From the IMG/VR virus record IMGVR_UViG_3300042691_037918, positions 1 to 52,006 of that record: a stretch of DNA of 52,006 nucleotides. The stretch is one strand, 5' to 3'. The notes under the pieces were generated by a model. It had not been told where the DNA came from, did not search any database, and saw only the letters and a list, made by a program, of their open reading frames with translations. This stretch comes from a virus. This document shows positions 1 through 52,006 of this stretch, in pieces. How positions within the stretch are numbered: the stretch's first letter is position 1; every line of letters starts with the position of its first letter. The translations under genes were made by a program, and so were the position numbers.

Positions 1-292
1 CGCCAATGCTCCAGCCGGTAGCAAGCGTGCTGCAATGGCACGTACTGCGATGGGACCTTTGGCTGATCTGATCAATAAAGGGATTGGCCCAGAAACAGCC
101 GCTGCTGTTGGCGTCCCACTTGCCGCTGGTATGGCCGGTCTTGGCGGTGTTGCTGCTGGTGCTGGCCTCGGTGCTTTAGGTATTCCAGGCTTCCAGCAAG
201 GCATGGCTATTGACCCAGAAGGCTACAGCTCCAATAACACACCAAGCGCTCAATTTGGCGTCAAATCGCTTGCATCCACACAATATGTGTGA
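1..292 (+). CDS. C-terminal end of an unknown, probably structural, protein
   Basis: The frame is open from base 2, so this is the 3' end of a gene that starts left of the window; the ATG at 35 is probably internal. About 97 residues are visible. The middle is very rich in Gly and Ala and hydrophobic (residues from the ATG about 20-50), followed by a polar tail ending in STQYV. It sits directly upstream of the capsid gene on the same strand, a place often held by scaffold, portal or other head genes, but I do not recognise the family. A membrane-like or low-complexity segment is all that the sequence itself shows. Confidence 0.6.
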   Translation, partial: ANAPAGSKRAAMARTAMGPLADLINKGIGPETAAAVGVPLAAGMAGLGGVAAGAGLGALGIPGFQQGMAIDPEGYSSNNTPSAQFGVKSLASTQYV

Positions 293-388
293 TCTAAGCT
301 AAGTACCTGCTAAAATTTGTGTTAGATAAGACACACGTGTCTTTATCTTTCACCCGATAAAAACACTGACACTGGAGGATAAACCAAG

Positions 389-400
389 GTGTTTATTGAT
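389..400 (+). CDS. Putative first exon of the major capsid gene
   Basis: A GGAGG Shine-Dalgarno sequence at 374-378 precedes GTG at 389. The codons read V-F-I-D and then run into a TAG at 404. Joining base 400 to base 1225 keeps frame and gives V-F-I-D-N-D-F-P-K-I-L-G, a believable capsid N-terminus, and puts a U at the 5' splice site and a G at the 3' end of the intron, as group I introns require. I could not find a convincing internal guide sequence, so the 5' splice site is inferred. Confidence 0.4.
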
Positions 401-1224
401 AGCTAGTTCAGATCCTGGTAGGTATGACCTTTCAAGATTTGGTAAATAGCTCCGTGGTTACAGTCAAACTTTTCAGCAATCTTTCGATACGAGAGTCCTG
501 CTTCCTTTAAAGCTTTGATCTGAGCCACGTCTTCCGAAGAAAACTTTCTCAAAGTCTTTTTCGGTTTCCCTTTACTGGCAAAGCCATTGTTCTTGTAACA
601 ACCGGTTTCCCAGGCTCTTGTTAAATTTTCTTGTTTGGTAACGATCTCAAGATTGTCAAGTCGATTATTCCTCTTGTCATTATCTTTGTGATCAACTTGA
701 AGGGAAAAGTTACTGGTTCCATGAGAACGCAGATCTAATCCCAAAAAAGCTACAGCCATCAAGACATGAAGATGAAAACGCTTTCTCTTTCCATTAACAA
801 GAACTGAAACACGGTCATAAACACTGGTTGAACGAATAGGGATCTCTTGAAAATATTCTTGATTATCGGGATCAAGTTGTTTTTCAAAAGCTTTCCCCTC
901 TTCCGTTAAGTAAAGATTACCAAATCCAGGAACAAGCTTCGGATTCATGTTGTTTATAAACAAGTTTCCAAAGCGTAGCATGCCTCAACTGAACGCTCAA
1001 CGTTGTCACCCCACCGAGCAATCGATGGGTGCAAACCGGATGAATTCAGGGAAGCCCTAACGTCAAGACGAGGGTAATCCTGAGCCAAGCCAATCAAGCG
1101 TGATTGGAAGGTGCAGAGACTACTGGGGGTAACACGACCTTGTTACGTAATACCAGATTTAGCGTCCGGCATCCCACAGGGATGAAGAGATAGTCCACCC
1201 CTCTAAGAAACTAGAGACCAGGAG
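401..1224 (+). ncRNA. Group I self-splicing intron in the major capsid gene
   Basis: The 3' part (about 1003-1224) carries the conserved core. P3 is CCCCA at 1009-1013 with TGGGG at 1124-1128. P4 pairs TCAGG with CCTGA. The Q element reads AATCCTGAGCCAAGCC. P6 is a 7-bp hairpin, CCAATCA with TGATTGG. The R element GTGCAGAGACT is the same as in cyanobacterial and plastid tRNA-Leu introns, and P7 pairs its GACT with AGTC at the S element. P9 is CTCTA with TAGAG near 1201-1215. Together these support a group I intron, probably IC3-like. The 5' boundary is less certain than the 3' one. An HNH gene fills the 5' part on the opposite strand. Confidence 0.8.
403..981 (-). CDS. HNH homing endonuclease inside the capsid intron, antisense
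   Basis: 192 residues. The centre has the HNH_3-type pattern, LQVDHKDNDKRNNRLDNLEIV (D-H, then N-N-R, then N-L), at about residues 94-114. The C-terminal part (about 145-190) looks like a DNA-binding helix-turn-helix of the NUMOD type, with LKEAGLSYRKIAEKFDCN followed by a short tail. These are features of free-standing or intron-borne homing nucleases that cut intronless alleles. Unusually the gene is on the strand opposite to the intron and its stop codon lies within two bases of the proposed 5' splice site. Its own promoter would be needed for expression. Confidence 0.85.
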   Translation of the reverse strand: MLRFGNLFINNMNPKLVPGFGNLYLTEEGKAFEKQLDPDNQEYFQEIPIRSTSVYDRVSVLVNGKRKRFHLHVLMAVAFLGLDLRSHGTSNFSLQVDHKDNDKRNNRLDNLEIVTKQENLTRAWETGCYKNNGFASKGKPKKTLRKFSSEDVAQIKALKEAGLSYRKIAEKFDCNHGAIYQILKGHTYQDLN

Positions 1225-2376
1225 AACGACTTTCCAAAAATTCTTGGTGCGGAACTTTACCGTCCCCACCCTGCTTACATTGCTGAGATGGCAGTGGAGC
1301 CCGTGGTTGTCCACGACTTCACCCGTCAGCCCGGTCAAACTGTTCAGTTAGACCGCTACAAGTTCTGGGGTACCCCTGGCACCAAGGATAGCCGGGAGCG
1401 TATCGCTGACCAGACTATCGGTACCGCCAACAGCCGCAACATCACCAAAGAGAAGGTGCTTGTTGTACTGAAAGAGTACACCGGCCCTGCGGATCCGGGT
1501 GACCCGACTCAGCCTTCGACCTTCAAGATCGCTCGTGAAACCCTGATTACCGCCCAGCGCCTGCTGCTGGATACTGGTAACCTCAACATGTTCCACCAGT
1601 CGATCGGCAGCCTGACTCTGCTTGACGACTATCGTCGTTGGCGTGACCGCGTGTTCATTGATGAACTCGCCAAAGCAGAAGCCAATGGTGAAGCTTCTAG
1701 CACCCAAGGTGGTTACTACTTCCCTGGTGGCAAGACCAAAGCTTCTAACGGTTCGATCTCTTATACCACTGCTGAATACGCCGCTCAGGTGCAGCAGTTC
1801 CAGGTGCGTACCGACCTGCTGACCGTTGTTAAGGACCTGCGTAAGCGCAACGTTCCTACCTTCGCTGATGGTCTGTATCGTTGCATCTGCGATCCCACCT
1901 TCATGATGCATCTGCGTCGTGATCCTGACTTCCGTGAGATCGCTCGTTACAGTGGCAATCCTGGCCAAGGCATGTACATGGGCAACCCCATGATGCCTAA
2001 CAACGCCAGCTTCTACATGGGTCCTCAAGCTGGTCAGGGTTACTTCCTGGCTGGTGAGCCTGTGATGCCGACTGGTGTTCAGTTTGAAGGCGTGAAGTTC
2101 TTCGAGTCGACTAACTTCCCGACCAAGACTGTTAGCGCAAGCTTCACCGATACTCCCTCGTTCAGCAACCAAGAAGTTGCCCAAGGTTACTTCTTCGGTC
2201 CTCAGGCGATTGGTGTTGGCATCGGCGGTCCTAACGCTCAGGTGCTCATCAACAACAACGATGACTTCAGCCGCTTTATCATCCTGATCTGGCAACTGTA
2301 CGCTGGTTTTGAGATCCTGAACAAGGACTTTGTGACCACTGCCTTCAGCTTTGTCCAGGACGACGGCGTCATCTGA
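1225..2376 (+). CDS. Major capsid protein (second exon)
   Basis: The frame is open from 1225, upstream of the ATG at 1288, and the extra residues (NDFPKILGAELYRPHPAYIA) look like genuine protein, so the real product is about 388 residues when spliced to the four-codon exon at 389. The sequence has no catalytic motif, is rich in Asn, Gly and aromatic residues, and shows the VQLDRYKFWGTPG stretch that I associate with phage capsid proteins of the HK97-like type. Codon use is strongly biased toward C-ending codons compared with the flanking small genes, as expected for the most abundant virion protein. The next gene, also highly expressed in style, follows after 33 bases. Confidence 0.75.
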   Translation, partial: NDFPKILGAELYRPHPAYIAEMAVEPVVVHDFTRQPGQTVQLDRYKFWGTPGTKDSRERIADQTIGTANSRNITKEKVLVVLKEYTGPADPGDPTQPSTFKIARETLITAQRLLLDTGNLNMFHQSIGSLTLLDDYRRWRDRVFIDELAKAEANGEASSTQGGYYFPGGKTKASNGSISYTTAEYAAQVQQFQVRTDLLTVVKDLRKRNVPTFADGLYRCICDPTFMMHLRRDPDFREIARYSGNPGQGMYMGNPMMPNNASFYMGPQAGQGYFLAGEPVMPTGVQFEGVKFFESTNFPTKTVSASFTDTPSFSNQEVAQGYFFGPQAIGVGIGGPNAQVLINNNDDFSRFIILIWQLYAGFEILNKDFVTTAFSFVQDDGVI

Positions 2377-2409
2377 TAAAGATATAAATCCAATTTAACG
2401 GAGAAATAA

Positions 2410-3207
2410 ATGTCCTATCTGTCTTCTAAAAAGATCTATCCAGGCAACTGGACCAATGCCCTGAACGGCTGGTACAAGAACATTGATGTCGCCGCTGACG
2501 GCAGCAATGATTACTCCAAGGGTGGCCCCACTTCGGTGCTGGCCGTCCCTGGTTATCGCTACTTCCAACAGCGTGGTTATGCTGTGGTGGAATGGACTTC
2601 CGGTGATGCCGCAACTCGCGGTCAGACCCTGAACGTGATCGTTCCTTCGCCTTACCGCCAAGACGACACCCGTCCCGACATCACCGGCATGGTGATCTCT
2701 GGTAACGCTGTTCAGCCTGCTTTCGTGTATCGCGCTGCGATCTCGGTTGCTTCTGGTTGGGGTGACGGTCGTGTTGCTACTGGCATCTATGCTGCTACCG
2801 GTAACGTCATTACCTTCGGCGCTGGCCCTACCGCTGTGACCGGCGTTGGTGAAGCCATTGCTCAGGCCAACCTGACCTCGACTGTGTCTGGTGATGCCTC
2901 GGCCAAGATTGTGTTTGCTGCTGGTAGCCAAGCCCTTAGCTCCACTCCATTCCTGACCACTACCGGTGCCACCGGCCTTGGTCCTTCTGGCGTGTATAAG
3001 TCCTTGACTTCCGCCAGCACCTTTAGGGTGTTTGCCCGTGGTGCTACCACTGATACCGGTGTGTCTGGTGGCGTGTACCTGGCTGATGCTGACTTTAACG
3101 CTGGCCTCAAGGGTTACCTCGTGGTTGAAGTGTGCTACATCCAGCCTGATGAAGCTCCTGGCTACGAAGATATCGAAGAGTACATCATTGGCCGCACCGT
3201 TAGCTGA
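2410..3207 (+). CDS. Virion structural protein, capsid-adjacent
   Basis: 265 residues, ATG preceded by a GGAG Shine-Dalgarno sequence at about 2400. The sequence is rich in Gly, Ala, Thr and Val with many predicted beta strands and no catalytic motif. Codon use matches the capsid gene, so it is probably another abundant virion component, such as a head decoration or head-closure protein. I do not recognise a named family. The C-terminus is acidic and tyrosine-rich (DEAPGYEDIEEYI). It probably shares a transcript with the capsid gene. Confidence 0.65.
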   Translation: MSYLSSKKIYPGNWTNALNGWYKNIDVAADGSNDYSKGGPTSVLAVPGYRYFQQRGYAVVEWTSGDAATRGQTLNVIVPSPYRQDDTRPDITGMVISGNAVQPAFVYRAAISVASGWGDGRVATGIYAATGNVITFGAGPTAVTGVGEAIAQANLTSTVSGDASAKIVFAAGSQALSSTPFLTTTGATGLGPSGVYKSLTSASTFRVFARGATTDTGVSGGVYLADADFNAGLKGYLVVEVCYIQPDEAPGYEDIEEYIIGRTVS

Positions 3208-3213
3208 TTAGGT

Positions 3214-3220
3214 TAAACTA
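3214..3220 (+). promoter_or_regulatory. TAAACTA element, possible -10 box
   Basis: TAAACTA recurs in short intergenic gaps just upstream of several plus-strand genes: here, 4436-4442, 15783-15789, 17802-17808, and as TAAAACTA at 22041-22048. It resembles a relaxed sigma-70 -10 box. No consistent -35 partner is visible. Confidence 0.3.
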
Positions 3221-3246
3221 GGACCAGAAATTAAAACATCTGGTCC
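3221..3246 (+). promoter_or_regulatory. Hairpin directly before a start codon
   Basis: GGACCAGA at 3221-3228 pairs perfectly with TCTGGTCC at 3239-3246 around a 10-base AT-rich loop. The stem ends two bases before the ATG at 3249 and takes the place where a Shine-Dalgarno sequence would be. It lacks a following U-run, so it is not a standard terminator; it may block initiation, mark an RNA processing site or stabilise the capsid transcript. Confidence 0.5.
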
Positions 3247-3248
3247 TT

Positions 3249-3659
3249 ATGCTTTATCAGCATCGTAAAACCGGCGCTCGCGTCAAAGTTGTAAGCGAAT
3301 GGGATAACGGCGATTGGTTCATGGTCGAAGACCAGGACGGTCGCCTTTATACCGCTTATAAGAATGAATTAACCCCTGATGAAGCTGCGACTAAAAAAGT
3401 TGCTACTCTTCAGGTTAAAGATAAGGCAGCGCAAGAAGAGCCTCGTAAATTCCCACCCGAAACACGTTTAAATATCAATAGTGCCACCCCTCAGATGATC
3501 GCTGATCACATCAAGGGCATTGGCCTTAAGACAGCTCGAGAGATTAAAGATCTTCAGATGTCCTTATCGGGTGAGAAGTTTAATAGCCTTGAGCAGTTAA
3601 AACAAATTAAGCGTGTGGATTGGGAGGCTGTGTTTGCCGCCGACTTGATCAGGGTTTGA
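3249..3659 (+). CDS. Helix-hairpin-helix protein
   Basis: 136 residues. The N-terminal 50 residues form a small beta-rich domain (YQHRKTGARVKVVSEWDNGD). The C-terminal half, LNINSATPQMIADHIKGIGL, fits a ComEA-like helix-hairpin-helix, with the G-I-G turn at about residues 93-97. Such domains bind DNA without sequence specificity; in a phage head region it could act in DNA packaging or at the head-tail joint. There is no recognisable Shine-Dalgarno sequence, and a hairpin lies immediately upstream. A strong terminator follows. Confidence 0.6.
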   Translation: MLYQHRKTGARVKVVSEWDNGDWFMVEDQDGRLYTAYKNELTPDEAATKKVATLQVKDKAAQEEPRKFPPETRLNINSATPQMIADHIKGIGLKTAREIKDLQMSLSGEKFNSLEQLKQIKRVDWEAVFAADLIRV

Positions 3660-3676
3660 TCCATTTTGCAAACAAA

Positions 3677-3702
3677 GGCCCCTGGGAGACCAGGGGTTTT
3701 TT
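3677..3702 (+). terminator. Rho-independent terminator
   Basis: CCCCTGG at 3679-3685 pairs with CCAGGGG at 3690-3696 around a GAGA tetraloop, followed by six T. It ends the capsid transcription unit. Confidence 0.9.
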
Positions 3703-3728
3703 CGTTTTAAAATAAAAAGAAAAAGATA

Positions 3729-4418
3729 ATGGCTGGTATCCAGTACTTTGGGCAAGTTGGCTCAACCGGCGTTTCAACTGGTCCACATAAACACGTTTAC
3801 GTCAAGGAACTTGCGACCGGAAAGTATCTTGATCCAGCAACTATTCGTACGCCATTACTTGGCTTGCGCATAGGTGAGAAGAAAATTCCCGCTTTACTTA
3901 AAACACCGGACGGCAAGATTGATTTTAATCCAGCCGCTGGGATCACACTAACATCGCGTTATGGTCCACGTAGTGCTCCGACTGCAGGTGCTAGTTCTTT
4001 TCATCGAGGAGAGGATTGGGCTCTTCCAGAAGGAACACCTATTTACTACGAAGGCGGTGGAAAGTTTGTCCCTAAAGCCAATCAAGGTGGGTATGGAAAC
4101 CTTGCAACTTTGGTTACAGGAGATAATAAATATGAAATTGGTTTGGGGCACATGAAGACGTTGGGAGGCGCATCTGAACTCCCAGCAACCACTTTGCCGC
4201 TTGACCAGCAATCCTCCGGATCTCTTGGATCTCCTGGATCCAGTGGAGATGATCTTTCCACGTTGATGTCCTTACTTCAACTAACTAAACCACGCCAAAA
4301 AACTGTACAAGAATCTTTACTTGAACAGTCACTAGGTGAGTTATTTACTCCGAAACAAAGTATGGCTCAACAGTTTCTGATGGAGTACATGAACTCTCCC
4401 ATCCCAGGTGTTGGTTAA
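3729..4418 (+). CDS. M23-like (LytM) metallopeptidase with permuted motif order
   Basis: 229 residues. M23 peptidases cut peptidoglycan cross-links with a zinc bound by H-x3-D and by the last His of an H-x-H motif. All the key residues are here: H92 and D96 in HRGED, H141 in GLGHM, and H20 and H22 in STGPHKH. In ordinary M23 domains the GSTG-STGPHLHFE segment is last; here it is at residues 11-22, before the SRYGPR...HRGED part. The segment after it (KYLDP) looks like the usual M23 C-terminus, so the domain appears circularly permuted, joined by a linker at about 40-70. The C-terminal 60 residues form a helical tail. It probably helps DNA entry through the cell wall, alongside the transglycosylase at 5924. 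Confidence 0.75.
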   Translation: MAGIQYFGQVGSTGVSTGPHKHVYVKELATGKYLDPATIRTPLLGLRIGEKKIPALLKTPDGKIDFNPAAGITLTSRYGPRSAPTAGASSFHRGEDWALPEGTPIYYEGGGKFVPKANQGGYGNLATLVTGDNKYEIGLGHMKTLGGASELPATTLPLDQQSSGSLGSPGSSGDDLSTLMSLLQLTKPRQKTVQESLLEQSLGELFTPKQSMAQQFLMEYMNSPIPGVG

Positions 4419-4457
4419 ATTGATACCTTTATAATTAAACTATAACGAAAGGTAGAC

Positions 4458-4919
4458 GTGCAGTTATCTGACTTTGACAAAAGTAGAGTTAGGTATCACC
4501 TGGGCTACTTTACCGTGTCTGTTCCAGCGGGTGATTATGCCCGTTTGGAAGAAGCCATGAATACCATTCCGGATTCATACTTCTACGACAAGGTTGTTAT
4601 TCAACTTGGCCGTTGCGATACGGCTGAGAAGAAAACAGAAGTTGCATCGACACCTTCTACGCGAATTGAAAGTATCCTCGGTGACGTGGATCGTACCATT
4701 CGCTCTAGTAACGCCAAAGAAGCGTTAAAGGTTTGGGATGAGATTTATCTCTACGAAACCAACCGTTTGGCTGGCATCCTTTACGTTCCTAACTACAAAG
4801 ATCCATTCCAGGCTCGTTATCGTTATGAACGATCAGGTGCGGAGTTTATTCAAGCTTTACCTGGTCCTGCTGACACTGCAGTGGGCTCTCGTCTTTATTT
4901 ACATGAGGTTTGGCGTTAA
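4458..4919 (+). CDS. Unknown virion-region protein
   Basis: 153 residues starting at GTG, with GAAAGG about 8 bases upstream. It is a mixed alpha/beta acidic protein with many Tyr and Arg residues in its C-terminal half (RYRYERSGAEFIQ). I see no motif that names it. The neighbours, an M23 peptidase and a lytic transglycosylase, suggest a tail or internal virion component. Its stop codon is two bases before the ATG of the next gene, so the two are probably co-translated. Confidence 0.6.
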   Translation: MQLSDFDKSRVRYHLGYFTVSVPAGDYARLEEAMNTIPDSYFYDKVVIQLGRCDTAEKKTEVASTPSTRIESILGDVDRTIRSSNAKEALKVWDEIYLYETNRLAGILYVPNYKDPFQARYRYERSGAEFIQALPGPADTAVGSRLYLHEVWR

Positions 4920-4921
4920 TC

Positions 4922-5710
4922 ATGGCCATTGATATTTTCAAAGCTATCCAGAACGCAGGGGCGGTATCTCCTGTTTTTCAGCGTCCAAAACCCAAACAAC
5001 AATCGTTTGTTGAAATGGCAGCTGGCGCAGCACCTGCCTCTTCCCTATTCAAGTGGCCAGGGCAGAAAGCTGCTTATACCTCAACACCTGCCGCTCAGTC
5101 CAAAACATTTGCATCGATTTCTGATCCAGCGGAACGGGCTTACGTAGAGGAGAAAAACCGGGTTGCACAACTTGCCGCACAAAACCCAGAGCTTCAGCGT
5201 TACGAAGTCGCACGCAAAGCTGCAGCAGCACAAGGCTCTACGCCTGCGCAAGTGCAGTCCGCAGAAGATATCGGGATGCAGATGTGGGCAAAAGCTAATC
5301 CTGAACTTGCCAAACGCGTCAAGCCTGGCCAGTCTGGTTACGATGCAATACAACAAACACTTTACCCAGGTGGCACTCCACTGCCCGCAATGTCGGCAGA
5401 ATCAGTTGCTATGTTAAATGCCATTGCACCTGCCGATGCCACTGGCATTCGCCCGGACATTACTCCCATGCCTGGTGCACTGCCTGTATTCTCGGATGCT
5501 TCTGATGACATGTATCGGGCAGTGATGGGAATTGGCGGCATGCTTCCTTCTCCTGCGACACAGAACCCGTCCCCCGCTGCCGCTTCTCCGCAGCAGACCG
5601 GTAGCATGTCTTTTGAAGATGTTTCATTCCAGACTCCCGCTTCTCAGCGGCGGTCTGATCTGTTTGCCCAATTGCTCCAAGGCATCCGTCAATACGGTGG
5701 CAATCCTTGA
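4922..5710 (+). CDS. Unknown Ala/Pro/Gln-rich virion protein
   Basis: 262 residues from ATG 4922; an in-frame TTG at 4910 is possible but overlaps the previous gene. The protein is rich in Ala, Pro, Gln and Ser, with disordered stretches at both ends and one region with helical character (about residues 60-130). No catalytic motif. The C-terminus ends with a short amphipathic helix (SDLFAQLLQGIRQYGG), similar in character to the tails of the M23 and transglycosylase neighbours. Probably an internal virion or tail protein. Confidence 0.6.
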   Translation: MAIDIFKAIQNAGAVSPVFQRPKPKQQSFVEMAAGAAPASSLFKWPGQKAAYTSTPAAQSKTFASISDPAERAYVEEKNRVAQLAAQNPELQRYEVARKAAAAQGSTPAQVQSAEDIGMQMWAKANPELAKRVKPGQSGYDAIQQTLYPGGTPLPAMSAESVAMLNAIAPADATGIRPDITPMPGALPVFSDASDDMYRAVMGIGGMLPSPATQNPSPAAASPQQTGSMSFEDVSFQTPASQRRSDLFAQLLQGIRQYGGNP

Positions 5711-5796
5711 TCTCCTGGCATTGCTTTGCATGTAAGCCCAGCCAACTGGACACGAATCTTTTGATTCACGGGAGCCAGTGTTGTTGCTTTAAACCC

Positions 5797-5913
5797 ATGA
5801 TTCTCTGTCCCAAGTTTGTTAAACGAACCCTGACCTATCTCGCAACAGTACTAACGCTTCAAACAGTATTTGTTCCCGCACTCAGGGCAAGCTCAAACTG
5901 GGTAGGAAGTTAA
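5797..5913 (+). CDS. Possible 38-residue membrane peptide
   Basis: A short frame from ATG 5797 encodes a basic N-terminus (CPKFVKR) followed by a hydrophobic stretch ([17 protein letters not shown]) resembling a signal or membrane segment. It fills an otherwise empty 213-base gap between two virion genes. There is no clear Shine-Dalgarno sequence, so it may not be translated. Confidence 0.25.
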
Positions 5914-5923
5914 CAAGAAAACC

Positions 5924-6547
5924 ATGTCTTACAACACCGAACAACTAAAAGAAATTGCGCGGCAGAAAGCCCGTGATTTTGGTGTGAATGAAGACATCTT
6001 CTTGAAACTTGTAGGCGCCGAATCAGGCTGGAACCCACGCGCCAAAAGCGGGGCAGGGGCCGAGGGGCTTGTTCAGCTCATGCCTGCCACTGCACAAGGT
6101 CTCGGTGTTTCTAATCCGTATGATCCTGTTCAAAGCTTGACAGGTGGTGCTCGTTATCTAAGTCAACAGCTTAAGCGTTTTGGTTCCTATGACAAAGCCC
6201 TCGCAGCTTATAACGCTGGCCCAGGCAATGTCGAACGGTATGGGGGCATTCCTCCTTTCAAGGAAACACAGAACTATGTGAAAAAAATCCTTGGAGGGGG
6301 ATCTCCACCCCCAGCCAAGCCGCAAGCTCAAGCTGCAGAAGTCCCTGGAGCAAATCCACAGGATTTCTTGAAGGGTTATCTTTTGCAAACTTTATTGATG
6401 GGCGCACAAAACCCTGTGCCTTCGTTGGGAGAACAGTTATTTAAGACTGCGTTCCAGAGCCCAATGACTCAAGCTGAATCGGACATTTCGACGGCGTCTT
6501 TATTTACGCCTAGGACACCGTTTCTTGAATCATTGACTCAGTTTTAA
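5924..6547 (+). CDS. Lytic transglycosylase (SLT domain), virion-associated
   Basis: 207 residues. The N-terminal 120 residues are a soluble lytic transglycosylase domain: catalytic E33 in GAESGWNP, then [14 protein letters not shown], then ARYLSQQL and [15 protein letters not shown]. Such enzymes cleave the glycan strands of peptidoglycan; in the virion they open a local path for DNA injection. A Pro/Ala linker leads to a helical C-terminal tail (about 140-207). The M23 peptidase two genes upstream cuts the peptide part, so the two together could open the wall. A terminator follows directly. Confidence 0.88.
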
Positions 6548-6552
6548 TTTAG

Positions 6553-6581
6553 AGGGCTTCATTTATTTGGAGCCCTTTTTC
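6553..6581 (+). terminator. Rho-independent terminator
   Basis: AGGGCT at 6553-6558 pairs with AGCCCT at 6571-6576 around a 12-base AT-rich loop, followed by a T-run. It follows the transglycosylase gene. Confidence 0.8.
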
Positions 6582-6658
6582 TGTTGAGTTTTTTAAGTTA
6601 GAATTTATTCATAAGAATGCGCAAGCAGTAATATACTGCTAAGTCTAGGAGGTTTATT

Positions 6659-7438
6659 TTGAGCTCTACCAGTTCGAACAAGCAACCCCTGTTTATTGAC
6701 CGTCCGTTATTTGATACGGTACAGGTCACAACGCAAACAGTTGGCAGCCAAGCCAGTAATACGGTGTTTGTCCAGGGTGGCCAGGCTCCGTCCATCCTGG
6801 TTGACATGGACGCTGCTCTTAGCGAAGACAATAACAATGGTGGTGTTGTTGATTCCATTACCATCGTCCGCAATGATCGTTATCGGGAAGCCGATTACAC
6901 TGTCGCCAGTAGCACCTCTGGTACTGTAATTGCATTGCGTAGCGGACAAATTGTTTATGTTCAAAACAGCGCTGTTTTAACAAACGGTACTGCCAGTGGA
7001 ATTGGTTACTACACTTATACCGGCGCTGGAACACTTACAGGTGTCAACACAGCCATTAACTATTCAGGCGCTACTGTAAGCGGTTTTAGCTATCAAAATG
7101 CTGGTTACGGCTTGCAACCTGCCGTAACTTTTGTTTTTTACCAGACACGTAATACAACCACTCCTATTCCGGCCAGTGGCGATTACCGTGTTTTGTTCAC
7201 CAAGACAGTCCCTGCTAATAGCGGGCTTGTTGATTGTTCAGATGTGATGCCACAGCTGGCTATTCCAATGCCGACTGCAGGCAACACCAACGGTCTTGGT
7301 CCCAGTGCACCTCTGCGTAATAAAGGTGTTTACCTGGAACGGGGCGACCGTATTTATGTGGGTGTCTTTGCGGAAGGTCCCAACATTTCTGGCTACACCC
7401 CAGGTGCCCACATTTATGCACAAGGTGGTTTCTTCTGA
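6659..7438 (+). CDS. Virion structural protein (TTG start)
   Basis: 259 residues. The start is TTG at 6659, chosen because a perfect AGGAGG sits at 6646-6651, seven bases upstream, and no ATG is nearby. The sequence is Thr, Val, Gly and Asn-rich and reads as beta-structure throughout, with an NGTASGIGYYTYTGAGT repeat-like region in the middle. No enzyme motif. Probably a tail or head surface protein, translated together with the next gene, which starts six bases after its stop. Confidence 0.65.
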   Translation: MSSTSSNKQPLFIDRPLFDTVQVTTQTVGSQASNTVFVQGGQAPSILVDMDAALSEDNNNGGVVDSITIVRNDRYREADYTVASSTSGTVIALRSGQIVYVQNSAVLTNGTASGIGYYTYTGAGTLTGVNTAINYSGATVSGFSYQNAGYGLQPAVTFVFYQTRNTTTPIPASGDYRVLFTKTVPANSGLVDCSDVMPQLAIPMPTAGNTNGLGPSAPLRNKGVYLERGDRIYVGVFAEGPNISGYTPGAHIYAQGGFF

Positions 7439-7444
7439 TGTGTT

Positions 7445-8983
7445 GTGACTAAATCAAAGGGTGCGTTTGGATCTTTTTCGTCTTTTACAAAAGAGAAAGA
7501 TAAAGATCTTTTTCGCTTGAAGCCGATCACAACTGAGTTTTCTAAAGGTTCCGTTCCAGACTCTCTAAGTACTGCTAACAGAGAGTCAGCCTGGTCAAGG
7601 TGGCGTCGTGGCTACGAACTTGCTACAGCTACCTTTTACGACAACGATTTTTCTTATCCATTTCAATATCAGATTCCTGTTCCATCGGGAACACCAAGTT
7701 CTGTCGTCAATCCAAATCCAGTTATTTCAGGTGTTTTCGTAGGTTTTCCTACGACTAACAAAGAGCTTGGTATGCACTGGGCCGGATGGCGTTACGCCGG
7801 TTCAATGAGAAGTGATAAGTTAAAAGATCCAATTACCAACAACAATCTATACATTGAATCAGTCAACCAAGATGCAGCGAATTGGTATGTAAAACTTGCA
7901 GGCTCCTGGAGCGTTGCTAACCCACTTCCACCACCTTTTTATGTTGCTGTTCCAGGTGTACCTGGTGGTCTTAAACCACTGGTGACAGAAATCCTGGAAG
8001 ATCGCGTCATTACTGTCAATGGTGAAATCATCGATAAAGATACGATTGATCCAACAACTCAAAAACGGTATGGTTATGTGCAGGCCGTATTGACTGCTGT
8101 TAATCAAAATACTGGAATCCTTACATTTAAAAAAGCTGGTTCAGTGCAAGTGACACCGGACCAAGAGTACATAACACCCTCTCCTGCGCAGTTTACCGTT
8201 GGCAGGTACCTTATTACTGGTGCAAGATTCTGTTGCTCTTGTCAAGATTTTACCCATCGTGATTACGCATTCTTAACCAATCCAGCAGCCAGTGATCGTA
8301 AGTTTTTTCCTCGCAACAACGTCTCATCGATAAAACCAGGTCGTTATGAGGTGACGACATTAAGTGGCGTTGTCGATAACAACGCAATGAACGATGCATC
8401 TGTTAATAGACAAATGGATGTGTATGCGCCGTCTGGATATACCGTACCTTTTTCTTTATCGACGACAACAACAATTAACAACAACGCTAACAGAGACAAC
8501 GTTGGTGTCTACAGGGAATTTGGTGCGACTTATTTAAGGAGTACGGCTAACCCCGCAATCCCTGGCTCTAAGGCAGAAGGCATGCCAAGCTACAACGATT
8601 ACTCAACAGAGCAAGGTGTAATTACATCCATCACTGACAACTGGACACCGTTGCTTGATGAGATGCGTTACTGCAAACACATTTACGCACTTAAATTTAA
8701 AGACAATACTTTCCCGCCAGAGCCTTCTGATTTTCCCGTTCAAATTGGAAGCATGGCTGCATGGGAACAAAGACTTGTTGCAAACACGGAAAGTGAACAA
8801 AAAGAAGCAGCTTCCTTTGTCATGACTAAGAGGTCTTTGGCGGATATGGATGTTCCTCCTTATAACTGTCAAAGTCCAATGATGATGCCGATGATGCAGA
8901 AGTTATTTAACGTACCAGCGGATTTTATTGTTATGGGCGGGTTTACCATGTTCGACAAGAATAATCAACCCTATAAACCTTAA
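7445..8983 (+). CDS. Large virion structural protein
   Basis: 512 residues starting at GTG 7445. The sequence has many Asn, Thr, Tyr and Pro residues and alternating beta strands. A Cys pair in GARFCCSCQDFTHRDYAFL (about residue 260-278) could bind metal or form a disulfide; a Met-rich patch (PMMMPMMQKLF) is near the C-terminus. I do not recognise the family. By position and size it is probably a tail tube, nozzle or baseplate-type component. There is no terminator-like hairpin directly after it, though a small AAGTC/GACTT dyad follows at about 9012-9027. Confidence 0.65.
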   Translation: MTKSKGAFGSFSSFTKEKDKDLFRLKPITTEFSKGSVPDSLSTANRESAWSRWRRGYELATATFYDNDFSYPFQYQIPVPSGTPSSVVNPNPVISGVFVGFPTTNKELGMHWAGWRYAGSMRSDKLKDPITNNNLYIESVNQDAANWYVKLAGSWSVANPLPPPFYVAVPGVPGGLKPLVTEILEDRVITVNGEIIDKDTIDPTTQKRYGYVQAVLTAVNQNTGILTFKKAGSVQVTPDQEYITPSPAQFTVGRYLITGARFCCSCQDFTHRDYAFLTNPAASDRKFFPRNNVSSIKPGRYEVTTLSGVVDNNAMNDASVNRQMDVYAPSGYTVPFSLSTTTTINNNANRDNVGVYREFGATYLRSTANPAIPGSKAEGMPSYNDYSTEQGVITSITDNWTPLLDEMRYCKHIYALKFKDNTFPPEPSDFPVQIGSMAAWEQRLVANTESEQKEAASFVMTKRSLADMDVPPYNCQSPMMMPMMQKLFNVPADFIVMGGFTMFDKNNQPYKP

Positions 8984-9101
8984 GAAGTTTTTAATAATGT
9001 ATACTTAGTTTAAGTCTCATAAGACTTATTAGGAATTCCTTAAGCAGCGGCGACCGGTAGCCTACGCTTCCTAGGTTCTGGGGACGCAGCTCATTTCAAC
9101 C

Positions 9102-9524
9102 ATGAACCAACCCATCCCTGTAGACCAGCGGATTGTAGATGCGTATTTCCATCTGGACAGCCAACGCGGTAACAAAGGCGCCGCCTGGTTGCTTGGAATG
9201 ATTGCCACCTATGGTGTCAAGCCAGAAGATTTGGTTTCCTTTGATTGGGGACCCAACAACAGCCTGGTCCTTACAACTAAAAAACGTCCGGTTAACCCGC
9301 TGCACCCACAGTGGGTTTTCTTGTTTAACCTACAGAAAAAACGGCCATGCGAAATGCACGACCGTTTAGATTCCCTTTCTCTTCAACTGTATCGTCTTAT
9401 GGCTCATCAGGCCATTGAAGTCAATGTCACTGATTTGCTATTGGCATACCGTATGCGCAAAGATCATTACAGGTCCATCAAGCAACAGCAGCCATCCTCT
9501 CCTGTTTACGCAGGTGCTTCCTGA
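9102..9524 (+). CDS. Integrase-like fragment, probably inactive
   Basis: 140 residues. The stretch AAWLLGMIATYGVKPEDLVSFDW (about 28-50) resembles box I of cyanobacterial-type tyrosine recombinases (usually YGLRPSEL...W), followed by the beta-strand segment with LTTKKRPVNPLHPQWVFLF. The box I Arg is Lys here, and the box II H-x-x-R and the catalytic Tyr context are not evident; the protein is also much shorter than a recombinase. It may be a domesticated DNA-binding remnant. The similarity is my reading of short motifs only. The 3' end overlaps the opposing HTH gene by 47 bases. Confidence 0.55.
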   Translation: MNQPIPVDQRIVDAYFHLDSQRGNKGAAWLLGMIATYGVKPEDLVSFDWGPNNSLVLTTKKRPVNPLHPQWVFLFNLQKKRPCEMHDRLDSLSLQLYRLMAHQAIEVNVTDLLLAYRMRKDHYRSIKQQQPSSPVYAGAS

Positions 9525-9696
9525 CTGCTTCCACATTCCAACGGTAGCCGTCCCTGGAACGAGTCTCCGGGAATGCGGCGAAATGCGGCCCAAGCTTCAG
9601 CGTGCCATCATCCCGCATGCGGAAGAGTTCCTTGCGGTCGATTCCTAGGAGTTCTTCTGCGCGGGCCACAGGAACCCAACCTTTGTTTTGAGCCAT
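9478..9696 (-). CDS. Small helix-turn-helix (MerR/excisionase-like) protein
   Basis: 72 residues. WVPVARAEELLGIDRKELFRM (about 7-27) matches a MerR/excisionase-type HTH, followed by a wing with FAAFPETRSRDGYRWNVEAVRKHL. Such proteins help recombinases or act as repressors; the opposing neighbour is an integrase-like fragment, a pairing seen in integration modules. A perfect odd-centred palindrome (ACGGT-A-ACCGT) lies 31 bases upstream of its start and might be its operator. The 3' ends of the two genes overlap by 47 bases. Confidence 0.75.
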   Translation of the reverse strand: MAQNKGWVPVARAEELLGIDRKELFRMRDDGTLKLGPHFAAFPETRSRDGYRWNVEAVRKHLRKQERMAAVA

Positions 9697-9726
9697 GACT
9701 TAGGCGTCAGGATGGACAACTCTTGT

Positions 9727-9737
9727 ACGGTAACCGT
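9727..9737. promoter_or_regulatory. Palindrome, possible operator
   Basis: ACGGT-A-ACCGT is a perfect 11-base dyad in the intergenic gap upstream of the HTH gene at 9478-9696. The link to that protein is a guess from position. Confidence 0.25.
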
Positions 9738-9836
9738 TTTTGGGACCCGGTCAAGAGCATTCATACTTTTTTAAGGCTTCCATGAAGAACTGTAAAGCTT
9801 AAGGAAATTAAAATAAGGTAACGGCAACTAAAGAGC

Positions 9837-10301
9837 ATGTATTACAGCGAGCATGAGCCCATCGCCTTACTCGTTGAAGTCACGCCAAAGCTAGCAAAGA
9901 AACGGTTTAGAGACGAAATCTACAAATCCTGGAGCCACAAATGTGCTTATTGCGGTGAAGATGCAACAAGTTTGGACCATGTAATTCCACGTCACAAATC
10001 AGGTGAGACCACACGCAAGAACTTGGTTCCTGCTTGTAGACGTTGCAATGCCTCTAAGGCATCCTATAAATTACACGAGTGGTATTTAAATCAAGATTTC
10101 TTTTCTAAAGCTAGGCTTAATAGAATTGAAAGATGGATTGATCAGAATCCTTTCCAGGTATTGCATTGGGAAGACGAAACGGATTCATCGTTAGTACGTG
10201 TTAATTATGTCGGACAAACCAAGGAAGGCTGTAGCTGCTGCCAAGCGATACCAGAAAGACAAGATGAAATGCAACTCGCCACAAAGAACTCCTGGGCATA
10301 A
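9837..10301 (+). CDS. HNH endonuclease
   Basis: 154 residues. Classic zinc-bound HNH: CAYCG (about 38-42), LDHVIPRHKSG (about 48-58), NLVPACRRCNASK (about 62-74). It resembles the free-standing HNH nucleases found in phages and cyanobacteria. The last 32 residues are encoded over the start of the next gene in another frame and have no HNH homology in appearance, which suggests that the gene was inserted and reads through into its neighbour. The cut site cannot be predicted from sequence. Confidence 0.9.
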   Translation: MYYSEHEPIALLVEVTPKLAKKRFRDEIYKSWSHKCAYCGEDATSLDHVIPRHKSGETTRKNLVPACRRCNASKASYKLHEWYLNQDFFSKARLNRIERWIDQNPFQVLHWEDETDSSLVRVNYVGQTKEGCSCCQAIPERQDEMQLATKNSWA

Positions 10302-10509
10302 AACCAAATCTCACATTGTTAAAGCTTGTGAAGGAGGTGAGGAAAAGATTGTCCGGTTTGGTCAGCAGGGAGTAGAAGGCGCTGGCAAGAACCCTAAAAC
10401 AAAAGAAGACAAGGCCCGCAAGAAGTCGTATTACGCACGACATAATGCCCAGGATCCCAATCCCGACAAAATGTCTGCACGGTACTGGAGCCATAAAACG
10501 AAATGGTGA
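10207..10509 (+). CDS. Small basic conserved phage protein
   Basis: 100 residues from ATG 10207. The sequence is very basic with the recognisable pattern KMKCNSPQRTPGHKTKSHIV, VKACEGGEEKIVRFG, KKSYYARHNA and MSARYWSHKTKW. I recall this KACEGG-EKI-RFG and ARYWS-type protein from many marine and freshwater phages and some large viruses; its function is unknown to me, with a DNA-binding or virion role suggested by its charge. It overlaps the HNH gene by 95 bases, which is unusual. Confidence 0.75.
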   Translation: MSDKPRKAVAAAKRYQKDKMKCNSPQRTPGHKTKSHIVKACEGGEEKIVRFGQQGVEGAGKNPKTKEDKARKKSYYARHNAQDPNPDKMSARYWSHKTKW

Positions 10510-10546
10510 TTTTCTGCTAAACTGCGTGGGCTGATTCCTTTCCAGC

Positions 10547-10672
10547 ATGGCCAAACCTAAAGCTTCCGGCTCCATCAAAATTCAATCCAAGCCCAAAAAA
10601 ACCAGGCAAGGACAAGGTATGAACTCACTTCCTAATCACGGACGCAAACAACGTCGCGGTCAAGGTAAGTAA
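10547..10672 (+). CDS. Very small basic conserved protein (41 residues)
   Basis: ATG 10547 to TAA 10672. About a third of the residues are Lys or Arg, with the pattern IKIQSKPKKTRQGQGM and a C-terminal RKQRRGQGK. I recall similar KTRQG...RGQGR peptides from T4-like cyanophages. A nucleic-acid binding or virion role is likely from its composition only. It sits between the basic 100-residue protein and the lysozyme, all on one strand. Confidence 0.65.
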   Translation: MAKPKASGSIKIQSKPKKTRQGQGMNSLPNHGRKQRRGQGK

Positions 10673-10708
10673 TAAGTTGTGTATATTGGGGGTAATTAAG
10701 TTACCCCC

Positions 10709-11374
10709 ATGTCTGATTTTTCTGCCGCAATTGAGCTAATCAGAAAGTACGAAGGGTATAACGAGAAGGCTTACCCAGATCCAGCCACTGGTAGTGAACC
10801 TTACACCATTGGTTACGGCACGCAGTATTACCCAGACGGTTCTCCAGTTAGGCGTGGACACCTCTGCACAAAACGTAAAGCTCTGGAGTATTTGTACCAC
10901 GAGTTAGAAGTGCTAGACACTGAGCTAAAGAAGCTCAATCTGGGTCTTGACGATTCGATGCACCAGGCCCTACTTTCGTTTATTCATTCTGTTGGCTGGA
11001 GTTCCTTCTTGTACAGCAACATCATTGATTGTTTGGAACGAGAAGATTGGCGTGGTGCCAGTGAGGAGATCCCAAAGTGGGTCTTTGATCAAGACCATAA
11101 AATGGTTGGTGCTCTCCTGCATCGCCGCCAAGAGGAAGTCGCTTTGTTCTTGCGGCAAGCCAATGACAACCCCTGGGTCTCTACAGCAATTCTTCTGACG
11201 GCATTCCGCAATTACAGCGCAGCTGCCCACCAGGTACGTGCAATCCGTATTCTGGAGGAGTCCATCAATCCTTACACCTTGTCGGAATTTGCCAATGCCT
11301 ACAGGATTGACGAAGACCCCTGGTGTGGTTCAGAGTACGAGGAATTTGATCCTCAAGGCATCTGTGACATTTAG
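10709..11374 (+). CDS. GH24 lysozyme (T4/lambdoid-type muramidase)
   Basis: 221 residues. The N-terminal 150 residues match glycoside hydrolase family 24: catalytic triad E15 (KYEGY), D24 (AYPDP) and T33 (YTIGYGT), then the helical lobe with LLSFIHSVG and LLHRRQEEVALF. It hydrolyses peptidoglycan between MurNAc and GlcNAc. No signal peptide is seen. A C-terminal extension of about 65 residues (acidic end DEDPWCGSEYEEFDPQG) is not part of the usual fold. With a second endolysin at 22583, this one may be virion-bound or a spare; its placement near small virion-like genes allows either. Confidence 0.88.
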   Translation: MSDFSAAIELIRKYEGYNEKAYPDPATGSEPYTIGYGTQYYPDGSPVRRGHLCTKRKALEYLYHELEVLDTELKKLNLGLDDSMHQALLSFIHSVGWSSFLYSNIIDCLEREDWRGASEEIPKWVFDQDHKMVGALLHRRQEEVALFLRQANDNPWVSTAILLTAFRNYSAAAHQVRAIRILEESINPYTLSEFANAYRIDEDPWCGSEYEEFDPQGICDI

Positions 11375-11398
11375 CTTTAGAATAGTTTCAATTGAAGC

Positions 11399-11698
11399 AT
11401 GAAACCAGGAATGGACAGATCGGTTGAACCTCACCAATTTGAGCTTCCTCTAGAGCTTCAATTCTCGATGCGTAAAGCCGAGCTACAGGCGCAGGAGATG
11501 ACGTGGGATCAGCTCTATTCCGCGCTCTTGAACCTGTACCATCAGCGGTTGATGGAATGGTATGCGGTCAAATCGTTGATGGCCGATGAGAATGTCAATA
11601 TTGAGTTTGACATCCCCACCGACCTTGAATTAGCGGAACTCGCCGCCGCATGCATTTACGACGACGAGGATGATGACGAAGAGCTTCAGCCGTTTTGA
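11399..11698 (+). CDS. Unknown acidic small protein
   Basis: 99 residues, mostly helical, with a strongly acidic C-terminus (DDEDDDEELQPF). The final aromatic acidic tail is reminiscent of SSB-like or protein-recruiting tips, but nothing else supports that. It lies 24 bases after the lysozyme and its end overlaps the opposing DUF3310 gene by 13 bases. Confidence 0.6.
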   Translation: MKPGMDRSVEPHQFELPLELQFSMRKAELQAQEMTWDQLYSALLNLYHQRLMEWYAVKSLMADENVNIEFDIPTDLELAELAAACIYDDEDDDEELQPF

Positions 11699-11976
11699 GC
11701 TTCGTCAAATTGAATGAGGCGATCCAAGTACCACTGAGCTTTTTTCAGTGACTCGGTACCGCCCTTCATCCGTTCACGCCAGTTATATTTCATCAGATTA
11801 CCTTTACAGTAACCACGGAATTCTTCCGGGGTTAAGGCAGCTTCAATAGCTTCAATGCACTCAATGCCGCCACCATCTGTGTAGTGCGGGGGATGGTTCA
11901 CCTGGTCCTCTTGAACCGTAGGTGCTTCTTCCTTGACAGCCCAAGGCACCGGGCAAACGCCGTCTTTACATTCCAT
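11686..11976 (-). CDS. DUF3310-type protein
   Basis: 96 residues from ATG 11976; the frame continues upstream as open reading but over the previous gene, so the shorter start is chosen. VNHPPHYTDGGGIECIEAIE, FRGYCKGNLMKYNWRERMKG and AQWYLDRLI form the DUF3310 signature, a small domain common in phages and sometimes called a SaV-like nucleotide-kinase-associated protein. Its true role is not established. A 20-base gap separates it from the end of the upstream gene, suggesting one transcript. Confidence 0.8.
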   Translation of the reverse strand: MECKDGVCPVPWAVKEEAPTVQEDQVNHPPHYTDGGGIECIEAIEAALTPEEFRGYCKGNLMKYNWRERMKGGTESLKKAQWYLDRLIQFDEAQNG

Positions 11977-11996
11977 CTTGAGAGTATCGCTGGTTT

Positions 11997-12353
11997 CTAC
12001 CGGAGCAAACCACGTCTTTTCTGCGACAGGATCAGCTCCTCTTCCGGCGCTGTCCCCAAGTCCAGAACTAAGGTCTTCGGTCGTGGCGATGAAGCTGGGT
12101 ACATCTCTACCGCTTCCTCCATCGATGGGATATAACCCGTCATTCCAGGCCGTGCCCCCTCGAGTTCCAGTGGATTCCTTTCCAGCCCCTCTTGGCATAA
12201 TGTCAGTCCGCGATTGTACTGATCATATAATGGCACGTCATTCTCTTCATTGTCGAGATTGGTGCCAAATGTTGCCTGATTCAGACAACGGCACATGACT
12301 TCATCAATGATGCTTTGACCGAGACCGTCGCGGTAATCAGCAGGGTTATGCAT
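11997..12353 (-). CDS. Unknown protein upstream of DUF3310 gene
   Basis: 118 residues, ATG 12353. N-terminal 45 residues are helical (IIDEVMCRCLNQATFG); the rest is Glu and Pro-rich and may be disordered. No motif I can name. The overlapping +1 frame is also open because of codon composition, but the DUF3310 product starts after this gene ends. Confidence 0.5.
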   Translation of the reverse strand: MHNPADYRDGLGQSIIDEVMCRCLNQATFGTNLDNEENDVPLYDQYNRGLTLCQEGLERNPLELEGARPGMTGYIPSMEEAVEMYPASSPRPKTLVLDLGTAPEEELILSQKRRGLLR

Positions 12354-12394
12354 GGAAATATCCTGGCCTAAATTGCCTCGATTACAATATTAAC

Positions 12395-12856
12395 ATGGCA
12401 AGATTCTATAACCCCCGCAGAGAAAACATTGACCAACCGGTTGATACACCAGTTGGTTACAGGGGGCGTCTTGGTTATGACCCACGACAAGATTCTGGCT
12501 CCTCGGGCGGCGAGGTTAGTGACCTTACGCCGGAACGTCAATATGATGTTGACTTACGTCGACTAGATCGAGAGGAACGGGACACAGCTGCCGCCGCTGA
12601 TACCGCCAACGTTATCCAGCAGGGCCGTGTTTCGCGGTACCTCAACGCAGCACGCCTGGCTGAAAAGTACAAATCTCAAGCCGATACAAAGTATCCAATC
12701 ATTGGTAATTCCGTGGGGCGATACCCCTCAGGGCGACAGGGTGTTGTGCTGCCAAGCTTGGGCGAGGCTCCAGGGGCTCGTGGAAGTGTCAACTACCCCA
12801 ACAAGCCCCAGCCGCGTACAGGTCGTGCTTACAACTGGCTTGATTCCTTTGCTTGA
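12395..12856 (+). CDS. Unknown Arg/Gly/Pro-rich protein
   Basis: 153 residues. The N-terminal half is rich in Arg, Asp, Gly and Pro with a short helical part (RYLNAARLAEKYKSQ); it ends in a low-complexity Pro/Gly/Asn segment. Probably a virion or unstructured protein. Its TGA stop and the stop of the opposing dcd gene are joined in the palindrome TGATCA. Confidence 0.55.
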   Translation: MARFYNPRRENIDQPVDTPVGYRGRLGYDPRQDSGSSGGEVSDLTPERQYDVDLRRLDREERDTAAAADTANVIQQGRVSRYLNAARLAEKYKSQADTKYPIIGNSVGRYPSGRQGVVLPSLGEAPGARGSVNYPNKPQPRTGRAYNWLDSFA

Positions 12857-13444
12857 TCAGACCTTACTGAAGACAACTTCAGGGGCTTGATTCTGGTACT
12901 TGCCCTTGCGGTCCTGGTAACTGACTTCGCATGGATTACCGCGATAGAAGAGGAGTTGGGTAACGCCTTCATCAGCGTAAATGCGGTTAAACAGGCCCGT
13001 GCAGTTACTGATCTCAAGCGTTAGGTAACCCTCCCAGCCACTTTCGGCAGGAGTGATATTAACCAGGATTCCTGATCGAGCATACGTAGATTTACCAACG
13101 GCAACTACGGTGACATCACGGGGAAGCTTGAGGCGCTCTCGTGCCACGCCCAGGCAATACCCGTAGGGAGGAAGCAGGAAGTATTTACCTTTCTCGTCTT
13201 CCAGTAATTCGGCATTGGTTAAGATTTCTGGTTTGAAATCTTTTGGGTCACATTCACCTTCTGAAATGCGTCCAAAGATAAGACATTGCTCTGGCGACAA
13301 GCGGATGTCATATCCATAGGAACTTAGCCCATAGCTGAGAATACGGCGTCCATCTTCTTTGCTGACGAGACGATCCTGGAACGGAACGATCATCTCCTCA
13401 TCTTCCGCCAGTTGACGGATTTCTTTGTCGCAGAGAACGCTCAT
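12857..13444 (-). CDS. dcd: dCTP deaminase
   Basis: 195 residues, the normal length. The signature GKSTYARSGI (about 117-126) and the strand TPAESGWEGYLTLEISNCTG (about 131-150) with the catalytic Glu in LEIS match trimeric dCTP deaminases of the dUTPase fold; SSYGYDIRLS near residue 42-51 is the other conserved block. It converts dCTP to dUTP, feeding dTTP synthesis after dUTPase action. No dUTPase or thymidylate synthase is in the window, so the host or other phage genes must complete the route. It is the last gene of a five-gene minus-strand unit. Confidence 0.93.
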   Translation of the reverse strand: MSVLCDKEIRQLAEDEEMIVPFQDRLVSKEDGRRILSYGLSSYGYDIRLSPEQCLIFGRISEGECDPKDFKPEILTNAELLEDEKGKYFLLPPYGYCLGVARERLKLPRDVTVVAVGKSTYARSGILVNITPAESGWEGYLTLEISNCTGLFNRIYADEGVTQLLFYRGNPCEVSYQDRKGKYQNQAPEVVFSKV

Positions 13445-13476
13445 AGACCTTTTAAAGCTTTTTCAATATAGGTCAT

Positions 13477-14064
13477 TCAGCAAAGAACACGACCCTTTTC
13501 AGAATAAATATCGATGAATCGTTGGGTTGCTTCACCAATATTGTCCTTGGGTTGCAAATAAACTAAGAATGAGGTACAGGTGTTATGGTTCTTAACTCCT
13601 TCGTTCGTTCGTGCTACAAGGTTTGGTACAGTACGCAGGATGCACACCGGAAAATCAAATAGCCGTTGTTCGTACCTAAACATGTCAGGACAGTTGGAAA
13701 AGTAAAGCCCCTCCTCAATTTCGTTGTGGTACCAGGCTTTAAACAGACGGCGAAACCAAACCGCATGGGACGATGTCAAAGTCGCAGAACACGCCCTTGT
13801 CATCTTCCAACGTTCGTTCTTTTTATCCCAAAAGTATGTCCCACTGGGCGGGAACAAGTAAACCTTACCGAACCACCTTTGGTCGTTTAGACCATCATCT
13901 GTAGGTGTGAAGAAATTTTTAGCATTGACATACTCATTGGCAAAAGTAGAGCTGGCAACATCAAGGTCAATGTGACCCATCAGTCCGTGCGCTGCTGCAA
14001 CAAGATCCGCGTTGGTCACAAGCTCCAGATCTTCACGGCGCATGCCGCTTTTGGTAATTGCCAT
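13477..14064 (-). CDS. Dam-like N6-adenine methyltransferase family protein, motif altered
   Basis: 195 residues. HIDLDVASSTFANEYVNAKNFFTPTDDGL (split in conserved blocks at about 31-59) resembles the phage Dam family, where a D-x-A-A motif and FFT-x-DDGL precede the catalytic NPPY strand. At the catalytic place the sequence reads LFPPSGTYF (70-78) instead of NPPYS. The Asp/Asn and Tyr normally needed for amino-group methylation are missing from that tetrapeptide, so activity is doubtful. Start ATG shares its A with the TAA of the upstream gene (TAATG), implying coupled translation. Confidence 0.7.
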   Translation of the reverse strand: MAITKSGMRREDLELVTNADLVAAAHGLMGHIDLDVASSTFANEYVNAKNFFTPTDDGLNDQRWFGKVYLFPPSGTYFWDKKNERWKMTRACSATLTSSHAVWFRRLFKAWYHNEIEEGLYFSNCPDMFRYEQRLFDFPVCILRTVPNLVARTNEGVKNHNTCTSFLVYLQPKDNIGEATQRFIDIYSEKGRVLC

Positions 14065-14450
14065 TATTGATTAGTTACTTGGTTATAGCTGATTTCAAAA
14101 TAGCGGATGCCCTCATCATCATTGATGACGTATCCAGCTTTTTCAGTTGGATCAATCTTTTGTGCTGCGGAAAGGATGCGACGGAAGCTCTCGGCTAAAT
14201 CACCATCATTTCCACGCTCACACTCTTCTTGTGCCGAGTGAATTTCTTTGAGAGTCCAAAAGAACATTGAACGTTCTTTGTTCCTTGGTTGGAACACCAT
14301 TACCCCAGGCCCTTCTGCATCCCACATCTTGCAGTAGTGCTCACCCATGTCACCAAGGATTAAACGCACCGTAGCATCCAGCATCCGGACCTTGGTATTG
14401 TCCATATCAGGACCAATGGCCTGAGCAATTAGTTTCTCGCGTCTATTCAT
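14064..14450 (-). CDS. Unknown small protein in the dcd unit
   Basis: 128 residues. Mostly helical, with a MFFWTLKEIHSAQEECERG stretch and a C-terminal beta segment (GYVINDDEGIRYFEISYN). I recognise no family. Its start overlaps the previous gene's end by eight bases and its stop overlaps the next start, so it belongs to one tightly coupled transcript ending in dcd. Confidence 0.6.
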   Translation of the reverse strand: MNRREKLIAQAIGPDMDNTKVRMLDATVRLILGDMGEHYCKMWDAEGPGVMVFQPRNKERSMFFWTLKEIHSAQEECERGNDGDLAESFRRILSAAQKIDPTEKAGYVINDDEGIRYFEISYNQVTNQ

Positions 14451-14925
14451 GGGATGCTAAACCTTGTTTCTGAAGGACTTCCTGGAGCTTGGGCAGTGGT
14501 TGGTAGATGACGACCAACTTGCCTAAGACACCACGCTTTTTAATAAGCTTACCGCTTTCGTCCCGAAGTTTGTCAAACTCACCCGAACGAATTAAATACT
14601 CAGCAACGCAACGCAACCGCCGTTTAAGAGGGAGTTCTGCAGCTGGAAATTTACTACAAATGGTGTCAGGATTCATGTCACGAAAGGCAACACGCAATCG
14701 ATTAGCCAAAGTCATGTTTGAATTCACGTCCTCTTCTTCGTAGTTTCTGATGATTTCCAGATACCGACGCAGGCAGCCATCATCGAAGGAACCTTCGGGC
14801 GGCATGAAGCATTCCACCTGGAGCGCCAAAGAAATCGGAAGGAGTTCCTTGTAATTCTCTAGGTTTACTTCTTCGATGCGGAACGTTTCAAATCTATGCG
14901 CCAGGGGCACTGTCTTCTTCTGCAT
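14443..14925 (-). CDS. Unknown protein, winged-helix-like features
   Basis: 160 residues. The C-terminal part LPLKRRLRCVAEYLIRSGEFDKLRDESGKLIKKRG could be a winged helix (repeated helix, turn and basic beta-turn), and KLVVIYQPLPKLQEVL follows. This is a shape-based guess; no family is recognised. Overlaps both neighbours by 8 and 32 bases. Confidence 0.55.
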   Translation of the reverse strand: MQKKTVPLAHRFETFRIEEVNLENYKELLPISLALQVECFMPPEGSFDDGCLRRYLEIIRNYEEEDVNSNMTLANRLRVAFRDMNPDTICSKFPAAELPLKRRLRCVAEYLIRSGEFDKLRDESGKLIKKRGVLGKLVVIYQPLPKLQEVLQKQGLASHE

Positions 14926-15370
14926 CTGGAGAATTTTCTAAAGAAGTCAAATAAGCGTCAATGGAATGCGGGTTGATCCGATAACCGTGAGAATTTTTCT
15001 CTTTGTAGTCTTTATTGCTTAGCTCAGGATTTTTGGCAAAGGAGCGCACCAGGTTGTTCCAAGGAATCCGAAGCTTGTTCTTTTTGTTGGCACCCGGATT
15101 GATGTTGACATAATGAATGCCCTCACTCCAGCCAGCGCCTTTTGTACTGGTCTTACCAATGGCGATCCAATTGCGGATCGTTTGATCAGAAACCGACAGG
15201 CGCCTGGCACACTCCTCAGTTGAGATGTATTCGTCTGCGTACATCTCAGGATTGGGGCTGGTTTTATCTTGAGCCCCTTGTTGTAAAGCCCAGAGGCTGC
15301 CGAGAATATTACGAATTCCTTTCAATTCGTAAGCAATGTCCTCTAAGCCTTTGCGAATTCCGTACGACAT
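14894..15370 (-). CDS. Helix-turn-helix DNA-binding protein
   Basis: 158 residues. An N-terminal helix (residues 5-30) is followed by YISTEECARRLSVSDQTIRNWIAIG (about 49-73), a standard MerR/excisionase-type HTH. The C-terminal half is basic and polar (NPGANKKNKLRIPWNNLVR) and could contact DNA or a partner. First gene of the dcd unit, so it may regulate that unit. The product opposes the next plus-strand gene across a 54-base divergent gap. Confidence 0.75.
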   Translation of the reverse strand: MSYGIRKGLEDIAYELKGIRNILGSLWALQQGAQDKTSPNPEMYADEYISTEECARRLSVSDQTIRNWIAIGKTSTKGAGWSEGIHYVNINPGANKKNKLRIPWNNLVRSFAKNPELSNKDYKEKNSHGYRINPHSIDAYLTSLENSPDAEEDSAPGA

Positions 15371-15424
15371 ACCTCAACTGTTTTGGCTAAATGCTAATGT
15401 ATTTGAACAAGCTTTGTTACGACT

Positions 15425-15769
15425 ATGGACGAACAAGTCCAAAATAGTGTTCCGCCCGAGTTCAAGCCAATGCCCAAGCTTTCGGCAGAACAGGTGGAGA
15501 TGTTAAAAGCTGTTGCCAGGGAGCGTGCGATTGCCCAGGCTACCGCTGAGGCACCTCCTCAACCCCCACAGAATCAACGCATTGCCGCACCGCCACCGTC
15601 CATGGTGCCACCTCAGGTACAGCCTCAAGTTATTTATGTGCGGCGTAATTTTACGGTTGCTGAACTTCTCTTGATTCTTCTCTTGTCTTGCGGCTTGGTA
15701 GCTGGCACGCAAGCCTTGTGGGGACTTGGATCTCGCATCTTACCTCAAGTTGAAATAAAGGTCAAATAA
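15425..15769 (+). CDS. Single-pass membrane protein with Pro-rich N-terminus
   Basis: 114 residues. The N-terminal 70 residues are rich in Pro, Gln and Ala; a clear membrane segment (VAELLLILLLSCGLVAGTQAL) is at about 78-98, followed by a short tail. There is no signal cleavage motif. It could be a spanin-like or lysis-accessory protein, or a membrane anchor, but the lysis genes are 7 kb away. Function unknown. Confidence 0.6.
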   Translation: MDEQVQNSVPPEFKPMPKLSAEQVEMLKAVARERAIAQATAEAPPQPPQNQRIAAPPPSMVPPQVQPQVIYVRRNFTVAELLLILLLSCGLVAGTQALWGLGSRILPQVEIKVK

Positions 15770-15782
15770 AATACGACAAACC

Positions 15783-15789
15783 TAAACTA
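15783..15789 (+). promoter_or_regulatory. TAAACTA element before a tail-fibre gene
   Basis: Second copy of the TAAACTA element, here inside a larger dyad (CTAAACTATAATTTTAG) 33 bases before the GTG start at 15822. TATAAT within it is a perfect -10 hexamer. Confidence 0.4.
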
Positions 15790-15821
15790 TAATTTTAGTT
15801 ATAAGGTTTGCGAGCGTATAG

Positions 15822-17804
15822 GTGGCCAATAGGCGGATCTCAGATTTACCTGCAATTAGTTCGGTCGACATTGATGATGCCGACCTATTTACTATTGTCC
15901 ATACAGCTGAAGTTGATCCTGGATTAAAAAATAAAAAATTTACCGTACAAGAACATAAGGCATATCTCAATAATTATTACTTGCAGCTGACCGGCGGCAC
16001 GGTTAACAACCTGACGGTCACTAATAACTTAAACGTATCAGGCAACACGACTCTCCAGGGAAATCTTGGTGTTTCAGGTACTGCCAGTTTTGCAAATTTA
16101 ATCATCGATGATCTGACCGTAACAGGTACCCTAAGCGGTGCAACAATTACCGGTCAAAGCATCCAAGGTTTAAATGTTAATGGCAACAACGGTTATTTTG
16201 TAAGCCTTCAAGTTGTCAATGGAACGGCAGATACTTTTCAAATTTCTGCAATTAGTGGCAACACAATTACAGGTAATGCGATTGCTGCAAGCGGTATTAC
16301 CGGTCAAACGATTACCGGAAATACGGTTAATGCCATTAATCTTAATGCCGTAACGATTACGGGAGTTACCGGAGTTTTTACAACCAGTGTTTCTGGGGCT
16401 CTTGTCACCGGCAATGCGGGAAGTTTTTCAAACGTAACTGGTGTTTCTGGTGTATTTACAACGCGTCTTTCTGGCGCAACCATTACCGGCAATACTGGTT
16501 TATTTAGTTCAATTACTGGTGTTTCCGGTACATTCACAAACCAGTTATCTGGCGCAGTCATCACTGGAGTTACGGGTCAATTCACGCAACTCAATGCGGT
16601 TACTGGCCAGTTTGCCAACCTTTCTGGCGCAACTGTTACGGGCGCAACAGGACAATTTACAAGTCTGACCGCAACATATGTAACAGGAACTATTGGTGTT
16701 TCTGGGGCAACAGTCACTGCACTTACTGGAAACATCAATCAAGTCCAAGGTGTTTCAGGTGTCTTCACTGATAATCTGTCAGGCGCAGTTATTACTGGTG
16801 ATGTTGGACGTTTTGCTAACTTTACTGGCGTCTCCGGAACGTTTACAACGCGTCTTTCCGGTCAAACCATTACAGGTGTAACGGGTTTATTTACGAGTAT
16901 TACGGCCGCAACCGGTACTTTCACCGATCAAATTAACGTCAGCACAATTGCTACCACGGGAAGCATCTCGGCAAGTGGTAATTTATTTATTGGCGGCTCT
17001 GGAACTGTCGTTAATAACTTTACTGTTAGCGGCACGATTTCAGGTTTGACCGTTACGGGTACGACTGCTTTATTTGACAGCGTCACTGGTAATGGCATAT
17101 ATGGAAATACGCTTGTTTACGCACCAACCGTTACCGGTAATATTGTCCAAGCTACTTCCGTTACCGGTGTCACAGGTGTCTTTACGACACTGTTGAGTGG
17201 TGCCACCATTACGGGTAATGCAATTAATGGAGGTACGGCAACGGTTGGCACCGGTAACTTTACTCGTGTTTCCGGAGGAACAGTCACAGGAACCACTGGT
17301 TTATTTGGTCTATTAACAACTGACACTGGGAACTTCACTCGTATTTCCGGTGTCACGATCACTGGAACTACTGGGCTCTTTAGTTCTACTACCGTTGTTA
17401 GTGGTCAGTACACAAATCTGTCTGGTACCACGATTACCGGTAATACCTTAACAGTTGGAACGGGACGTTTTACCCTGGTTACAGGCACAACGTTTGTTGC
17501 GGGTGGCGTTGTCTTTGCTTCTGGTGCGGGTGACGTTCGTCCTTTCAACCAATTCTCCTTCCCTGCAACACCTGGTACATCAGGTTATGTTCTTGCCACA
17601 CTTGGCAATGGACAGACAACTTGGACCGTTGCAACAACCACAGGAACTCTTGTTACTAACGCCATTGCAGAAACTAAAATTGTCATTGACATCAACTATG
17701 CAATTGGAATTGGATACAACGGTTTATCTGTTGGACCTGTTGAAATTGCATCTGGATTTACCGTAACGGTTCCATCTGGTTCAACTTGGAAAATCTTGGA
17801 TTAA
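15822..17804 (+). CDS. Tail fibre with TGVSGVFT-type repeats
   Basis: 660 residues, GTG start at 15822. The N-terminus RRISDLPAISSVDIDDADLF (about 4-23) is the usual attachment domain of cyanophage-type fibres. Residues about 55-560 consist of dozens of short degenerate beta repeats such as SGATITGNTGLFSSITGVSG and TGVSGVFTTRLSG, with a period near 20 residues, which should stack as a trimeric beta-helix or beta-prism shaft. The C-terminal 60 residues (from about 600) are non-repetitive. It probably binds the host surface. The neighbour at 17832 shares the repeat. Confidence 0.85.
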   Translation: MANRRISDLPAISSVDIDDADLFTIVHTAEVDPGLKNKKFTVQEHKAYLNNYYLQLTGGTVNNLTVTNNLNVSGNTTLQGNLGVSGTASFANLIIDDLTVTGTLSGATITGQSIQGLNVNGNNGYFVSLQVVNGTADTFQISAISGNTITGNAIAASGITGQTITGNTVNAINLNAVTITGVTGVFTTSVSGALVTGNAGSFSNVTGVSGVFTTRLSGATITGNTGLFSSITGVSGTFTNQLSGAVITGVTGQFTQLNAVTGQFANLSGATVTGATGQFTSLTATYVTGTIGVSGATVTALTGNINQVQGVSGVFTDNLSGAVITGDVGRFANFTGVSGTFTTRLSGQTITGVTGLFTSITAATGTFTDQINVSTIATTGSISASGNLFIGGSGTVVNNFTVSGTISGLTVTGTTALFDSVTGNGIYGNTLVYAPTVTGNIVQATSVTGVTGVFTTLLSGATITGNAINGGTATVGTGNFTRVSGGTVTGTTGLFGLLTTDTGNFTRISGVTITGTTGLFSSTTVVSGQYTNLSGTTITGNTLTVGTGRFTLVTGTTFVAGGVVFASGAGDVRPFNQFSFPATPGTSGYVLATLGNGQTTWTVATTTGTLVTNAIAETKIVIDINYAIGIGYNGLSVGPVEIASGFTVTVPSGSTWKILD

Positions 17805-17831
17805 ACTAGATTTAAAGGATAGTAGTTACTC

Positions 17832-19262
17832 ATGCCATACGGAACTTTAAAGGCAGATACGCTTACTTATTACACCGCCACAGGGGATGTCAACCTGGCG
17901 ATTAGTGGCATTGCACTTAACGGCGCTGCTGTTGTTTCTGGTGTTAGTGGTATTTTTACCACTGTTGTTTCCGGTGCAACGGTAACCGGTAACGCTGGTC
18001 AATTTACCACTATTACTGGCGGTACTGTAAACTTTGCAAATATTACTGGTGTTTCTGGTACGTTTACCACCAGGCTTTCAGGTGCAATTGTAACTGGTAA
18101 TACCGCTCAATTTACCACGGCAACGGCAGTAACTGGTGTTTTTACCACGAGTATTTCTGGGGCGACGGTAACTGGTGATCTTGGTTTATTCAATACAATT
18201 AGCGGTAATCAGGTCGTTCTTGCTACTGGACTTTCTATCCCAAGCGGTAGTGACTCCTCTCCATCCATCAGTGTAAACGGAGACCCAAATACTGGACTAT
18301 ATTCCCCCGGCGCAGACCAAGTAGCCATCTCGACTAATGGTGTTCAGCGCATCAACATCGAAGCTGATGGCGACATTAACATTGATGGCGGTGGTGTGTT
18401 TTATGACGCTACCAATAACAGACTAGGGATTGGCACTACGAGTCCAAGCCATCGCTTCAACGTTGTTCAAACAGCGGGTGGAGTCATGGCAAACTTTAGC
18501 AATGGTGCTGATGCTGACTTCAACATCGGCTGCACTTCTGGTGTTACAACTATTGGTCCTGAATTTGGGGTTTTAGCACTCAAGTCAGTTAATACCGAAC
18601 GCGCCCGCATCGACAGCTCCGGCAGGTTGTTAGTTGGCACGTCTAGTACTACAGGGATCGCATCAATTGTTGCCCAAGGGAATAGCACAAATAGGGCAGG
18701 GGCTGGGGTGCTTGGTTTGGGGAGAGGAACAAGCACCATTTCTAGTGGAATTCAGCTAGGGCTTATTGATTTTACAGATAACGCCTACAATATTTATGCT
18801 CAAATTCAATGCGTAGCAGATGCGAATCCTGGATCGGGTGACTACCCAGGCCGCCTAGAGTTCTCCACTACCGCCGACGGAGCGAGCAGCCCGACGGAGC
18901 GGATGAGGATTGCTCAAAACGGCGTTATTACTATCCAAAATGGTGCAGTTGCTGTTATCGGAACCCTTACCGATGGAGCAACTATCACACCTGATTTTGC
19001 CGCAGATTGTAACTTCACAGTTACTCTCGGTGGGGCGCGTACAATTGCTAACCCAACCAACATCACTGCTGGTCAAAGTGGTAGCATCTTCCTGGTACAA
19101 GATGGAACTGGAGGACGTACAGTTGCTTGGGGTAGTTTCTGGGACTTCCCTGGTGGCACCGCACCAACATTATCGACTGCTGCTAATGCTGTAGATCGTA
19201 TCGATTATGTTGTACGGACCAGCACCAGTATTCACACGGTCTTTACTGCAAATTATTCATAA
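17832..19262 (+). CDS. Second tail fibre sharing the repeat shaft
   Basis: 476 residues. Residues about 30-140 carry the same GVSGVFTT / GATVTGN repeats as the previous gene; the rest is different, with VQRINIEADGDINIDGGGVFYD (about 170-190) and LGIGTTSPSHRFNV, which occur in the head-like domains of long fibres before a C-terminal intramolecular chaperone. The final 80 residues are a beta-rich tip. The shared shaft suggests duplication or domain swapping. Confidence 0.82.
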   Translation: MPYGTLKADTLTYYTATGDVNLAISGIALNGAAVVSGVSGIFTTVVSGATVTGNAGQFTTITGGTVNFANITGVSGTFTTRLSGAIVTGNTAQFTTATAVTGVFTTSISGATVTGDLGLFNTISGNQVVLATGLSIPSGSDSSPSISVNGDPNTGLYSPGADQVAISTNGVQRINIEADGDINIDGGGVFYDATNNRLGIGTTSPSHRFNVVQTAGGVMANFSNGADADFNIGCTSGVTTIGPEFGVLALKSVNTERARIDSSGRLLVGTSSTTGIASIVAQGNSTNRAGAGVLGLGRGTSTISSGIQLGLIDFTDNAYNIYAQIQCVADANPGSGDYPGRLEFSTTADGASSPTERMRIAQNGVITIQNGAVAVIGTLTDGATITPDFAADCNFTVTLGGARTIANPTNITAGQSGSIFLVQDGTGGRTVAWGSFWDFPGGTAPTLSTAANAVDRIDYVVRTSTSIHTVFTANYS

Positions 19263-19294
19263 TTTTGGTATAGTTTTAGAAAGGATTTTTAACC

Positions 19295-19615
19295 ATGGCT
19301 ACCAAATCTTCTGCTGTTTTTACCTGGAACATCTCTCAACTTGAGCGTGAAGTTTCTGATGGTTTTGTGTTCACTGCTCATTACACCATCGACGCCAAAG
19401 ATGATGTATACACCTCTGGTGCTTACGGCTCCATTGGTTTTGAGCGCCCAGACAGCCTGATTCCATACTCGGAATTAACCCTTGATGAAGTGGTGGGCTG
19501 GGTCAAAGAAGCCCTTGGTGAGGAAAAAGTTGCTGATATTGAAGCTGCATTACAGAAGCAACTTGACGAACAGCGTTCTCCCTCTGTTGCCGCAGGACTT
19601 CCCTGGAGCAACTGA
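19295..19615 (+). CDS. Small conserved phage protein after the fibres
   Basis: 106 residues. WNISQLEREVSDGFVFTAHYTIDAKDD looks like a compact beta domain, with LTLDEVVGWVKEALGEEKVADIE as a C-terminal helical part. I recall similar proteins next to tail-fibre genes of cyanophages (possibly DUF7936), but the name is uncertain. A chaperone or fibre-cap role is possible from position. Confidence 0.6.
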   Translation: MATKSSAVFTWNISQLEREVSDGFVFTAHYTIDAKDDVYTSGAYGSIGFERPDSLIPYSELTLDEVVGWVKEALGEEKVADIEAALQKQLDEQRSPSVAAGLPWSN

Positions 19616-19646
19616 TTTTAAAATCGTTTAATAACCCACCTGAGCC

Positions 19647-22019
19647 ATGAGTCTTTTTCACAATAATGCGTTAATTGGTGCCAGTGGTTCAGGTGGGGCT
19701 TACAATATCAGCCGCAGCCTGCGGTTTAACTCAGCCGATTCGGCAAACTGCACTAAAACTGCCGGGACACCGACTTCTTCTGGAACTTGGACCTTTAGTG
19801 GCTGGATAAAGCGGGCAACACTAGGAGCAGACACCGGCATCATTGGTGGTCGCGCTAGCGGAACTGCAACACAGATCTACTTCAAAGCAGATAACACAAT
19901 CCGATGGTACGAGAATGCCGCAGATTTCAGCACAACTGCGGTATTTAGAGATGCCTCATCTTGGTATCACTTTGTATTCACAAAAAATGGATCAACTTCG
20001 TGCACGATTTACGTCAACGGAGTTCAGTTGCAGCAAAACACAACAGGCATCCCTTCGACTTCTCCATTAAACGCAAGCGGTGCCGAGCTGTATTTAGGCG
20101 TTATTCCTACTCTGCCATCAGGCGTTAACTTCTATGCTGGTCATTATTACGCCGATTTACATTTTATCGACGGCCAAGCCCTAGACCCCACCAGCTTCGG
20201 TGAGTTTTCCGCCACCACCGGCGTCTGGATGCCTAAGGACTACACCGGAACATACGGCACCAATGGGTTCCGCCTGACCTTCGCGGACAACTCCGCAGCC
20301 ACAGCCACCACGCTGGGCAAGGATGCCGCTGGCAGCAACAACTGGACGCCGAACAACCTCAGCGTCACCGCTGGTGCAGGCAACGACAGCCTCGTAGACG
20401 TTCCCACTAATGGCAGTGAGACGGATACTGGTGCTGGTGGGCAGGTTAGGGGGAATTATGCGACGTTGAATCCGCTGAACCTTGGAGCAAGTGCAACTCT
20501 GGCAAATGGGAATCTAGATCATGCCAGTACAACGGCAAGCTGGACGACAGCACTGTCCACAATAGGAATGCAGACCGGCAAATGGTATTTTGAAGCCACA
20601 ATGACTTCGACCGGAGAGCAAATGGTCGGAGTAGCAAATACATCTTTTACTACCAGCACCTACCTTGGGGCAAACACTAATTCGTGGGCTTATTATTCAA
20701 GCGGGGTTAAATACACGAATGCGGGGGCATCGTCCTATGGTGCGTCCTACACCAATGGTGATGTTATAGGCGTTGCGCTTGATATAGATGCTGGAACTGT
20801 TACATTCTACAAAAATGGCTCTTCTCAAGGGCAAGCGTTTAGTGGTCTCGCTGGTCCCCTCTTTTTCGGTGTAAGCGGTATTTCTAGCACCACTAGGACC
20901 GTCAACTTCGGCCAACGCCCCTTCGCCTACACCGCCACCAGCGGCTTCAAGGCGCTCTGCACGGCAAACCTGCCCGCCCCACTAGTCACGAAGCCTTCCA
21001 CGGTGATGGATGTGGCGCTCTACACGGGAAATGGGACAGCTCGAAGCATCACGGGCCTTGGATTCAGTCCTGACATGGTGTGGATCAAGAGCCGCAGTGC
21101 TGTTGGCAACCATCGGATCACTGACATTGTTCGAGGTGTCACTAAAGAACTTTCGCCAGATCTGACAAACGCAGAAGGCACAGATGCCAACGGAGTCACT
21201 GCGTTTAACTCGGACGGTTTCAGTCTGGGTATCAGCAGCTTCCAGAATGGATCAGGAACTACTTACGCCGCCTGGTGCTGGGACGCCGGCAGCTCCACCG
21301 TCACAGATAACACCGGCTCCATACAAAGCAGTCGGAGGACTAATGCGACGGCAGGAATTTCCGTTGTCACCTACAACCACGGCAGCGGCGTTGGCGCAAG
21401 CACCATCGGCCACGGATTAGGAGTCGCACCATCGCTCATCTTGAGCAAGTTCAGGGACGGCACGACTAACTGGGATGTCTACGTCAGGGCACTAGGCCCT
21501 GGTGGTCGCCTGATCCTGAACAGCACTGCAGCGTTCTCATCAGAAACGGATCCGTGGAATAACACGAATCCCACTTCCACCGTATTTAGCGTCGGTCCGT
21601 CTTCCTGGAAGGGTGTTGGTAATCATGTCGCCTACTGCTTCGCCCCAGTAGCCGGGTACTCTTCTTTCGGCAGCTACATCGGCAACGGCAGCTCAGATGG
21701 GCCGTTTGTTTATACCGGGTTTAGGCCGAGGTGGATCATGGTCAAATCTTCTTCGGTCGGTGGCTCTCCGGGATACGACTGGATAATTCATGACACAGCG
21801 AGATCGACGTATAACCTTAGCGATACACAGCTAATTGCAAATAGCAGCGTTGCCGAAAACCAAGATTCAAGCGGAGCAAGTACTGTGGGCTTTGGCTGGG
21901 ACATCCTGAGTAATGGATTCAAGATCAGAACATCCACTGCCGGGCGTAACCAGTCTGGTCAAACCTTAATTTACGCCGCCTTCGCCGAATCGCCCTTCCA
22001 ATACGCCCGCGCACGCTAA
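19647..22019 (+). CDS. Large adhesin-like tail protein with LamG and SPRY-like domains
   Basis: 790 residues. The N-terminal 200 residues have the LamG/concanavalin pattern (TWTFSGWIKRATLG, WYHFVFTKNGSTSCTIYVNGV). Residues about 300-430 show a SPRY-like fold (GKWYFEATM, GVALDIDAGTVTFYKNGSSQG). The C-terminal part repeats a module with ARSITGLGFSPDMVWIKSR and AWCWDAGSSTVTDNTGS, seen in phage fibre proteins. These carbohydrate-binding type domains fit host-surface recognition. There is one start choice, ATG 19647, with no strong Shine-Dalgarno sequence. Confidence 0.8.
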   Translation: MSLFHNNALIGASGSGGAYNISRSLRFNSADSANCTKTAGTPTSSGTWTFSGWIKRATLGADTGIIGGRASGTATQIYFKADNTIRWYENAADFSTTAVFRDASSWYHFVFTKNGSTSCTIYVNGVQLQQNTTGIPSTSPLNASGAELYLGVIPTLPSGVNFYAGHYYADLHFIDGQALDPTSFGEFSATTGVWMPKDYTGTYGTNGFRLTFADNSAATATTLGKDAAGSNNWTPNNLSVTAGAGNDSLVDVPTNGSETDTGAGGQVRGNYATLNPLNLGASATLANGNLDHASTTASWTTALSTIGMQTGKWYFEATMTSTGEQMVGVANTSFTTSTYLGANTNSWAYYSSGVKYTNAGASSYGASYTNGDVIGVALDIDAGTVTFYKNGSSQGQAFSGLAGPLFFGVSGISSTTRTVNFGQRPFAYTATSGFKALCTANLPAPLVTKPSTVMDVALYTGNGTARSITGLGFSPDMVWIKSRSAVGNHRITDIVRGVTKELSPDLTNAEGTDANGVTAFNSDGFSLGISSFQNGSGTTYAAWCWDAGSSTVTDNTGSIQSSRRTNATAGISVVTYNHGSGVGASTIGHGLGVAPSLILSKFRDGTTNWDVYVRALGPGGRLILNSTAAFSSETDPWNNTNPTSTVFSVGPSSWKGVGNHVAYCFAPVAGYSSFGSYIGNGSSDGPFVYTGFRPRWIMVKSSSVGGSPGYDWIIHDTARSTYNLSDTQLIANSSVAENQDSSGASTVGFGWDILSNGFKIRTSTAGRNQSGQTLIYAAFAESPFQYARAR

Positions 22020-22040
22020 TAGTGAACACGACTGACGGGG

Positions 22041-22048
22041 TAAAACTA
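22041..22048 (+). promoter_or_regulatory. TAAAACTA element with AATAAATA
   Basis: TAAAACTA is followed by CTAAAATAAATATATTGG 30-45 bases before the ATG at 22086. AATAAATA resembles the T4-type late promoter TATAAATA, but no late sigma factor is in the window. Confidence 0.3.
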
Positions 22049-22085
22049 GGCTAAAATAAATATATTGGATAAGTAGACAAACAAA

Positions 22086-22580
22086 ATGTTTCTTTTAGAT
22101 GGTAAGCCCCTGGCTCCAGATGCAGCATTTACTACGCCAGATGGCACGCGTTATCCTGCCAATTGGCTTCGTTTATCTACGTTAGAAGAAAAAGAAGCTA
22201 TTGGAATTACAGAGGTCCCAGATCCCCCAACCTGGGATCAAAGGTTCTACTGGGGATACGATCAAGACGGCAACCTAATTCCCAAGGACCACACGCAACT
22301 TGTGGAGCAATGGAGTCAACAAACCCGTCAGCTTGCTAACACACTGTTGCTTCCAAGCGATTGGATGATTGTACGAGAAGTTGATAATGGTGTACAAGCA
22401 GATCCTGCGTGGCGCACATGGCGTGAAAATGTGCGTTTAGCATCTGGCAGCAAGGTATTTGAAATTAAAGCAACCACTACAACGGATGAGTTGGCTGCTT
22501 ATATCACTGGCCCTGATTATTCAGCATGGCCACCTGATCCGTCTCATCCCGTACCAACTGATACTCCCGTAACCGAGTAA
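22086..22580 (+). CDS. Tail-fibre assembly chaperone-like protein
   Basis: 164 residues. The C-terminal half (RQLANTLLLPSDWMIVREVD and DPAWRTWRENVRLA) has the pattern of the Phage_tail_APC domain: a helix, then LLPSDW, then a trailing helix. The N-terminus is a short beta region. Such proteins assist assembly of fibres, and this one follows the fibre cluster, two bases before the endolysin start. The assignment is moderately secure. Confidence 0.6.
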   Translation: MFLLDGKPLAPDAAFTTPDGTRYPANWLRLSTLEEKEAIGITEVPDPPTWDQRFYWGYDQDGNLIPKDHTQLVEQWSQQTRQLANTLLLPSDWMIVREVDNGVQADPAWRTWRENVRLASGSKVFEIKATTTTDELAAYITGPDYSAWPPDPSHPVPTDTPVTE

Positions 22581-22582
22581 AG

Positions 22583-23593
22583 ATGTCCATACAACTCATT
22601 GATGCGGTTAAGTACTACAAAGAGCTTCCGCATCAGCGAGAAGCTTGGGAGTGGCTGCAAACTCAATTAACACCTGAACAACTTTCTGAGTTTGCAATTA
22701 AATACCGCACTGAACCAAAACCAGTTTCTAAAACAGAAAATACCTGGGACGGTGTTTATAAAGTTGCCAAGGAAGCTGGCGCAGTATTTCCTGAAGTTGT
22801 TTCAGCGCAATGGGCACTGGAATCTGGCTGGGGTAAACATTTTTCTGGTACTTGGAACGCGTTTGGATTAAAAGGATCTGGCACCAGTGTTAATACTCAA
22901 GAGTTTATAAACGGTAAATGGATCACGATCAAGGCAGGTTTTATTGACTTCCCCGATTTAGAAAGTTGTATTCATTATTTAGTTGATCGTTGGTACAAAG
23001 ATTTTGGTCGCTTCAAAGGTGTTAATAGGGCAAAAACACGGAATGAATGTTGCCAGCTTTTAGTAAAAGAAGGGTACGCAACTGATCCTGAATACAGTAC
23101 AAAATTAATGCAGATCCTTGACAGGCAACTTGGTACAGCGGGCAACATTCCTAAAGAAGAACCGGCCAAGCCTAAATTTAATCCCTGGAGCCCATTCACA
23201 TTTAAAGTAACGCCCAATATTACGTACGGCGAACTAACTCTTAACCAAGAAGCGCGGCGTTTTACCAAGCAGTATCAATGCGATACAGCACTAGAAATTT
23301 GCCAGTTCCTTGAAAAGGTACGTAGTGCATTTGGGAATAAGCCTTTAATTATCACCAGCGCTGCACGACCTGAACCCATTAATACCCAAGTTGGTGGTGC
23401 TAAAAATAGTGAGCACACCTATGACGCACCGTCTAAAGGAGCTGTTGATTTTTATATCGAGGGTGCCAATATTTATGTCGTACAAGATTGGTGCAATAAA
23501 AACTGGCCATACTCATTGGGTTATGGTGCACTGAAAGGTTTTACACATGTAGGAATACGAGAAGGAAGGCAACGTATCCGCTGGGATTACTGA
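22583..23593 (+). CDS. Two-domain endolysin: glucosaminidase plus M15 peptidase
   Basis: 336 residues. Residues about 55-185 resemble GH73 (FlgJ-like) beta-N-acetylglucosaminidases, with the catalytic Glu in WALESGWGKHFSGTWNAFGLKG (E80). Residues about 210-336 match the M15 D,D-carboxypeptidase fold: ITSAARPEPINT, NSEHTYD, GAVDFYI and the last zinc-type His in THVGI. The protein therefore cuts both glycan and peptide parts of the wall. No signal peptide is seen, so release should need a holin; a holin-like gene lies just downstream on the opposite strand. Confidence 0.85.
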   Translation: MSIQLIDAVKYYKELPHQREAWEWLQTQLTPEQLSEFAIKYRTEPKPVSKTENTWDGVYKVAKEAGAVFPEVVSAQWALESGWGKHFSGTWNAFGLKGSGTSVNTQEFINGKWITIKAGFIDFPDLESCIHYLVDRWYKDFGRFKGVNRAKTRNECCQLLVKEGYATDPEYSTKLMQILDRQLGTAGNIPKEEPAKPKFNPWSPFTFKVTPNITYGELTLNQEARRFTKQYQCDTALEICQFLEKVRSAFGNKPLIITSAARPEPINTQVGGAKNSEHTYDAPSKGAVDFYIEGANIYVVQDWCNKNWPYSLGYGALKGFTHVGIREGRQRIRWDY

Positions 23594-23594
23594 G

Positions 23595-23756
23595 ATGAAA
23601 AAATACAGGGAACCACTCATCAGAGTGAATGTTTGCTGGCAAGTTAGAGACGAAAAAAAGTGCGTAACCCTACCAAAAGAGCAGGCTTACGCAACTAGAG
23701 ATTGGGTTGAAAGAGAAGGCGGCGTTTGTTTTTGGTTTCAGGCTTTACCTGATTGA
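23595..23756 (+). CDS. Unknown 53-residue protein
   Basis: ATG 23595 to TGA 23756, one base after the endolysin stop. The sequence is charged with two Cys and a VNVCWQVRDEKKCVTLP-like beta hairpin. I recognise no family. Coupled to the endolysin by position. Its TGA joins the stop of the next opposing gene in TGATCA. Confidence 0.5.
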   Translation: MKKYREPLIRVNVCWQVRDEKKCVTLPKEQAYATRDWVEREGGVCFWFQALPD

Positions 23757-23921
23757 TCAACGTTGCTTGGCGCGACCAACAACCAGAGCAGCAATCTCAA
23801 TTAACTTATAAAGTTTGCCAACGAGTTTATCGTCGGAAGGGGTAGGTGTTAAAGCGCAAATTGCAGAAGCGGCAGCATGAATGGCTAGAGCAACTTCTAA
23901 ATACTGATTAAGGTGTTGCAT
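23757..23921 (-). CDS. Holin-like small membrane protein
   Basis: 54 residues. The hydrophobic VALAIHAAASAICALTPTPSDD and VGKLYKLIEIAALVVGRAKQR resemble small phage membrane proteins with the ASAICALTPTPxDD pattern, which I recall near lysis genes. It may form one or two membrane helices. A holin function is inferred from placement next to the endolysin, though it lies on the opposite strand. Confidence 0.6.
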   Translation of the reverse strand: MQHLNQYLEVALAIHAAASAICALTPTPSDDKLVGKLYKLIEIAALVVGRAKQR

Positions 23922-23972
23922 GACTGATCTATAGATCTATTTACATTCTAAAGCTTGGTGTAAAGACTTTAT

Positions 23973-24110
23973 TTAATCTTCATAAATACGGCAACCTCTT
24001 TCCCAGGGATTATTGTCGCAGTAGTTTTTGAAAGCTTCAGCAGGACTTGGTGTACCAAGATGAAAACGTTTGGACAGTCGACAAATAATCCAGTTGTACA
24101 AATTAATCAT
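23973..24110 (-). CDS. Unknown 45-residue protein
   Basis: ATG 24110 overlaps the stop of the upstream gene (ATGA), ending TAA at 23973. It has a short aromatic helix at the N-terminus (LYNWIICRLSKRFHLG) and a PSPAEAFKNYCDNNPWE segment with two Cys. No family recognised. Small size makes it a modest prediction. Confidence 0.45.
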   Translation of the reverse strand: MINLYNWIICRLSKRFHLGTPSPAEAFKNYCDNNPWERGCRIYED

Positions 24111-24847
24111 GGTACCGTTGCAAAGGGCACAAGAAAAGCGGGGAATTTATCATCGGCCTGGTGCTCACGTTGCCATGCTGTTTCCCATTCAGCTAAAGAA
24201 TGATCGTGCGCATCTTGACCAACATAGGTTTCTGTATGGTCATTGAGAATAAAATCATCATTCTCTAACAAGATATAGGCAAAGTTTTCCAGCAGTAAAT
24301 TAAAATCTCCTGAAACAAACTCAAGAACTACAGCAACTTCGTAGGACAAAGGTTCGTTGCGTGTTGTTGATACACACAACAAGTAAGTTCCTTGTGGTAA
24401 TGGGTAATAACGTTCATCTCCTTTATCTAGTCGATTGGGATCAAACGTGTTGTACAGATCTGACTGAGCATCCATGACGTGCCCAACATATGGGTTGTAC
24501 ACTTTGCCGTCAATTGTTGTTGTAATACTGTCATCTTGAAAAATTCCACGCCCTTGAATAGGGTTAAGGTTTAAATCGTAAACGGATGTGTTGATGTATT
24601 TGGGTCTTATACCTCCTTTGACTACGATGAGCCAAGCTTCTGCTGTGATTGTAAAACTAAACCAATGGTTATAAGATCCTCCGCCATAACCACCATTGGA
24701 ATTTAATGACGTATCTCGACGGCCAATAACCTGGTTTCTTGGCCCCAAGTTTCCTTTTAGATTACGAATAGATAATTGACTAAATTGACCCATGTTTAAT
24801 GGGTTGTTTTGTGTTCGTTGCCGTTGAATATCTGGATTACGGGCCAT
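24107..24847 (-). CDS. Unknown beta-rich protein, probably structural
   Basis: 246 residues. Gly/Asn-rich N-terminus, then a beta-sandwich-like central domain with YNHWFSFTITAEAWLIVV and YYPLPQGTYLLCVSTT, resembling bacterial pre-peptidase C-terminal type domains in layout. The C-terminus is acidic and polar. No catalytic motif. It could be a virion surface component. Confidence 0.55.
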   Translation of the reverse strand: MARNPDIQRQRTQNNPLNMGQFSQLSIRNLKGNLGPRNQVIGRRDTSLNSNGGYGGGSYNHWFSFTITAEAWLIVVKGGIRPKYINTSVYDLNLNPIQGRGIFQDDSITTTIDGKVYNPYVGHVMDAQSDLYNTFDPNRLDKGDERYYPLPQGTYLLCVSTTRNEPLSYEVAVVLEFVSGDFNLLLENFAYILLENDDFILNDHTETYVGQDAHDHSLAEWETAWQREHQADDKFPAFLVPFATVP

Positions 24848-24875
24848 TTATTACAGTTGAACCAATCAAACTATT

Positions 24876-25538
24876 CTACTCGTTCGGTATTTCTATATTT
24901 TCTGGAAACGTAATGGTATTACGAAATGCTTTATTGAATACCAGGGGTTGATCTTTGTTCTTGCCGTAAGCCATCAGCTTTTCTGCTTTGAACTCAATTT
25001 CAAACGGTTGGATGTTTTCTGGATAAAACAGTTTGTTCCAACTTGAAATTAAATGTAATGGATTGCCGCACCTTGGATTGCCACATAAATGTGTGACGAC
25101 CATGTTACCGATGTCGCCCCAGGCACAGTTGTAAATAGCTTTATGAAAGCTTAAGTTTTCAGCCTTTTGGTGGCTGTAGGCCGACCGGTAGGACGGCATG
25201 CAAATACGCTTGGGTGTATAGGGGCCAGGTGATTCGATTGTCCAACACTCATCCGCAGCCCCCTTGGTGACCTTCTGCCATAGCTTTTGGTACCTGGCTT
25301 TGTATTCAACATTGAGGTAGTTGATGTCAAAACCACAGAGGTTTGATTGGATCTTATGAACACAGTGGTAACACCAGTGACGTTCTTTGTCCCTGATGTG
25401 GTGGTTATGCGGGCAAACAAAACCCCGGTAGTAGCCTTTGGTATCAAGCTCCTCGTCGGAGAGACCGTCAATACCCGCAACAAAACGAAAGTCTGTTGCT
25501 TTGGCTGCCTTGCGTTCAGAACGATGGAGGTTTGCCAT
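24876..25538 (-). CDS. HNH-like zinc protein
   Basis: 220 residues. VTHLCGNPRCGNPLHL (about 149-164) is the hallmark of one HNH/zinc-endonuclease group, and CPHNHHIRDKERHWCYHCV (about 42-60) forms a Cys/His pair set that may be a second zinc site. This supports a nuclease with metal-stabilised fold. The next gene has a related but degenerate HNH pattern, so the pair may be products of the same invasion. Confidence 0.7.
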   Translation of the reverse strand: MANLHRSERKAAKATDFRFVAGIDGLSDEELDTKGYYRGFVCPHNHHIRDKERHWCYHCVHKIQSNLCGFDINYLNVEYKARYQKLWQKVTKGAADECWTIESPGPYTPKRICMPSYRSAYSHQKAENLSFHKAIYNCAWGDIGNMVVTHLCGNPRCGNPLHLISSWNKLFYPENIQPFEIEFKAEKLMAYGKNKDQPLVFNKAFRNTITFPENIEIPNE

Positions 25539-25539
25539 C

Positions 25540-25923
25540 TTAGAAAAGGGCAGGTGCGCTGGGAATCAGTTGCTCCCCCCTGGGCTTCACAGCGTGTGCG
25601 TGACGTTTCTTATTGAATTTTTGAGTTGGGATTAACGATTTCCTGTTGTCTTTATCAAGATTACTGTATTCATGCATGATGTCCAGCTCAATGGGATCTT
25701 CTTGCGTTCGCAGGAAATAAACGAGCCGGTGCGCCAGGTAAACCGTGTTGTCGATGCAGACCATATAAAAACCCGTCACTTTGTTCAAGCGTCCAGCCTG
25801 AGTCCCAGCTTTGTTACAAGCTTTGTCGACCACCCACTCCAAACCACTGGGGTAACGGTCCGAAAGTTTGATCAGCTCTTGAACCCGCCAGAGGGGTGGC
25901 ATGGGCTTGCGGTTGCGAGACAC
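25540..25923 (-). CDS. HNH_3-like endonuclease, possibly inactive
   Basis: 127 residues. GFYMVCIDNTVYLAHRLVYF (about 51-70) and the downstream DIMHEYSNLDKDNRKSLIP (about 81-99) follow the HNH_3 pattern (AHRL-Y, then usually V-D-H, then N-N-R). The first catalytic Asp-His is Met-His here and the Asn pair is D-N, so cleavage is doubtful. A homing gene or its decaying remnant. It overlaps the neighbour by one base. Confidence 0.6.
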   Translation of the reverse strand: MSRNRKPMPPLWRVQELIKLSDRYPSGLEWVVDKACNKAGTQAGRLNKVTGFYMVCIDNTVYLAHRLVYFLRTQEDPIELDIMHEYSNLDKDNRKSLIPTQKFNKKRHAHAVKPRGEQLIPSAPALF

Positions 25924-26252
25924 GGTCTGTGAGTTGAGTGTTCTCAGATTTTACGGCGAACCAGGCGTGGTGTCCAGTGCAGCAGAAAACTAAGAATCGA
26001 ATAGGATTATTCTATATATAACTTAAATGACGCAGCTTGACCAAAGTGTACGTACTTTATTTCTCTTCACCATCCTCCGCACCTTTCAAAACTTACAGTA
26101 TTTACCTGAAGTGTCATTTACCTATAGGGGGATATAGCGAGGTGCGATTCTTAGTTCTTATGCACCGCACCCTAGTCTCAACATGAGACTCCCTCCATAA
26201 AAAAAGGGCCGCCGAAGCGACCCGTCCCTACATCCACAACGCAAGCTTAGGG
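25924..26252. other. Gene-free stretch with nested inverted repeats
   Basis: No convincing reading frame. AACTAAGAATCG at 25988-25999 matches its reverse complement at 26145-26156; inside this, TAAATGAC at 26024-26031 pairs with GTCATTTA at 26113-26120, and CGCACCT near 26087 with AGGTGCG near 26140. A small hairpin AGTCTC/GAGACT lies at about 26174-26190. The overall dyad spans 169 bases. It could be an origin, a regulatory hub or part of a site-specific element; the function is not evident from sequence. Confidence 0.6.
26199..26223 (-). terminator. Rho-independent terminator for the cupin/GT operon
   Basis: On the minus strand GGGTCGC pairs with GCGGCCC around a TTCG tetraloop, followed by seven U. 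It lies just after the end of the cupin gene. Confidence 0.85.
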
Positions 26253-26594
26253 CTATTTCCGCCCGTAGTCGTCGCTCTGGCGTGTAATGTCCTCTTCATA
26301 CAGCAGGGATCCCCTCTGGACCTCAATCAATTTGAGTTCGCAGTTACCGGCCTCCAGGCGGTGCCACTCACCCTGCGGGATATGGGCCGTAATACCGGGG
26401 GTTGCAGCGATACTGCTTTCACCCACGGTGATGGTTCCAGAGCCACTAACGACAACCCAGTGTTCTTCACGGTGTTCATGCTTCTGAAGGCTGAGCCGCT
26501 GGTTGGCGTTTACCACCAGCAGCTTTACCTGGTACTGCGGACCTGTAAGGATTGTTTCAAACCATCCCCAGGGCCTTGTCTCCGAATAGGTCAT
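26253..26594 (-). CDS. Type II phosphomannose isomerase cupin domain
   Basis: 113 residues, the length of the stand-alone cupin found at the C-terminus of ManC-type enzymes. RPWGWFETILTG, LSLQKHEHREEHWVVVSGSG and IPQGEWHRLEAG carry the conserved His ligands (HEHREEHW, EWHRL). The family interconverts fructose-6-P and mannose-6-P; the fused nucleotidyltransferase is absent here. The upstream GT4 gene overlaps by four bases. In context it would feed the GDP-mannose route that Gmd and the ColD-like enzyme use. Confidence 0.85.
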   Translation of the reverse strand: MTYSETRPWGWFETILTGPQYQVKLLVVNANQRLSLQKHEHREEHWVVVSGSGTITVGESSIAATPGITAHIPQGEWHRLEAGNCELKLIEVQRGSLLYEEDITRQSDDYGRK

Positions 26595-27862
26595 GCTGTA
26601 GTAGCGGCTAACTCCTTTTCTTCTTTCTTAGCGCCTTTTTTCTTGCGTTTGCTGGTCTTAATTTGAGGCTCATCCACCTTTGTCAAGACTTCTTGGAACA
26701 CATCGTTGAAGTCAGCTGCAACCGTATCCCAGTTGAAGCAGACATCAGTGACGCGTTCATAGCATGCCTGGGCCACATCATCCAGTTTTTGTCGGTCTTT
26801 GTAAAGTTCCGTCAGAATACTGGCCAGATGATTGTCGTCCGGACAAGGCATGATGCGACCAAAGTTTGTGTCTACATCTGCATGAAGGTTGCGAATCAGT
26901 GGACCGCAGCCTTCAAAAATTTCTTTACAGGAGGTGTGATCCGGAACCACCTGGGCCACACGGCAGGCAGCATGTTCAAAGTTAACCAAACCCCAACCTT
27001 CCCCTTTACAGGTATTAACACCTACGTCGGCAACGTTGTAGATGGTGTTAAGTAGCTCCACATCCACGGAAGGACCATGGGGAGTGGGCGCTGTCATGAT
27101 GATGCGACCGTTGGGATCCAGACCTTGACGGGTCATTTCCCGGTGGAAGAGGGGCATGATGTCCCAACCCTGGTCCTTTTGCCCCATGTGCAGGTAAAGC
27201 TTGGCGTCTGGCTTATCAACAGCAAATTTGGCGAAGGCGGAAATTGTGAGGTCAATCCGTTTGCGGAACTGGTTGCGATTCCCGTTGAAGACAATGAAGT
27301 CGTCGGGATCCAGGTTGAGTTTTTTTCGTGCTTCTACCTTGTCAATGGGGTAGAACTGACCAGAAGTTACACCGTGAGGGACAACCCAGATTGGTTTTTC
27401 AACCCCAGCCTTAATCGTTTCTTCTGCACCGAATTTGGTGTAGCAGATTGCTGCGTCCCACTCATGCATCGTTTCGGTGAGGCAACCGTACCACCCATAG
27501 GAGTCCATGGGGTAATAGCCCACGAACTTAAAACCGATCTGCTCCTTGAGATCTTTGATTTGACTCCACTGGTTGTTGATGATCCAACAGTCGTTGATTG
27601 TAAAGATCACATCAGGACGAACACGTTCGGTTACTTCACGAATCCGAGCTTCACCAAAAGGCTGGTTTTGGTACATGTTGGAGGCGGGGTACATGAAGTA
27701 CTCTTTTTGCAGCGGTGTGTAATCACCGTGCCAGTTGCACCCCAGCACATGGATTTCGTACTGATCTTTCAGGCGGCTCAGCACGTTTTCAGTCACACGA
27801 GCAAAGCCAGTGGTTGCAACGATGTCACCGACCCACAGCAGCTTGGGTTTATTTTCAGCCAT
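26591..27862 (-). CDS. GT4-family glycosyltransferase
   Basis: 423 residues with a GT-B layout. The N-terminal Rossmann half holds DIVATTGFARV; the C-terminal half has the donor-binding pattern FNGNRNQFRKRIDLTISAFA and the E-x7-E motif in KGEGWGLVNFEHA (about residue 286-298). Such enzymes transfer sugars from nucleotide donors. The last 35 residues are a Lys-rich tail. Co-transcribed with the cupin, it may add the phage-made sugar to a surface polymer, phage protein or phage DNA base. Confidence 0.88.
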   Translation of the reverse strand: MAENKPKLLWVGDIVATTGFARVTENVLSRLKDQYEIHVLGCNWHGDYTPLQKEYFMYPASNMYQNQPFGEARIREVTERVRPDVIFTINDCWIINNQWSQIKDLKEQIGFKFVGYYPMDSYGWYGCLTETMHEWDAAICYTKFGAEETIKAGVEKPIWVVPHGVTSGQFYPIDKVEARKKLNLDPDDFIVFNGNRNQFRKRIDLTISAFAKFAVDKPDAKLYLHMGQKDQGWDIMPLFHREMTRQGLDPNGRIIMTAPTPHGPSVDVELLNTIYNVADVGVNTCKGEGWGLVNFEHAACRVAQVVPDHTSCKEIFEGCGPLIRNLHADVDTNFGRIMPCPDDNHLASILTELYKDRQKLDDVAQACYERVTDVCFNWDTVAADFNDVFQEVLTKVDEPQIKTSKRKKKGAKKEEKELAATTA

Positions 27863-27967
27863 TTAATTGGTTATTGACTGCAAACAGTATACGAAAAATT
27901 GTTTTTGATGTTTTTGTTTTATACTAAATATTAGCAAAAAAGCTCAAGCTGTTTAACAGATAAGCCA
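27863..27967. promoter_or_regulatory. AT-rich divergent intergenic region
   Basis: This 105-base gap separates divergent genes. On the plus strand, TTGTTT near 27900 and TATACT near 27921 could form a relaxed sigma-70 promoter for the gene at 27968. Evidence is weak, from composition and spacing only. Confidence 0.25.
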
Positions 27968-29143
27968 ATGGCAATACGTAGAGGCGGCGGTAATAACAGG
28001 CCATCTGGCGGAAATCCCCGTCCTGCAGGCCCCAGGCCGACTAGAGCAGCTGGCGGAAGTCCTCGTCCCGCTGCTCCTACACCAGCTCGACCCACTGGTG
28101 GCGGCCAACCCCGACGTGCTGCTGCCGCACCAGCTCGACCAATAGCCGGTCAAAGACGCCCCGCCCCAACTGCTGGCGCCCCAATCCCGGACCGTCGTAC
28201 AACCGGAGGTGCTCCAACGTCTCGCCAAGAGCGTGTTTCTTCTCTTGTACAAAAAGGAAAAGAAATGGTCCGTGGTGTAACTGCGGAAAAAGGTTTTGCT
28301 AATCTGCCTGCTTTTCAACAGATCCTGAAGGATTTAAAAGCCAGTGGCGCTAATAAACGAGTAGCAAACCTGCGTGCATTAAAACAAGAAGCAATGGGCA
28401 GGCCAGGTGGAACCGCCGGAAGCCCTGGTGCAACCGCAGCAGGTAATGACAGCTACAAGACTAATGCCATTGGTCAGTATGCACGTACCGCCGACATGTA
28501 TGGCATGGGCACTGCGGATCAAGGCGTATTTAGTGGGGCATCCTGGAACCAAGCCAAAGAAGCTGGTTTTACCGACGATCAAATCAAAGATTATTTATCA
28601 GGTGGTAACACCGGTTTGATGCTGGGAGAGCGGGTTAAAGATGTTGTAGAAAACTACGACAAGTACATGAAACCCGTGGTGCCCAACATGGAGTCATTTA
28701 CTGATCCACGCTCGGGCGACACCATTGGAGCTAGCACAGCTTCCAAGCCAAACGTTTTCTTTTCTCCCGTAAGCATGTCGGGAATTAAGAATATGTGGGG
28801 CAATGCAATGGATGACGTACACACTTCGCAGGTCATAGGTGACGGTGTTGATTGGAGTGATCCTAAGAATGCAGGAGCCCTTGGTAATTATTATTCTCGG
28901 GAAGGCGCTATGCGTGCACTAAACAGTGCATATGCAATGTCTACGGCAAATCCCGACCTACAAAAAAACATGGCTGCATTTATTGACAGCGGTCATGTTG
29001 AATCCCTTTTAACCGGAAGAACACCAACAGCGCTGCCCTCTGGATTTGCCGGGCTATTTAATCCAGCGATGACCGGACCCACTACGTCTTGGTCCAAAGC
29101 ATATGCAGATCAAATGGCGTACAAGGCCCCCTGGATGAAATAA
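27968..29143 (+). CDS. Unknown protein with basic Pro/Arg-rich N-terminus
   Basis: 391 residues. Residues 1-85 are made of RPTRAAGGSPRPAAP-like low-complexity repeats, very basic and likely disordered. The remaining 300 residues are globular and helical (ANLPAFQQILKDLKASGA, SREGAMRALNSAYAM). No catalytic motif. The basic tail suggests nucleic-acid binding or a virion-internal protein. It stands alone on the plus strand between two minus-strand units. Confidence 0.6.
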   Translation: MAIRRGGGNNRPSGGNPRPAGPRPTRAAGGSPRPAAPTPARPTGGGQPRRAAAAPARPIAGQRRPAPTAGAPIPDRRTTGGAPTSRQERVSSLVQKGKEMVRGVTAEKGFANLPAFQQILKDLKASGANKRVANLRALKQEAMGRPGGTAGSPGATAAGNDSYKTNAIGQYARTADMYGMGTADQGVFSGASWNQAKEAGFTDDQIKDYLSGGNTGLMLGERVKDVVENYDKYMKPVVPNMESFTDPRSGDTIGASTASKPNVFFSPVSMSGIKNMWGNAMDDVHTSQVIGDGVDWSDPKNAGALGNYYSREGAMRALNSAYAMSTANPDLQKNMAAFIDSGHVESLLTGRTPTALPSGFAGLFNPAMTGPTTSWSKAYADQMAYKAPWMK

Positions 29144-29148
29144 ACCAG

Positions 29149-29499
29149 TTATTGAGGAGTTATAGAACGCACAAGTTCTTTCTCCTCTGACTGTTTTGCT
29201 TTTAGTTTTGTTTTGAGGAATTCTGCTGCCTTGTGGGTGTTTGTTGTATCACCACAGGTGTAGAGATCGATGGCGGCATAACCCAACTCCGGCCAAGAGT
29301 GGATAGATGCATGCGATTCCGCTAATAAAGCCAGAAGTGTTACCCCTTGCGGTTGAAACTTCTCACCAAAAACACGCAGGATTTTGGCACCCGCCATATT
29401 GAGGGCTACTTGAAGTAGCCGCTCAAGTTCATTGTAGTCATCAAGGAGTTCTTGATCACAGTCATAGAGATCAAGAATCAGGTGCCGCCCGTTGCTCAC
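29149..29499 (-). CDS. speD: S-adenosylmethionine decarboxylase proenzyme
   Basis: 116 residues, GTG start at 29499 overlapping the primase stop (GTGA). The self-cleavage site is in LAESHASIHSWPE: E61-S62, where the Ser becomes the pyruvoyl group; H67 and C82 (YTCGD) are the other catalytic residues, in the spacing known for the prokaryotic class 1b enzymes. It makes decarboxylated AdoMet for spermidine synthesis. No spermidine synthase gene is in the window, so it must rely on host SpeE. It is a known auxiliary gene of cyanophages. Confidence 0.93.
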   Translation of the reverse strand: MSNGRHLILDLYDCDQELLDDYNELERLLQVALNMAGAKILRVFGEKFQPQGVTLLALLAESHASIHSWPELGYAAIDLYTCGDTTNTHKAAEFLKTKLKAKQSEEKELVRSITPQ

Positions 29500-32126
29500 A
29501 GTTCGTTTGCTACCTCTTCCATTGTCGCATTGGATGTTTTATCTATTACATCCCCATAGAACGTACGCCATTCTTCCTTATTAAGACCAACCTCAACAAG
29601 GGATGGATATTGTTCGTACTTGGGACTGGATGCCCGCAGTGCGATGTTGACTACCCGCATGCCGCGACTGTTCTTGAATTGATAGACATTCAGCTTCAGC
29701 TGGTGAACGCATACGTCCATCAAGAGGGATTCAAAACGACTACGACCCAGGATGTTGCTGTTAGAACCACGGGAGAACTCGCAGTAGCTGGCATACAACC
29801 ACTTATCCCAGTTGATGTACAGGTTTGAGACACCACCAGGTGCGTGCTTAGCCAGGCCCACCGGAGATGAAATACCTGGATCAAAAACCACACAGTGTTG
29901 CATCCAATCCAAGATCTGGTTGGATTTCAAGATCTGTTCTTTGTGATGCTTGGCAAAGAAATCAACCTTCTCGTTGGTTTCCATCAGGTATTCCCGCATC
30001 TCGGCTTCCGTCATATCCAGAACCCAGTTCACCAGTCCTGGCAGCAGAGCAGCAAATTCACCGAAGGGACGACCGTGATCGTCCATATCAATGAGGGTGC
30101 GTTGCTCAGCGGAGCTACCAGTGAAGGGACGATCAAAAGGAATGGTGAGACGACGACGCGCCAAACCAGAAGTCGGATCAGTCGTTTGGATTGGTTCGTT
30201 GGCGGTGATCATGACCAGACCATTGAACTTAAACGGCTTCTGACTCCCAGCTTGGAACTTGCGCTCATTACGGATGAGGTCACGACCGGTGATTGCTTTT
30301 AGTACAGAGACCGAGCCGCCGTAACGCTCCACATCATTGAAGAGCAGAAGTTTTTTCTTATAGAGGTTGGCGGTTTCAAATCGGTTTTTCTCCAGATGTT
30401 CCAGCGAAGAAATCATGGCGTTGTCGTCGCCAACCAGCGCATGGGCAAGGTTGCTGTAGGTGGACTTACCAGACTTACCAGGTCCAACAATCTCAACAAA
30501 CTTCTGGATATCGGAGTGACTCAGTAGTACCGCCCGCAACCAAGCCCTCAACACTTGGACCCGACCCCAGCTGTCATTCTGTGTGGACTTCAGCCATTTA
30601 ATGATGGGCTCACATGCGGCGTAGGGGTCATATTCGTATGGCAGTTGCTGCGTGATGTAGAGATCACGGTTAAACGGCATCAACTCCCTGGTCTCAACAT
30701 TCAAGATCCCGTTGGTAAACAACAGGTATTCATTACCCTCATACCAATCATCAAAAATAGTTGAAATCCTCAATTGCTCCATTAAATCGGAGATGAGGTT
30801 CATGGAGTAACCGCTGTGCAGCAGACCATCCTTGATGGCATCTAACCGGCCTTTGATGTCGCCCTTAACTTCGTATTCCGACAGTTGAGACCACAGCCCC
30901 TTGCGTTGATATTGATACATGAAAAATGCGCCATGCGATTGGCTATAGCGCAGATTCCCCTGGTAATCCTGCAACAAGATTCCAGCAATGACATCAGATG
31001 ATGGGTTACGTGTTTTTTGTTTGTTGCCATTACCGCCTCCATAGTTTGGGCTACTCCTGCGATGCAGGACCCTGGTGTCACCCTCCACCGATTCCATTTC
31101 AGGTGTTGCAACTAGACCCAAGTCTTCTTCCAGTTCTGTTAATAGTTTTGCAACGTGATCAAGCATGGTGTCATCTACATTCATTGATTTGTGATTTTGG
31201 GAAGGCTCCCAACCGTTTTCTTTGGCAACGTGGACAAGCGAACCGATACCACGTCCACCACCTTTGGAGAAGGAACGCCACCGCCTATGACACTCACCGT
31301 CTTGATACTTCTCAGATTGACGGGACCATTCATCCCAATGATCAAGAAGGGATTCGTCCAATGAATGGAGCGATTGTCCAACCATGATCCAGATGTCGTA
31401 ATCATCTGTAGCTTCTGGCGGCATGCCCCACATGGCTTCCAGTGCCAACTGCATGTCTCGCTCAAGCGAAACTTCAGCGTTAATGGCAAAGGATGGGCCA
31501 ATGATGCGGGTGGTTTCTTTGGCGGGAACACCCTGCTTGACATTTTTTTGAATGATGGCATTCAGCAGCCAGTCGGGAAACTCAGGCAATTCCTGGATCC
31601 ACTCAAACCCTTGGTCGGAAGCCGTGAAATAACCTTCGGTTTCTGGATGCAAACCCATTAGCACCCCTTGGTGCCGTTTCCAGAGAATTTCTAGTTTTTC
31701 TTTTTCTCCTTCTGCGTGCCAGGTGTATTTGTTACGGACGAGATGTTTGTGTTGATCGCGGGAGAGGCGATACAGTTTCCGCTCTCGGCCCTCTTTACCA
31801 CTGAGGATCGTCAGCGTATCGGGCAGCGCCTTATTAAATGGCAGTTCCGACAGTGATTCGATGAGTGCGTAGACGGTTGGACCGTCGACATCAACCCAGA
31901 TCAACCCATAGGGATGGTTATAGACAGGACCGCCGAGCAGGCCAACTGCCTTGCAGCGACCCAGCAGCATTTCATTTTCTATCTCTTGCGGACTGAACGG
32001 TTTGTTTTGCCACCCCGCAATGTATGGATCCTTGTTTGGACCCAGTGGAGTCAGGGGCCAATCAATAGGGATGTAATCGAGCCGAATTTCACCGGGCTTG
32101 AGGGCTTGCTGGTTGGTATTGGTCAT
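29496..32126 (-). CDS. Primase-polymerase / SF3 helicase
   Basis: 876 residues. The N-terminal part is an AEP-type prim-pol domain with D-x-D motif LIWVDVDG (about 75-82), followed by a PriCT-like region (IMVGQSLHSLD, HRRWRSFSKGGG). The C-terminal half has the D5-type N domain and the SF3 Walker A motif GPGKSGKSTYSNL (about 545-557), then a Walker B/C set and a winged-helix end. This is the P4/D5 style replication protein that both primes and unwinds. The upstream 61-residue gene overlaps by four bases and speD overlaps at the 3' end, forming a unit. Confidence 0.93.
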   Translation of the reverse strand: MTNTNQQALKPGEIRLDYIPIDWPLTPLGPNKDPYIAGWQNKPFSPQEIENEMLLGRCKAVGLLGGPVYNHPYGLIWVDVDGPTVYALIESLSELPFNKALPDTLTILSGKEGRERKLYRLSRDQHKHLVRNKYTWHAEGEKEKLEILWKRHQGVLMGLHPETEGYFTASDQGFEWIQELPEFPDWLLNAIIQKNVKQGVPAKETTRIIGPSFAINAEVSLERDMQLALEAMWGMPPEATDDYDIWIMVGQSLHSLDESLLDHWDEWSRQSEKYQDGECHRRWRSFSKGGGRGIGSLVHVAKENGWEPSQNHKSMNVDDTMLDHVAKLLTELEEDLGLVATPEMESVEGDTRVLHRRSSPNYGGGNGNKQKTRNPSSDVIAGILLQDYQGNLRYSQSHGAFFMYQYQRKGLWSQLSEYEVKGDIKGRLDAIKDGLLHSGYSMNLISDLMEQLRISTIFDDWYEGNEYLLFTNGILNVETRELMPFNRDLYITQQLPYEYDPYAACEPIIKWLKSTQNDSWGRVQVLRAWLRAVLLSHSDIQKFVEIVGPGKSGKSTYSNLAHALVGDDNAMISSLEHLEKNRFETANLYKKKLLLFNDVERYGGSVSVLKAITGRDLIRNERKFQAGSQKPFKFNGLVMITANEPIQTTDPTSGLARRRLTIPFDRPFTGSSAEQRTLIDMDDHGRPFGEFAALLPGLVNWVLDMTEAEMREYLMETNEKVDFFAKHHKEQILKSNQILDWMQHCVVFDPGISSPVGLAKHAPGGVSNLYINWDKWLYASYCEFSRGSNSNILGRSRFESLLMDVCVHQLKLNVYQFKNSRGMRVVNIALRASSPKYEQYPSLVEVGLNKEEWRTFYGDVIDKTSNATMEEVANEL

Positions 32127-32308
32127 GCCTGGTTGCTCGGTCGAACTTCTACTTTAAAGTTTTTATCAGCAAAACTTGCCTCTTTCAATAGCCAGAAAGC
32201 GTGAAGATGCATGTCAGTGGGCAGATAAAAACAGTCTCCATCCGCCGCATTCATCATGCGACTCATGAGACTATTTATCCACTCACCTGTACAGACGTTG
32301 ATGTCCAT
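32123..32308 (-). CDS. Unknown 61-residue protein before primase
   Basis: Short mixed protein with two Cys (NVCTG, GDCFY) and no recognised motif. Its ATGA overlap with the primase start suggests translational coupling. Likely real because of this tight spacing. Confidence 0.5.
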   Translation of the reverse strand: MDINVCTGEWINSLMSRMMNAADGDCFYLPTDMHLHAFWLLKEASFADKNFKVEVRPSNQA

Positions 32309-32382
32309 GGTGAGGGCTTGACTTGTTTGTCTTCTTATCCTACGGCGACCAATCCAGGGGATTCATTACGAGTTTCTGGAAA

Positions 32383-32646
32383 TCACTGAGACTTATTGGA
32401 CTCATTTAAGACTCCATGATTCTCTTTATCAACCTTTTCAAACTTGGCAAGCATCCTGTCATAAATTAAAACAGGATCTTCTTTTGTTACTACAGAAGAA
32501 TCACAAGCAATTGACCAAGCAAGACGCTTGCGTTTTTCAACTGGATGATCTGGGTTGTAAGCCACAGCACTCAATAAAGCCTTACGTATTGTACAAATAA
32601 AGATGTATTGTCTTGATAGAATGGTTTCATACGAATAGTTCATCAT
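32383..32646 (-). CDS. Unknown 87-residue protein, divergent to a basic gene
   Basis: A small soluble protein with helical character (VVTKEDPVLIYDRMLAKFEK). No motif recognised. Its start codon and the ATG of the plus-strand gene at 32645 share bases in CATCATG, so transcripts from the two must start inside each other's coding region. Confidence 0.5.
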   Translation of the reverse strand: MMNYSYETILSRQYIFICTIRKALLSAVAYNPDHPVEKRKRLAWSIACDSSVVTKEDPVLIYDRMLAKFEKVDKENHGVLNESNKSQ

Positions 32647-33025
32647 GCGTCAAGCTGGTAAAGGCGGCGGCAAACAAACACCAAAAGCCGTTAACAAAGC
32701 AGGTAGCAAGCAGGGCATGCCAAAGCCCCGTGCCGCAAAACCAGGCGAAAAAGCAAAAGCATCACGCCCTGTAGCCTCTAAAGGTGCCCCTGTTCGTCAA
32801 GAAAAACCACAGGCTGGCCAACGTCCTGCACGCGTACAAAAACAAAAAGCAACGCCAGTGCCTTCCCGTGGCACAGCACAAAAACCAAAAGCTGCAAAAC
32901 CAGCAGCAACCACAGGAACGAGTACTCCTACACCCACGAGTGCTCCCTCTTCCCCTTACATGGACATGTTAAATCAAATGCGTTCTCAAGCAACTGCCGC
33001 ACAGAGCGCAACACGTCCCCTTTAA
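32645..33025 (+). CDS. Lys/Pro/Ala-rich basic protein
   Basis: 126 residues, about a quarter Lys or Arg, with histone H1-like low complexity (KPRAAKPGEKAKASRPVASK) for about 90 residues and a short C-terminal helix (PYMDMLNQMRSQATAAQ). Probably disordered and nucleic-acid binding, perhaps packaged with DNA or condensing host DNA. This is from composition only. Its stop shares TTAA with the opposing nuclease gene. Confidence 0.55.
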   Translation: MRQAGKGGGKQTPKAVNKAGSKQGMPKPRAAKPGEKAKASRPVASKGAPVRQEKPQAGQRPARVQKQKATPVPSRGTAQKPKAAKPAATTGTSTPTPTSAPSSPYMDMLNQMRSQATAAQSATRPL

Positions 33026-33876
33026 ATTAAGTCTGGGTCATACACGTTGCAGTTTTCAATTTGGTTGTAGTACTCTTCAACTATTTTGTACCAATCTGTA
33101 TGTAAAGAGTCAAGAAAACGTCGCGATATTTTAAAGACTTGTGTTCTCACTGGAGTTGAAACAAGAATGGCAGCTTGTTGAACTTTTATTCCTAGGGTTT
33201 GGGTAATAGCAATGTCGTACGCAGCAAGCTGCTTGCAAGTCTTTTTAAATTTCATGTGACCACCCAAGAGATCACGCCATTCAGGCGATCCTTTCTCCAG
33301 GTCCTTGGGCCACTTGCGGCTATAAGGTTTAACGCTGGTCTTTAAGTCAGCCAGCGTTAACTTGTTATTGGCAACAGCAATAATATCAGGAGCACCAGCC
33401 CAAGCACGACCTTCTGAGTCACAACCCCAGACGCGAGCAACGTCATCAGAACCAATAGTAAAGTCATATTTATCCAGAACAGGCGACTCGGCCCAAAGGA
33501 CTTCCTGGAACTGATCCAGAATTGCTGGCATACCCGCCCAAAAGTCCGCATAATCATCTTTGATTTCTGGGTTTTTATTTCCTTTAAGGTACTGCTCCAT
33601 TCCATAGTGAATGGCCGTACCTCTTTCGGCAGCAGCTTCTTTAACACCTGGATTATTTTTGGACCACATTTCGAGCTTCCGTTTGTTTGCTTCGGAAGCT
33701 GTTTCGCTGATGATTGTGGTTACGGACGGTGCAGGTCCAGTTGGTAAGGGCGTGGTGTAGTGCCTTCGCCCATTAAGTGTTATCCTGGCTGCGGTCCGAT
33801 TGATTGACCGCATAATTTCTGGTTGCTCATCCTTGGCTTTAATCCAAGGATCCTCATTGTTTAGTTTAGCAACCAT
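33022..33876 (-). CDS. PD-(D/E)XK exonuclease (RecB/Cas4-like)
   Basis: 284 residues. The fold's motifs appear in order: RGTAIHYGME (H90), GAPDIIAV (D164), LADLKTS (D177-x-K179) and the QLAAY motif (216-220). These match the lambda-exonuclease / RecB-like family in phages, which process DNA ends in recombination and replication. The normal partner would be a single-strand annealing protein; none is recognised in the window apart from possible candidates in the 48-51 kb region. Confidence 0.88.
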   Translation of the reverse strand: MVAKLNNEDPWIKAKDEQPEIMRSINRTAARITLNGRRHYTTPLPTGPAPSVTTIISETASEANKRKLEMWSKNNPGVKEAAAERGTAIHYGMEQYLKGNKNPEIKDDYADFWAGMPAILDQFQEVLWAESPVLDKYDFTIGSDDVARVWGCDSEGRAWAGAPDIIAVANNKLTLADLKTSVKPYSRKWPKDLEKGSPEWRDLLGGHMKFKKTCKQLAAYDIAITQTLGIKVQQAAILVSTPVRTQVFKISRRFLDSLHTDWYKIVEEYYNQIENCNVYDPDLI

Positions 33877-33924
33877 TAACAGGTTTTGTATATTGCCTAT
33901 AATTTAGCAGGTTGAAAACTAAGA

Positions 33925-34014
33925 ATGGAAGATTTTAAGCTTGTGGTGATGACGATTTTGTTCGCTATGCTGATTGCAGCATTGATTGAGCTAGCTCCCC
34001 ATTGGATCCGTTAA
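33925..34014 (+). CDS. 29-residue membrane peptide
   Basis: ATG 33925 to TAA 34014. KLVVMTILFAMLIAALIEL is a membrane helix with acidic start and basic end. It overlaps the next TTG frame by 13 bases. Tiny, but it is the first of three nested frames and its composition argues for a real membrane peptide. Confidence 0.45.
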   Translation: MEDFKLVVMTILFAMLIAALIELAPHWIR

Positions 34015-34166
34015 CCAAAACACGGCTATTCATCCAGGGTTGGTGGTCTTGCCTGGGCGTATTAATGCAGATCTTGTGGACCTACATTAAGCTGAACTGG
34101 GTTTGGATCCTGGCATGGTGTGCAACATTAGCCGTTTTTATTACTGCGATCCTGACATTGACGTAA
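34002..34166 (+). CDS. 54-residue two-helix membrane protein, holin-like
   Basis: TTG start at 34002 proposed, overlapping the end of the previous frame. Two hydrophobic segments, WWSCLGVLMQILWTYI and NWVWILAWCATLAVFITAIL, form a compact hairpin like class II holins. No endolysin is adjacent, so the role is open. The start is uncertain; an in-frame ATG at 34062 would remove the first helix. Confidence 0.4.
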   Translation: MDPLTKTRLFIQGWWSCLGVLMQILWTYIKLNWVWILAWCATLAVFITAILTLT

Positions 34167-34297
34167 AAACGTTTATCCGCCTTGATGAGCACAGCAGAAA
34201 CGGTGTTGCGTTTGATGACATCGAAACAATAGAGGCCGATGCATTTGAGGCAAAGCTCCTGGAAGAACAGGAGCCTCACCTGCGTGTTGACCTTTAA
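34115..34297 (+). CDS. Unknown 60-residue acidic protein
   Basis: ATG 34115 proposed; the 5' part overlaps the membrane frame. FDDIETIEADAFEAKLLEEQ gives an acidic helix. Its stop is in a TTAA shared with the opposing gmd gene. It may instead be a frameshifted tail of the membrane protein. Confidence 0.4.
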   Translation: MVCNISRFYYCDPDIDVKTFIRLDEHSRNGVAFDDIETIEADAFEAKLLEEQEPHLRVDL

Positions 34298-35316
34298 ACA
34301 GTTGCCAGATCGTAAGTAATCATTTCTTTGACCATATCTTCAAAGGAGATACGAGGTTCCCAGCCCAGTTCCCCATAAGCCTTGGTGCAATCACCTAGGA
34401 GAGTATCGACTTCAGCTGGGCGATAGAACTGTGGGTTAATACTGATAATTGTTTTATCAAGCGTCTTACTGAAACCAATTTCATCAACGCCCTCACCACG
34501 CCATTCCAAGTTGAGGTTGAGATAGTCCGCAGCAATCTCACAGAATTGACGAACGCTGTGCTGCATGCCCGTTGCGATCACATAATCCTTAGGCGTTTCT
34601 TGCTGCAGGATTAAACGCATGGCATCCACATAGTCCTTGGCATGGCCCCAATCTCGTTTGGCCTCTAGGTTTCCTAGTTCAAGGACTGGGATTTTGTGAC
34701 GAATGACACTAACCAATCCTTTGGTGATCTTCTTGGTCACAAAGTTGTCACCCCGGATTGGGCTCTCATGGTTAAAAAGGATTCCGTTGGCAGCAAACAG
34801 ATCGTAGCTCTCGCGATAATTAACGGTCAACCAATAACCAAACAGTTTGGCTACACCGTACGGACTCCTGGGATAGAAACCCGTCTCTTCATTTTGAGGG
34901 AACGACTGGACTTTCCCAAACATTTCGGAGGTTGATGCCTGGTAGAACTTTGGAAGAGTAGTGGCAGCACGGCATGCCTCCAAAACATTCATGACTCCGA
35001 TAGCGTTAGCGGATGCGGTGCTGACGGGAGACTTAAAGCTGACACCAACATGGCTTTGAGCAGCTAAGTTGTAGACCTCATCAGGAGCAAAGTCTTGAAT
35101 CACCCTGGTCAATGAAGGTGCATCAGTCAAGTCTGAGTATTCAACTGTTACATTCTTGGGGATTTCATCCCCAAAAACCCATTTAAGTTTGTTGAGATGG
35201 TTGGGTTGGGTATGGTTGCGTACAACACCACAAACTTTGTAGCCATTATCAATCAGGTTACGCGCAAGATAGGACCCATCTTGGCCAGTAATTCCAGTGA
35301 TCAGTGCTCTTTTCAT
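34294..35316 (-). CDS. gmd: GDP-mannose 4,6-dehydratase
   Basis: 340 residues from ATG 35316; the frame continues upstream but only through the divergent gap. The nucleotide-binding TGITGQDG motif is at residues 7-14, the catalytic S130-E131 in STSEMFG, and Y153-x3-K157 in YGVAK, all in the short-chain dehydrogenase layout. It makes GDP-4-keto-6-deoxymannose from GDP-mannose. The divergent neighbour is a ColD-like enzyme that uses exactly this product. Confidence 0.95.
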   Translation of the reverse strand: MKRALITGITGQDGSYLARNLIDNGYKVCGVVRNHTQPNHLNKLKWVFGDEIPKNVTVEYSDLTDAPSLTRVIQDFAPDEVYNLAAQSHVGVSFKSPVSTASANAIGVMNVLEACRAATTLPKFYQASTSEMFGKVQSFPQNEETGFYPRSPYGVAKLFGYWLTVNYRESYDLFAANGILFNHESPIRGDNFVTKKITKGLVSVIRHKIPVLELGNLEAKRDWGHAKDYVDAMRLILQQETPKDYVIATGMQHSVRQFCEIAADYLNLNLEWRGEGVDEIGFSKTLDKTIISINPQFYRPAEVDTLLGDCTKAYGELGWEPRISFEDMVKEMITYDLATV

Positions 35317-35365
35317 TTGCAATATCTGCGTGGTTAAAGTATAACCATTAAAAAGATCATTAGTC

Positions 35366-36541
35366 ATGACGGTGTTTGATTGGCCTCTCCAGAAAAATAC
35401 GATTGGCTGGAAGGAGCGCCTGGCACTGGCAAAATTTATCCTTACCTCTGATCGATTCACCAACGGTCCCGAGTGCCGTCAGTTTGAAGAAGAATGGAGT
35501 CAATGGCAAGGCGTCCCGTATTCCTTGTATGTAGCCAACGGATCTGTCGCCAACTTCCTACTGCTTGATGCAGTACATGAATACTACTTTCCAGAGAAGG
35601 AACAGCTGACTATTTTTGCACCAGCCATCAACTGGGCAACCAACATCTCAACCTTCTGCCAACAGCATCACAATGTTTACTTCTACGACATTGATTACGA
35701 AACCTACAGCCCCACGGTTGAATCCGTCAACCAACTCTCAGCCAAAGGCCTGGAGCCAGACATTGTTTATTTGACGCACGTCCTTGGCATTTCCAATGAC
35801 ATGCAAAGGGTCAAGAAGTTGTGGCCCAATGCAATGATCATCGAGGATTGTTGCGAATCCCATGGTGCGCGTGACATTAAAACCGGAGTAAAAGTTGGTA
35901 CCACAGGCGTTGGCTCAACCTTCTCGTTTTACTTTGGTCATCACATGACGACCGTCGAAGGTGGAATGGTGTGCATCAAAGATGAAGGACTTTACAACCT
36001 ATTGCGTGCCAAACGATCTCATGGTTTATCACGCGAGATGATCTCTTCCTATCGAGTCAATATTCAAGATCGATACCCAGATGTTGACCCGACTTTCCTG
36101 TTCCCAACCAAGGGATACAATTTCCGGAACGTAGAAACCGGCGCTGTCCTGGGGCGCATTCAACTGAAAAAACTCGACGCCTGGAACGACCAACGTTCTA
36201 AGAACTATGCGTTGTTCCGCAAGGAAATGTTAAAGCGCTCTTGGTTTGAAACCCTACCCAAAGCGAAGGGCAACAGTGCCATGACACTGCCGTTTCATTG
36301 CATGGATGAAACGATTGCCACTGAACTTAAAAAGTTTCTTCAGCTGATTGGTATTGAAACGCGCCCATTCCTGGTCGGCAATCTTCTCCGTCAGCCCTTC
36401 ATGGAGGACTACGAATCCGTCATCCCTCTTCCCAATAGTGAACGGATGCATACCAATTCCTTTTACATTGGCAACAACCACTTCATTAACGAAGCCGACA
36501 TCTACAAACTTGCGGAGAAATTGGACAAATGCGGATACTGA
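35366..36541 (+). CDS. PLP enzyme of the DegT/StrS family, ColD-like 3-dehydratase
   Basis: 391 residues of the DegT/DnrJ/EryC1/StrS aminotransferase fold. In true aminotransferases an active-site Lys sits in S-F-x3-K-x5-EGG. Here it reads SFYFGHHMTTVEGG, placing H192 at the Lys position. Lys-to-His at this place is the mark of ColD (GDP-4-keto-6-deoxymannose 3-dehydratase) and of the CDP-sugar E1 family. With gmd divergently adjacent, GDP-4-keto-3,6-dideoxymannose is the expected product. PLP-phosphate contacts (NGSVANFLLLD at about 58-68, EDCCESHGA at about 160-168) are present. The last 13 bases overlap the next gene. Confidence 0.85.
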   Translation: MTVFDWPLQKNTIGWKERLALAKFILTSDRFTNGPECRQFEEEWSQWQGVPYSLYVANGSVANFLLLDAVHEYYFPEKEQLTIFAPAINWATNISTFCQQHHNVYFYDIDYETYSPTVESVNQLSAKGLEPDIVYLTHVLGISNDMQRVKKLWPNAMIIEDCCESHGARDIKTGVKVGTTGVGSTFSFYFGHHMTTVEGGMVCIKDEGLYNLLRAKRSHGLSREMISSYRVNIQDRYPDVDPTFLFPTKGYNFRNVETGAVLGRIQLKKLDAWNDQRSKNYALFRKEMLKRSWFETLPKAKGNSAMTLPFHCMDETIATELKKFLQLIGIETRPFLVGNLLRQPFMEDYESVIPLPNSERMHTNSFYIGNNHFINEADIYKLAEKLDKCGY

Positions 36542-37266
36542 TTTGCAGCATCATCCGGAACCGAGAACCATTCCTGTTTGGATGGAAGGATCAAATCCTA
36601 TGTCTCAAGGATGAAAACCCTGGTATTACATTTGATCTTTCCGTTTTCGAGAACGACTCAACCGATGGAACAGTCGAGTACTTACAAAAAATTACACCCG
36701 AACTTAAGGAGGAACTAAACGAGGTTTGGATCCAAACCTGCAAGAAGGACTGGCCTTATTTTGGTTCAATTCGAGCCGAGGATCGCGTGAAGTACCTGGC
36801 TATGGCACGCAACGAATGCCTGGAGAAAGCCGATCAAGAAGTTGGTCTTCAGTATTACGACAAGGTTGTTTTCATTGAACCCGACGTTGATTACGACCCT
36901 GAGCAGATCAGTCAACTTTTTTGGGTAGACGACGATATTGCATCGCCCTATAGCGTTCATCCCATGAATATCCAAAGTCACCGCTGGATTTATGACAGCT
37001 GGGCAACCCGTATCAATCCAGAGGATGACATTTTCAAAGGACCACGTATCTTTGAGATGCCACCCCGCCTTGACGTAGCATCAACCTTTAATTGTTTCTG
37101 TGTTTATCGCGCCAAAACATTTGCGGAAGGAGCACGTTTTTCCGGTATCAACCCATTCACCGATTCTTGGGACTGCGATACCACAAACATCTGTTATGCG
37201 TTTGCAGATCGAGGTTATGACAAGATTGGGCTCTACAATATTCTTCTAACCCACTTAGGAAACTAA
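36529..37266 (+). CDS. GT-A glycosyltransferase, CAP59/CMT1-like
   Basis: 245 residues. SVFENDSTDGTVEYL (about 37-51) and the D-x-D-like FIEPDVDYDPEQI (about 119-131) plus FNCFCVYRAKTF (about 191-202) fit the Cryptococcal mannosyltransferase 1 (CMT1/CAP59) family. Such enzymes transfer mannose-type residues. Immediately after the ColD-like gene, it likely transfers the dideoxy sugar or its derivative. The acceptor is unknown. Confidence 0.8.
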   Translation: MRILICSIIRNREPFLFGWKDQILCLKDENPGITFDLSVFENDSTDGTVEYLQKITPELKEELNEVWIQTCKKDWPYFGSIRAEDRVKYLAMARNECLEKADQEVGLQYYDKVVFIEPDVDYDPEQISQLFWVDDDIASPYSVHPMNIQSHRWIYDSWATRINPEDDIFKGPRIFEMPPRLDVASTFNCFCVYRAKTFAEGARFSGINPFTDSWDCDTTNICYAFADRGYDKIGLYNILLTHLGN

Positions 37267-37310
37267 GGCAAACCGTACTGTTTATTCAGGTTCTCCGTAT
37301 TTTACAACCC

Positions 37311-37517
37311 ATGGAAAAACTCCCAGAATATATGCAGGTGATCAAAGAGGGCAAAACCCTGGTCGCCAATCACAACAAACTATTAGAAAGTTTATTGCTG
37401 TCGAGGCAAGCTAATGACAACAACATTTATACTGACCAAACAACCAACGGAATCGCAGATGTCTCTTTCGACGCAGGTGAAGGAATCGGTAGCACAGGCG
37501 ACGGCGCACCTGCGTGA
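37311..37517 (+). CDS. Unknown 68-residue protein
   Basis: ATG 37311 starts a short protein: a helix (LPEYMQVIKEGKTLVANHNK) and an acidic polar tail. It overlaps the next frame. I see no family. Plausible because of its helix-rich start and position in a plus-strand run of small genes. Confidence 0.4.
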   Translation: MEKLPEYMQVIKEGKTLVANHNKLLESLLLSRQANDNNIYTDQTTNGIADVSFDAGEGIGSTGDGAPA

Positions 37518-37686
37518 TGCCCTTGCATTTGCTGCACGATCTGAACATCCCATCACCATTAGTTCATTGTCAGATCTTTTGATTCGTTGCGAATCACTAG
37601 AGCAGATGGATGAGATTATGCAAAAGTTTGGCTCTTCATCTAGTCGGTCAGGCAACTTGCCTTCCCAGAACTTTGGCAAAGAATGA
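37459..37686 (+). CDS. Unknown 75-residue protein
   Basis: Start ATG 37459 (MSLSTQVKESV) preferred over ATG 37414 because it overlaps less and CGGAA lies upstream. Helical: VAQATAHLRDALAFAARSEH and SLSDLLIRCESLEQMDEIMQ. No family recognised. Confidence 0.45.
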   Translation: MSLSTQVKESVAQATAHLRDALAFAARSEHPITISSLSDLLIRCESLEQMDEIMQKFGSSSSRSGNLPSQNFGKE

Positions 37687-37882
37687 GCGTTATCGCATAA
37701 CGGAGGAAGATCGCCTCCTTAAATATTTTGCCCAGCTGGAGCGGTTGATACCCAACCCTCCGGCTAATTGGGCTGTGAATGCTAAGCCATGTAAGTGGGC
37801 TAAAATATTAAAAGAACGTAAGAATAATCTTGATGGCTCAGGAGAACAAGTACACGAAACCGGAGTTACGCGAGAAGATTAA
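37673..37882 (+). CDS. Unknown basic small protein, start uncertain
   Basis: About 69 residues from a TTG at 37673. ERYRITEEDRLLKYFAQLER and PPANWAVNAKPCKWAKILKE look like real protein: a charged helix and a Pro/Trp segment. It overlaps the previous and next genes at both ends, so the start is a choice among several. Confidence 0.4.
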   Translation: MAKNERYRITEEDRLLKYFAQLERLIPNPPANWAVNAKPCKWAKILKERKNNLDGSGEQVHETGVTRED

Positions 37883-38114
37883 AGATCGCGTGATGGCTGG
37901 ATCTAAAGGTGGAAAGCCTGGGCAATGGTCTGCGCGTAAGGCTCAGCTTGTGGCGCAGGAATATAAAAGTGCAGGCGGTGGATACAAAGGTGGGAAAGGC
38001 GAGAAGCAAAAGTCGCTTGAGAAGTGGGGCAAGGAGAAATGGATGACAAAAGATGAATATGAAAAACGTGGCAAAGCTAAAGCTGCTGCCAAGAAATATA
38101 AAGAGAGTAAGTAA
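37833..38114 (+). CDS. DUF5872-like basic protein
   Basis: 93 residues from ATG 37833. YTKPELREKIKDRVMAGSKG and KPGQWSARKAQLVAQEYKSA match the small basic proteins I know as DUF5872, found in large DNA viruses and cyanophages; the C-terminus is Lys-rich. The function is unknown, with nucleic-acid binding suspected. Shares its stop with the next gene start (TAATG). Confidence 0.75.
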   Translation: MAQENKYTKPELREKIKDRVMAGSKGGKPGQWSARKAQLVAQEYKSAGGGYKGGKGEKQKSLEKWGKEKWMTKDEYEKRGKAKAAAKKYKESK

Positions 38115-38341
38115 TGGAATTAGCAGGTAAGTACGCAAATGCAAAAACGGGATACACTCCAGATGTGTTTCCTGATCAACGCATAATGCAAGCATTGGCA
38201 GCACAAACTTCTGATCCTGAACTTAGAAATGCAGCACTAGACTTTCAATACCCTTTTAAATTAAGTGAGTTACAAAGCAGTAAATATTCATCCAACGTAA
38301 AGCAATCCATCATGAAAGCAACCATAGGAACATTGGGTTAA
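38114..38341 (+). CDS. Unknown 75-residue protein
   Basis: Translation probably coupled to the previous gene through TAATG. DQRIMQALAAQTSDPELRNA is a helical stretch, followed by a Ser/Lys-rich tail. No family known. Three bases separate it from the next start. Confidence 0.55.
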   Translation: MELAGKYANAKTGYTPDVFPDQRIMQALAAQTSDPELRNAALDFQYPFKLSELQSSKYSSNVKQSIMKATIGTLG

Positions 38342-38343
38342 TC

Positions 38344-38547
38344 ATGGCAGACAAAGCAATTCAAAAAGGCTATACCAAACGTTACCTACCCGAATCCGCC
38401 TGGGCCTCATTGTCCAAAGAAGAACGGCAGGAGACAGATCAAAAGAAACGCATTGCTAGTCGCGAAGGTAAACAGTTTGTCCCAAACACCAGGAAAGCAA
38501 AGCTTGCTGGACGTGCCGCACGCCGTTACCGCGACAGTAAATCCTGA
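38344..38547 (+). CDS. Small basic conserved protein
   Basis: 67 residues. RYLPESAWASLSKEERQETD, then KKRIASREGKQFVPNTRKAK and a basic end. I associate the RYLP-SAW-LS and GKQFVPNT pattern with small proteins of large viruses and cyanophages near DUF5872-type genes. Function unknown. It is the last coding gene before the structured leader at 38567. Confidence 0.6.
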   Translation: MADKAIQKGYTKRYLPESAWASLSKEERQETDQKKRIASREGKQFVPNTRKAKLAGRAARRYRDSKS

Positions 38548-38566
38548 TATGCTGACACATGGAGCA

Positions 38567-38678
38567 ATACCGCTCTAGGGGTAATAGTCGAAAACCCCTT
38601 CCACGTTACGAACGTGGTGCTTAACAACGGTTGAGCGAGAAGGAAGTTATGATCCCGGTATAACATCCGGGATTTTTT
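38567..38678 (+). ncRNA. Structured RNA: tRNA-like arms plus terminator
   Basis: CGCTC at 38571-38575 closes with GAGCG at 38633-38637. Inside are a GGGG/CCCC hairpin (38578-38598) and a CCACG stem (38601-38605 with 38613-38617) bearing the 7-base loop TTACGAA, which is exactly an anticodon loop reading ACG (Arg). A normal T arm is absent. A terminator hairpin follows (ATCCCGG/CCGGGAT, then T's) and ends just before the next start codon. It may be a leader attenuator or a degenerate tRNA-Arg. Confidence 0.6.
38652..38678 (+). terminator. Rho-independent terminator
   Basis: ATCCCGG at 38652-38658 pairs with CCGGGAT at 38667-38673; a run of T to 38678 follows. The downstream gene starts only five bases later. 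Confidence 0.88.
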
Positions 38679-38682
38679 GTGC

Positions 38683-39312
38683 GTGGCGTATTTGAATCAC
38701 AATCTTCCCGATTGGTCCTGTTACATACGCAATGAGTTTCTGTACAACCACAAGCAAGGTCATGGTGAAGTAACAAAATGTGACGTGCATTCTGTTGCCA
38801 GCATTGAGAAGCGAGTGCCTCTCTTTGAAGCCTTTCTTGAAAACGGTGTGAATTGGACACGGCGTCCCCTGCATGCTTTCTGCTGGAAGCCCGATGCACC
38901 CATCGAACCTTTGGAAGATGTGATGTATTGGGATTGTTTCTCACCTTATATTGACGTTCAGAAACGTGCACGGCTTGCCGGGTTGCAAGCTGAATTGATC
39001 AAGCCCAGCGGTGAGAAGGCTCTTGGCTCTTACATGTTTACTCTTGATTGGTCATGGGAAAACAAGGGTACGACCGACTTTAATTTCTCAGAGACACCTG
39101 AGCATAAGTGCGCCCATCTTTTCAAGATGGAAAGCGGCAACTACTACGCGTATCCCAACAATCGAATTATCTGGTACGACAACGCCTGGACCTTCAACCG
39201 AATCAAAGAAAACCCAGGGTATGAGATCGATATGACGGTTTACTCCGTTGAAAACAAAAAGAAGCTGGAGACCTCAGACCATTACATGTATGAGGTAAAG
39301 CATGTAGAATAA
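38683..39312 (+). CDS. Unknown protein after the structured leader
   Basis: About 209 residues, GTG 38683 chosen (TTG 38677 is also possible). Aromatic- and Trp-rich mixed protein with FEAFLENGVNWTRRPLHAFC and LGSYMFTLDWSWENKG. No catalytic motif recognised. No Shine-Dalgarno sequence is seen because the terminator occupies that place, so expression may depend on read-through or on an alternative fold. Confidence 0.6.
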   Translation: MAYLNHNLPDWSCYIRNEFLYNHKQGHGEVTKCDVHSVASIEKRVPLFEAFLENGVNWTRRPLHAFCWKPDAPIEPLEDVMYWDCFSPYIDVQKRARLAGLQAELIKPSGEKALGSYMFTLDWSWENKGTTDFNFSETPEHKCAHLFKMESGNYYAYPNNRIIWYDNAWTFNRIKENPGYEIDMTVYSVENKKKLETSDHYMYEVKHVE

Positions 39313-39335
39313 TTTTGTTCCCCCTCTCTTTGATG

Positions 39336-39426
39336 GGGCTCAGTTGGCCGCTGATGCGCCGGGGACCCATTCGGCAAGCGCGAAGGCTGGGTGACTCGTT
39401 AGGCAAATAGTCTAGAAGGAGAGCCC
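39336..39426 (+). ncRNA. Structured tRNA-sized RNA element
   Basis: GGGCTC at 39336-39341 closes with GAGCCC at 39421-39426. Inside are CCCA/TGGG with a GCGC core, and GACT/AGTC arms. It is too irregular to be a normal tRNA; function unknown. Confidence 0.4.
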
Positions 39427-39434
39427 AAGATAGA

Positions 39435-39506
39435 GGTGCAGTCACTGTCTGGATACGCCTGGTTAACTCACAGCCCGATTGTCGGTAAGCCAGTTACACT
39501 GCATCC
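39435..39506 (+). ncRNA. tRNA-sized element with acceptor-like stem
   Basis: GGTGCAG at 39435-39441 pairs 7 bp with CTGCATC at 39499-39505. The length, 72 bases, is that of a tRNA. A CCGA/TCGG hairpin lies inside. The T-loop consensus is missing. Confidence 0.4.
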
Positions 39507-39547
39507 ATCTATTAGCAACACCTCCTATGCTTAGCTCCGATACGTAG

Positions 39548-39578
39548 ACCATTTTGTTGACGTAACCAAAATGGTTTT
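39548..39578 (+). terminator. Rho-independent terminator
   Basis: ACCATTTTG at 39548-39556 pairs with CAAAATGGT at 39567-39575, followed by a short T-run. It separates two groups of RNA elements. Confidence 0.65.
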
Positions 39579-39606
39579 CAGGATGATGCACAAACCAGGG
39601 GGTCAC

Positions 39607-39679
39607 TCGGTCGGTAGTCTATTGGTAAGGACGGGCAGACAATGCACAAGAAAGCTGGTTCGATTCCAGCACGACCGAT
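39607..39679 (+). tRNA. tRNA-like gene with abnormal anticodon arm
   Basis: 7-bp acceptor TCGGTCG with CGACCGA, D stem GTCT/GGAC, and canonical T arm GCTGG-TTCGATT-CCAGC at 39654-39670. The anticodon region is two bases short and folds as GCA-GACAA-TGC with a five-base loop, so the anticodon cannot be called. Either a pseudo-tRNA or a tRNA-like RNA. Confidence 0.55.
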
Positions 39680-39680
39680 C

Positions 39681-39763
39681 AGGGTGCAACAAGGAACGTT
39701 GCATTAAACAAAGGATCCCCTCGGCCGCATCGTAGATCATCGTAGGCGGACATCCTTGCCCTA
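39681..39763 (+). ncRNA. Two-hairpin RNA element between tRNA-like genes
   Basis: AGGG/CCCT closes two hairpins: TGCAAC/GTTGCA and AAGGAT/ATCCTT with an inner CCGC/GCGG. A direct ATCGTAG repeat is in the second. Same overall plan as the neighbours; function unknown. Confidence 0.35.
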
Positions 39764-39767
39764 ACAC

Positions 39768-39800
39768 CGGGGATTAGCGCAGTTTGGTAGCGCGTCTGCT
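39768..39800 (+). tRNA. 5' half of a split tRNA-Pro
   Basis: CGGGGAT acceptor, then a canonical D arm GCGC-AGTTTGGTA-GCGC and the 5' strand of the anticodon stem, TCTGC. The sequence stops resembling a tRNA at the anticodon loop, where the insertion begins. The matching 3' half is at 40261-40295; together they resemble bacterial tRNA-Pro. Confidence 0.65.
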
Positions 39801-39819
39801 AAGCTGTTTATCCCCTCTC

Positions 39820-39890
39820 CGGGATGTAGTAGAAAAGTATCACACTGCTTTTGGGAAGCAGAGGAGAAGGGGCAGTACCTTCCATCCCGA
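39820..39890 (+). tRNA. tRNA-Pro(UGG)-like gene inside the insertion
   Basis: 71 bases: CGGGATG/CATCCCG acceptor (7 bp), anticodon arm CTGCT-TTTGGGA-AGCAG with anticodon TGG, and a T stem GAAGG/CCTTC. The T loop GGCAGTA is not the usual TTCRANY, and the D stem is weak. Acceptor and anticodon features make it a tRNA-Pro, possibly unorthodox but functional. It lies within the split tRNA-Pro. Confidence 0.6.
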
Positions 39891-39895
39891 TTAAC

Positions 39896-40258
39896 ATGGC
39901 TTCAAAAATTTCTGACTACAAAAAACGTAGACAAGAAATGCTCCAGTATTTAGGCGGCCAATGCAAACATTGCAACTGTTTAGATAATCTTCAATTTGAC
40001 CATATTGATCACAGTTTAAAATCTTTTGACATTAGTGCTAAGTGGTCAACACATTGGGATCTTTTAACAAAAGAACTTGATAAGTGTCAGTTGCTTTGTA
40101 AAGCTTGTCATAAAGAAAAAACAAAGCAAGAAAAAAGCTGGGCCAAAAGCTGGACAACTCAACCTCGGCAAAAACATGGGACTGTTTGGTCGTATGCAAA
40201 ATACAAATGTCGTTGCGATCTTTGTAAAGCGGCTAAGAAAGCGTCAAATAAAAAGTAA
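39896..40258 (+). CDS. HNH endonuclease inside the split tRNA-Pro
   Basis: 120 residues from ATG 39896. CKHCNCLDNLQFDHID (about 21-36) and CQLLCKACHKEKT (about 63-75) give the zinc-bound HNH core, followed by a Cys pair (CRCDLC) near the C-terminus. It starts six bases after the tRNA-Pro-like gene and ends two bases before the 3' half of the split tRNA, so the insertion is only slightly bigger than the two genes. Confidence 0.85.
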   Translation: MASKISDYKKRRQEMLQYLGGQCKHCNCLDNLQFDHIDHSLKSFDISAKWSTHWDLLTKELDKCQLLCKACHKEKTKQEKSWAKSWTTQPRQKHGTVWSYAKYKCRCDLCKAAKKASNKK

Positions 40259-40260
40259 GA

Positions 40261-40295
40261 GCAATGGGTCGCAGGTTCAAATCCTGCATCTCCGA
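40261..40295 (+). tRNA. 3' half of the split tRNA-Pro
   Basis: GCA continues the anticodon stem, then a canonical T arm GCAGG-TTCAAAT-CCTGC and acceptor strand ATCTCCG, which pairs with CGGGGAT at 39768-39774 (one G-U). The anticodon stem can form only three pairs after rejoining, so precise excision would not restore a perfect arm. Confidence 0.6.
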
Positions 40296-40296
40296 T

Positions 40297-40372
40297 CACC
40301 TGGTCCGAACTAATTGGATAAGACGGTTACTGCCGCTGCAGGACGATGTAGGTTCGACTCCTACCCAGGTGC
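40297..40372 (+). tRNA. tRNA-like gene without a normal anticodon loop
   Basis: 7-bp acceptor CACCTGG/CCAGGTG and canonical T arm GTAGG-TTCGACT-CCTAC. The anticodon region forms CTGC-CGCT-GCAG with a four-base loop, and no seven-base loop can be drawn. Starts two bases after the split tRNA-Pro ends. Confidence 0.55.
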
Positions 40373-40446
40373 TATTAAGAATCTCAATAAACCACGTTTA
40401 TTGAGAAAACTGATAAATTATAGGTACACGTGCACAAAAATTATAC

Positions 40447-40701
40447 GTGACCTGGGACACTGCTAAAAAACGTATCGATAAGAATCGACAGAAGTTTCTG
40501 GAGTACAAGAAGACTTTGCAGTGCAAGAAGTGTGGGTTGGATGATCATCGTGTTCTTGAGTTCCACCACATAGGTGACAAGGACAATAACATCTCCAGCA
40601 TGGTGAACCATGGCTACGCCTGGAGCAGGGTAGAGGAAGAGATCAGTAAATGTATTCCGTTATGTTGCAACTGCCATAGGCTTGAGCATTGGGCTAGTTA
40701 A
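40447..40701 (+). CDS. Small HNH endonuclease
   Basis: 84 residues, GTG start at 40447. CKKCGLDDHRVLEFHHIG (about 26-43) and CIPLCCNCHRLEH (about 69-81) form the Cys-bound HNH. Shares the TTAA stop overlap with the opposing gene. Together with the HNH at 39896 it flanks the last tRNA-like genes. Confidence 0.85.
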   Translation: MTWDTAKKRIDKNRQKFLEYKKTLQCKKCGLDDHRVLEFHHIGDKDNNISSMVNHGYAWSRVEEEISKCIPLCCNCHRLEHWAS

Positions 40702-41621
40702 CGGAATTTAAATTGAACAGGATAGCCAGCACCTGGTTGAATAAAACCAAACTTATCCGCAAGACCAAGAGCTCTATCCGCTAGTTTTCTGCTGCTTTCA
40801 GGTTCACCTACAACACCGCCAACCATAGAGCCTGGGGCAAATAAAGGTGTACCTACGTTGTAGGAATTAAAATCATATCTTTCATCAGCAGTTTGACCGT
40901 CTTGCACTTTATAACGCCCTAAAGTATTAACCAATCCTTTATTGACAAGAGCCGTTTGTTCTTGATTTAAACCCAAGCCTTGTGCACCAATGTTCCCATA
41001 ATCACCAACAACATAATTAGATGGTGTATATCCTTGTTGTCTTTGTTTAATTTTTTGTTCTGTTGTTTGAACAGCTAACTCATTTCGATCTCTTAATCCT
41101 AGTTGTTTTGTATATTCATTTACTCTTTGATCTAGTATATTTACTTGATTTAGTTGTTCTTGAGTTGCAGGTGAACCTTTGCCATACATGTTATACATTT
41201 CGTTTTGACTGTTTACTGCTCTAGAAGCATTTATCCAATCACCAAAAGTTTTTTCAGCTGTTAATCGCAAAGGATTTACGGTTACTTGCTGCGTTAGTTC
41301 TTTGTTCAGCAAAGCTTCTGCAGCTTTGGTATCAGCAGGAATGCGTGTTAAAGGTTGCGAAGTGCCTGAAAGAAACCTTGCAAACATCCCTTCTTTAGCA
41401 GGAACAATACCTGCTTCCATTCCTTTATCTAAAAGGGGAACAGCAACTTTATCTCGTACGGTTTTATAGATTGGTGATTGAGAAATATTGCGAATATCAG
41501 GAGCAATACCAGAAGAAATAGATGCTCCCCCTGGTAACACGCCTTTAAATACATTTTTATCAAGCTGACCGTATCCTCGGCTTACTTGATTGAGTAAGTT
41601 TTGAAATAAGTTTGGCATCAA
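40698..41621 (-). CDS. Unknown protein, Gln/Asn-rich
   Basis: 307 residues, overlapping the Dps-like gene by four bases. Helical and Gln/Asn/Gly-rich, with LLNKELTQQVTVNPLRLTAE and repeated polar stretches. AT-rich third positions give codon use unlike the neighbours, a possible sign of later acquisition. No family recognised; it may be virion-internal. Confidence 0.55.
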   Translation of the reverse strand: MMPNLFQNLLNQVSRGYGQLDKNVFKGVLPGGASISSGIAPDIRNISQSPIYKTVRDKVAVPLLDKGMEAGIVPAKEGMFARFLSGTSQPLTRIPADTKAAEALLNKELTQQVTVNPLRLTAEKTFGDWINASRAVNSQNEMYNMYGKGSPATQEQLNQVNILDQRVNEYTKQLGLRDRNELAVQTTEQKIKQRQQGYTPSNYVVGDYGNIGAQGLGLNQEQTALVNKGLVNTLGRYKVQDGQTADERYDFNSYNVGTPLFAPGSMVGGVVGEPESSRKLADRALGLADKFGFIQPGAGYPVQFKFR

Positions 41622-42169
41622 CCATTCCGCAACGTAGCTTTAATTTGCCAAGCAGCCTTGAAGGCTTGTCCGCATAAATCACTAAGATAGTTTTGAATAT
41701 CAATGGCACCCACCTTGGCAGCAATAGGCTCCAGCTTTTTGGACTTCATGCCCAGCTCTTCCAGGTTTTTGTAGTACGTGGTGAGCTGATCGGTTCCCTT
41801 GTAGCTGGTAACGTGTTGAATGCCAGGACCAGCATCAGCCAAACCCCTGGCGCACATAGGCATCAGGTAATCCATCGACCTGATGAATTCTGACAACGTA
41901 TCGAACTGAGTCTGATGAGCTTCGTATTGATCTCCAAGGAAGGCATGCACCCCGAGGAAGTTACCCCCCTCGTAGTTCAGGTGAATGAGATGGGCTTGTG
42001 TCTGAAGTTCCTTGAGGTAGGAAGCCAGGGAGATGCATTGTTGAATAAAGGCCCCGACATCACCATTTTTTGAGCGGGAGGGACCTTTTGGCTTGGCCTG
42101 AGGCTCTGGCACCTCTTGAACCTGAGCAGGTGCCATTGGCTGAGCAGTTTGAGGACCAGGCGTATACAT
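41618..42169 (-). CDS. Dps/ferritin-like protein
   Basis: 183 residues. After a Pro-rich N-terminus of about 35 residues comes a four-helix domain. LIHLNYEGGNFLGVHAFLGDQY and the following FDTLSEFI match the Dps ferroxidase pattern: H63, H75 (12 later), D90 (15 later) and E94 (4 later), the same spacing as in E. coli Dps H51, H63, D78 and E82. The C-terminal helix ends in AAWQIKATLRNG as in that family. Dps proteins store iron and bind DNA. An iron-binding role and a role in virion or host DNA protection are inferred. It could also be a divergent ferritin-like protein. Confidence 0.72.
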   Translation of the reverse strand: MYTPGPQTAQPMAPAQVQEVPEPQAKPKGPSRSKNGDVGAFIQQCISLASYLKELQTQAHLIHLNYEGGNFLGVHAFLGDQYEAHQTQFDTLSEFIRSMDYLMPMCARGLADAGPGIQHVTSYKGTDQLTTYYKNLEELGMKSKKLEPIAAKVGAIDIQNYLSDLCGQAFKAAWQIKATLRNG

Positions 42170-42221
42170 GTTTTTTTTGCAGTAATTCTATTGTAACGCG
42201 AATTAATTACACAATTTTATG

Positions 42222-43541
42222 CTAACGACTGATCTCTTCCCAGTCCATGGAAGCAAGTATATCAGAGCCAGCTTGTGCAGTGCTGCAAGCCAAAGTTAAT
42301 TCAATAGCCGTACTGGTGAGACCATTACGTTCCAACTGAAATGCAAACAATGCTTCTTTCAAGATGTCAATAACGGTTGACCCTTGGTTAGAACCAGTAG
42401 CAAAACCACTGGCCAGAACACGTCCTGTACCGATAGTAAAAGACGTACCAGTGATGTTGTACTCAACAGAGGAGGTTGCACCTGTGGTATCCCAAGAGCC
42501 AGCCGAAGTTGTACCACCAACGATTACTTTCCAGTTATAGTTTGCGTTGTTGGTAATACCCATGATTGACAATGCAGTCAAGATAACAATTGCATCAAGA
42601 CGCGTTGACTTAAGGCGGATAGAGATAACTGGATACTCAGTAGAGGCGTTTGTTAAATCACGCGGAGAGGCAACTGGAGTCCCAATTGCAGATTGTGCAC
42701 CACGTAATTCATAACCACCTTCCGATAGTACGGTTGAACAAACTTGTTTTAATGTACTGCTGCTTGCCGTTGTATTAACGTTAGTAATTTCATAACGCAA
42801 CGGCAAGGATGCCGTTGTTATATAAGTGGATGTAATTAAATTGGCATGATGGAATGAATGGCAATGGATGAATGAGCCATTGATTACAAACCCTGCACGC
42901 ACGGTGCCAAGGCCAAGCCACTCAATATCAAACCAAAGGATTTGCGCCTTAGTAATATCAAGTGTGAAACCAGATGGCCCGTTGCCATCCAGCTTGTCAA
43001 TGTTCCAGTTGGCTTGAGCTACTCGTGTTTCAGTAAGGTCGCCATTTACAGAACTACGTTCAACCAAGGCCGGCTCAGTAGTACCACTGACTTCCAGGTA
43101 CATTCCATTGGATGCACCATAGTAACCAACGCGCTGCCTGAGGTTTGTCTTGGCAGCATTCATTACAAAGGTTGACATAAACAGCAGGGATTTCCCTGGT
43201 TGATATGAACAAACCTTGGTGGTTTCCCTGATGATCTGAGACCCAGATGCAGTTGTTACATTAAGGTCAACAAGACCCTCGTTTGCATTGAATGCGGATG
43301 TCGCACCAGTACCACTGGATGTAGACCATAAACCATTGTCGTTATAACGATGGCTTGAGTCAAATAGAGTTAAAGGTGCGGATACCCGAGTACGCCCAAA
43401 AGCATCCCCTGCCATGCCAGCAGGTTGAACATAAACATTATTTCCACTTGAGGTAGTTACTTCTAAGGGGCGCCCACTACAGGTTTGAACCTTATGTACG
43501 GGGTATAGGTTTTCGTCCGTTGGATCTCTGTAGTTAGGCAT
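42222..43541 (-). CDS. Virion structural protein
   Basis: 439 residues of beta-rich, Ser/Thr/Gly/Asn-rich sequence with jelly-roll-like strands (WNIDKLDGNGPSGFTLDITK, KAQILWFDIEWLGLG). I recall related proteins as conserved structural proteins of phages, but I cannot name the family. The terminator at 43587 marks the end of the upstream unit, so it has its own promoter in the 93-base gap before 43541. Confidence 0.65.
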   Translation of the reverse strand: MPNYRDPTDENLYPVHKVQTCSGRPLEVTTSSGNNVYVQPAGMAGDAFGRTRVSAPLTLFDSSHRYNDNGLWSTSSGTGATSAFNANEGLVDLNVTTASGSQIIRETTKVCSYQPGKSLLFMSTFVMNAAKTNLRQRVGYYGASNGMYLEVSGTTEPALVERSSVNGDLTETRVAQANWNIDKLDGNGPSGFTLDITKAQILWFDIEWLGLGTVRAGFVINGSFIHCHSFHHANLITSTYITTASLPLRYEITNVNTTASSSTLKQVCSTVLSEGGYELRGAQSAIGTPVASPRDLTNASTEYPVISIRLKSTRLDAIVILTALSIMGITNNANYNWKVIVGGTTSAGSWDTTGATSSVEYNITGTSFTIGTGRVLASGFATGSNQGSTVIDILKEALFAFQLERNGLTSTAIELTLACSTAQAGSDILASMDWEEISR

Positions 43542-43586
43542 GGTATATCTATAGCTTTTTTTATTCTAAGTTAAATACGTTAATAC

Positions 43587-43614
43587 AAAAAAGCAGTGAC
43601 CTGACGGCCACTGC
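43587..43614 (-). terminator. Rho-independent terminator of the right-hand operon
   Basis: On the minus strand GCAGTG pairs with CACTGC across a 10-base loop, then six U. It ends the leftward unit that finishes with the gene at 43635. Confidence 0.8.
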
Positions 43615-43634
43615 AAAGTAAATATTTCAATGAA

Positions 43635-44051
43635 TCAATTGTTGTTTACGTTTTGCAACAGCTTGATTAACTTTTGGTTTTCATCGGCATTCTTTTTATA
43701 AAACTGCCAGTTGTCATAGACAACCTCAAGCAGTACCCCAAAGAATTCATCACCAGATAAAACGTTGGTGTCTACAAATTCACTGACGGTATCTGCCAAG
43801 TATTCACGCAAGCGTTCTTTTGACTTGGCCTTGGATTCCTGGAAGAACATGGAAGCTTTAGTGTTGTCACCTAAGAGCACGTCAACTTCTGGCTTGAAGT
43901 TGTTTTTGATGTAGTCGCTCTTTTCTGGAGTGGACTCTCTTGAGTTTTTAGCTGCCATAGGAGCAGGAGCACGCATTTTCTCCCCAAACTCCTTGAAGGC
44001 ATCCTTGTAAGTTTGATCAAGGTTTGCGGTGCTGTCCAAAGTAAGTAGCAA
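43635..44051 (-). CDS. Unknown acidic helical protein
   Basis: 138 residues. Helices rich in Lys, Glu and Phe, for example ESKAKSKERLREYLADTVSE and FFGVLLEVVYDNWQFYKKNA. The start may be at the in-frame ATG at 43976. No family recognised. Last gene of the large minus-strand operon. Confidence 0.55.
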   Translation of the reverse strand: MLLTLDSTANLDQTYKDAFKEFGEKMRAPAPMAAKNSRESTPEKSDYIKNNFKPEVDVLLGDNTKASMFFQESKAKSKERLREYLADTVSEFVDTNVLSGDEFFGVLLEVVYDNWQFYKKNADENQKLIKLLQNVNNN

Positions 44052-44193
44052 GATCTGTTACAGCTTGATGATACCCCTCTAGCCAGCCGTCTGGCTTGGG
44101 ATGTTTACATTTTGGATTATTTTGTTCTGTTACATAAAAGATGTAATTGATGTCCAGCTGTCTTAGGGCAGCTGTAGCTGATTGCTCATCCAT
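44017..44193 (-). CDS. Unknown 58-residue protein
   Basis: Start ATG 44193 chosen; an upstream ATG at 44232 adds a hydrophobic stretch and no known homology. SATAALRQLDINYIFYVTEQ and a WLEGYHQAV segment. Overlaps the next gene by about 35 bases. Confidence 0.45.
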   Translation of the reverse strand: MDEQSATAALRQLDINYIFYVTEQNNPKCKHPKPDGWLEGYHQAVTDLATYFGQHRKP

Positions 44194-44250
44194 AAAAAAA
44201 GAGGATGCTTCTATGTTGAAACACCCTCTCATTTTAAATTGTAACTTTAG

Positions 44251-44538
44251 TTACACCATATCTTCTTGACCTTCAAACTTTCCAGCTTTAAGGTCTTTTA
44301 CAAATTGAACACGGCGGAAATATTCTTTCCTGCAATAAGGAGCAGCTTCTTTAATTGCAAACTCTTCCCACAGTCCAGTGTACAAACCGTTCTGCCTTCC
44401 AGAGCACTGGTACATATGTTCTACAAAATCAGCTTTGCGTTGCTCTTCAGCTGTATCCCAGTTAGCAAGCTGCTCCTTCAACCAGGGTGTATCAAAAGCA
44501 CCAGTAGTATTCAGTTTTTTTACGAGGTCTTCAGTCAT
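44251..44538 (-). CDS. Unknown 95-residue protein
   Basis: Helical, with charged residues and several Trp/Tyr (GLYTGLWEEFAIKEAAPYCR). No motif recognised. Starts by an eight-base overlap with the previous gene (ATGACTGA), so coupled translation is likely. Confidence 0.55.
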   Translation of the reverse strand: MTEDLVKKLNTTGAFDTPWLKEQLANWDTAEEQRKADFVEHMYQCSGRQNGLYTGLWEEFAIKEAAPYCRKEYFRRVQFVKDLKAGKFEGQEDMV

Positions 44539-44728
44539 TGAAGTTGAGTCCGGTTAAAGAAGTATAGACGCCAGTGACGTTCGGAGAGAGGTCAAAGAGC
44601 AAGTTGTCTAGCTCATCTTGAAGAGCTGTTGCAATTTCATCGGCAGTTTTGCCACCGAATGAATTGTATTCAACGTCCAAGTCAACCGCAAATGACAGGG
44701 TTAACGTTGGGACAACAACTTTTTCCAT
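44531..44728 (-). CDS. Unknown 65-residue acidic protein
   Basis: Beta strand at the N-terminus (VVVPTLTLSFAVDLDV) and a helix (ADEIATALQDELDNLLFDL). No family recognised. Coupled to the next gene. Confidence 0.5.
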   Translation of the reverse strand: MEKVVVPTLTLSFAVDLDVEYNSFGGKTADEIATALQDELDNLLFDLSPNVTGVYTSLTGLNFND

Positions 44729-44771
44729 TGAAAAAAATAATGACCCAGTTACTGTAGCAGTAATTCAATTT

Positions 44772-45035
44772 TTACTGGCCAAGTAAACGTTCAAGCGAAT
44801 GAGCTTGATGCTCTTGGTAGTAACCAAGTCGCTGTTGAATTAAGTTGTAGTAATTAATGGCAGCATCAACCATCTCTTCTGCATCCATAGATGCTGCAAG
44901 GTTTTCATTGGAAAGCATGGCTGCCGTCAAAATGACGACACCATGCTCAATCTTAGAACCAATGGTTGCAGACAAAGGAGTTCCATCGCTGGTAAATCCA
45001 GCAATCATTTTGTTTAAAACTGGATCGCCACCCAT
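44772..45035 (-). CDS. Unknown 87-residue protein
   Basis: Hydrophobic first half (SATIGSKIEHGVVILTAAM) and an amphipathic helix with LAASMDAEEMVDAAINYY. Probably helical bundle; no family recognised. Confidence 0.5.
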   Translation of the reverse strand: MGGDPVLNKMIAGFTSDGTPLSATIGSKIEHGVVILTAAMLSNENLAASMDAEEMVDAAINYYNLIQQRLGYYQEHQAHSLERLLGQ

Positions 45036-45070
45036 GAGACTCCTTGCATGTCTACTTATTGTATTGCAGC

Positions 45071-45295
45071 TTATTTATCTCCTCGTGCGGTGACATACCA
45101 ATAGGCATGGCGTGCATTCTGGTGGAACCGTTTGCCAGACAACAGCTTGAGCTTGCGTTCTTCCAGTTCATCCACTTTGGATTCTTGGTAAGGAGGTAAG
45201 TCTCGACCATCTTCACAGAGCATGCTGATCTCAATGTCAATCATGTCGATCTGCATCTGGAAGTCATCAACCGACTGCTGGTGACAACACATCAT
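45071..45295 (-). CDS. Unknown 74-residue protein
   Basis: ATG 45295 chosen, 20 bases after the stop of the Gp157-like gene, with GGAAG upstream; longer frames run over that gene. It has an alpha-helical acidic middle (MQIDMIDIEISMLCEDG) and a basic end (NARHAYWYVTARGDK). No family recognised. Confidence 0.45.
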   Translation of the reverse strand: MMCCHQQSVDDFQMQIDMIDIEISMLCEDGRDLPPYQESKVDELEERKLKLLSGKRFHQNARHAYWYVTARGDK

Positions 45296-45314
45296 GATGT
45301 GTGCGTCTTCCAAG

Positions 45315-46028
45315 TTAATCGGCGCTGTCAGATTCTTGTAGAAGCTCTCCGAAATATTCGGGTGCTTGTGCTTCCATCCGCTTGGCAGAGAAGAGTCGAT
45401 TTTTTCGGATTGCATACTGTTGTTCAACTTTGACTCCTTGAGGGAGGTGGTCACCGTTTTGGTAAGCGTCACGGATGGCATCGAGGTTTGGGAGAGTTTC
45501 AAGTTTTGTTTTAGGTTCTGTTCTGTCGGATAGAACTTCTCCTGACATTGAACGTACCACGATTCTTTTGGTTGTGGTGACTTCCTGCTGGATGCAGTAC
45601 TTGGCTCTTTCGTCAGTGTGCCAAAACTCCGGATCCGATGTGACTTCGACCGTAAGTTCCTTCTTCCGCGAAAGGACAAACTCATAGTTTCTCCCTTGGA
45701 TTCGATTTGAGTCAAGCGGTAGTGACCGCCGTAACCAGCTTACCAGGTTCTTTAGCTGATTTAATTGAGACTCATGGTGTCGTTTAGCTTGGGCAACAAG
45801 ATCCCCTTCTTTTTTGACGCGCTCTAAAGCATCTTCATGGGCTGCCATTGCGTAATAAATGCGGTCAACTTTTTCAGACCGCAAGTTTGCACAAGACTCA
45901 AGCTCTGCTTTAGCCAGTTCTTGGGACTCAGGAGTGAGAAGAGGCAGAGACTTTTCGAGAGCAGCATAATGCTCGTAGAGTTTGATGATGGATAAGTCCT
46001 TGAGTTTAGCCTGGGTAATTTGTGACAT
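45315..46028 (-). CDS. Siphovirus Gp157-like protein
   Basis: 237 residues. The N-terminal 110 residues are a long coiled coil with alternating Lys/Glu (VDRIYYAMAAHEDALERVKK, HHESQLNQLKNLVSWLRRSL), followed by a beta segment (GRNYEFVLSRKKELTVEV). This plan is that of the phage Gp157 family, thought to act in replication or in protecting against host restriction-type defence; the role is not established. It is in an operon with SSB and polymerase. Confidence 0.68.
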   Translation of the reverse strand: MSQITQAKLKDLSIIKLYEHYAALEKSLPLLTPESQELAKAELESCANLRSEKVDRIYYAMAAHEDALERVKKEGDLVAQAKRHHESQLNQLKNLVSWLRRSLPLDSNRIQGRNYEFVLSRKKELTVEVTSDPEFWHTDERAKYCIQQEVTTTKRIVVRSMSGEVLSDRTEPKTKLETLPNLDAIRDAYQNGDHLPQGVKVEQQYAIRKNRLFSAKRMEAQAPEYFGELLQESDSAD

Positions 46029-46031
46029 GAC

Positions 46032-46145
46032 TTAGTTGAATTGAGATTGGAATTTGTTGAGTGCATAGGTCAGCAGCGCTCCGGCTGCTGCCCACAAGAT
46101 GTCTTTCAACACCGGAAGTACGGTGGCAAACAAAGATTCAAACAT
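46032..46145 (-). CDS. 37-residue membrane peptide
   Basis: ATG 46145 to TAA 46032. SLFATVLPVLKDILWAAAGALLTYAL is a membrane helix. It directly follows the repeated upstream element at 46171-46194 by 25 bases, the same distance as the other two copies. Confidence 0.5.
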   Translation of the reverse strand: MFESLFATVLPVLKDILWAAAGALLTYALNKFQSQFN

Positions 46146-46170
46146 GGACTGAGCTGAGTTGGGGTGGGGT

Positions 46171-46194
46171 CAGTTTTACGTCATGACCAGGACG
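46171..46194 (-). promoter_or_regulatory. Repeated upstream element, copy 1
   Basis: 24 bases on the plus strand beginning with CAGTTTTACGTCATG and ending with CAGGACG. The start codon of the minus-strand gene is 25 bases downstream. It differs from the copy at 49678 at one position. Confidence 0.6.
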
Positions 46195-46228
46195 GTTGAC
46201 TGCAAGCCGATGAAACAAGCTTGCTTGC

Positions 46229-46645
46229 TCAGTCTACTGTATCGTCAAGGGTAGTGGTGATCCCTTCGAGACCTGCCGTGGTAACGGTAACCAGATTGCT
46301 GACATAATCGGTCAACGCCTGGAGCTTGGCGTCAAGTGCTTCGGTGTATGTCACCAAGGTTTCAATCATGTCAATGATTTCTTGGTGAGAAGGAACCAGG
46401 CCATACACATCGTTTTCTTTCAATGCAGCAGGGTTGTTACTCTTTTGGTAACGACGGCAATCATCATTGGTGGTGTACACAGCTTCTTGGTACATTTCTG
46501 AAACAGTCTTGAAGTCAACGTTACCAACACCTTCTCCCGTCAAGATGTTGCAGGTATCCAGGTAAAGCTTGGCAGCAGCACGGATGTTCTTGTGGAAGAA
46601 CTCGGTGTACTGCTCAGAAGAAAGGCCGTAGGTGTCAATCGACAT
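46229..46645 (-). CDS. Unknown helical protein
   Basis: 138 residues from ATG 46645, which overlaps the stop of the previous gene. An aromatic helical N-terminus (EQYTEFFHKNIRAAAKLYLD) and a C-terminus of long helices (TLVTYTEALDAKLQALTDYV) that may form a coiled coil. No family recognised. Confidence 0.55.
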   Translation of the reverse strand: MSIDTYGLSSEQYTEFFHKNIRAAAKLYLDTCNILTGEGVGNVDFKTVSEMYQEAVYTTNDDCRRYQKSNNPAALKENDVYGLVPSHQEIIDMIETLVTYTEALDAKLQALTDYVSNLVTVTTAGLEGITTTLDDTVD

Positions 46646-46853
46646 GAGAATCAAAAACTTCGGTGTCAGTGTAAGGGGCACAAGCTTCACGCAGTGCAGT
46701 TAAAACAAACTTTTCTTGACCTTCTGGACCTAAAGAAGTCCAATAGGCAAGGTCAGGATCTTTTTCATCCCACTCAATGTGGATGGTCATACTGCCATCC
46801 TCTTCATCAATGCATTCAATCTTTAGTTTTTCGATCCAATTCAGATTCGACAT
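46635..46853 (-). CDS. Unknown 72-residue protein
   Basis: NLNWIEKLKIECIDEEDGSM and TIHIEWDEKDPDLAYW. Beta-rich acidic protein, with a helical end. Its gene overlaps both neighbours. Confidence 0.5.
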   Translation of the reverse strand: MSNLNWIEKLKIECIDEEDGSMTIHIEWDEKDPDLAYWTSLGPEGQEKFVLTALREACAPYTDTEVFDSHVD

Positions 46854-47124
46854 GACTAATTAGTACGTTTTGTGCGTAGTCTTCGTGGTGCATCTTAAGG
46901 TCAGCAGCTAGCTTGACAAGTTCCCAGTGGGTATCTTCTGGGATTTCAAGGTCGTAGCGTTTGTCACCCATGATTGTGTCGTTGCGTGGTTGCATGGCTA
47001 GTTGACGTGCGTATTCAAGGATGTCATCATCTTTTGATGTAATGGTTAGCTGAGCTGATGGACACTTTGTACCAAGGCGAAAGTTTTCAATTCCTTTTGT
47101 AGCAAAAATTAGTTCATCATTCAT
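46816..47124 (-). CDS. Unknown 102-residue protein
   Basis: Mixed protein with an N-terminal hydrophobic strand set (AQLTITSKDDDILEYARQL) and a C-terminal helix with HHEDYAQNVLISHVESELDR. No family recognised. Overlaps the next gene by 38 bases. Confidence 0.5.
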   Translation of the reverse strand: MNDELIFATKGIENFRLGTKCPSAQLTITSKDDDILEYARQLAMQPRNDTIMGDKRYDLEIPEDTHWELVKLAADLKMHHEDYAQNVLISHVESELDRKTKD

Positions 47125-48062
47125 TTCTTAATGGCAGATTTAAGTTGTGGCAATGAGGTTCCAGGAAATGGTGCGTAGCCAGCCTCCATCATATTGAAAA
47201 ACAAGTCCCATGCATCATGCTGGGTAAAAATCTCCTTGGGTTTGTAAGTACGCCAGTGGTTAAGCGGAGCTTGTGCACCAGACTTGGTGTGGAGCAGAAC
47301 AAAGCGTCCATCACTGGTGGCATCAGCAGGAGGTGCATACCACCAAGCCACGCACTTATTAGGTGTTCCACTAGGGCTTGCGTTCCGTACTTCGGTGCGC
47401 TTGCACAGCAGCTCCCGGTATTTATTGAACCAAGTCAGGTGAATGCACCATGGTTTAAATCCCTGGATCTCTTCCTGGAAAGCAGATAGGTTGTTGAGCT
47501 GACGTTGAAAGGACCCACATGAGCAGCTAGGTTCGCCAAACATGGCGTGTTGTTCTTGCTCTTCGTCCAGTTCAGAGTCCAAATTAAGCGGCCGATCCGC
47601 AAGCCGCATCCCGTCCGGCGCAACCAGATAGCCCAAGTCCGTCTGGTCAGACTGAAGGAGTGTGGTGACCTTGGTGGGATCTGACACATGAATGAATTTG
47701 TCAGCCCAATGCGTCTGAAGCTTGGCATTAGAACTTAGGTGTCCGAGTGCGTGCGTGTAGTTCCAGCCCTTAAACAGTATGTAAGCATTGTGATGCCATA
47801 CACTAGGGCCACGATAGTTAGGGCCAAGATACGAAAAGAAATCTTTGAGGCGGTTGGTGTAATGCTGAAATGCTTTGCGAATCAACTCCCGTGAGTAAGT
47901 TTGCTCACTACCATCATGACGCACCACAAGACAATCATCACCTCGCAAATAAATCCCAGCAATGCCGGTGTCATCAAAGTCTTGGTAGGCACGGCCGATG
48001 CTCGTGCGTGTGTAGATACACGCCTGCGCCGCGTTGAGTTCTGTCTGGAGTTGGGTGGACAT
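47121..48062 (-). CDS. Protein with a SWIM-type zinc finger
   Basis: 313 residues. In the middle, PSCSCGSFQRQL (about 180-191) and PWCIHLTW (about 206-213) give the C-x-C...C-x-H ligands of a SWIM zinc finger, a protein- or nucleic-acid-binding module. The N-terminal half is a mixed domain with DYRG-type loops, the C-terminal a Trp-rich beta region. The family as a whole is not one I recognise. It belongs to the replication operon, so a DNA role is likely but not shown. Confidence 0.6.
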   Translation of the reverse strand: MSTQLQTELNAAQACIYTRTSIGRAYQDFDDTGIAGIYLRGDDCLVVRHDGSEQTYSRELIRKAFQHYTNRLKDFFSYLGPNYRGPSVWHHNAYILFKGWNYTHALGHLSSNAKLQTHWADKFIHVSDPTKVTTLLQSDQTDLGYLVAPDGMRLADRPLNLDSELDEEQEQHAMFGEPSCSCGSFQRQLNNLSAFQEEIQGFKPWCIHLTWFNKYRELLCKRTEVRNASPSGTPNKCVAWWYAPPADATSDGRFVLLHTKSGAQAPLNHWRTYKPKEIFTQHDAWDLFFNMMEAGYAPFPGTSLPQLKSAIKK

Positions 48063-48092
48063 TGGTTTGAGTTGGGTTGAGTAGATGAGGAA

Positions 48093-48302
48093 TCAGACGT
48101 GCCAGAAGGAGTCGTCCTCCTGGTTCCTCTCCTTGAGCTTACCATCGTACTTGGCCTTCTGGTAGGCGGCTTTCCCCATCCGATAGGTACCGTAAAAAAC
48201 GGCTGCCCAGCAGACGGGGTTACCTAGGATAGCTGCAATTGAACCAGCGACAACTGCTGTGGCACCAGCGGTTTTAAGAGCGGAGGTTTCTTCAGGTTTC
48301 AT
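48093..48302 (-). CDS. Small membrane protein
   Basis: 69 residues. TAGATAVVAGSIAAILGNPVCWAAVFYG (about 11-38) gives one long or two short membrane segments, then a charged tail (KAKYDGKLKERNQEDD). No family recognised. Confidence 0.55.
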   Translation of the reverse strand: MKPEETSALKTAGATAVVAGSIAAILGNPVCWAAVFYGTYRMGKAAYQKAKYDGKLKERNQEDDSFWHV

Positions 48303-48382
48303 TTTGTGATTGTTAATACAAACGAAAGGTTTGAATGTGTTTTAAATAGGTGGGTAGAATTAGTGTAACAATTTAATACACA

Positions 48383-48640
48383 ATGGACGAGATCAAGTAC
48401 GTACCGTTAACCAAATTCCAAATTGAACCAACGCTTGATGATAAGTTTTGGGAAGAAAAAATTAAAAGGTCAATTCAAGAATGTGATTCGGTAAGTACAT
48501 TGAAAGAAATAGCGACCCTCTTAGCGAGGATCGCTACTCAACGTCAAGGTGTTATTCGTGGGTTAGTTCAAGACATGTTCATCTTTAACAATGTTTCAGT
48601 TGAATCTGACGGCTTGGCCAACCCAGAGATTAAACCTTAG
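48383..48640 (+). CDS. Unknown 85-residue protein on the opposite strand
   Basis: The only plus-strand gene in the 41-52 kb stretch. LDDKFWEEKIKRSIQECDSV and ATLLARIATQRQGVIRGLVQ are helices. Its stop shares TTAG with the opposing gene end. No family recognised. Confidence 0.5.
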   Translation: MDEIKYVPLTKFQIEPTLDDKFWEEKIKRSIQECDSVSTLKEIATLLARIATQRQGVIRGLVQDMFIFNNVSVESDGLANPEIKP

Positions 48641-49653
48641 AGACTTTCGTCTTCACCGGTCATCGGATCACGAGCTGGCAGTGCCTTGACATCAAGTGCA
48701 TCCGTGGTACGGGATACAGGAAGGATCTCGACTCCTTCTTTCATTCCGTATGCACCACCAAGTTTCTGTGCATCTTGACGTGCATGCTGATTGATGTAAT
48801 CGTTGAACATTTCCTGGAACTTCCAGGTTGATTCACGATCTTCATCAGGAATCGAAAGACGGCTCAACGATTCAATAGCAATGTCTTGAGTGCTGTAATC
48901 AGGAATTTCAAAGGATTCAATGGCGCAGATCTCTACGTTGTTTGCACCACGCATGTCATTGACAAGCACGGGGCAGAACACCGTAGTGGCATAGAACTTC
49001 TCGTTGAAGCTCAACGGAATCTCAGAGTCCAATGCTTTTGACAGACACTTGGACATCTCCTTTTCATACATCCGAATCTTCTCAGATGTATCAGTTCCAT
49101 TGAGACCCTTTAACGTCAGCACGATGGGGATGTCATGTGCACGCTTGTTGTCCTGGGTGACGATATAGATTAGATACTTTGTACGTACTTTGTACTTACG
49201 CTTGTACATCTCGCCCTTGCTGTTGGCAAGGTCGGCTGCAATCTTGTCGGCTTCCCAAAGTTCTTTGACGTTGGGATCATCAAAGGTACCAACCACCTGG
49301 CGCATCCCAGTGGTTTCTTCCACCATCAGAGGGGAACGCAACAGTACTTGGATACGTGGCTCAGTAAAGTTCAGTCCTTCCTCGATGGAAGTATTAGGCG
49401 CCATGCCAAAGGTTTGTTTGTAGTCCCAGATGACAGAGCCTTTGGCAAAATCTGATTCAGTGGCTGTCCACTTGCAGTTGTCAAGATCATCTTTACGAAC
49501 AAACCAACCGCGTGTTTTTGATTTGTTGAGGGGTTGAATGGTGACAAGGTTTTGGTAACCAGATACAAATTCCTTAGATTGGAACATCCGAAAGGAGTCC
49601 AGTCCTCGGGTTGCAAGCGCAGTGGTGTTCTTGGTGGTCATGGAAGAGGTCAT
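48637..49653 (-). CDS. DUF5895-like protein
   Basis: 338 residues, ATG 49653 or 49641. The layout (an N-terminal polar segment, GWFVRKDDLDNCKWT, then EPRIQVLLRSPLMVEE, RTKYLIYIVTQDN and LTLKGLNGTD) resembles DUF5895 proteins of cyanobacteria and their phages, in my memory. The function of that family is not known. Between the SSB and the SWIM protein it may take part in replication or recombination. It follows a copy of the repeated upstream element. Confidence 0.55.
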   Translation of the reverse strand: MTSSMTTKNTTALATRGLDSFRMFQSKEFVSGYQNLVTIQPLNKSKTRGWFVRKDDLDNCKWTATESDFAKGSVIWDYKQTFGMAPNTSIEEGLNFTEPRIQVLLRSPLMVEETTGMRQVVGTFDDPNVKELWEADKIAADLANSKGEMYKRKYKVRTKYLIYIVTQDNKRAHDIPIVLTLKGLNGTDTSEKIRMYEKEMSKCLSKALDSEIPLSFNEKFYATTVFCPVLVNDMRGANNVEICAIESFEIPDYSTQDIAIESLSRLSIPDEDRESTWKFQEMFNDYINQHARQDAQKLGGAYGMKEGVEILPVSRTTDALDVKALPARDPMTGEDESL

Positions 49654-49677
49654 TGTTAGTTCGTAGTCAGGCGTGGA

Positions 49678-49701
49678 CAGTTTTACGTCATGTCCAGGAC
49701 G
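49678..49701 (-). promoter_or_regulatory. Repeated upstream element, copy 2
   Basis: CAGTTTTACGTCATG through CAGGACG, one mismatch from copy 1. The start at 49653 lies 24 bases downstream in the transcription direction. Confidence 0.6.
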
Positions 49702-49706
49702 TGCGA

Positions 49707-50000
49707 TCAGCTTAGGTCATTCTGCTGCAAAGGCAAGACAGGGACTGAGTTTTCTTTACATTCAAAGTATTCTTCAGCTACCTCGGCCATGGCACCATAG
49801 ATGTTGTCATCATGGTGGCCACATCCCCTAATAAAGTCCACCATTTTACGTATTAATTCGTCCGTAAAAGTTGCAGTAAAAGTTACGGTAATGCTGATAT
49901 CTTGATCCACATGTTGCAAAATATATGCATTGTATGGATAGGTGGTTTCACCAACGGGAATTTCTATCAGATAATCTGTTGGTACTTTAGAGTCAGTCAT
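49707..50000 (-). CDS. Unknown 97-residue protein
   Basis: Beta-rich with ISITVTFTATFTDELIRKMV, a Cys-containing helix (IRGCGHHDDNIYGAMAEVAE) and a polar end. No family recognised. Coupled to the SSB end by a one-base overlap. Confidence 0.5.
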   Translation of the reverse strand: MTDSKVPTDYLIEIPVGETTYPYNAYILQHVDQDISITVTFTATFTDELIRKMVDFIRGCGHHDDNIYGAMAEVAEEYFECKENSVPVLPLQQNDLS

Positions 50001-50815
50001 CAGAAGGGTGCCTCTTCAAGATCAGGTGCATTGCCGTAGTGTCCCGGCAGGTCTGGCAGTCCACCACCTGAGGCAACGTTCCAGGGATCTTGGTTGTCTT
50101 CAGCAGTGCGGCCGCCCCAGAGTGGTGCCACGTTGTCAGAACTGGCAACCACAGTCTGAGATCGGATGGCTTGTGATGCTGTATCACCGGATGCTTTCGG
50201 AGCAAGGGTCATGGATACCAGTTGGATCTTGGTAGCGTAACGCCGCTGGTTGCTTTCTTTGTCTTGCCATGCATCAGTCACTAGCCTGCCATTGATGGTC
50301 AAGCCAGTTCCTTTGCGTGTAAAGTCAACAAGCAGTTGAGCGTTATTTAGTTTGTCGTTGTGTGAATTGATGGCATAAAAGTTGAAGAGGTCGGCTTGAT
50401 TACGGCCTGTATTCACAGACAGAGTCTGATTACAAATCATCAAACCATCTGCTGTTGTTTTAAAGACACGAGCATCATCCTGCTGGATGTCTTTGACACA
50501 GCGTCCACTAAGGATGACTGTGTTCAAGATAGGGAATGCTTCTGTGACAGGAGCAATAACACCACCATGAAGTGAATAGGTGCGTGACTCTAGATCGAAA
50601 CGCAGCTTGGCACCATGGATGTAAATCAATGCACCCTTAGGTGTGCGTGCAAAACGCTCAGAGTTTTTGCCGTAGACATTGAGTTCGATTGGAGTTGCAG
50701 CCTTGTTACCAACAGGTGGCAACAAAACATTACAGCGCACTGCAGTCGAAGTTGCAGAGGTATACACCTCACGCGGTTCTTCAGTGGTTTGCGCGCAAAC
50801 AAAAGCTTGGTTCAT
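50000..50815 (-). CDS. ssb: Single-stranded DNA-binding protein with two OB-like parts
   Basis: 271 residues. The N-terminal 90 residues look like an extra OB-type beta domain. Residues about 95-210 match the SSB OB fold, with the GRLVTDAWQDKESNQRRYAT and TKIQLVSMTLAP strands. The C-terminus is Gly/Pro/Asn-rich and ends in the acidic hydrophobic tip DLEEAPF, the standard SSB partner-binding tail. It should coat single-stranded DNA at the fork and recruit polymerase or primase. A third copy of the upstream element lies before its ATG. Confidence 0.85.
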   Translation of the reverse strand: MNQAFVCAQTTEEPREVYTSATSTAVRCNVLLPPVGNKAATPIELNVYGKNSERFARTPKGALIYIHGAKLRFDLESRTYSLHGGVIAPVTEAFPILNTVILSGRCVKDIQQDDARVFKTTADGLMICNQTLSVNTGRNQADLFNFYAINSHNDKLNNAQLLVDFTRKGTGLTINGRLVTDAWQDKESNQRRYATKIQLVSMTLAPKASGDTASQAIRSQTVVASSDNVAPLWGGRTAEDNQDPWNVASGGGLPDLPGHYGNAPDLEEAPF

Positions 50816-50841
50816 GATGTTCCAAAGGGTTGTGTGAGAGG

Positions 50842-50867
50842 CAGTTTAACGTCTTACCTCAAGGACG
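50842..50867 (-). promoter_or_regulatory. Repeated upstream element, variant copy 3
   Basis: CAGTTTAACGTCTTACCTC then AAGGACG, at the same distance (26 bases) from the SSB start as the other copies are from their genes. It overlaps the end of the zinc-ribbon gene. Confidence 0.5.
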
Positions 50868-51105
50868 AGAAATCAGGAGGATTGTCTATTTTAGTTAGCT
50901 CACCCGTTCGATCCCAACAGCTATTACAATCAGGACACTGATAGTGATTAATACGGTCACTGCCCAAATACTCCACACCAACAACACGGCTAAAGAACTT
51001 CGAGTCGGGTGAATAATAACCGTTGTCGATTGACTCTTGTGGGATATAGGAACTAATCCAGTTTGCTTTGCAGCTGGGGCAGTTCTCCAGTTTAGTAATG
51101 TCCAT
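50854..51105 (-). CDS. Zinc-ribbon protein
   Basis: 83 residues from ATG 51105, four bases after the polymerase stop. CPSC (about 9-12) and CPDC (about 58-61), followed by CWDRTG, form a two-knuckle zinc ribbon with a 45-residue beta insert. It may bind nucleic acid or help transcription; no family is clear. Confidence 0.65.
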   Translation of the reverse strand: MDITKLENCPSCKANWISSYIPQESIDNGYYSPDSKFFSRVVGVEYLGSDRINHYQCPDCNSCWDRTGELTKIDNPPDFSSLR

Positions 51106-51107
51106 TG

Positions 51108-52006
51108 CTAGTGCGTCTCTGCCCACGTTGATCCTACACGAGAGTCTCCTTCAATAAGACAACGGAACCCAAAGAATTCCTGAGCTTGCGGGAAAGCAAG
51201 CATGGCTTGTTCTCGGATGGCTTCTGTGTGCTGAGGTTTGCATGCAATCTGTACTTCATCATGCACCATCAACAGTTGCTGCCAGTCATTGTCATAATCC
51301 AAACCAAGATTGTTCTTGATGTTGTTCTGGATGTTGATGACAACTTGCTTCATCAAAATTGCACCAGCTGATTGCAACAACACATTCAATCCTTTGAATG
51401 CAGAGCGGCAATACAACTGACGGCGATCCAAACCAATAAGGTAACCACGCAAACCAATTGTTTTATCAATCTCTAACTTCAATGCCTTCAATGCTGGAAC
51501 ACCACGCATGAAACCATCGATGGCATCACGGCCAAGCATGCGTAGTTCATCTTCATCCTTAAGGTTAGGATCAATAATTGAACCAGCTTTAACAGAGCCA
51601 CATCCATAGAGCATGCCATAGAGCAAACGCTTGCTGATATCCCTGGTCTCTACACCAAATTGCTTTTGGTTGTAGGTATGGATGTCGATGGATTCATCAG
51701 TTACCAGCCGAGCATATTCTCCGTCATCCCAGATGGCAAGGTATCCAGCAAGACAACGTAACTCAAGTGCTTTAGCGTCAATACCAATGAGATCCCACCC
51801 GTCAGGAGGAGTGAACAAACTTCGACACTCCTTTCCATATGGGGAGTAACCTGCCGGGACTTGACCCATATTTGGATTGCGGTGTGAACAGCGCCCAGTA
51901 ATGCAACCGTTAGTAGTAACGTCGCCGTGGATACGCCCAGTGTCATTGTTGTACAACTTGATCCAAGCATTGTTGCCACCAGCAATTTGACCAAGACGTT
52001 TCTTGA
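51108..52006 (-). CDS. Family A DNA polymerase, C-terminal part
   Basis: Open from the right edge of the window; about 299 residues of the C-terminal polymerase domain are seen. The motifs are in order: TGRCSHRNPNMGQVPA (DNA-binding and motif-1 region), LIGIDAKALELRCLAG (motif A with D at the catalytic place), SKRLLYGMLYGCG (O-helix B motif, K and YG) and LLMVHDEVQI (motif C). It matches the T7/PolI class, phage-replicative form. The 5' part with the exonuclease domain lies outside. A TTG at 51956 is not the start. Confidence 0.95.
   Translation of the reverse strand, partial: KKRLGQIAGGNNAWIKLYNNDTGRIHGDVTTNGCITGRCSHRNPNMGQVPAGYSPYGKECRSLFTPPDGWDLIGIDAKALELRCLAGYLAIWDDGEYARLVTDESIDIHTYNQKQFGVETRDISKRLLYGMLYGCGSVKAGSIIDPNLKDEDELRMLGRDAIDGFMRGVPALKALKLEIDKTIGLRGYLIGLDRRQLYCRSAFKGLNVLLQSAGAILMKQVVINIQNNIKNNLGLDYDNDWQQLLMVHDEVQIACKPQHTEAIREQAMLAFPQAQEFFGFRCLIEGDSRVGSTWAETH

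Follow-up and report, generated by a model that had tools for sequence, protein, structure and literature searches.

The window analysed here is a virus record of 52 kb, compared below with other contigs that carry L-numbers. The top DNA matches near its tRNA-Pro region (blastn) are Synechococcus phages, and the virus is cyanophage-like. At the locus, as the original prediction had it, a tRNA-Pro gene is interrupted in its anticodon loop by an insert holding a second tRNA-Pro(UGG)-like gene and a gene for an HNH endonuclease (Table 1).

The 5′ half of the split gene reads CGGGGAT TA GCGC AGTTTGGTA GCGC G TCTGC T, with the D arm at 39777-39793. The 3′ half contains a T arm at 40271-40287 (GCAGG-TTCAAAT-CCTGC), an acceptor strand at 40288-40294 (ATCTCCG) and the discriminator A at 40295. 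All seven acceptor pairs form between the halves, one of them G-U, and blastn of the region aligned both pieces to one intact tRNA-Pro of Synechococcus phage S-H38. The halves had been described as canonical; this holds for the acceptor stem and fails for the anticodon stem, where two of the five pairs (the outer pairs 27-43 and 28-42) do not form in the window. ARAGORN reported neither the split nor the nested tRNA-Pro in the window.

When viral contigs were scanned with the HNH protein, two others, L006 and L007, proved to have the same arrangement; with the window they make up the window group. Their HNH proteins are only 66-68% identical to that of the window, and recurrence of the layout despite this divergence means that it is not a product of chance.

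Table 1. Features of the split tRNA-Pro locus in the window, and similarly organised loci elsewhere
Feature	Location	Strand	Details
5′ half, split tRNA-Pro	39768..39800	+	Acceptor strand, D arm, 5′ anticodon stem, U32
Whole inserted element	39801..40259	+	Replaces TTGGG, tRNA positions 33-37; by comparison with L083 1419-1492 and L062
Left linker of insert	39801..39819	+	19 nt; from sequence and fold
Nested complete tRNA-Pro(UGG), proposed replacement tRNA	39820..39890	+	Rfam tRNA, 41.5 bits
HNH endonuclease gene, proposed homing endonuclease	39896..40258	+	120 aa; PHROG 4234 (phrog_4234)
3′ half, split tRNA-Pro	40260..40295	+	A38, GCAAT 3′ anticodon strand, variable loop, T arm, acceptor strand, A73
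tRNA-Thr(GGU) locus	Mycobacterium phages Dandelion/NoodleTree		tRNA-Thr 5′ half, HNH, complete tRNA-Thr(GGU); intact in FrayBell, Flabslab
tRNA-Gly(GCC) locus	Mycobacteriophages Tyke/Gizmo		tRNA-Gly 5′ half, HNH, complete tRNA-Gly(GCC); intact in Willis, Bread
tRNA-Pro(UGG) locus	L135/L136		tRNA-Pro 5′ half, HNH, complete tRNA-Pro(UGG); intact in L213, L216

In the left linker, AUCCCC is able to pair with the orphaned acceptor strand GGGGAU (fold of 39768-39896, z = -2.97), and the nested tRNA might thereby be shielded from mispairing. Across 39769-39815, the CCCC of the linker is also kept in L006 and L007.

Between the tRNA genes lies a conserved structured RNA (39680-39761; also L003 2574-2653, L004 2505-2583 and L007 about 1789-1869) with the motif GGGTGCAACAAGGAACGTTGC...GGATCC...GGACATCC..GCCC and apparent compensatory changes between cyanophages; it matched no Rfam family. 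A tRNA-like gene at 39608-39678 (also L003 2496-2567, and L013) has a short hairpin (loop GACAA) in place of its anticodon arm. Its stem changes compensate (GCA/TGC versus GGC/GCC), so the gene is conserved, although it seems to lack an anticodon. Another tRNA-like gene, at 40296-40373, has an aberrant anticodon arm and recurs beside tRNA-Pro in the related contigs L014, L038 and L062; in the window it is followed by a second HNH gene (40447-40701). At 976-1217 a group I intron adjoins an HNH-like ORF on the opposite strand (403-981). In L079 (2925-3027), a tRNA-Pro anticodon loop is enlarged by roughly 25-30 nt (CTTTGGTAAATGCCTTCGTAAGAGGACATTTTCCGAGCAG).

Intact alleles and the junctions of the insert

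Uninterrupted alleles in relatives had been proposed as a check, and they proved numerous: a scan of related viruses with the T-arm/acceptor sequence yielded L083 and about 20 others. In L083 the corresponding place is taken by an intact tRNA-Pro(UGG), and L083 shares the upstream RNA and the downstream HNH gene (HNH2) with L006 and L007; the intact tRNA-Pro of L062 is flanked on both sides by the window's own flanking sequences. Since such syntenic intact alleles exist, the middle part is an insertion and the two window halves belong to one tRNA. The insert is absent from one and the same site in L083 and L062 and present in the window, L006 and L007; the same contrast was found for Willis versus Tyke, FrayBell versus Dandelion and L213 versus L135.

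The 5′ half of the split gene in the window is identical to that of L007 at 32 of 33 nt, and L007 in turn matches the intact allele L083 exactly over this stretch. When the intact alleles are sorted into types A, B and C, an assignment made from few diagnostic positions, the window's 5′ half differs by one change from type A and by three from type B. The 3′ half, from GCAAT through A73, is identical to the type B intact alleles L032, L043 and L063 and differs by two changes from type A. Because the halves match different alleles, the broken pairs 27-43 and 28-42 are explained by recombination between alleles. Derivation of the halves from different tRNAs, which the original prediction had named as evidence that would tell against it, is contradicted by the intact alleles; both come from one tRNA-Pro, though in the window from different alleles of it.

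In L006 the D arm and variable loop are of type C (as in L034, L061 and L062), with a few type A nucleotides beside the insert. The insert thus occurs in alleles of three different backgrounds and is bordered by short tracts from the donor, a pattern that is expected for homing with co-conversion and that we regard as good but not conclusive evidence for it.

The HNH gene and similarly split tRNA genes

The window HNH matches PHROG 4234 with E=7e-30; Pfam model PF01844 gives a weak HNH match of only 13.1 bits, under its cut-off. DH, KCQLLC and H motifs, the HNH/zinc-cysteine signature, are invariant in eight relatives. A profile search of the PDB matched no solved structure. The gene is under purifying selection, with dN 0.035 and dS 0.26 (dN/dS about 0.13) for L006 versus L007 and dN 0.28 and dS 1.2 (about 0.23) for the window versus L007.

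Relatives of the PHROG 4234 type belong chiefly to phages, with 257 in viral contigs versus 14 in 84,980 species genomes, and are commonly located in tRNA arrays. For most of the family members that were scanned no split tRNA could be detected, so only a minority of them split a tRNA gene. The reading frames of HNH genes often run into the following tRNA gene (L166, L178, L192 and L194; L012, L023 and L028) and stop there, apparently at a TAG formed by U8-A9-G10 of that tRNA.

A script that sought orphan tRNA 5′ halves upstream of PHROG 4234-type HNH genes added Tyke/Gizmo, NoodleTree and L135/L136, along with a few obvious false matches. A general split-tRNA finder run on HNH loci returned, among acceptor-paired splits, the window group only; an earlier run had also returned Dandelion and weak false matches. 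In Dandelion the orthologous tRNA-Thr 3′ half lies further downstream. The intact allele of L135 was predicted to be a tRNA-Pro(UGG), and L213 and L216 subsequently proved to have such a gene at this locus.

All four loci combine a tRNA cut in the anticodon arm, an HNH gene next to it and an adjoining complete tRNA that is unrelated but has the same anticodon. Were neighbours drawn at random from about 20 tRNA kinds, four anticodon matches in four would have a chance near 1 in 10^5, a rough estimate, as arrays can cluster isotypes. The spare tRNA precedes the HNH gene in the window group and follows it at the other three loci. Insertion falls after position 32 in the window and after about 31 in L135, and identity is lost after 26 in the mycobacteriophages. 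In Glutamicibacter ardleyensis (L221 749-1370), an orphan tRNA 5′ half, a related HNH gene and a complete downstream tRNA-Thr(CGT) make a possible fifth case.

Targets and replacements at the four loci are 49-69% identical, and tandem duplication of the target as the source of the spare tRNA was rejected on this divergence. Their longest shared runs are 7-9 nt, so that any cut site longer than this would be absent from the replacement, which is plausibly immune to cutting. Exactly 20 records contain the replacement tRNA-Gly at full length, and precisely these have the Tyke-type HNH (20/20), although the upstream flank of the locus is common to 190 records; the replacement tRNA-Thr occurs in exactly 11, those with the Dandelion-type HNH (11/11). 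Relatives with the intact allele have no replacement tRNA at the locus. By anticodon (4/4), divergence and linkage, the cargo is a diverged equivalent of the target that travels with the endonuclease. The suggestion that the element supplies a substitute for the tRNA that it breaks draws support from the empty sites, the three further same-anticodon loci and the linkage in mycobacteriophages, and its description as a clever way to insert harmlessly would fit.

An unusual class of phage tRNA

Proline identity is specified by C1-G72, A73 and the anticodon UGG. The nested tRNA has all of these together with a regular anticodon loop, and its acceptor and anticodon stems pair fully (7/7 and 5/5) while varying in sequence across relatives. 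The canonical elbow is missing: the T-loop is GGCAGTA, not TTCRANN, and the D-loop has no GG. The D-arm sequence was found in 20 viral stretches, nearly always as part of a whole tRNA and mostly outside split tRNAs, and the gene is free-standing in about 15 other viral contigs.

In L014, L021, L022 and L031 the odd tRNA fills the slot between GGGGGTCACT and ATCACCTGGTCC that is held in L043 by a canonical tRNA-Pro(UGG). Among 41 contigs, chosen for holding one or the other tRNA-Pro and many of them fragments, a canonical tRNA-Pro is present in one of 20 with the odd tRNA, and the odd tRNA in none of 21 with the canonical one. This near mutual exclusion suggests that the two are functional alternatives.

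The odd T arm, GAAGGGGC(A/G)GTACCTTC, is shared by phage tRNAs of at least five isotypes, assigned as Pro, Lys, Ile, Val and Gln (L090-L117), and by one with the loop TTACCAA. Across these isotypes the D-loop without GG and the odd T-loop are conserved; the acceptor and anticodon stems differ yet still pair, and the non-proline genes encode CCA. Streptomyces phages carry related odd tRNA genes, mostly unannotated. A search of bacterial and archaeal genomes for the pattern gave no match, and a search of the open-access literature returned nothing on noncanonical phage T-loops. Judged by its sequences, the class of phage tRNAs with an odd elbow is real and widespread, whatever its function. A role in translation is presumed; activity is not assured, since the normal T- and D-loop motifs are absent.

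Proposed homing with a replacement tRNA

We propose, with a probability of about 75%, that the insert is a mobile homing element whose HNH endonuclease breaks a tRNA gene and which carries a diverged replacement for it, that is, a natural home-and-rescue drive. In a mixed infection the HNH protein would cut intact tRNA-Pro(UGG) genes of the other phage, with a specificity that would place the cut site in the anticodon arm. With the genome that bears the element as repair template, the HNH gene and the spare tRNA would be copied into the break, along with short stretches of the donor tRNA. The target tRNA would be destroyed, and the spare tRNA, too different to be cut, would supply the lost function in translation. 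Counting against this reading are the weak Pfam match of the HNH protein and its lack of a match among solved structures, the differing order of spare tRNA and HNH gene, the many family members beside which no tRNA is split, and the odd elbow of the spare tRNA; the phages may also have no need of the tRNA.

HNH genes could instead land anywhere in tRNA arrays, disruption being tolerated only where a same-anticodon tRNA is present, which would make that tRNA a survivor rather than cargo. This would suit the frequency of the HNH family in tRNA arrays, the odd tRNA-Pro as a common free-standing gene of related phages, and three contigs (L012, L023 and L028) where the HNH gene adjoins an odd tRNA-Pro and no tRNA is split. 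It sits poorly with replacements that adjoin or overlap the HNH gene at all four loci, lie inside the insert in the window group, are missing at the locus from intact-allele relatives and, for Gly and Thr, are never found apart from the HNH gene (20/20 and 11/11). We consider such coexistence by chance unlikely.

The original prediction had also offered an unusual tRNA intron. Splicing in cis or trans would then join the halves to give a functional tRNA-Pro, the nested RNA serving as part of the splicing machinery. The 7-bp acceptor stem of the halves is indeed kept in all three contigs and the 5-bp anticodon stem in L007, and the window and L007 diverge far less in the halves than in the HNH gene. 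Low divergence of the halves is, however, also expected from repeated homing into conserved alleles; selection on the halves for a spliced tRNA was replaced, as an explanation, by homing into different alleles, and recombination between alleles also accounts for the two broken anticodon-stem pairs of the window. The anticodon-loop bases TTGGG are missing from both exon ends, so that joined exons would not restore a complete tRNA and no simple joint restores UGG. Rfam detects the group I intron at 976-1217 of the window (89 bits) and matched no intron core in 39300-40800 (E up to 5) or in L006 and L007 (E up to 0.5). With no Rfam match and the anticodon bases lost, a group I or other intron was rejected. 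The noncoding part of the insert is about 95 nt, nearly all of it a tRNA that is free-standing elsewhere. The D and T regions of the nested RNA are invariant in L006 and L007, which had prompted the idea of a ribozyme, regulatory leader or intron core; this was dropped, since the gene is free-standing in many contigs. An intron is very improbable. With positions 33-37 replaced, no group I intron detectable and the halves drawn from two alleles, the outer tRNA-Pro is, on this comparative evidence, broken and not spliced.

We likewise give scant credence to decay only, in which recombination within the array brought unrelated neighbours into an already dead tRNA-Pro and neither mobility nor rescue continues. 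The tRNA arrays of these phages do vary greatly and include several aberrant tRNA-like genes, but the HNH gene is under purifying selection, the element occurs in three allele backgrounds and the pattern arose at four loci in distant phages.

In synthetic homing-rescue and Cleave-and-Rescue drives, the nuclease that disrupts a gene moves together with a recoded version of that gene which it cannot cut. These drives are engineered in insects and guided by CRISPR; the element in the window would be their natural counterpart. SegB, of a different endonuclease family (GIY-YIG), resembles it as a phage homing endonuclease associated with a tRNA array. SegB of T4/T6 has cut sites that map within tRNA genes (PMC13096335), spreads neighbouring tRNA genes to related phages (PMC6409571, citing Brok-Volchanskaya 2008) and is described as free-standing beside the array, whereas the window HNH gene lies within a split tRNA gene, together with a substitute of the same anticodon.

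For rescue, fungal mitochondria offer the closest precedent: mobile ORFs (Allomyces macrogynus atp6; Glomus atp6, atp9, cox2 and nad3) bring a foreign, diverged replacement for the displaced part of a gene (PMC3630166). There too an endonuclease element inserts in a gene and brings a replacement, which however is the C-terminal fragment of a protein gene; here it is a whole tRNA gene beside a dead one, in phages.

A group I intron-encoded endonuclease specific for the anticodon region of tRNA-fMet (Bonocora and Shub 2001, cited in PMC3984707) shares its kind of target, the anticodon region of a tRNA gene, with that putatively cut by the window HNH. Such group I insertions are made neutral by self-splicing, whereas no intron is detectable in the window insert. 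The same 2014 review places all phage introns then known in protein-coding genes (PMC3984707).

HNH genes in mycobacteriophage tRNA clusters are of the same kind and location as the elements here. A role for them in spreading tRNA clusters has been suggested (PMC6409571), and the accessible text of that paper does not mention split tRNA genes holding an HNH gene and a same-anticodon tRNA. A search of the open-access literature likewise returned no account of an HNH gene in a split phage tRNA with a same-anticodon substitute.

Selfish endonucleases must spare the gene that they invade, and the known ways are self-splicing introns, inteins and intergenic sites. Fungal mitochondria already provide documented cases of a supplied replacement, for gene ends; supplying an entire substitute tRNA would, if true, be a natural version of the engineered homing-rescue drives. 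Among phages of M. smegmatis, isolates with and without the tRNA-Gly and tRNA-Thr elements exist and form a direct test system.

We lean towards the wider view that phages host a natural home-and-rescue family, in which HNH endonucleases invade anticodon arms, bring along a same-anticodon tRNA too diverged to be cut, and can thereby spread in a population and remodel tRNA repertoires; in cyanophages the rescue tRNA would be of an unrecognised kind, without the TPsiC/GG elbow. The nested tRNA also indicates a class of phage tRNAs whose elbow is non-standard, and the home-and-rescue family, if real, would help to explain both the crowding of HNH genes in phage tRNA arrays and the fast change of those arrays.

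Follow-up and report, generated by a model that had tools for sequence, protein, structure and literature searches.

In the Dps protein of Escherichia coli, the high-affinity iron site is formed by His51 and His63 of one subunit and Glu82 of the next, and the low-affinity site by Lys48 and Asp67 together with Asp78 of the next subunit (PMC6150300, PMC9140674). The canonical ferroxidase centre comprises five residues, with Asp or Glu at position 67 (E. coli numbering), and canonical Dps proteins occur in the Synechococcus, Prochlorococcus, and Cyanobium strains examined (PMC6675082). Nostoc Dps4 (NpDps4) has Asn67, yet oxidises iron with O2 (PMC6675082). In the cyanobacterial His-type proteins NpDps4 and TeDpsA, Asp78 is replaced by His and His164 is recruited. 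According to a passage of PMC13319912, flexible tails mediate DNA binding in most studied Dps.

Dps proteins are already known from phages, where annotation of them goes back at least to phiEco32. These include proteins of the Kuravirus/phiEco32 type (phiEco32 gp67, deposited as 'member of the Dps family', and SU10 CDS67) and of Privateer (QIN94861; Grimontviridae), which belong to PHROG_3636 for the members scanned. SU10 Dps is a middle gene whose protein has been detected by mass spectrometry (PMC4281155), and the Dps of Proteus phage Privateer has been detected in CsCl-purified virions (PMC7881722). Many phiEco32-type Dps genes (e.g. KF981730, MZ234017, and OP293233) carry the label 'integrase' in their records, an error that has apparently been copied from one record to the next. 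Phage-borne Dps of Gratiaviridae and of Lactobacillus myophages has been proposed to relieve oxidative stress (PMC8008677, PMC6669764). The freshwater Synechococcus myophage S-SRM01 carries a 'DNA starvation/stationary phase protection protein' that is not discussed in the S-SRM01 paper, and Synechococcus phage S-EIV1 carries AHV82153 (KJ410740), deposited as 'DNA-binding ferritin-like protein'; none of the papers searched names both S-EIV1 and ferritin.

Here we describe a sound further member of this known family, encoded on the minus strand at 41618..42169 of a viral IMG/VR record (IMGVR_UViG_3300042691_037918, positions 1 to 52,006; the whole stretch, 52 kb, was analysed and is called the window). 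The explanation that we consider best, at a probability of roughly 0.75, is that the gene encodes a Dps-type mini-ferritin of S-EIV1-like cyanophages that oxidises iron and protects DNA in the infected cell.

Family assignment and phage lineage

An open reading frame with an ATG start and 183 codons for amino acids occupies exactly the positions given for the gene in a preliminary description made from the DNA letters. Its product matches Pfam Ferritin (PF00210; E 4.9e-8, which passes the curated threshold) and PHROG_3636 ('DNA binding protein'; E 5.9e-25, profile positions 8-148 of 149), a family that also contains Dps proteins of E. coli, Aeromonas, Proteus, Cronobacter, Lactobacillus, and Streptomyces phages. 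Against the PDB, a phmmer search with the single sequence retrieved Treponema TpF1 and HP-NAP (E about 4e-4), and a profile built from 53 homologues retrieved Campylobacter 3kwo (E 1.5e-9), followed by HP-NAP, CAIP, and other Dps. Judged by the Pfam, PHROG, and 53-homologue profile statistics, the resemblance to Dps is not due to chance. The NCBIfam equivalogs for cellular Dps match only weakly (E 0.02-0.05, far under the cut-off), and the protein therefore represents a divergent branch. The closest solved relatives by sequence, 3kwo, HP-NAP, and TpF1, are about 20% identical; like the window protein they have His in the place of Lys48, and unlike it they have Glu at position 67 and no comparable tail.

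The attribution to a cyanophage made in the preliminary description is borne out by the closest isolate, S-EIV1, to which the major head protein is 88%, the primase 64%, and Dps 61% identical. The head protein and primase identities establish the window as that of an S-EIV1-like cyanophage. S-EIV1 AHV82153 is an orthologue, the 61% identity extending over the full length, with the same tail and the same site including Gly at position 67.

Predicted fold

An AlphaFold2 model of the monomer, computed from 53 aligned sequences of the window and the loci, has a mean pLDDT of 82.9 and exceeds 90 over most of the core. The modelled helices (A, 36-65; B, 71-98; BC, 106-113; C, 125-152; and D, 156-182) form the arrangement typical of the Dps family, a bundle of four helices in which the short BC helix separates B from C. 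The best Foldseek matches listed from the PDB were all of Dps type, with query-normalised TM scores (TMq) mostly of 0.70-0.75. VIA-align gave Z of about 19-21.5 and rmsd mostly near 2 Å over about 145-150 residues; most of the matches were Dps, and the remaining few were other dodecameric mini-ferritins. Agrobacterium Dps (1o9r) is among the close structural matches. The preliminary description had staked its reading on a four-helix bundle with a dinuclear site, and the model supplies that bundle, BC helix included, with matches to Dps at Z of about 20.

Dps-like folds also lie within larger proteins of uncultured phages in BFVD (A0A6J7WPK9, A0A6J7XDU5, A0A6J7WIS1, A0A6J5RFH1, and A0A6J5N5R9). 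Three of these five are labelled 'Prohead protease', and such entries possibly represent a mini-ferritin fused to head-maturation proteins.

Ferroxidase site

The residues put forward earlier as ferroxidase ligands are at the positions claimed, and the gaps between H63, H75, D90, and E94 (12, 15, and 4) equal those between H51, H63, D78, and E82 of E. coli Dps. Their codons lie on the minus strand at 41981..41983, 41945..41947, 41900..41902, and 41888..41890, respectively. Each is invariant in 96 of 96 non-redundant phage homologues and aligned in other phage Dps as well, and the inter-subunit ligand set of the Dps family is present. The high-affinity site is complete. His60 (41990..41992, minus strand), the equivalent of Lys48 in the low-affinity site of E. 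coli (PMC6150300), is likewise His in all 96.

The dinuclear site proposed in the preliminary description stands as far as these four ligands are concerned; the fifth canonical ligand, which that description left out, is missing, Gly79 (41933..41935, minus strand) occupying the position of E. coli Asp67 (for the role of this residue see PMC6675082). Of the 96 family members, 63 have Lys at position 67 and 33 have Gly; none has an acidic residue there. Asp or Glu is found there in most other phage Dps examined, among them the phiEco32-type and Privateer proteins and that of Lactobacillus phage Semele (Asp in each case); S-SRM01 has Gly. The phiEco32-type and Privateer proteins share H51, H63, D78, and E82 with the window protein and differ from it further in having Lys at 48 and different tails. 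With no acidic residue at position 67, and with the invariant Asp90 at position 78, where NpDps4 and TeDpsA have His, the centre is neither canonical nor of the cyanobacterial His type.

Ferroxidase activity nevertheless seems likely, because the high-affinity site is complete and Halobacterium salinarum DpsA, for which iron-bearing structures have been solved, aligns with Gly at position 67. In the majority of members, which have Lys at this position, the second site might bind metal less strongly or differently. His85 was considered as a residue that might act as an additional ligand; helix periodicity would place it off the site.

One could also suppose that the protein is a catalytically dead Dps retained for structural compaction of DNA, with its iron site a relic. 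It is true that no member retains the position-67 carboxylate and that two thirds have Lys instead, but absolute invariance of H63, H75, D90, E94, and His60 is not what a relic site would display, and neither Halobacterium DpsA nor the iron-oxidising NpDps4, with its Asn67, has an acidic residue at this position (NpDps4: PMC6675082). Gly79 was rejected as the sign of a dead site on account of these two proteins, and we consider a relic very improbable.

N-terminal tail

Residues 1-35 (42065..42169, minus strand) precede the bundle as a Pro/Gln-rich tail that is predicted to be disordered, pLDDT being below 50 for residues 6-34. The N-terminal extension announced in the preliminary description is therefore real, and it carries a basic patch at residues 26-34; its supposed general richness in Lys is not, as residues 1-37 contain 8 Pro, 5 Gln, 3 Lys, and 1 Arg, with a net charge of +1. 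The patch (KPKGPSRSK at 42068..42094, minus strand; KPKxPx[KR]SK in the family) is a candidate DNA-binding element. K26, K28, K/R32, and K34 are each present in at least 95 of 97 sequences, and both the patch and an MYTP start are conserved in about 90-99% of members. Residues 8-20 between them are free to vary. Median pairwise dN/dS is about 0.09 in the folded core, indicating purifying selection, and about 0.29 in the tail, indicating weaker constraint.

DNA binding by the tail is plausible, since Dps proteins usually bind DNA through a flexible basic tail, and it could be weak given a net tail charge of about +1 to +3. Alternatively, the protein may only sequester iron or scavenge peroxide or oxygen, with the tail serving some other use such as docking to a phage protein. 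This is consistent with the concentration of the strongest conservation on the ferroxidase face and the bundle, with the variable residues 8-20 and weak charge of the tail, and with the close structural match to Agrobacterium Dps, which according to its PDB title protects DNA without binding it. Conservation of the patch and of the MYTP start inside an otherwise variable tail argues in the opposite direction, as does the use of flexible tails for DNA binding by most Dps covered in the passage of PMC13319912 cited above, and we regard an iron- or oxidant-scavenging role without DNA binding as rather unlikely.

Distribution and conservation

A first scan of IMG/VR yielded 209 stretches encoding Dps relatives, and two further scans added divergent members. 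The primase, not Dps, was used to select 13 S-EIV1-like records with a length of 75 kb or more. Exactly one Dps copy occurs in 12 of them, and the thirteenth encodes no ferritin-family protein at all; Dps is sometimes missing from shorter S-EIV1-like records, which are fragments. Dps is a near-core gene of the S-EIV1-like lineage. In one record (G020, locus L237, 42530-43079) an S-EIV1-like Dps gene is split across frames, by mutation or assembly error.

The S-EIV1-like proteins form a clade with a support of 1.000 on a long stem branch, and the other phage Dps, including that of S-SRM01, fall outside it. The window protein groups monophyletically with S-EIV1 Dps and shares the clade's KPKxPxKSK tail and its invariant His60 and His85. 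S-SRM01 Dps belongs to the same PHROG; it differs in lacking the tail (144 aa) and in having Trp at position 48. Its relatives were found in 146 phage records, most of them from E. coli phages. Exact-peptide patterns, which exclude close relatives only, revealed no relative of the window family or of S-SRM01 Dps in 84,980 bacterial and archaeal genomes.

Gene neighbourhood

Directly upstream of Dps, in the same orientation and separated from it by 52 nt, lies a gene for a 439-aa protein (42222..43541, minus strand) matching the virion structural family PHROG_1645 (E 9e-144). A gene of this family is the first one recognised upstream of Dps in 70 of 101 non-redundant loci, and it adjoins Dps in the near-complete genomes carrying both; homologues of the protein occur in 177 phage-collection records, mostly of Synechococcus phages, and also in HMO-2011. 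S-EIV1 differs from the window in lacking the PHROG_1645 gene and in having a downstream gene from another family. The phiEco32-type and Privateer genes, unlike that of the window, neighbour thioredoxin and ribonucleotide reductase genes.

A promoter -10-like motif, TAGAATAA, is located about 27 nt before the PHROG_1645 gene (43561..43568, minus strand). Of 70 relatives, 56 have a similar motif (TA[GA]AATA or GATAATA) ahead of this gene, in most cases at a distance of 26-35 nt from the start codon, so PHROG_1645 and Dps may form one cassette. Elsewhere in the window the motif is rare, and none was found before head or tail genes; hence it gives no hint of late expression. A hairpin followed by a T run, resembling an intrinsic terminator, precedes the putative cassette (43593..43614, minus strand). 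It was rejected as a general feature, with 11 of 70 relatives having one in the same place vs. 10 of 207 random control windows.

Downstream, the ATG of a gene with no known domain (40698..41618, minus strand) shares 1 nt with the Dps stop codon (TGATG), as in 41 of the 54 loci where a long co-directional gene follows; about half of the Dps loci have no such gene. The downstream genes belong to several unrelated families without recognised domains (94 to 808 aa; including those of L041, L073, L020, L089, and L002), and a fixed-function partner of Dps was rejected on the grounds that the families differ among phages. The L073 family has an HEAGH zinc-peptidase-like motif. In S-EIV1 the gene after Dps (AHV82152; L002, 20555-22021) bears the label 'sulfate adenylyltransferase', which neither Pfam nor PHROGs supports. 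C-terminal motifs (GSVAG, GLFFR, and IIGR) are shared among Dps-downstream genes, a pattern that suggests modular swapping.

The Dps cassette sits on the minus strand among replication genes (primase, SSB, and DNA polymerase), distant from the plus-strand region at 1-24 kb that holds the genes for the major head protein and the tail. HNH-endonuclease-like genes are present at 40447-40701 (+), 403-981 (-), and 9837-10301 (+), the first of which faces the Dps cassette and has relatives in 139 of the Dps loci. A 126-aa, Lys/Ala/Pro-rich, histone-H1-like basic protein (32645-33025, +; net charge +22; no PHROG match) is encoded elsewhere in the window, and in S-SRM01 a gene annotated as 'histone H1' lies at a distance of about 3 kb from Dps; phages of the window type and S-SRM01 may carry more than one DNA-compacting protein. 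Nor is there a PHROG match for the 391-aa product of 27968-29143 (+), whose N-terminal part is basic and rich in Arg, Pro, Ala, and Gly.

The usual placement of Dps directly downstream of a virion structural gene raises the question of whether the protein, as a cage or a monomer, travels in the virion, either attached to or packed alongside the phage DNA or as a constituent of the head, and reaches the new cell at infection to protect DNA or provide iron. The recovery of a Dps-family protein in Privateer virions and the Dps-like folds within 'Prohead protease' entries are compatible with such a role. For the suggestions of the preliminary description that iron is stored for the virion or delivered, the Privateer finding is the one piece of direct evidence. 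However, the cassette shares its strand and its side of the window with the replication genes and is remote from the plus-strand head and tail genes, the SU10 gene is a middle gene, and Dps or Dps-DNA particles might co-band with Privateer virions in CsCl. We consider a virion-associated protein unlikely. Decidedly less probable still is a compound version, in which an S-EIV1-like Dps with a ferroxidase chemistry of its own (four ligands, His at 48, and Lys/Gly at 67) is packaged with virion DNA. In that version, the phage genome would enter the photosynthetic cell already shielded from iron-driven oxidation.

Proposed function

Iron and peroxide detoxification combined with DNA protection during infection is, we infer, the most likely function of the S-EIV1-like Dps. 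In this scheme twelve subunits would form a cage, and Fe(II) would be oxidised at inter-subunit sites composed of H63 and H75 of one subunit and D90 and E94 of its neighbour, with O2 or peroxide as the oxidant. The oxidised iron would be stored as a ferric mineral, leaving less free iron for hydroxyl-radical chemistry in the photosynthetic cell, and the flexible tail with its KPKxPxKSK patch would allow the cage to bind and condense phage DNA. Dps would do most of its work inside the infected cell, during replication and packaging of the phage DNA. The dodecamer, its ferroxidase activity, DNA binding by the tail, and the protective role are thus all predicted properties. The host genus probably has a Dps of its own, which would count against the proposed role. 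The Gratiaviridae and Lactobacillus phages for which relief of oxidative stress was proposed differ from the window phage in infecting gut anaerobes and lactobacilli.

The altered second metal site amounts to a natural experiment on the dispensability of ferroxidase ligands. As a near-core gene in a widespread cyanophage lineage, Dps is not a stray acquisition, and control of iron and oxidative stress in cyanophage infection becomes testable in an isolated pair, S-EIV1 and its Synechococcus host.
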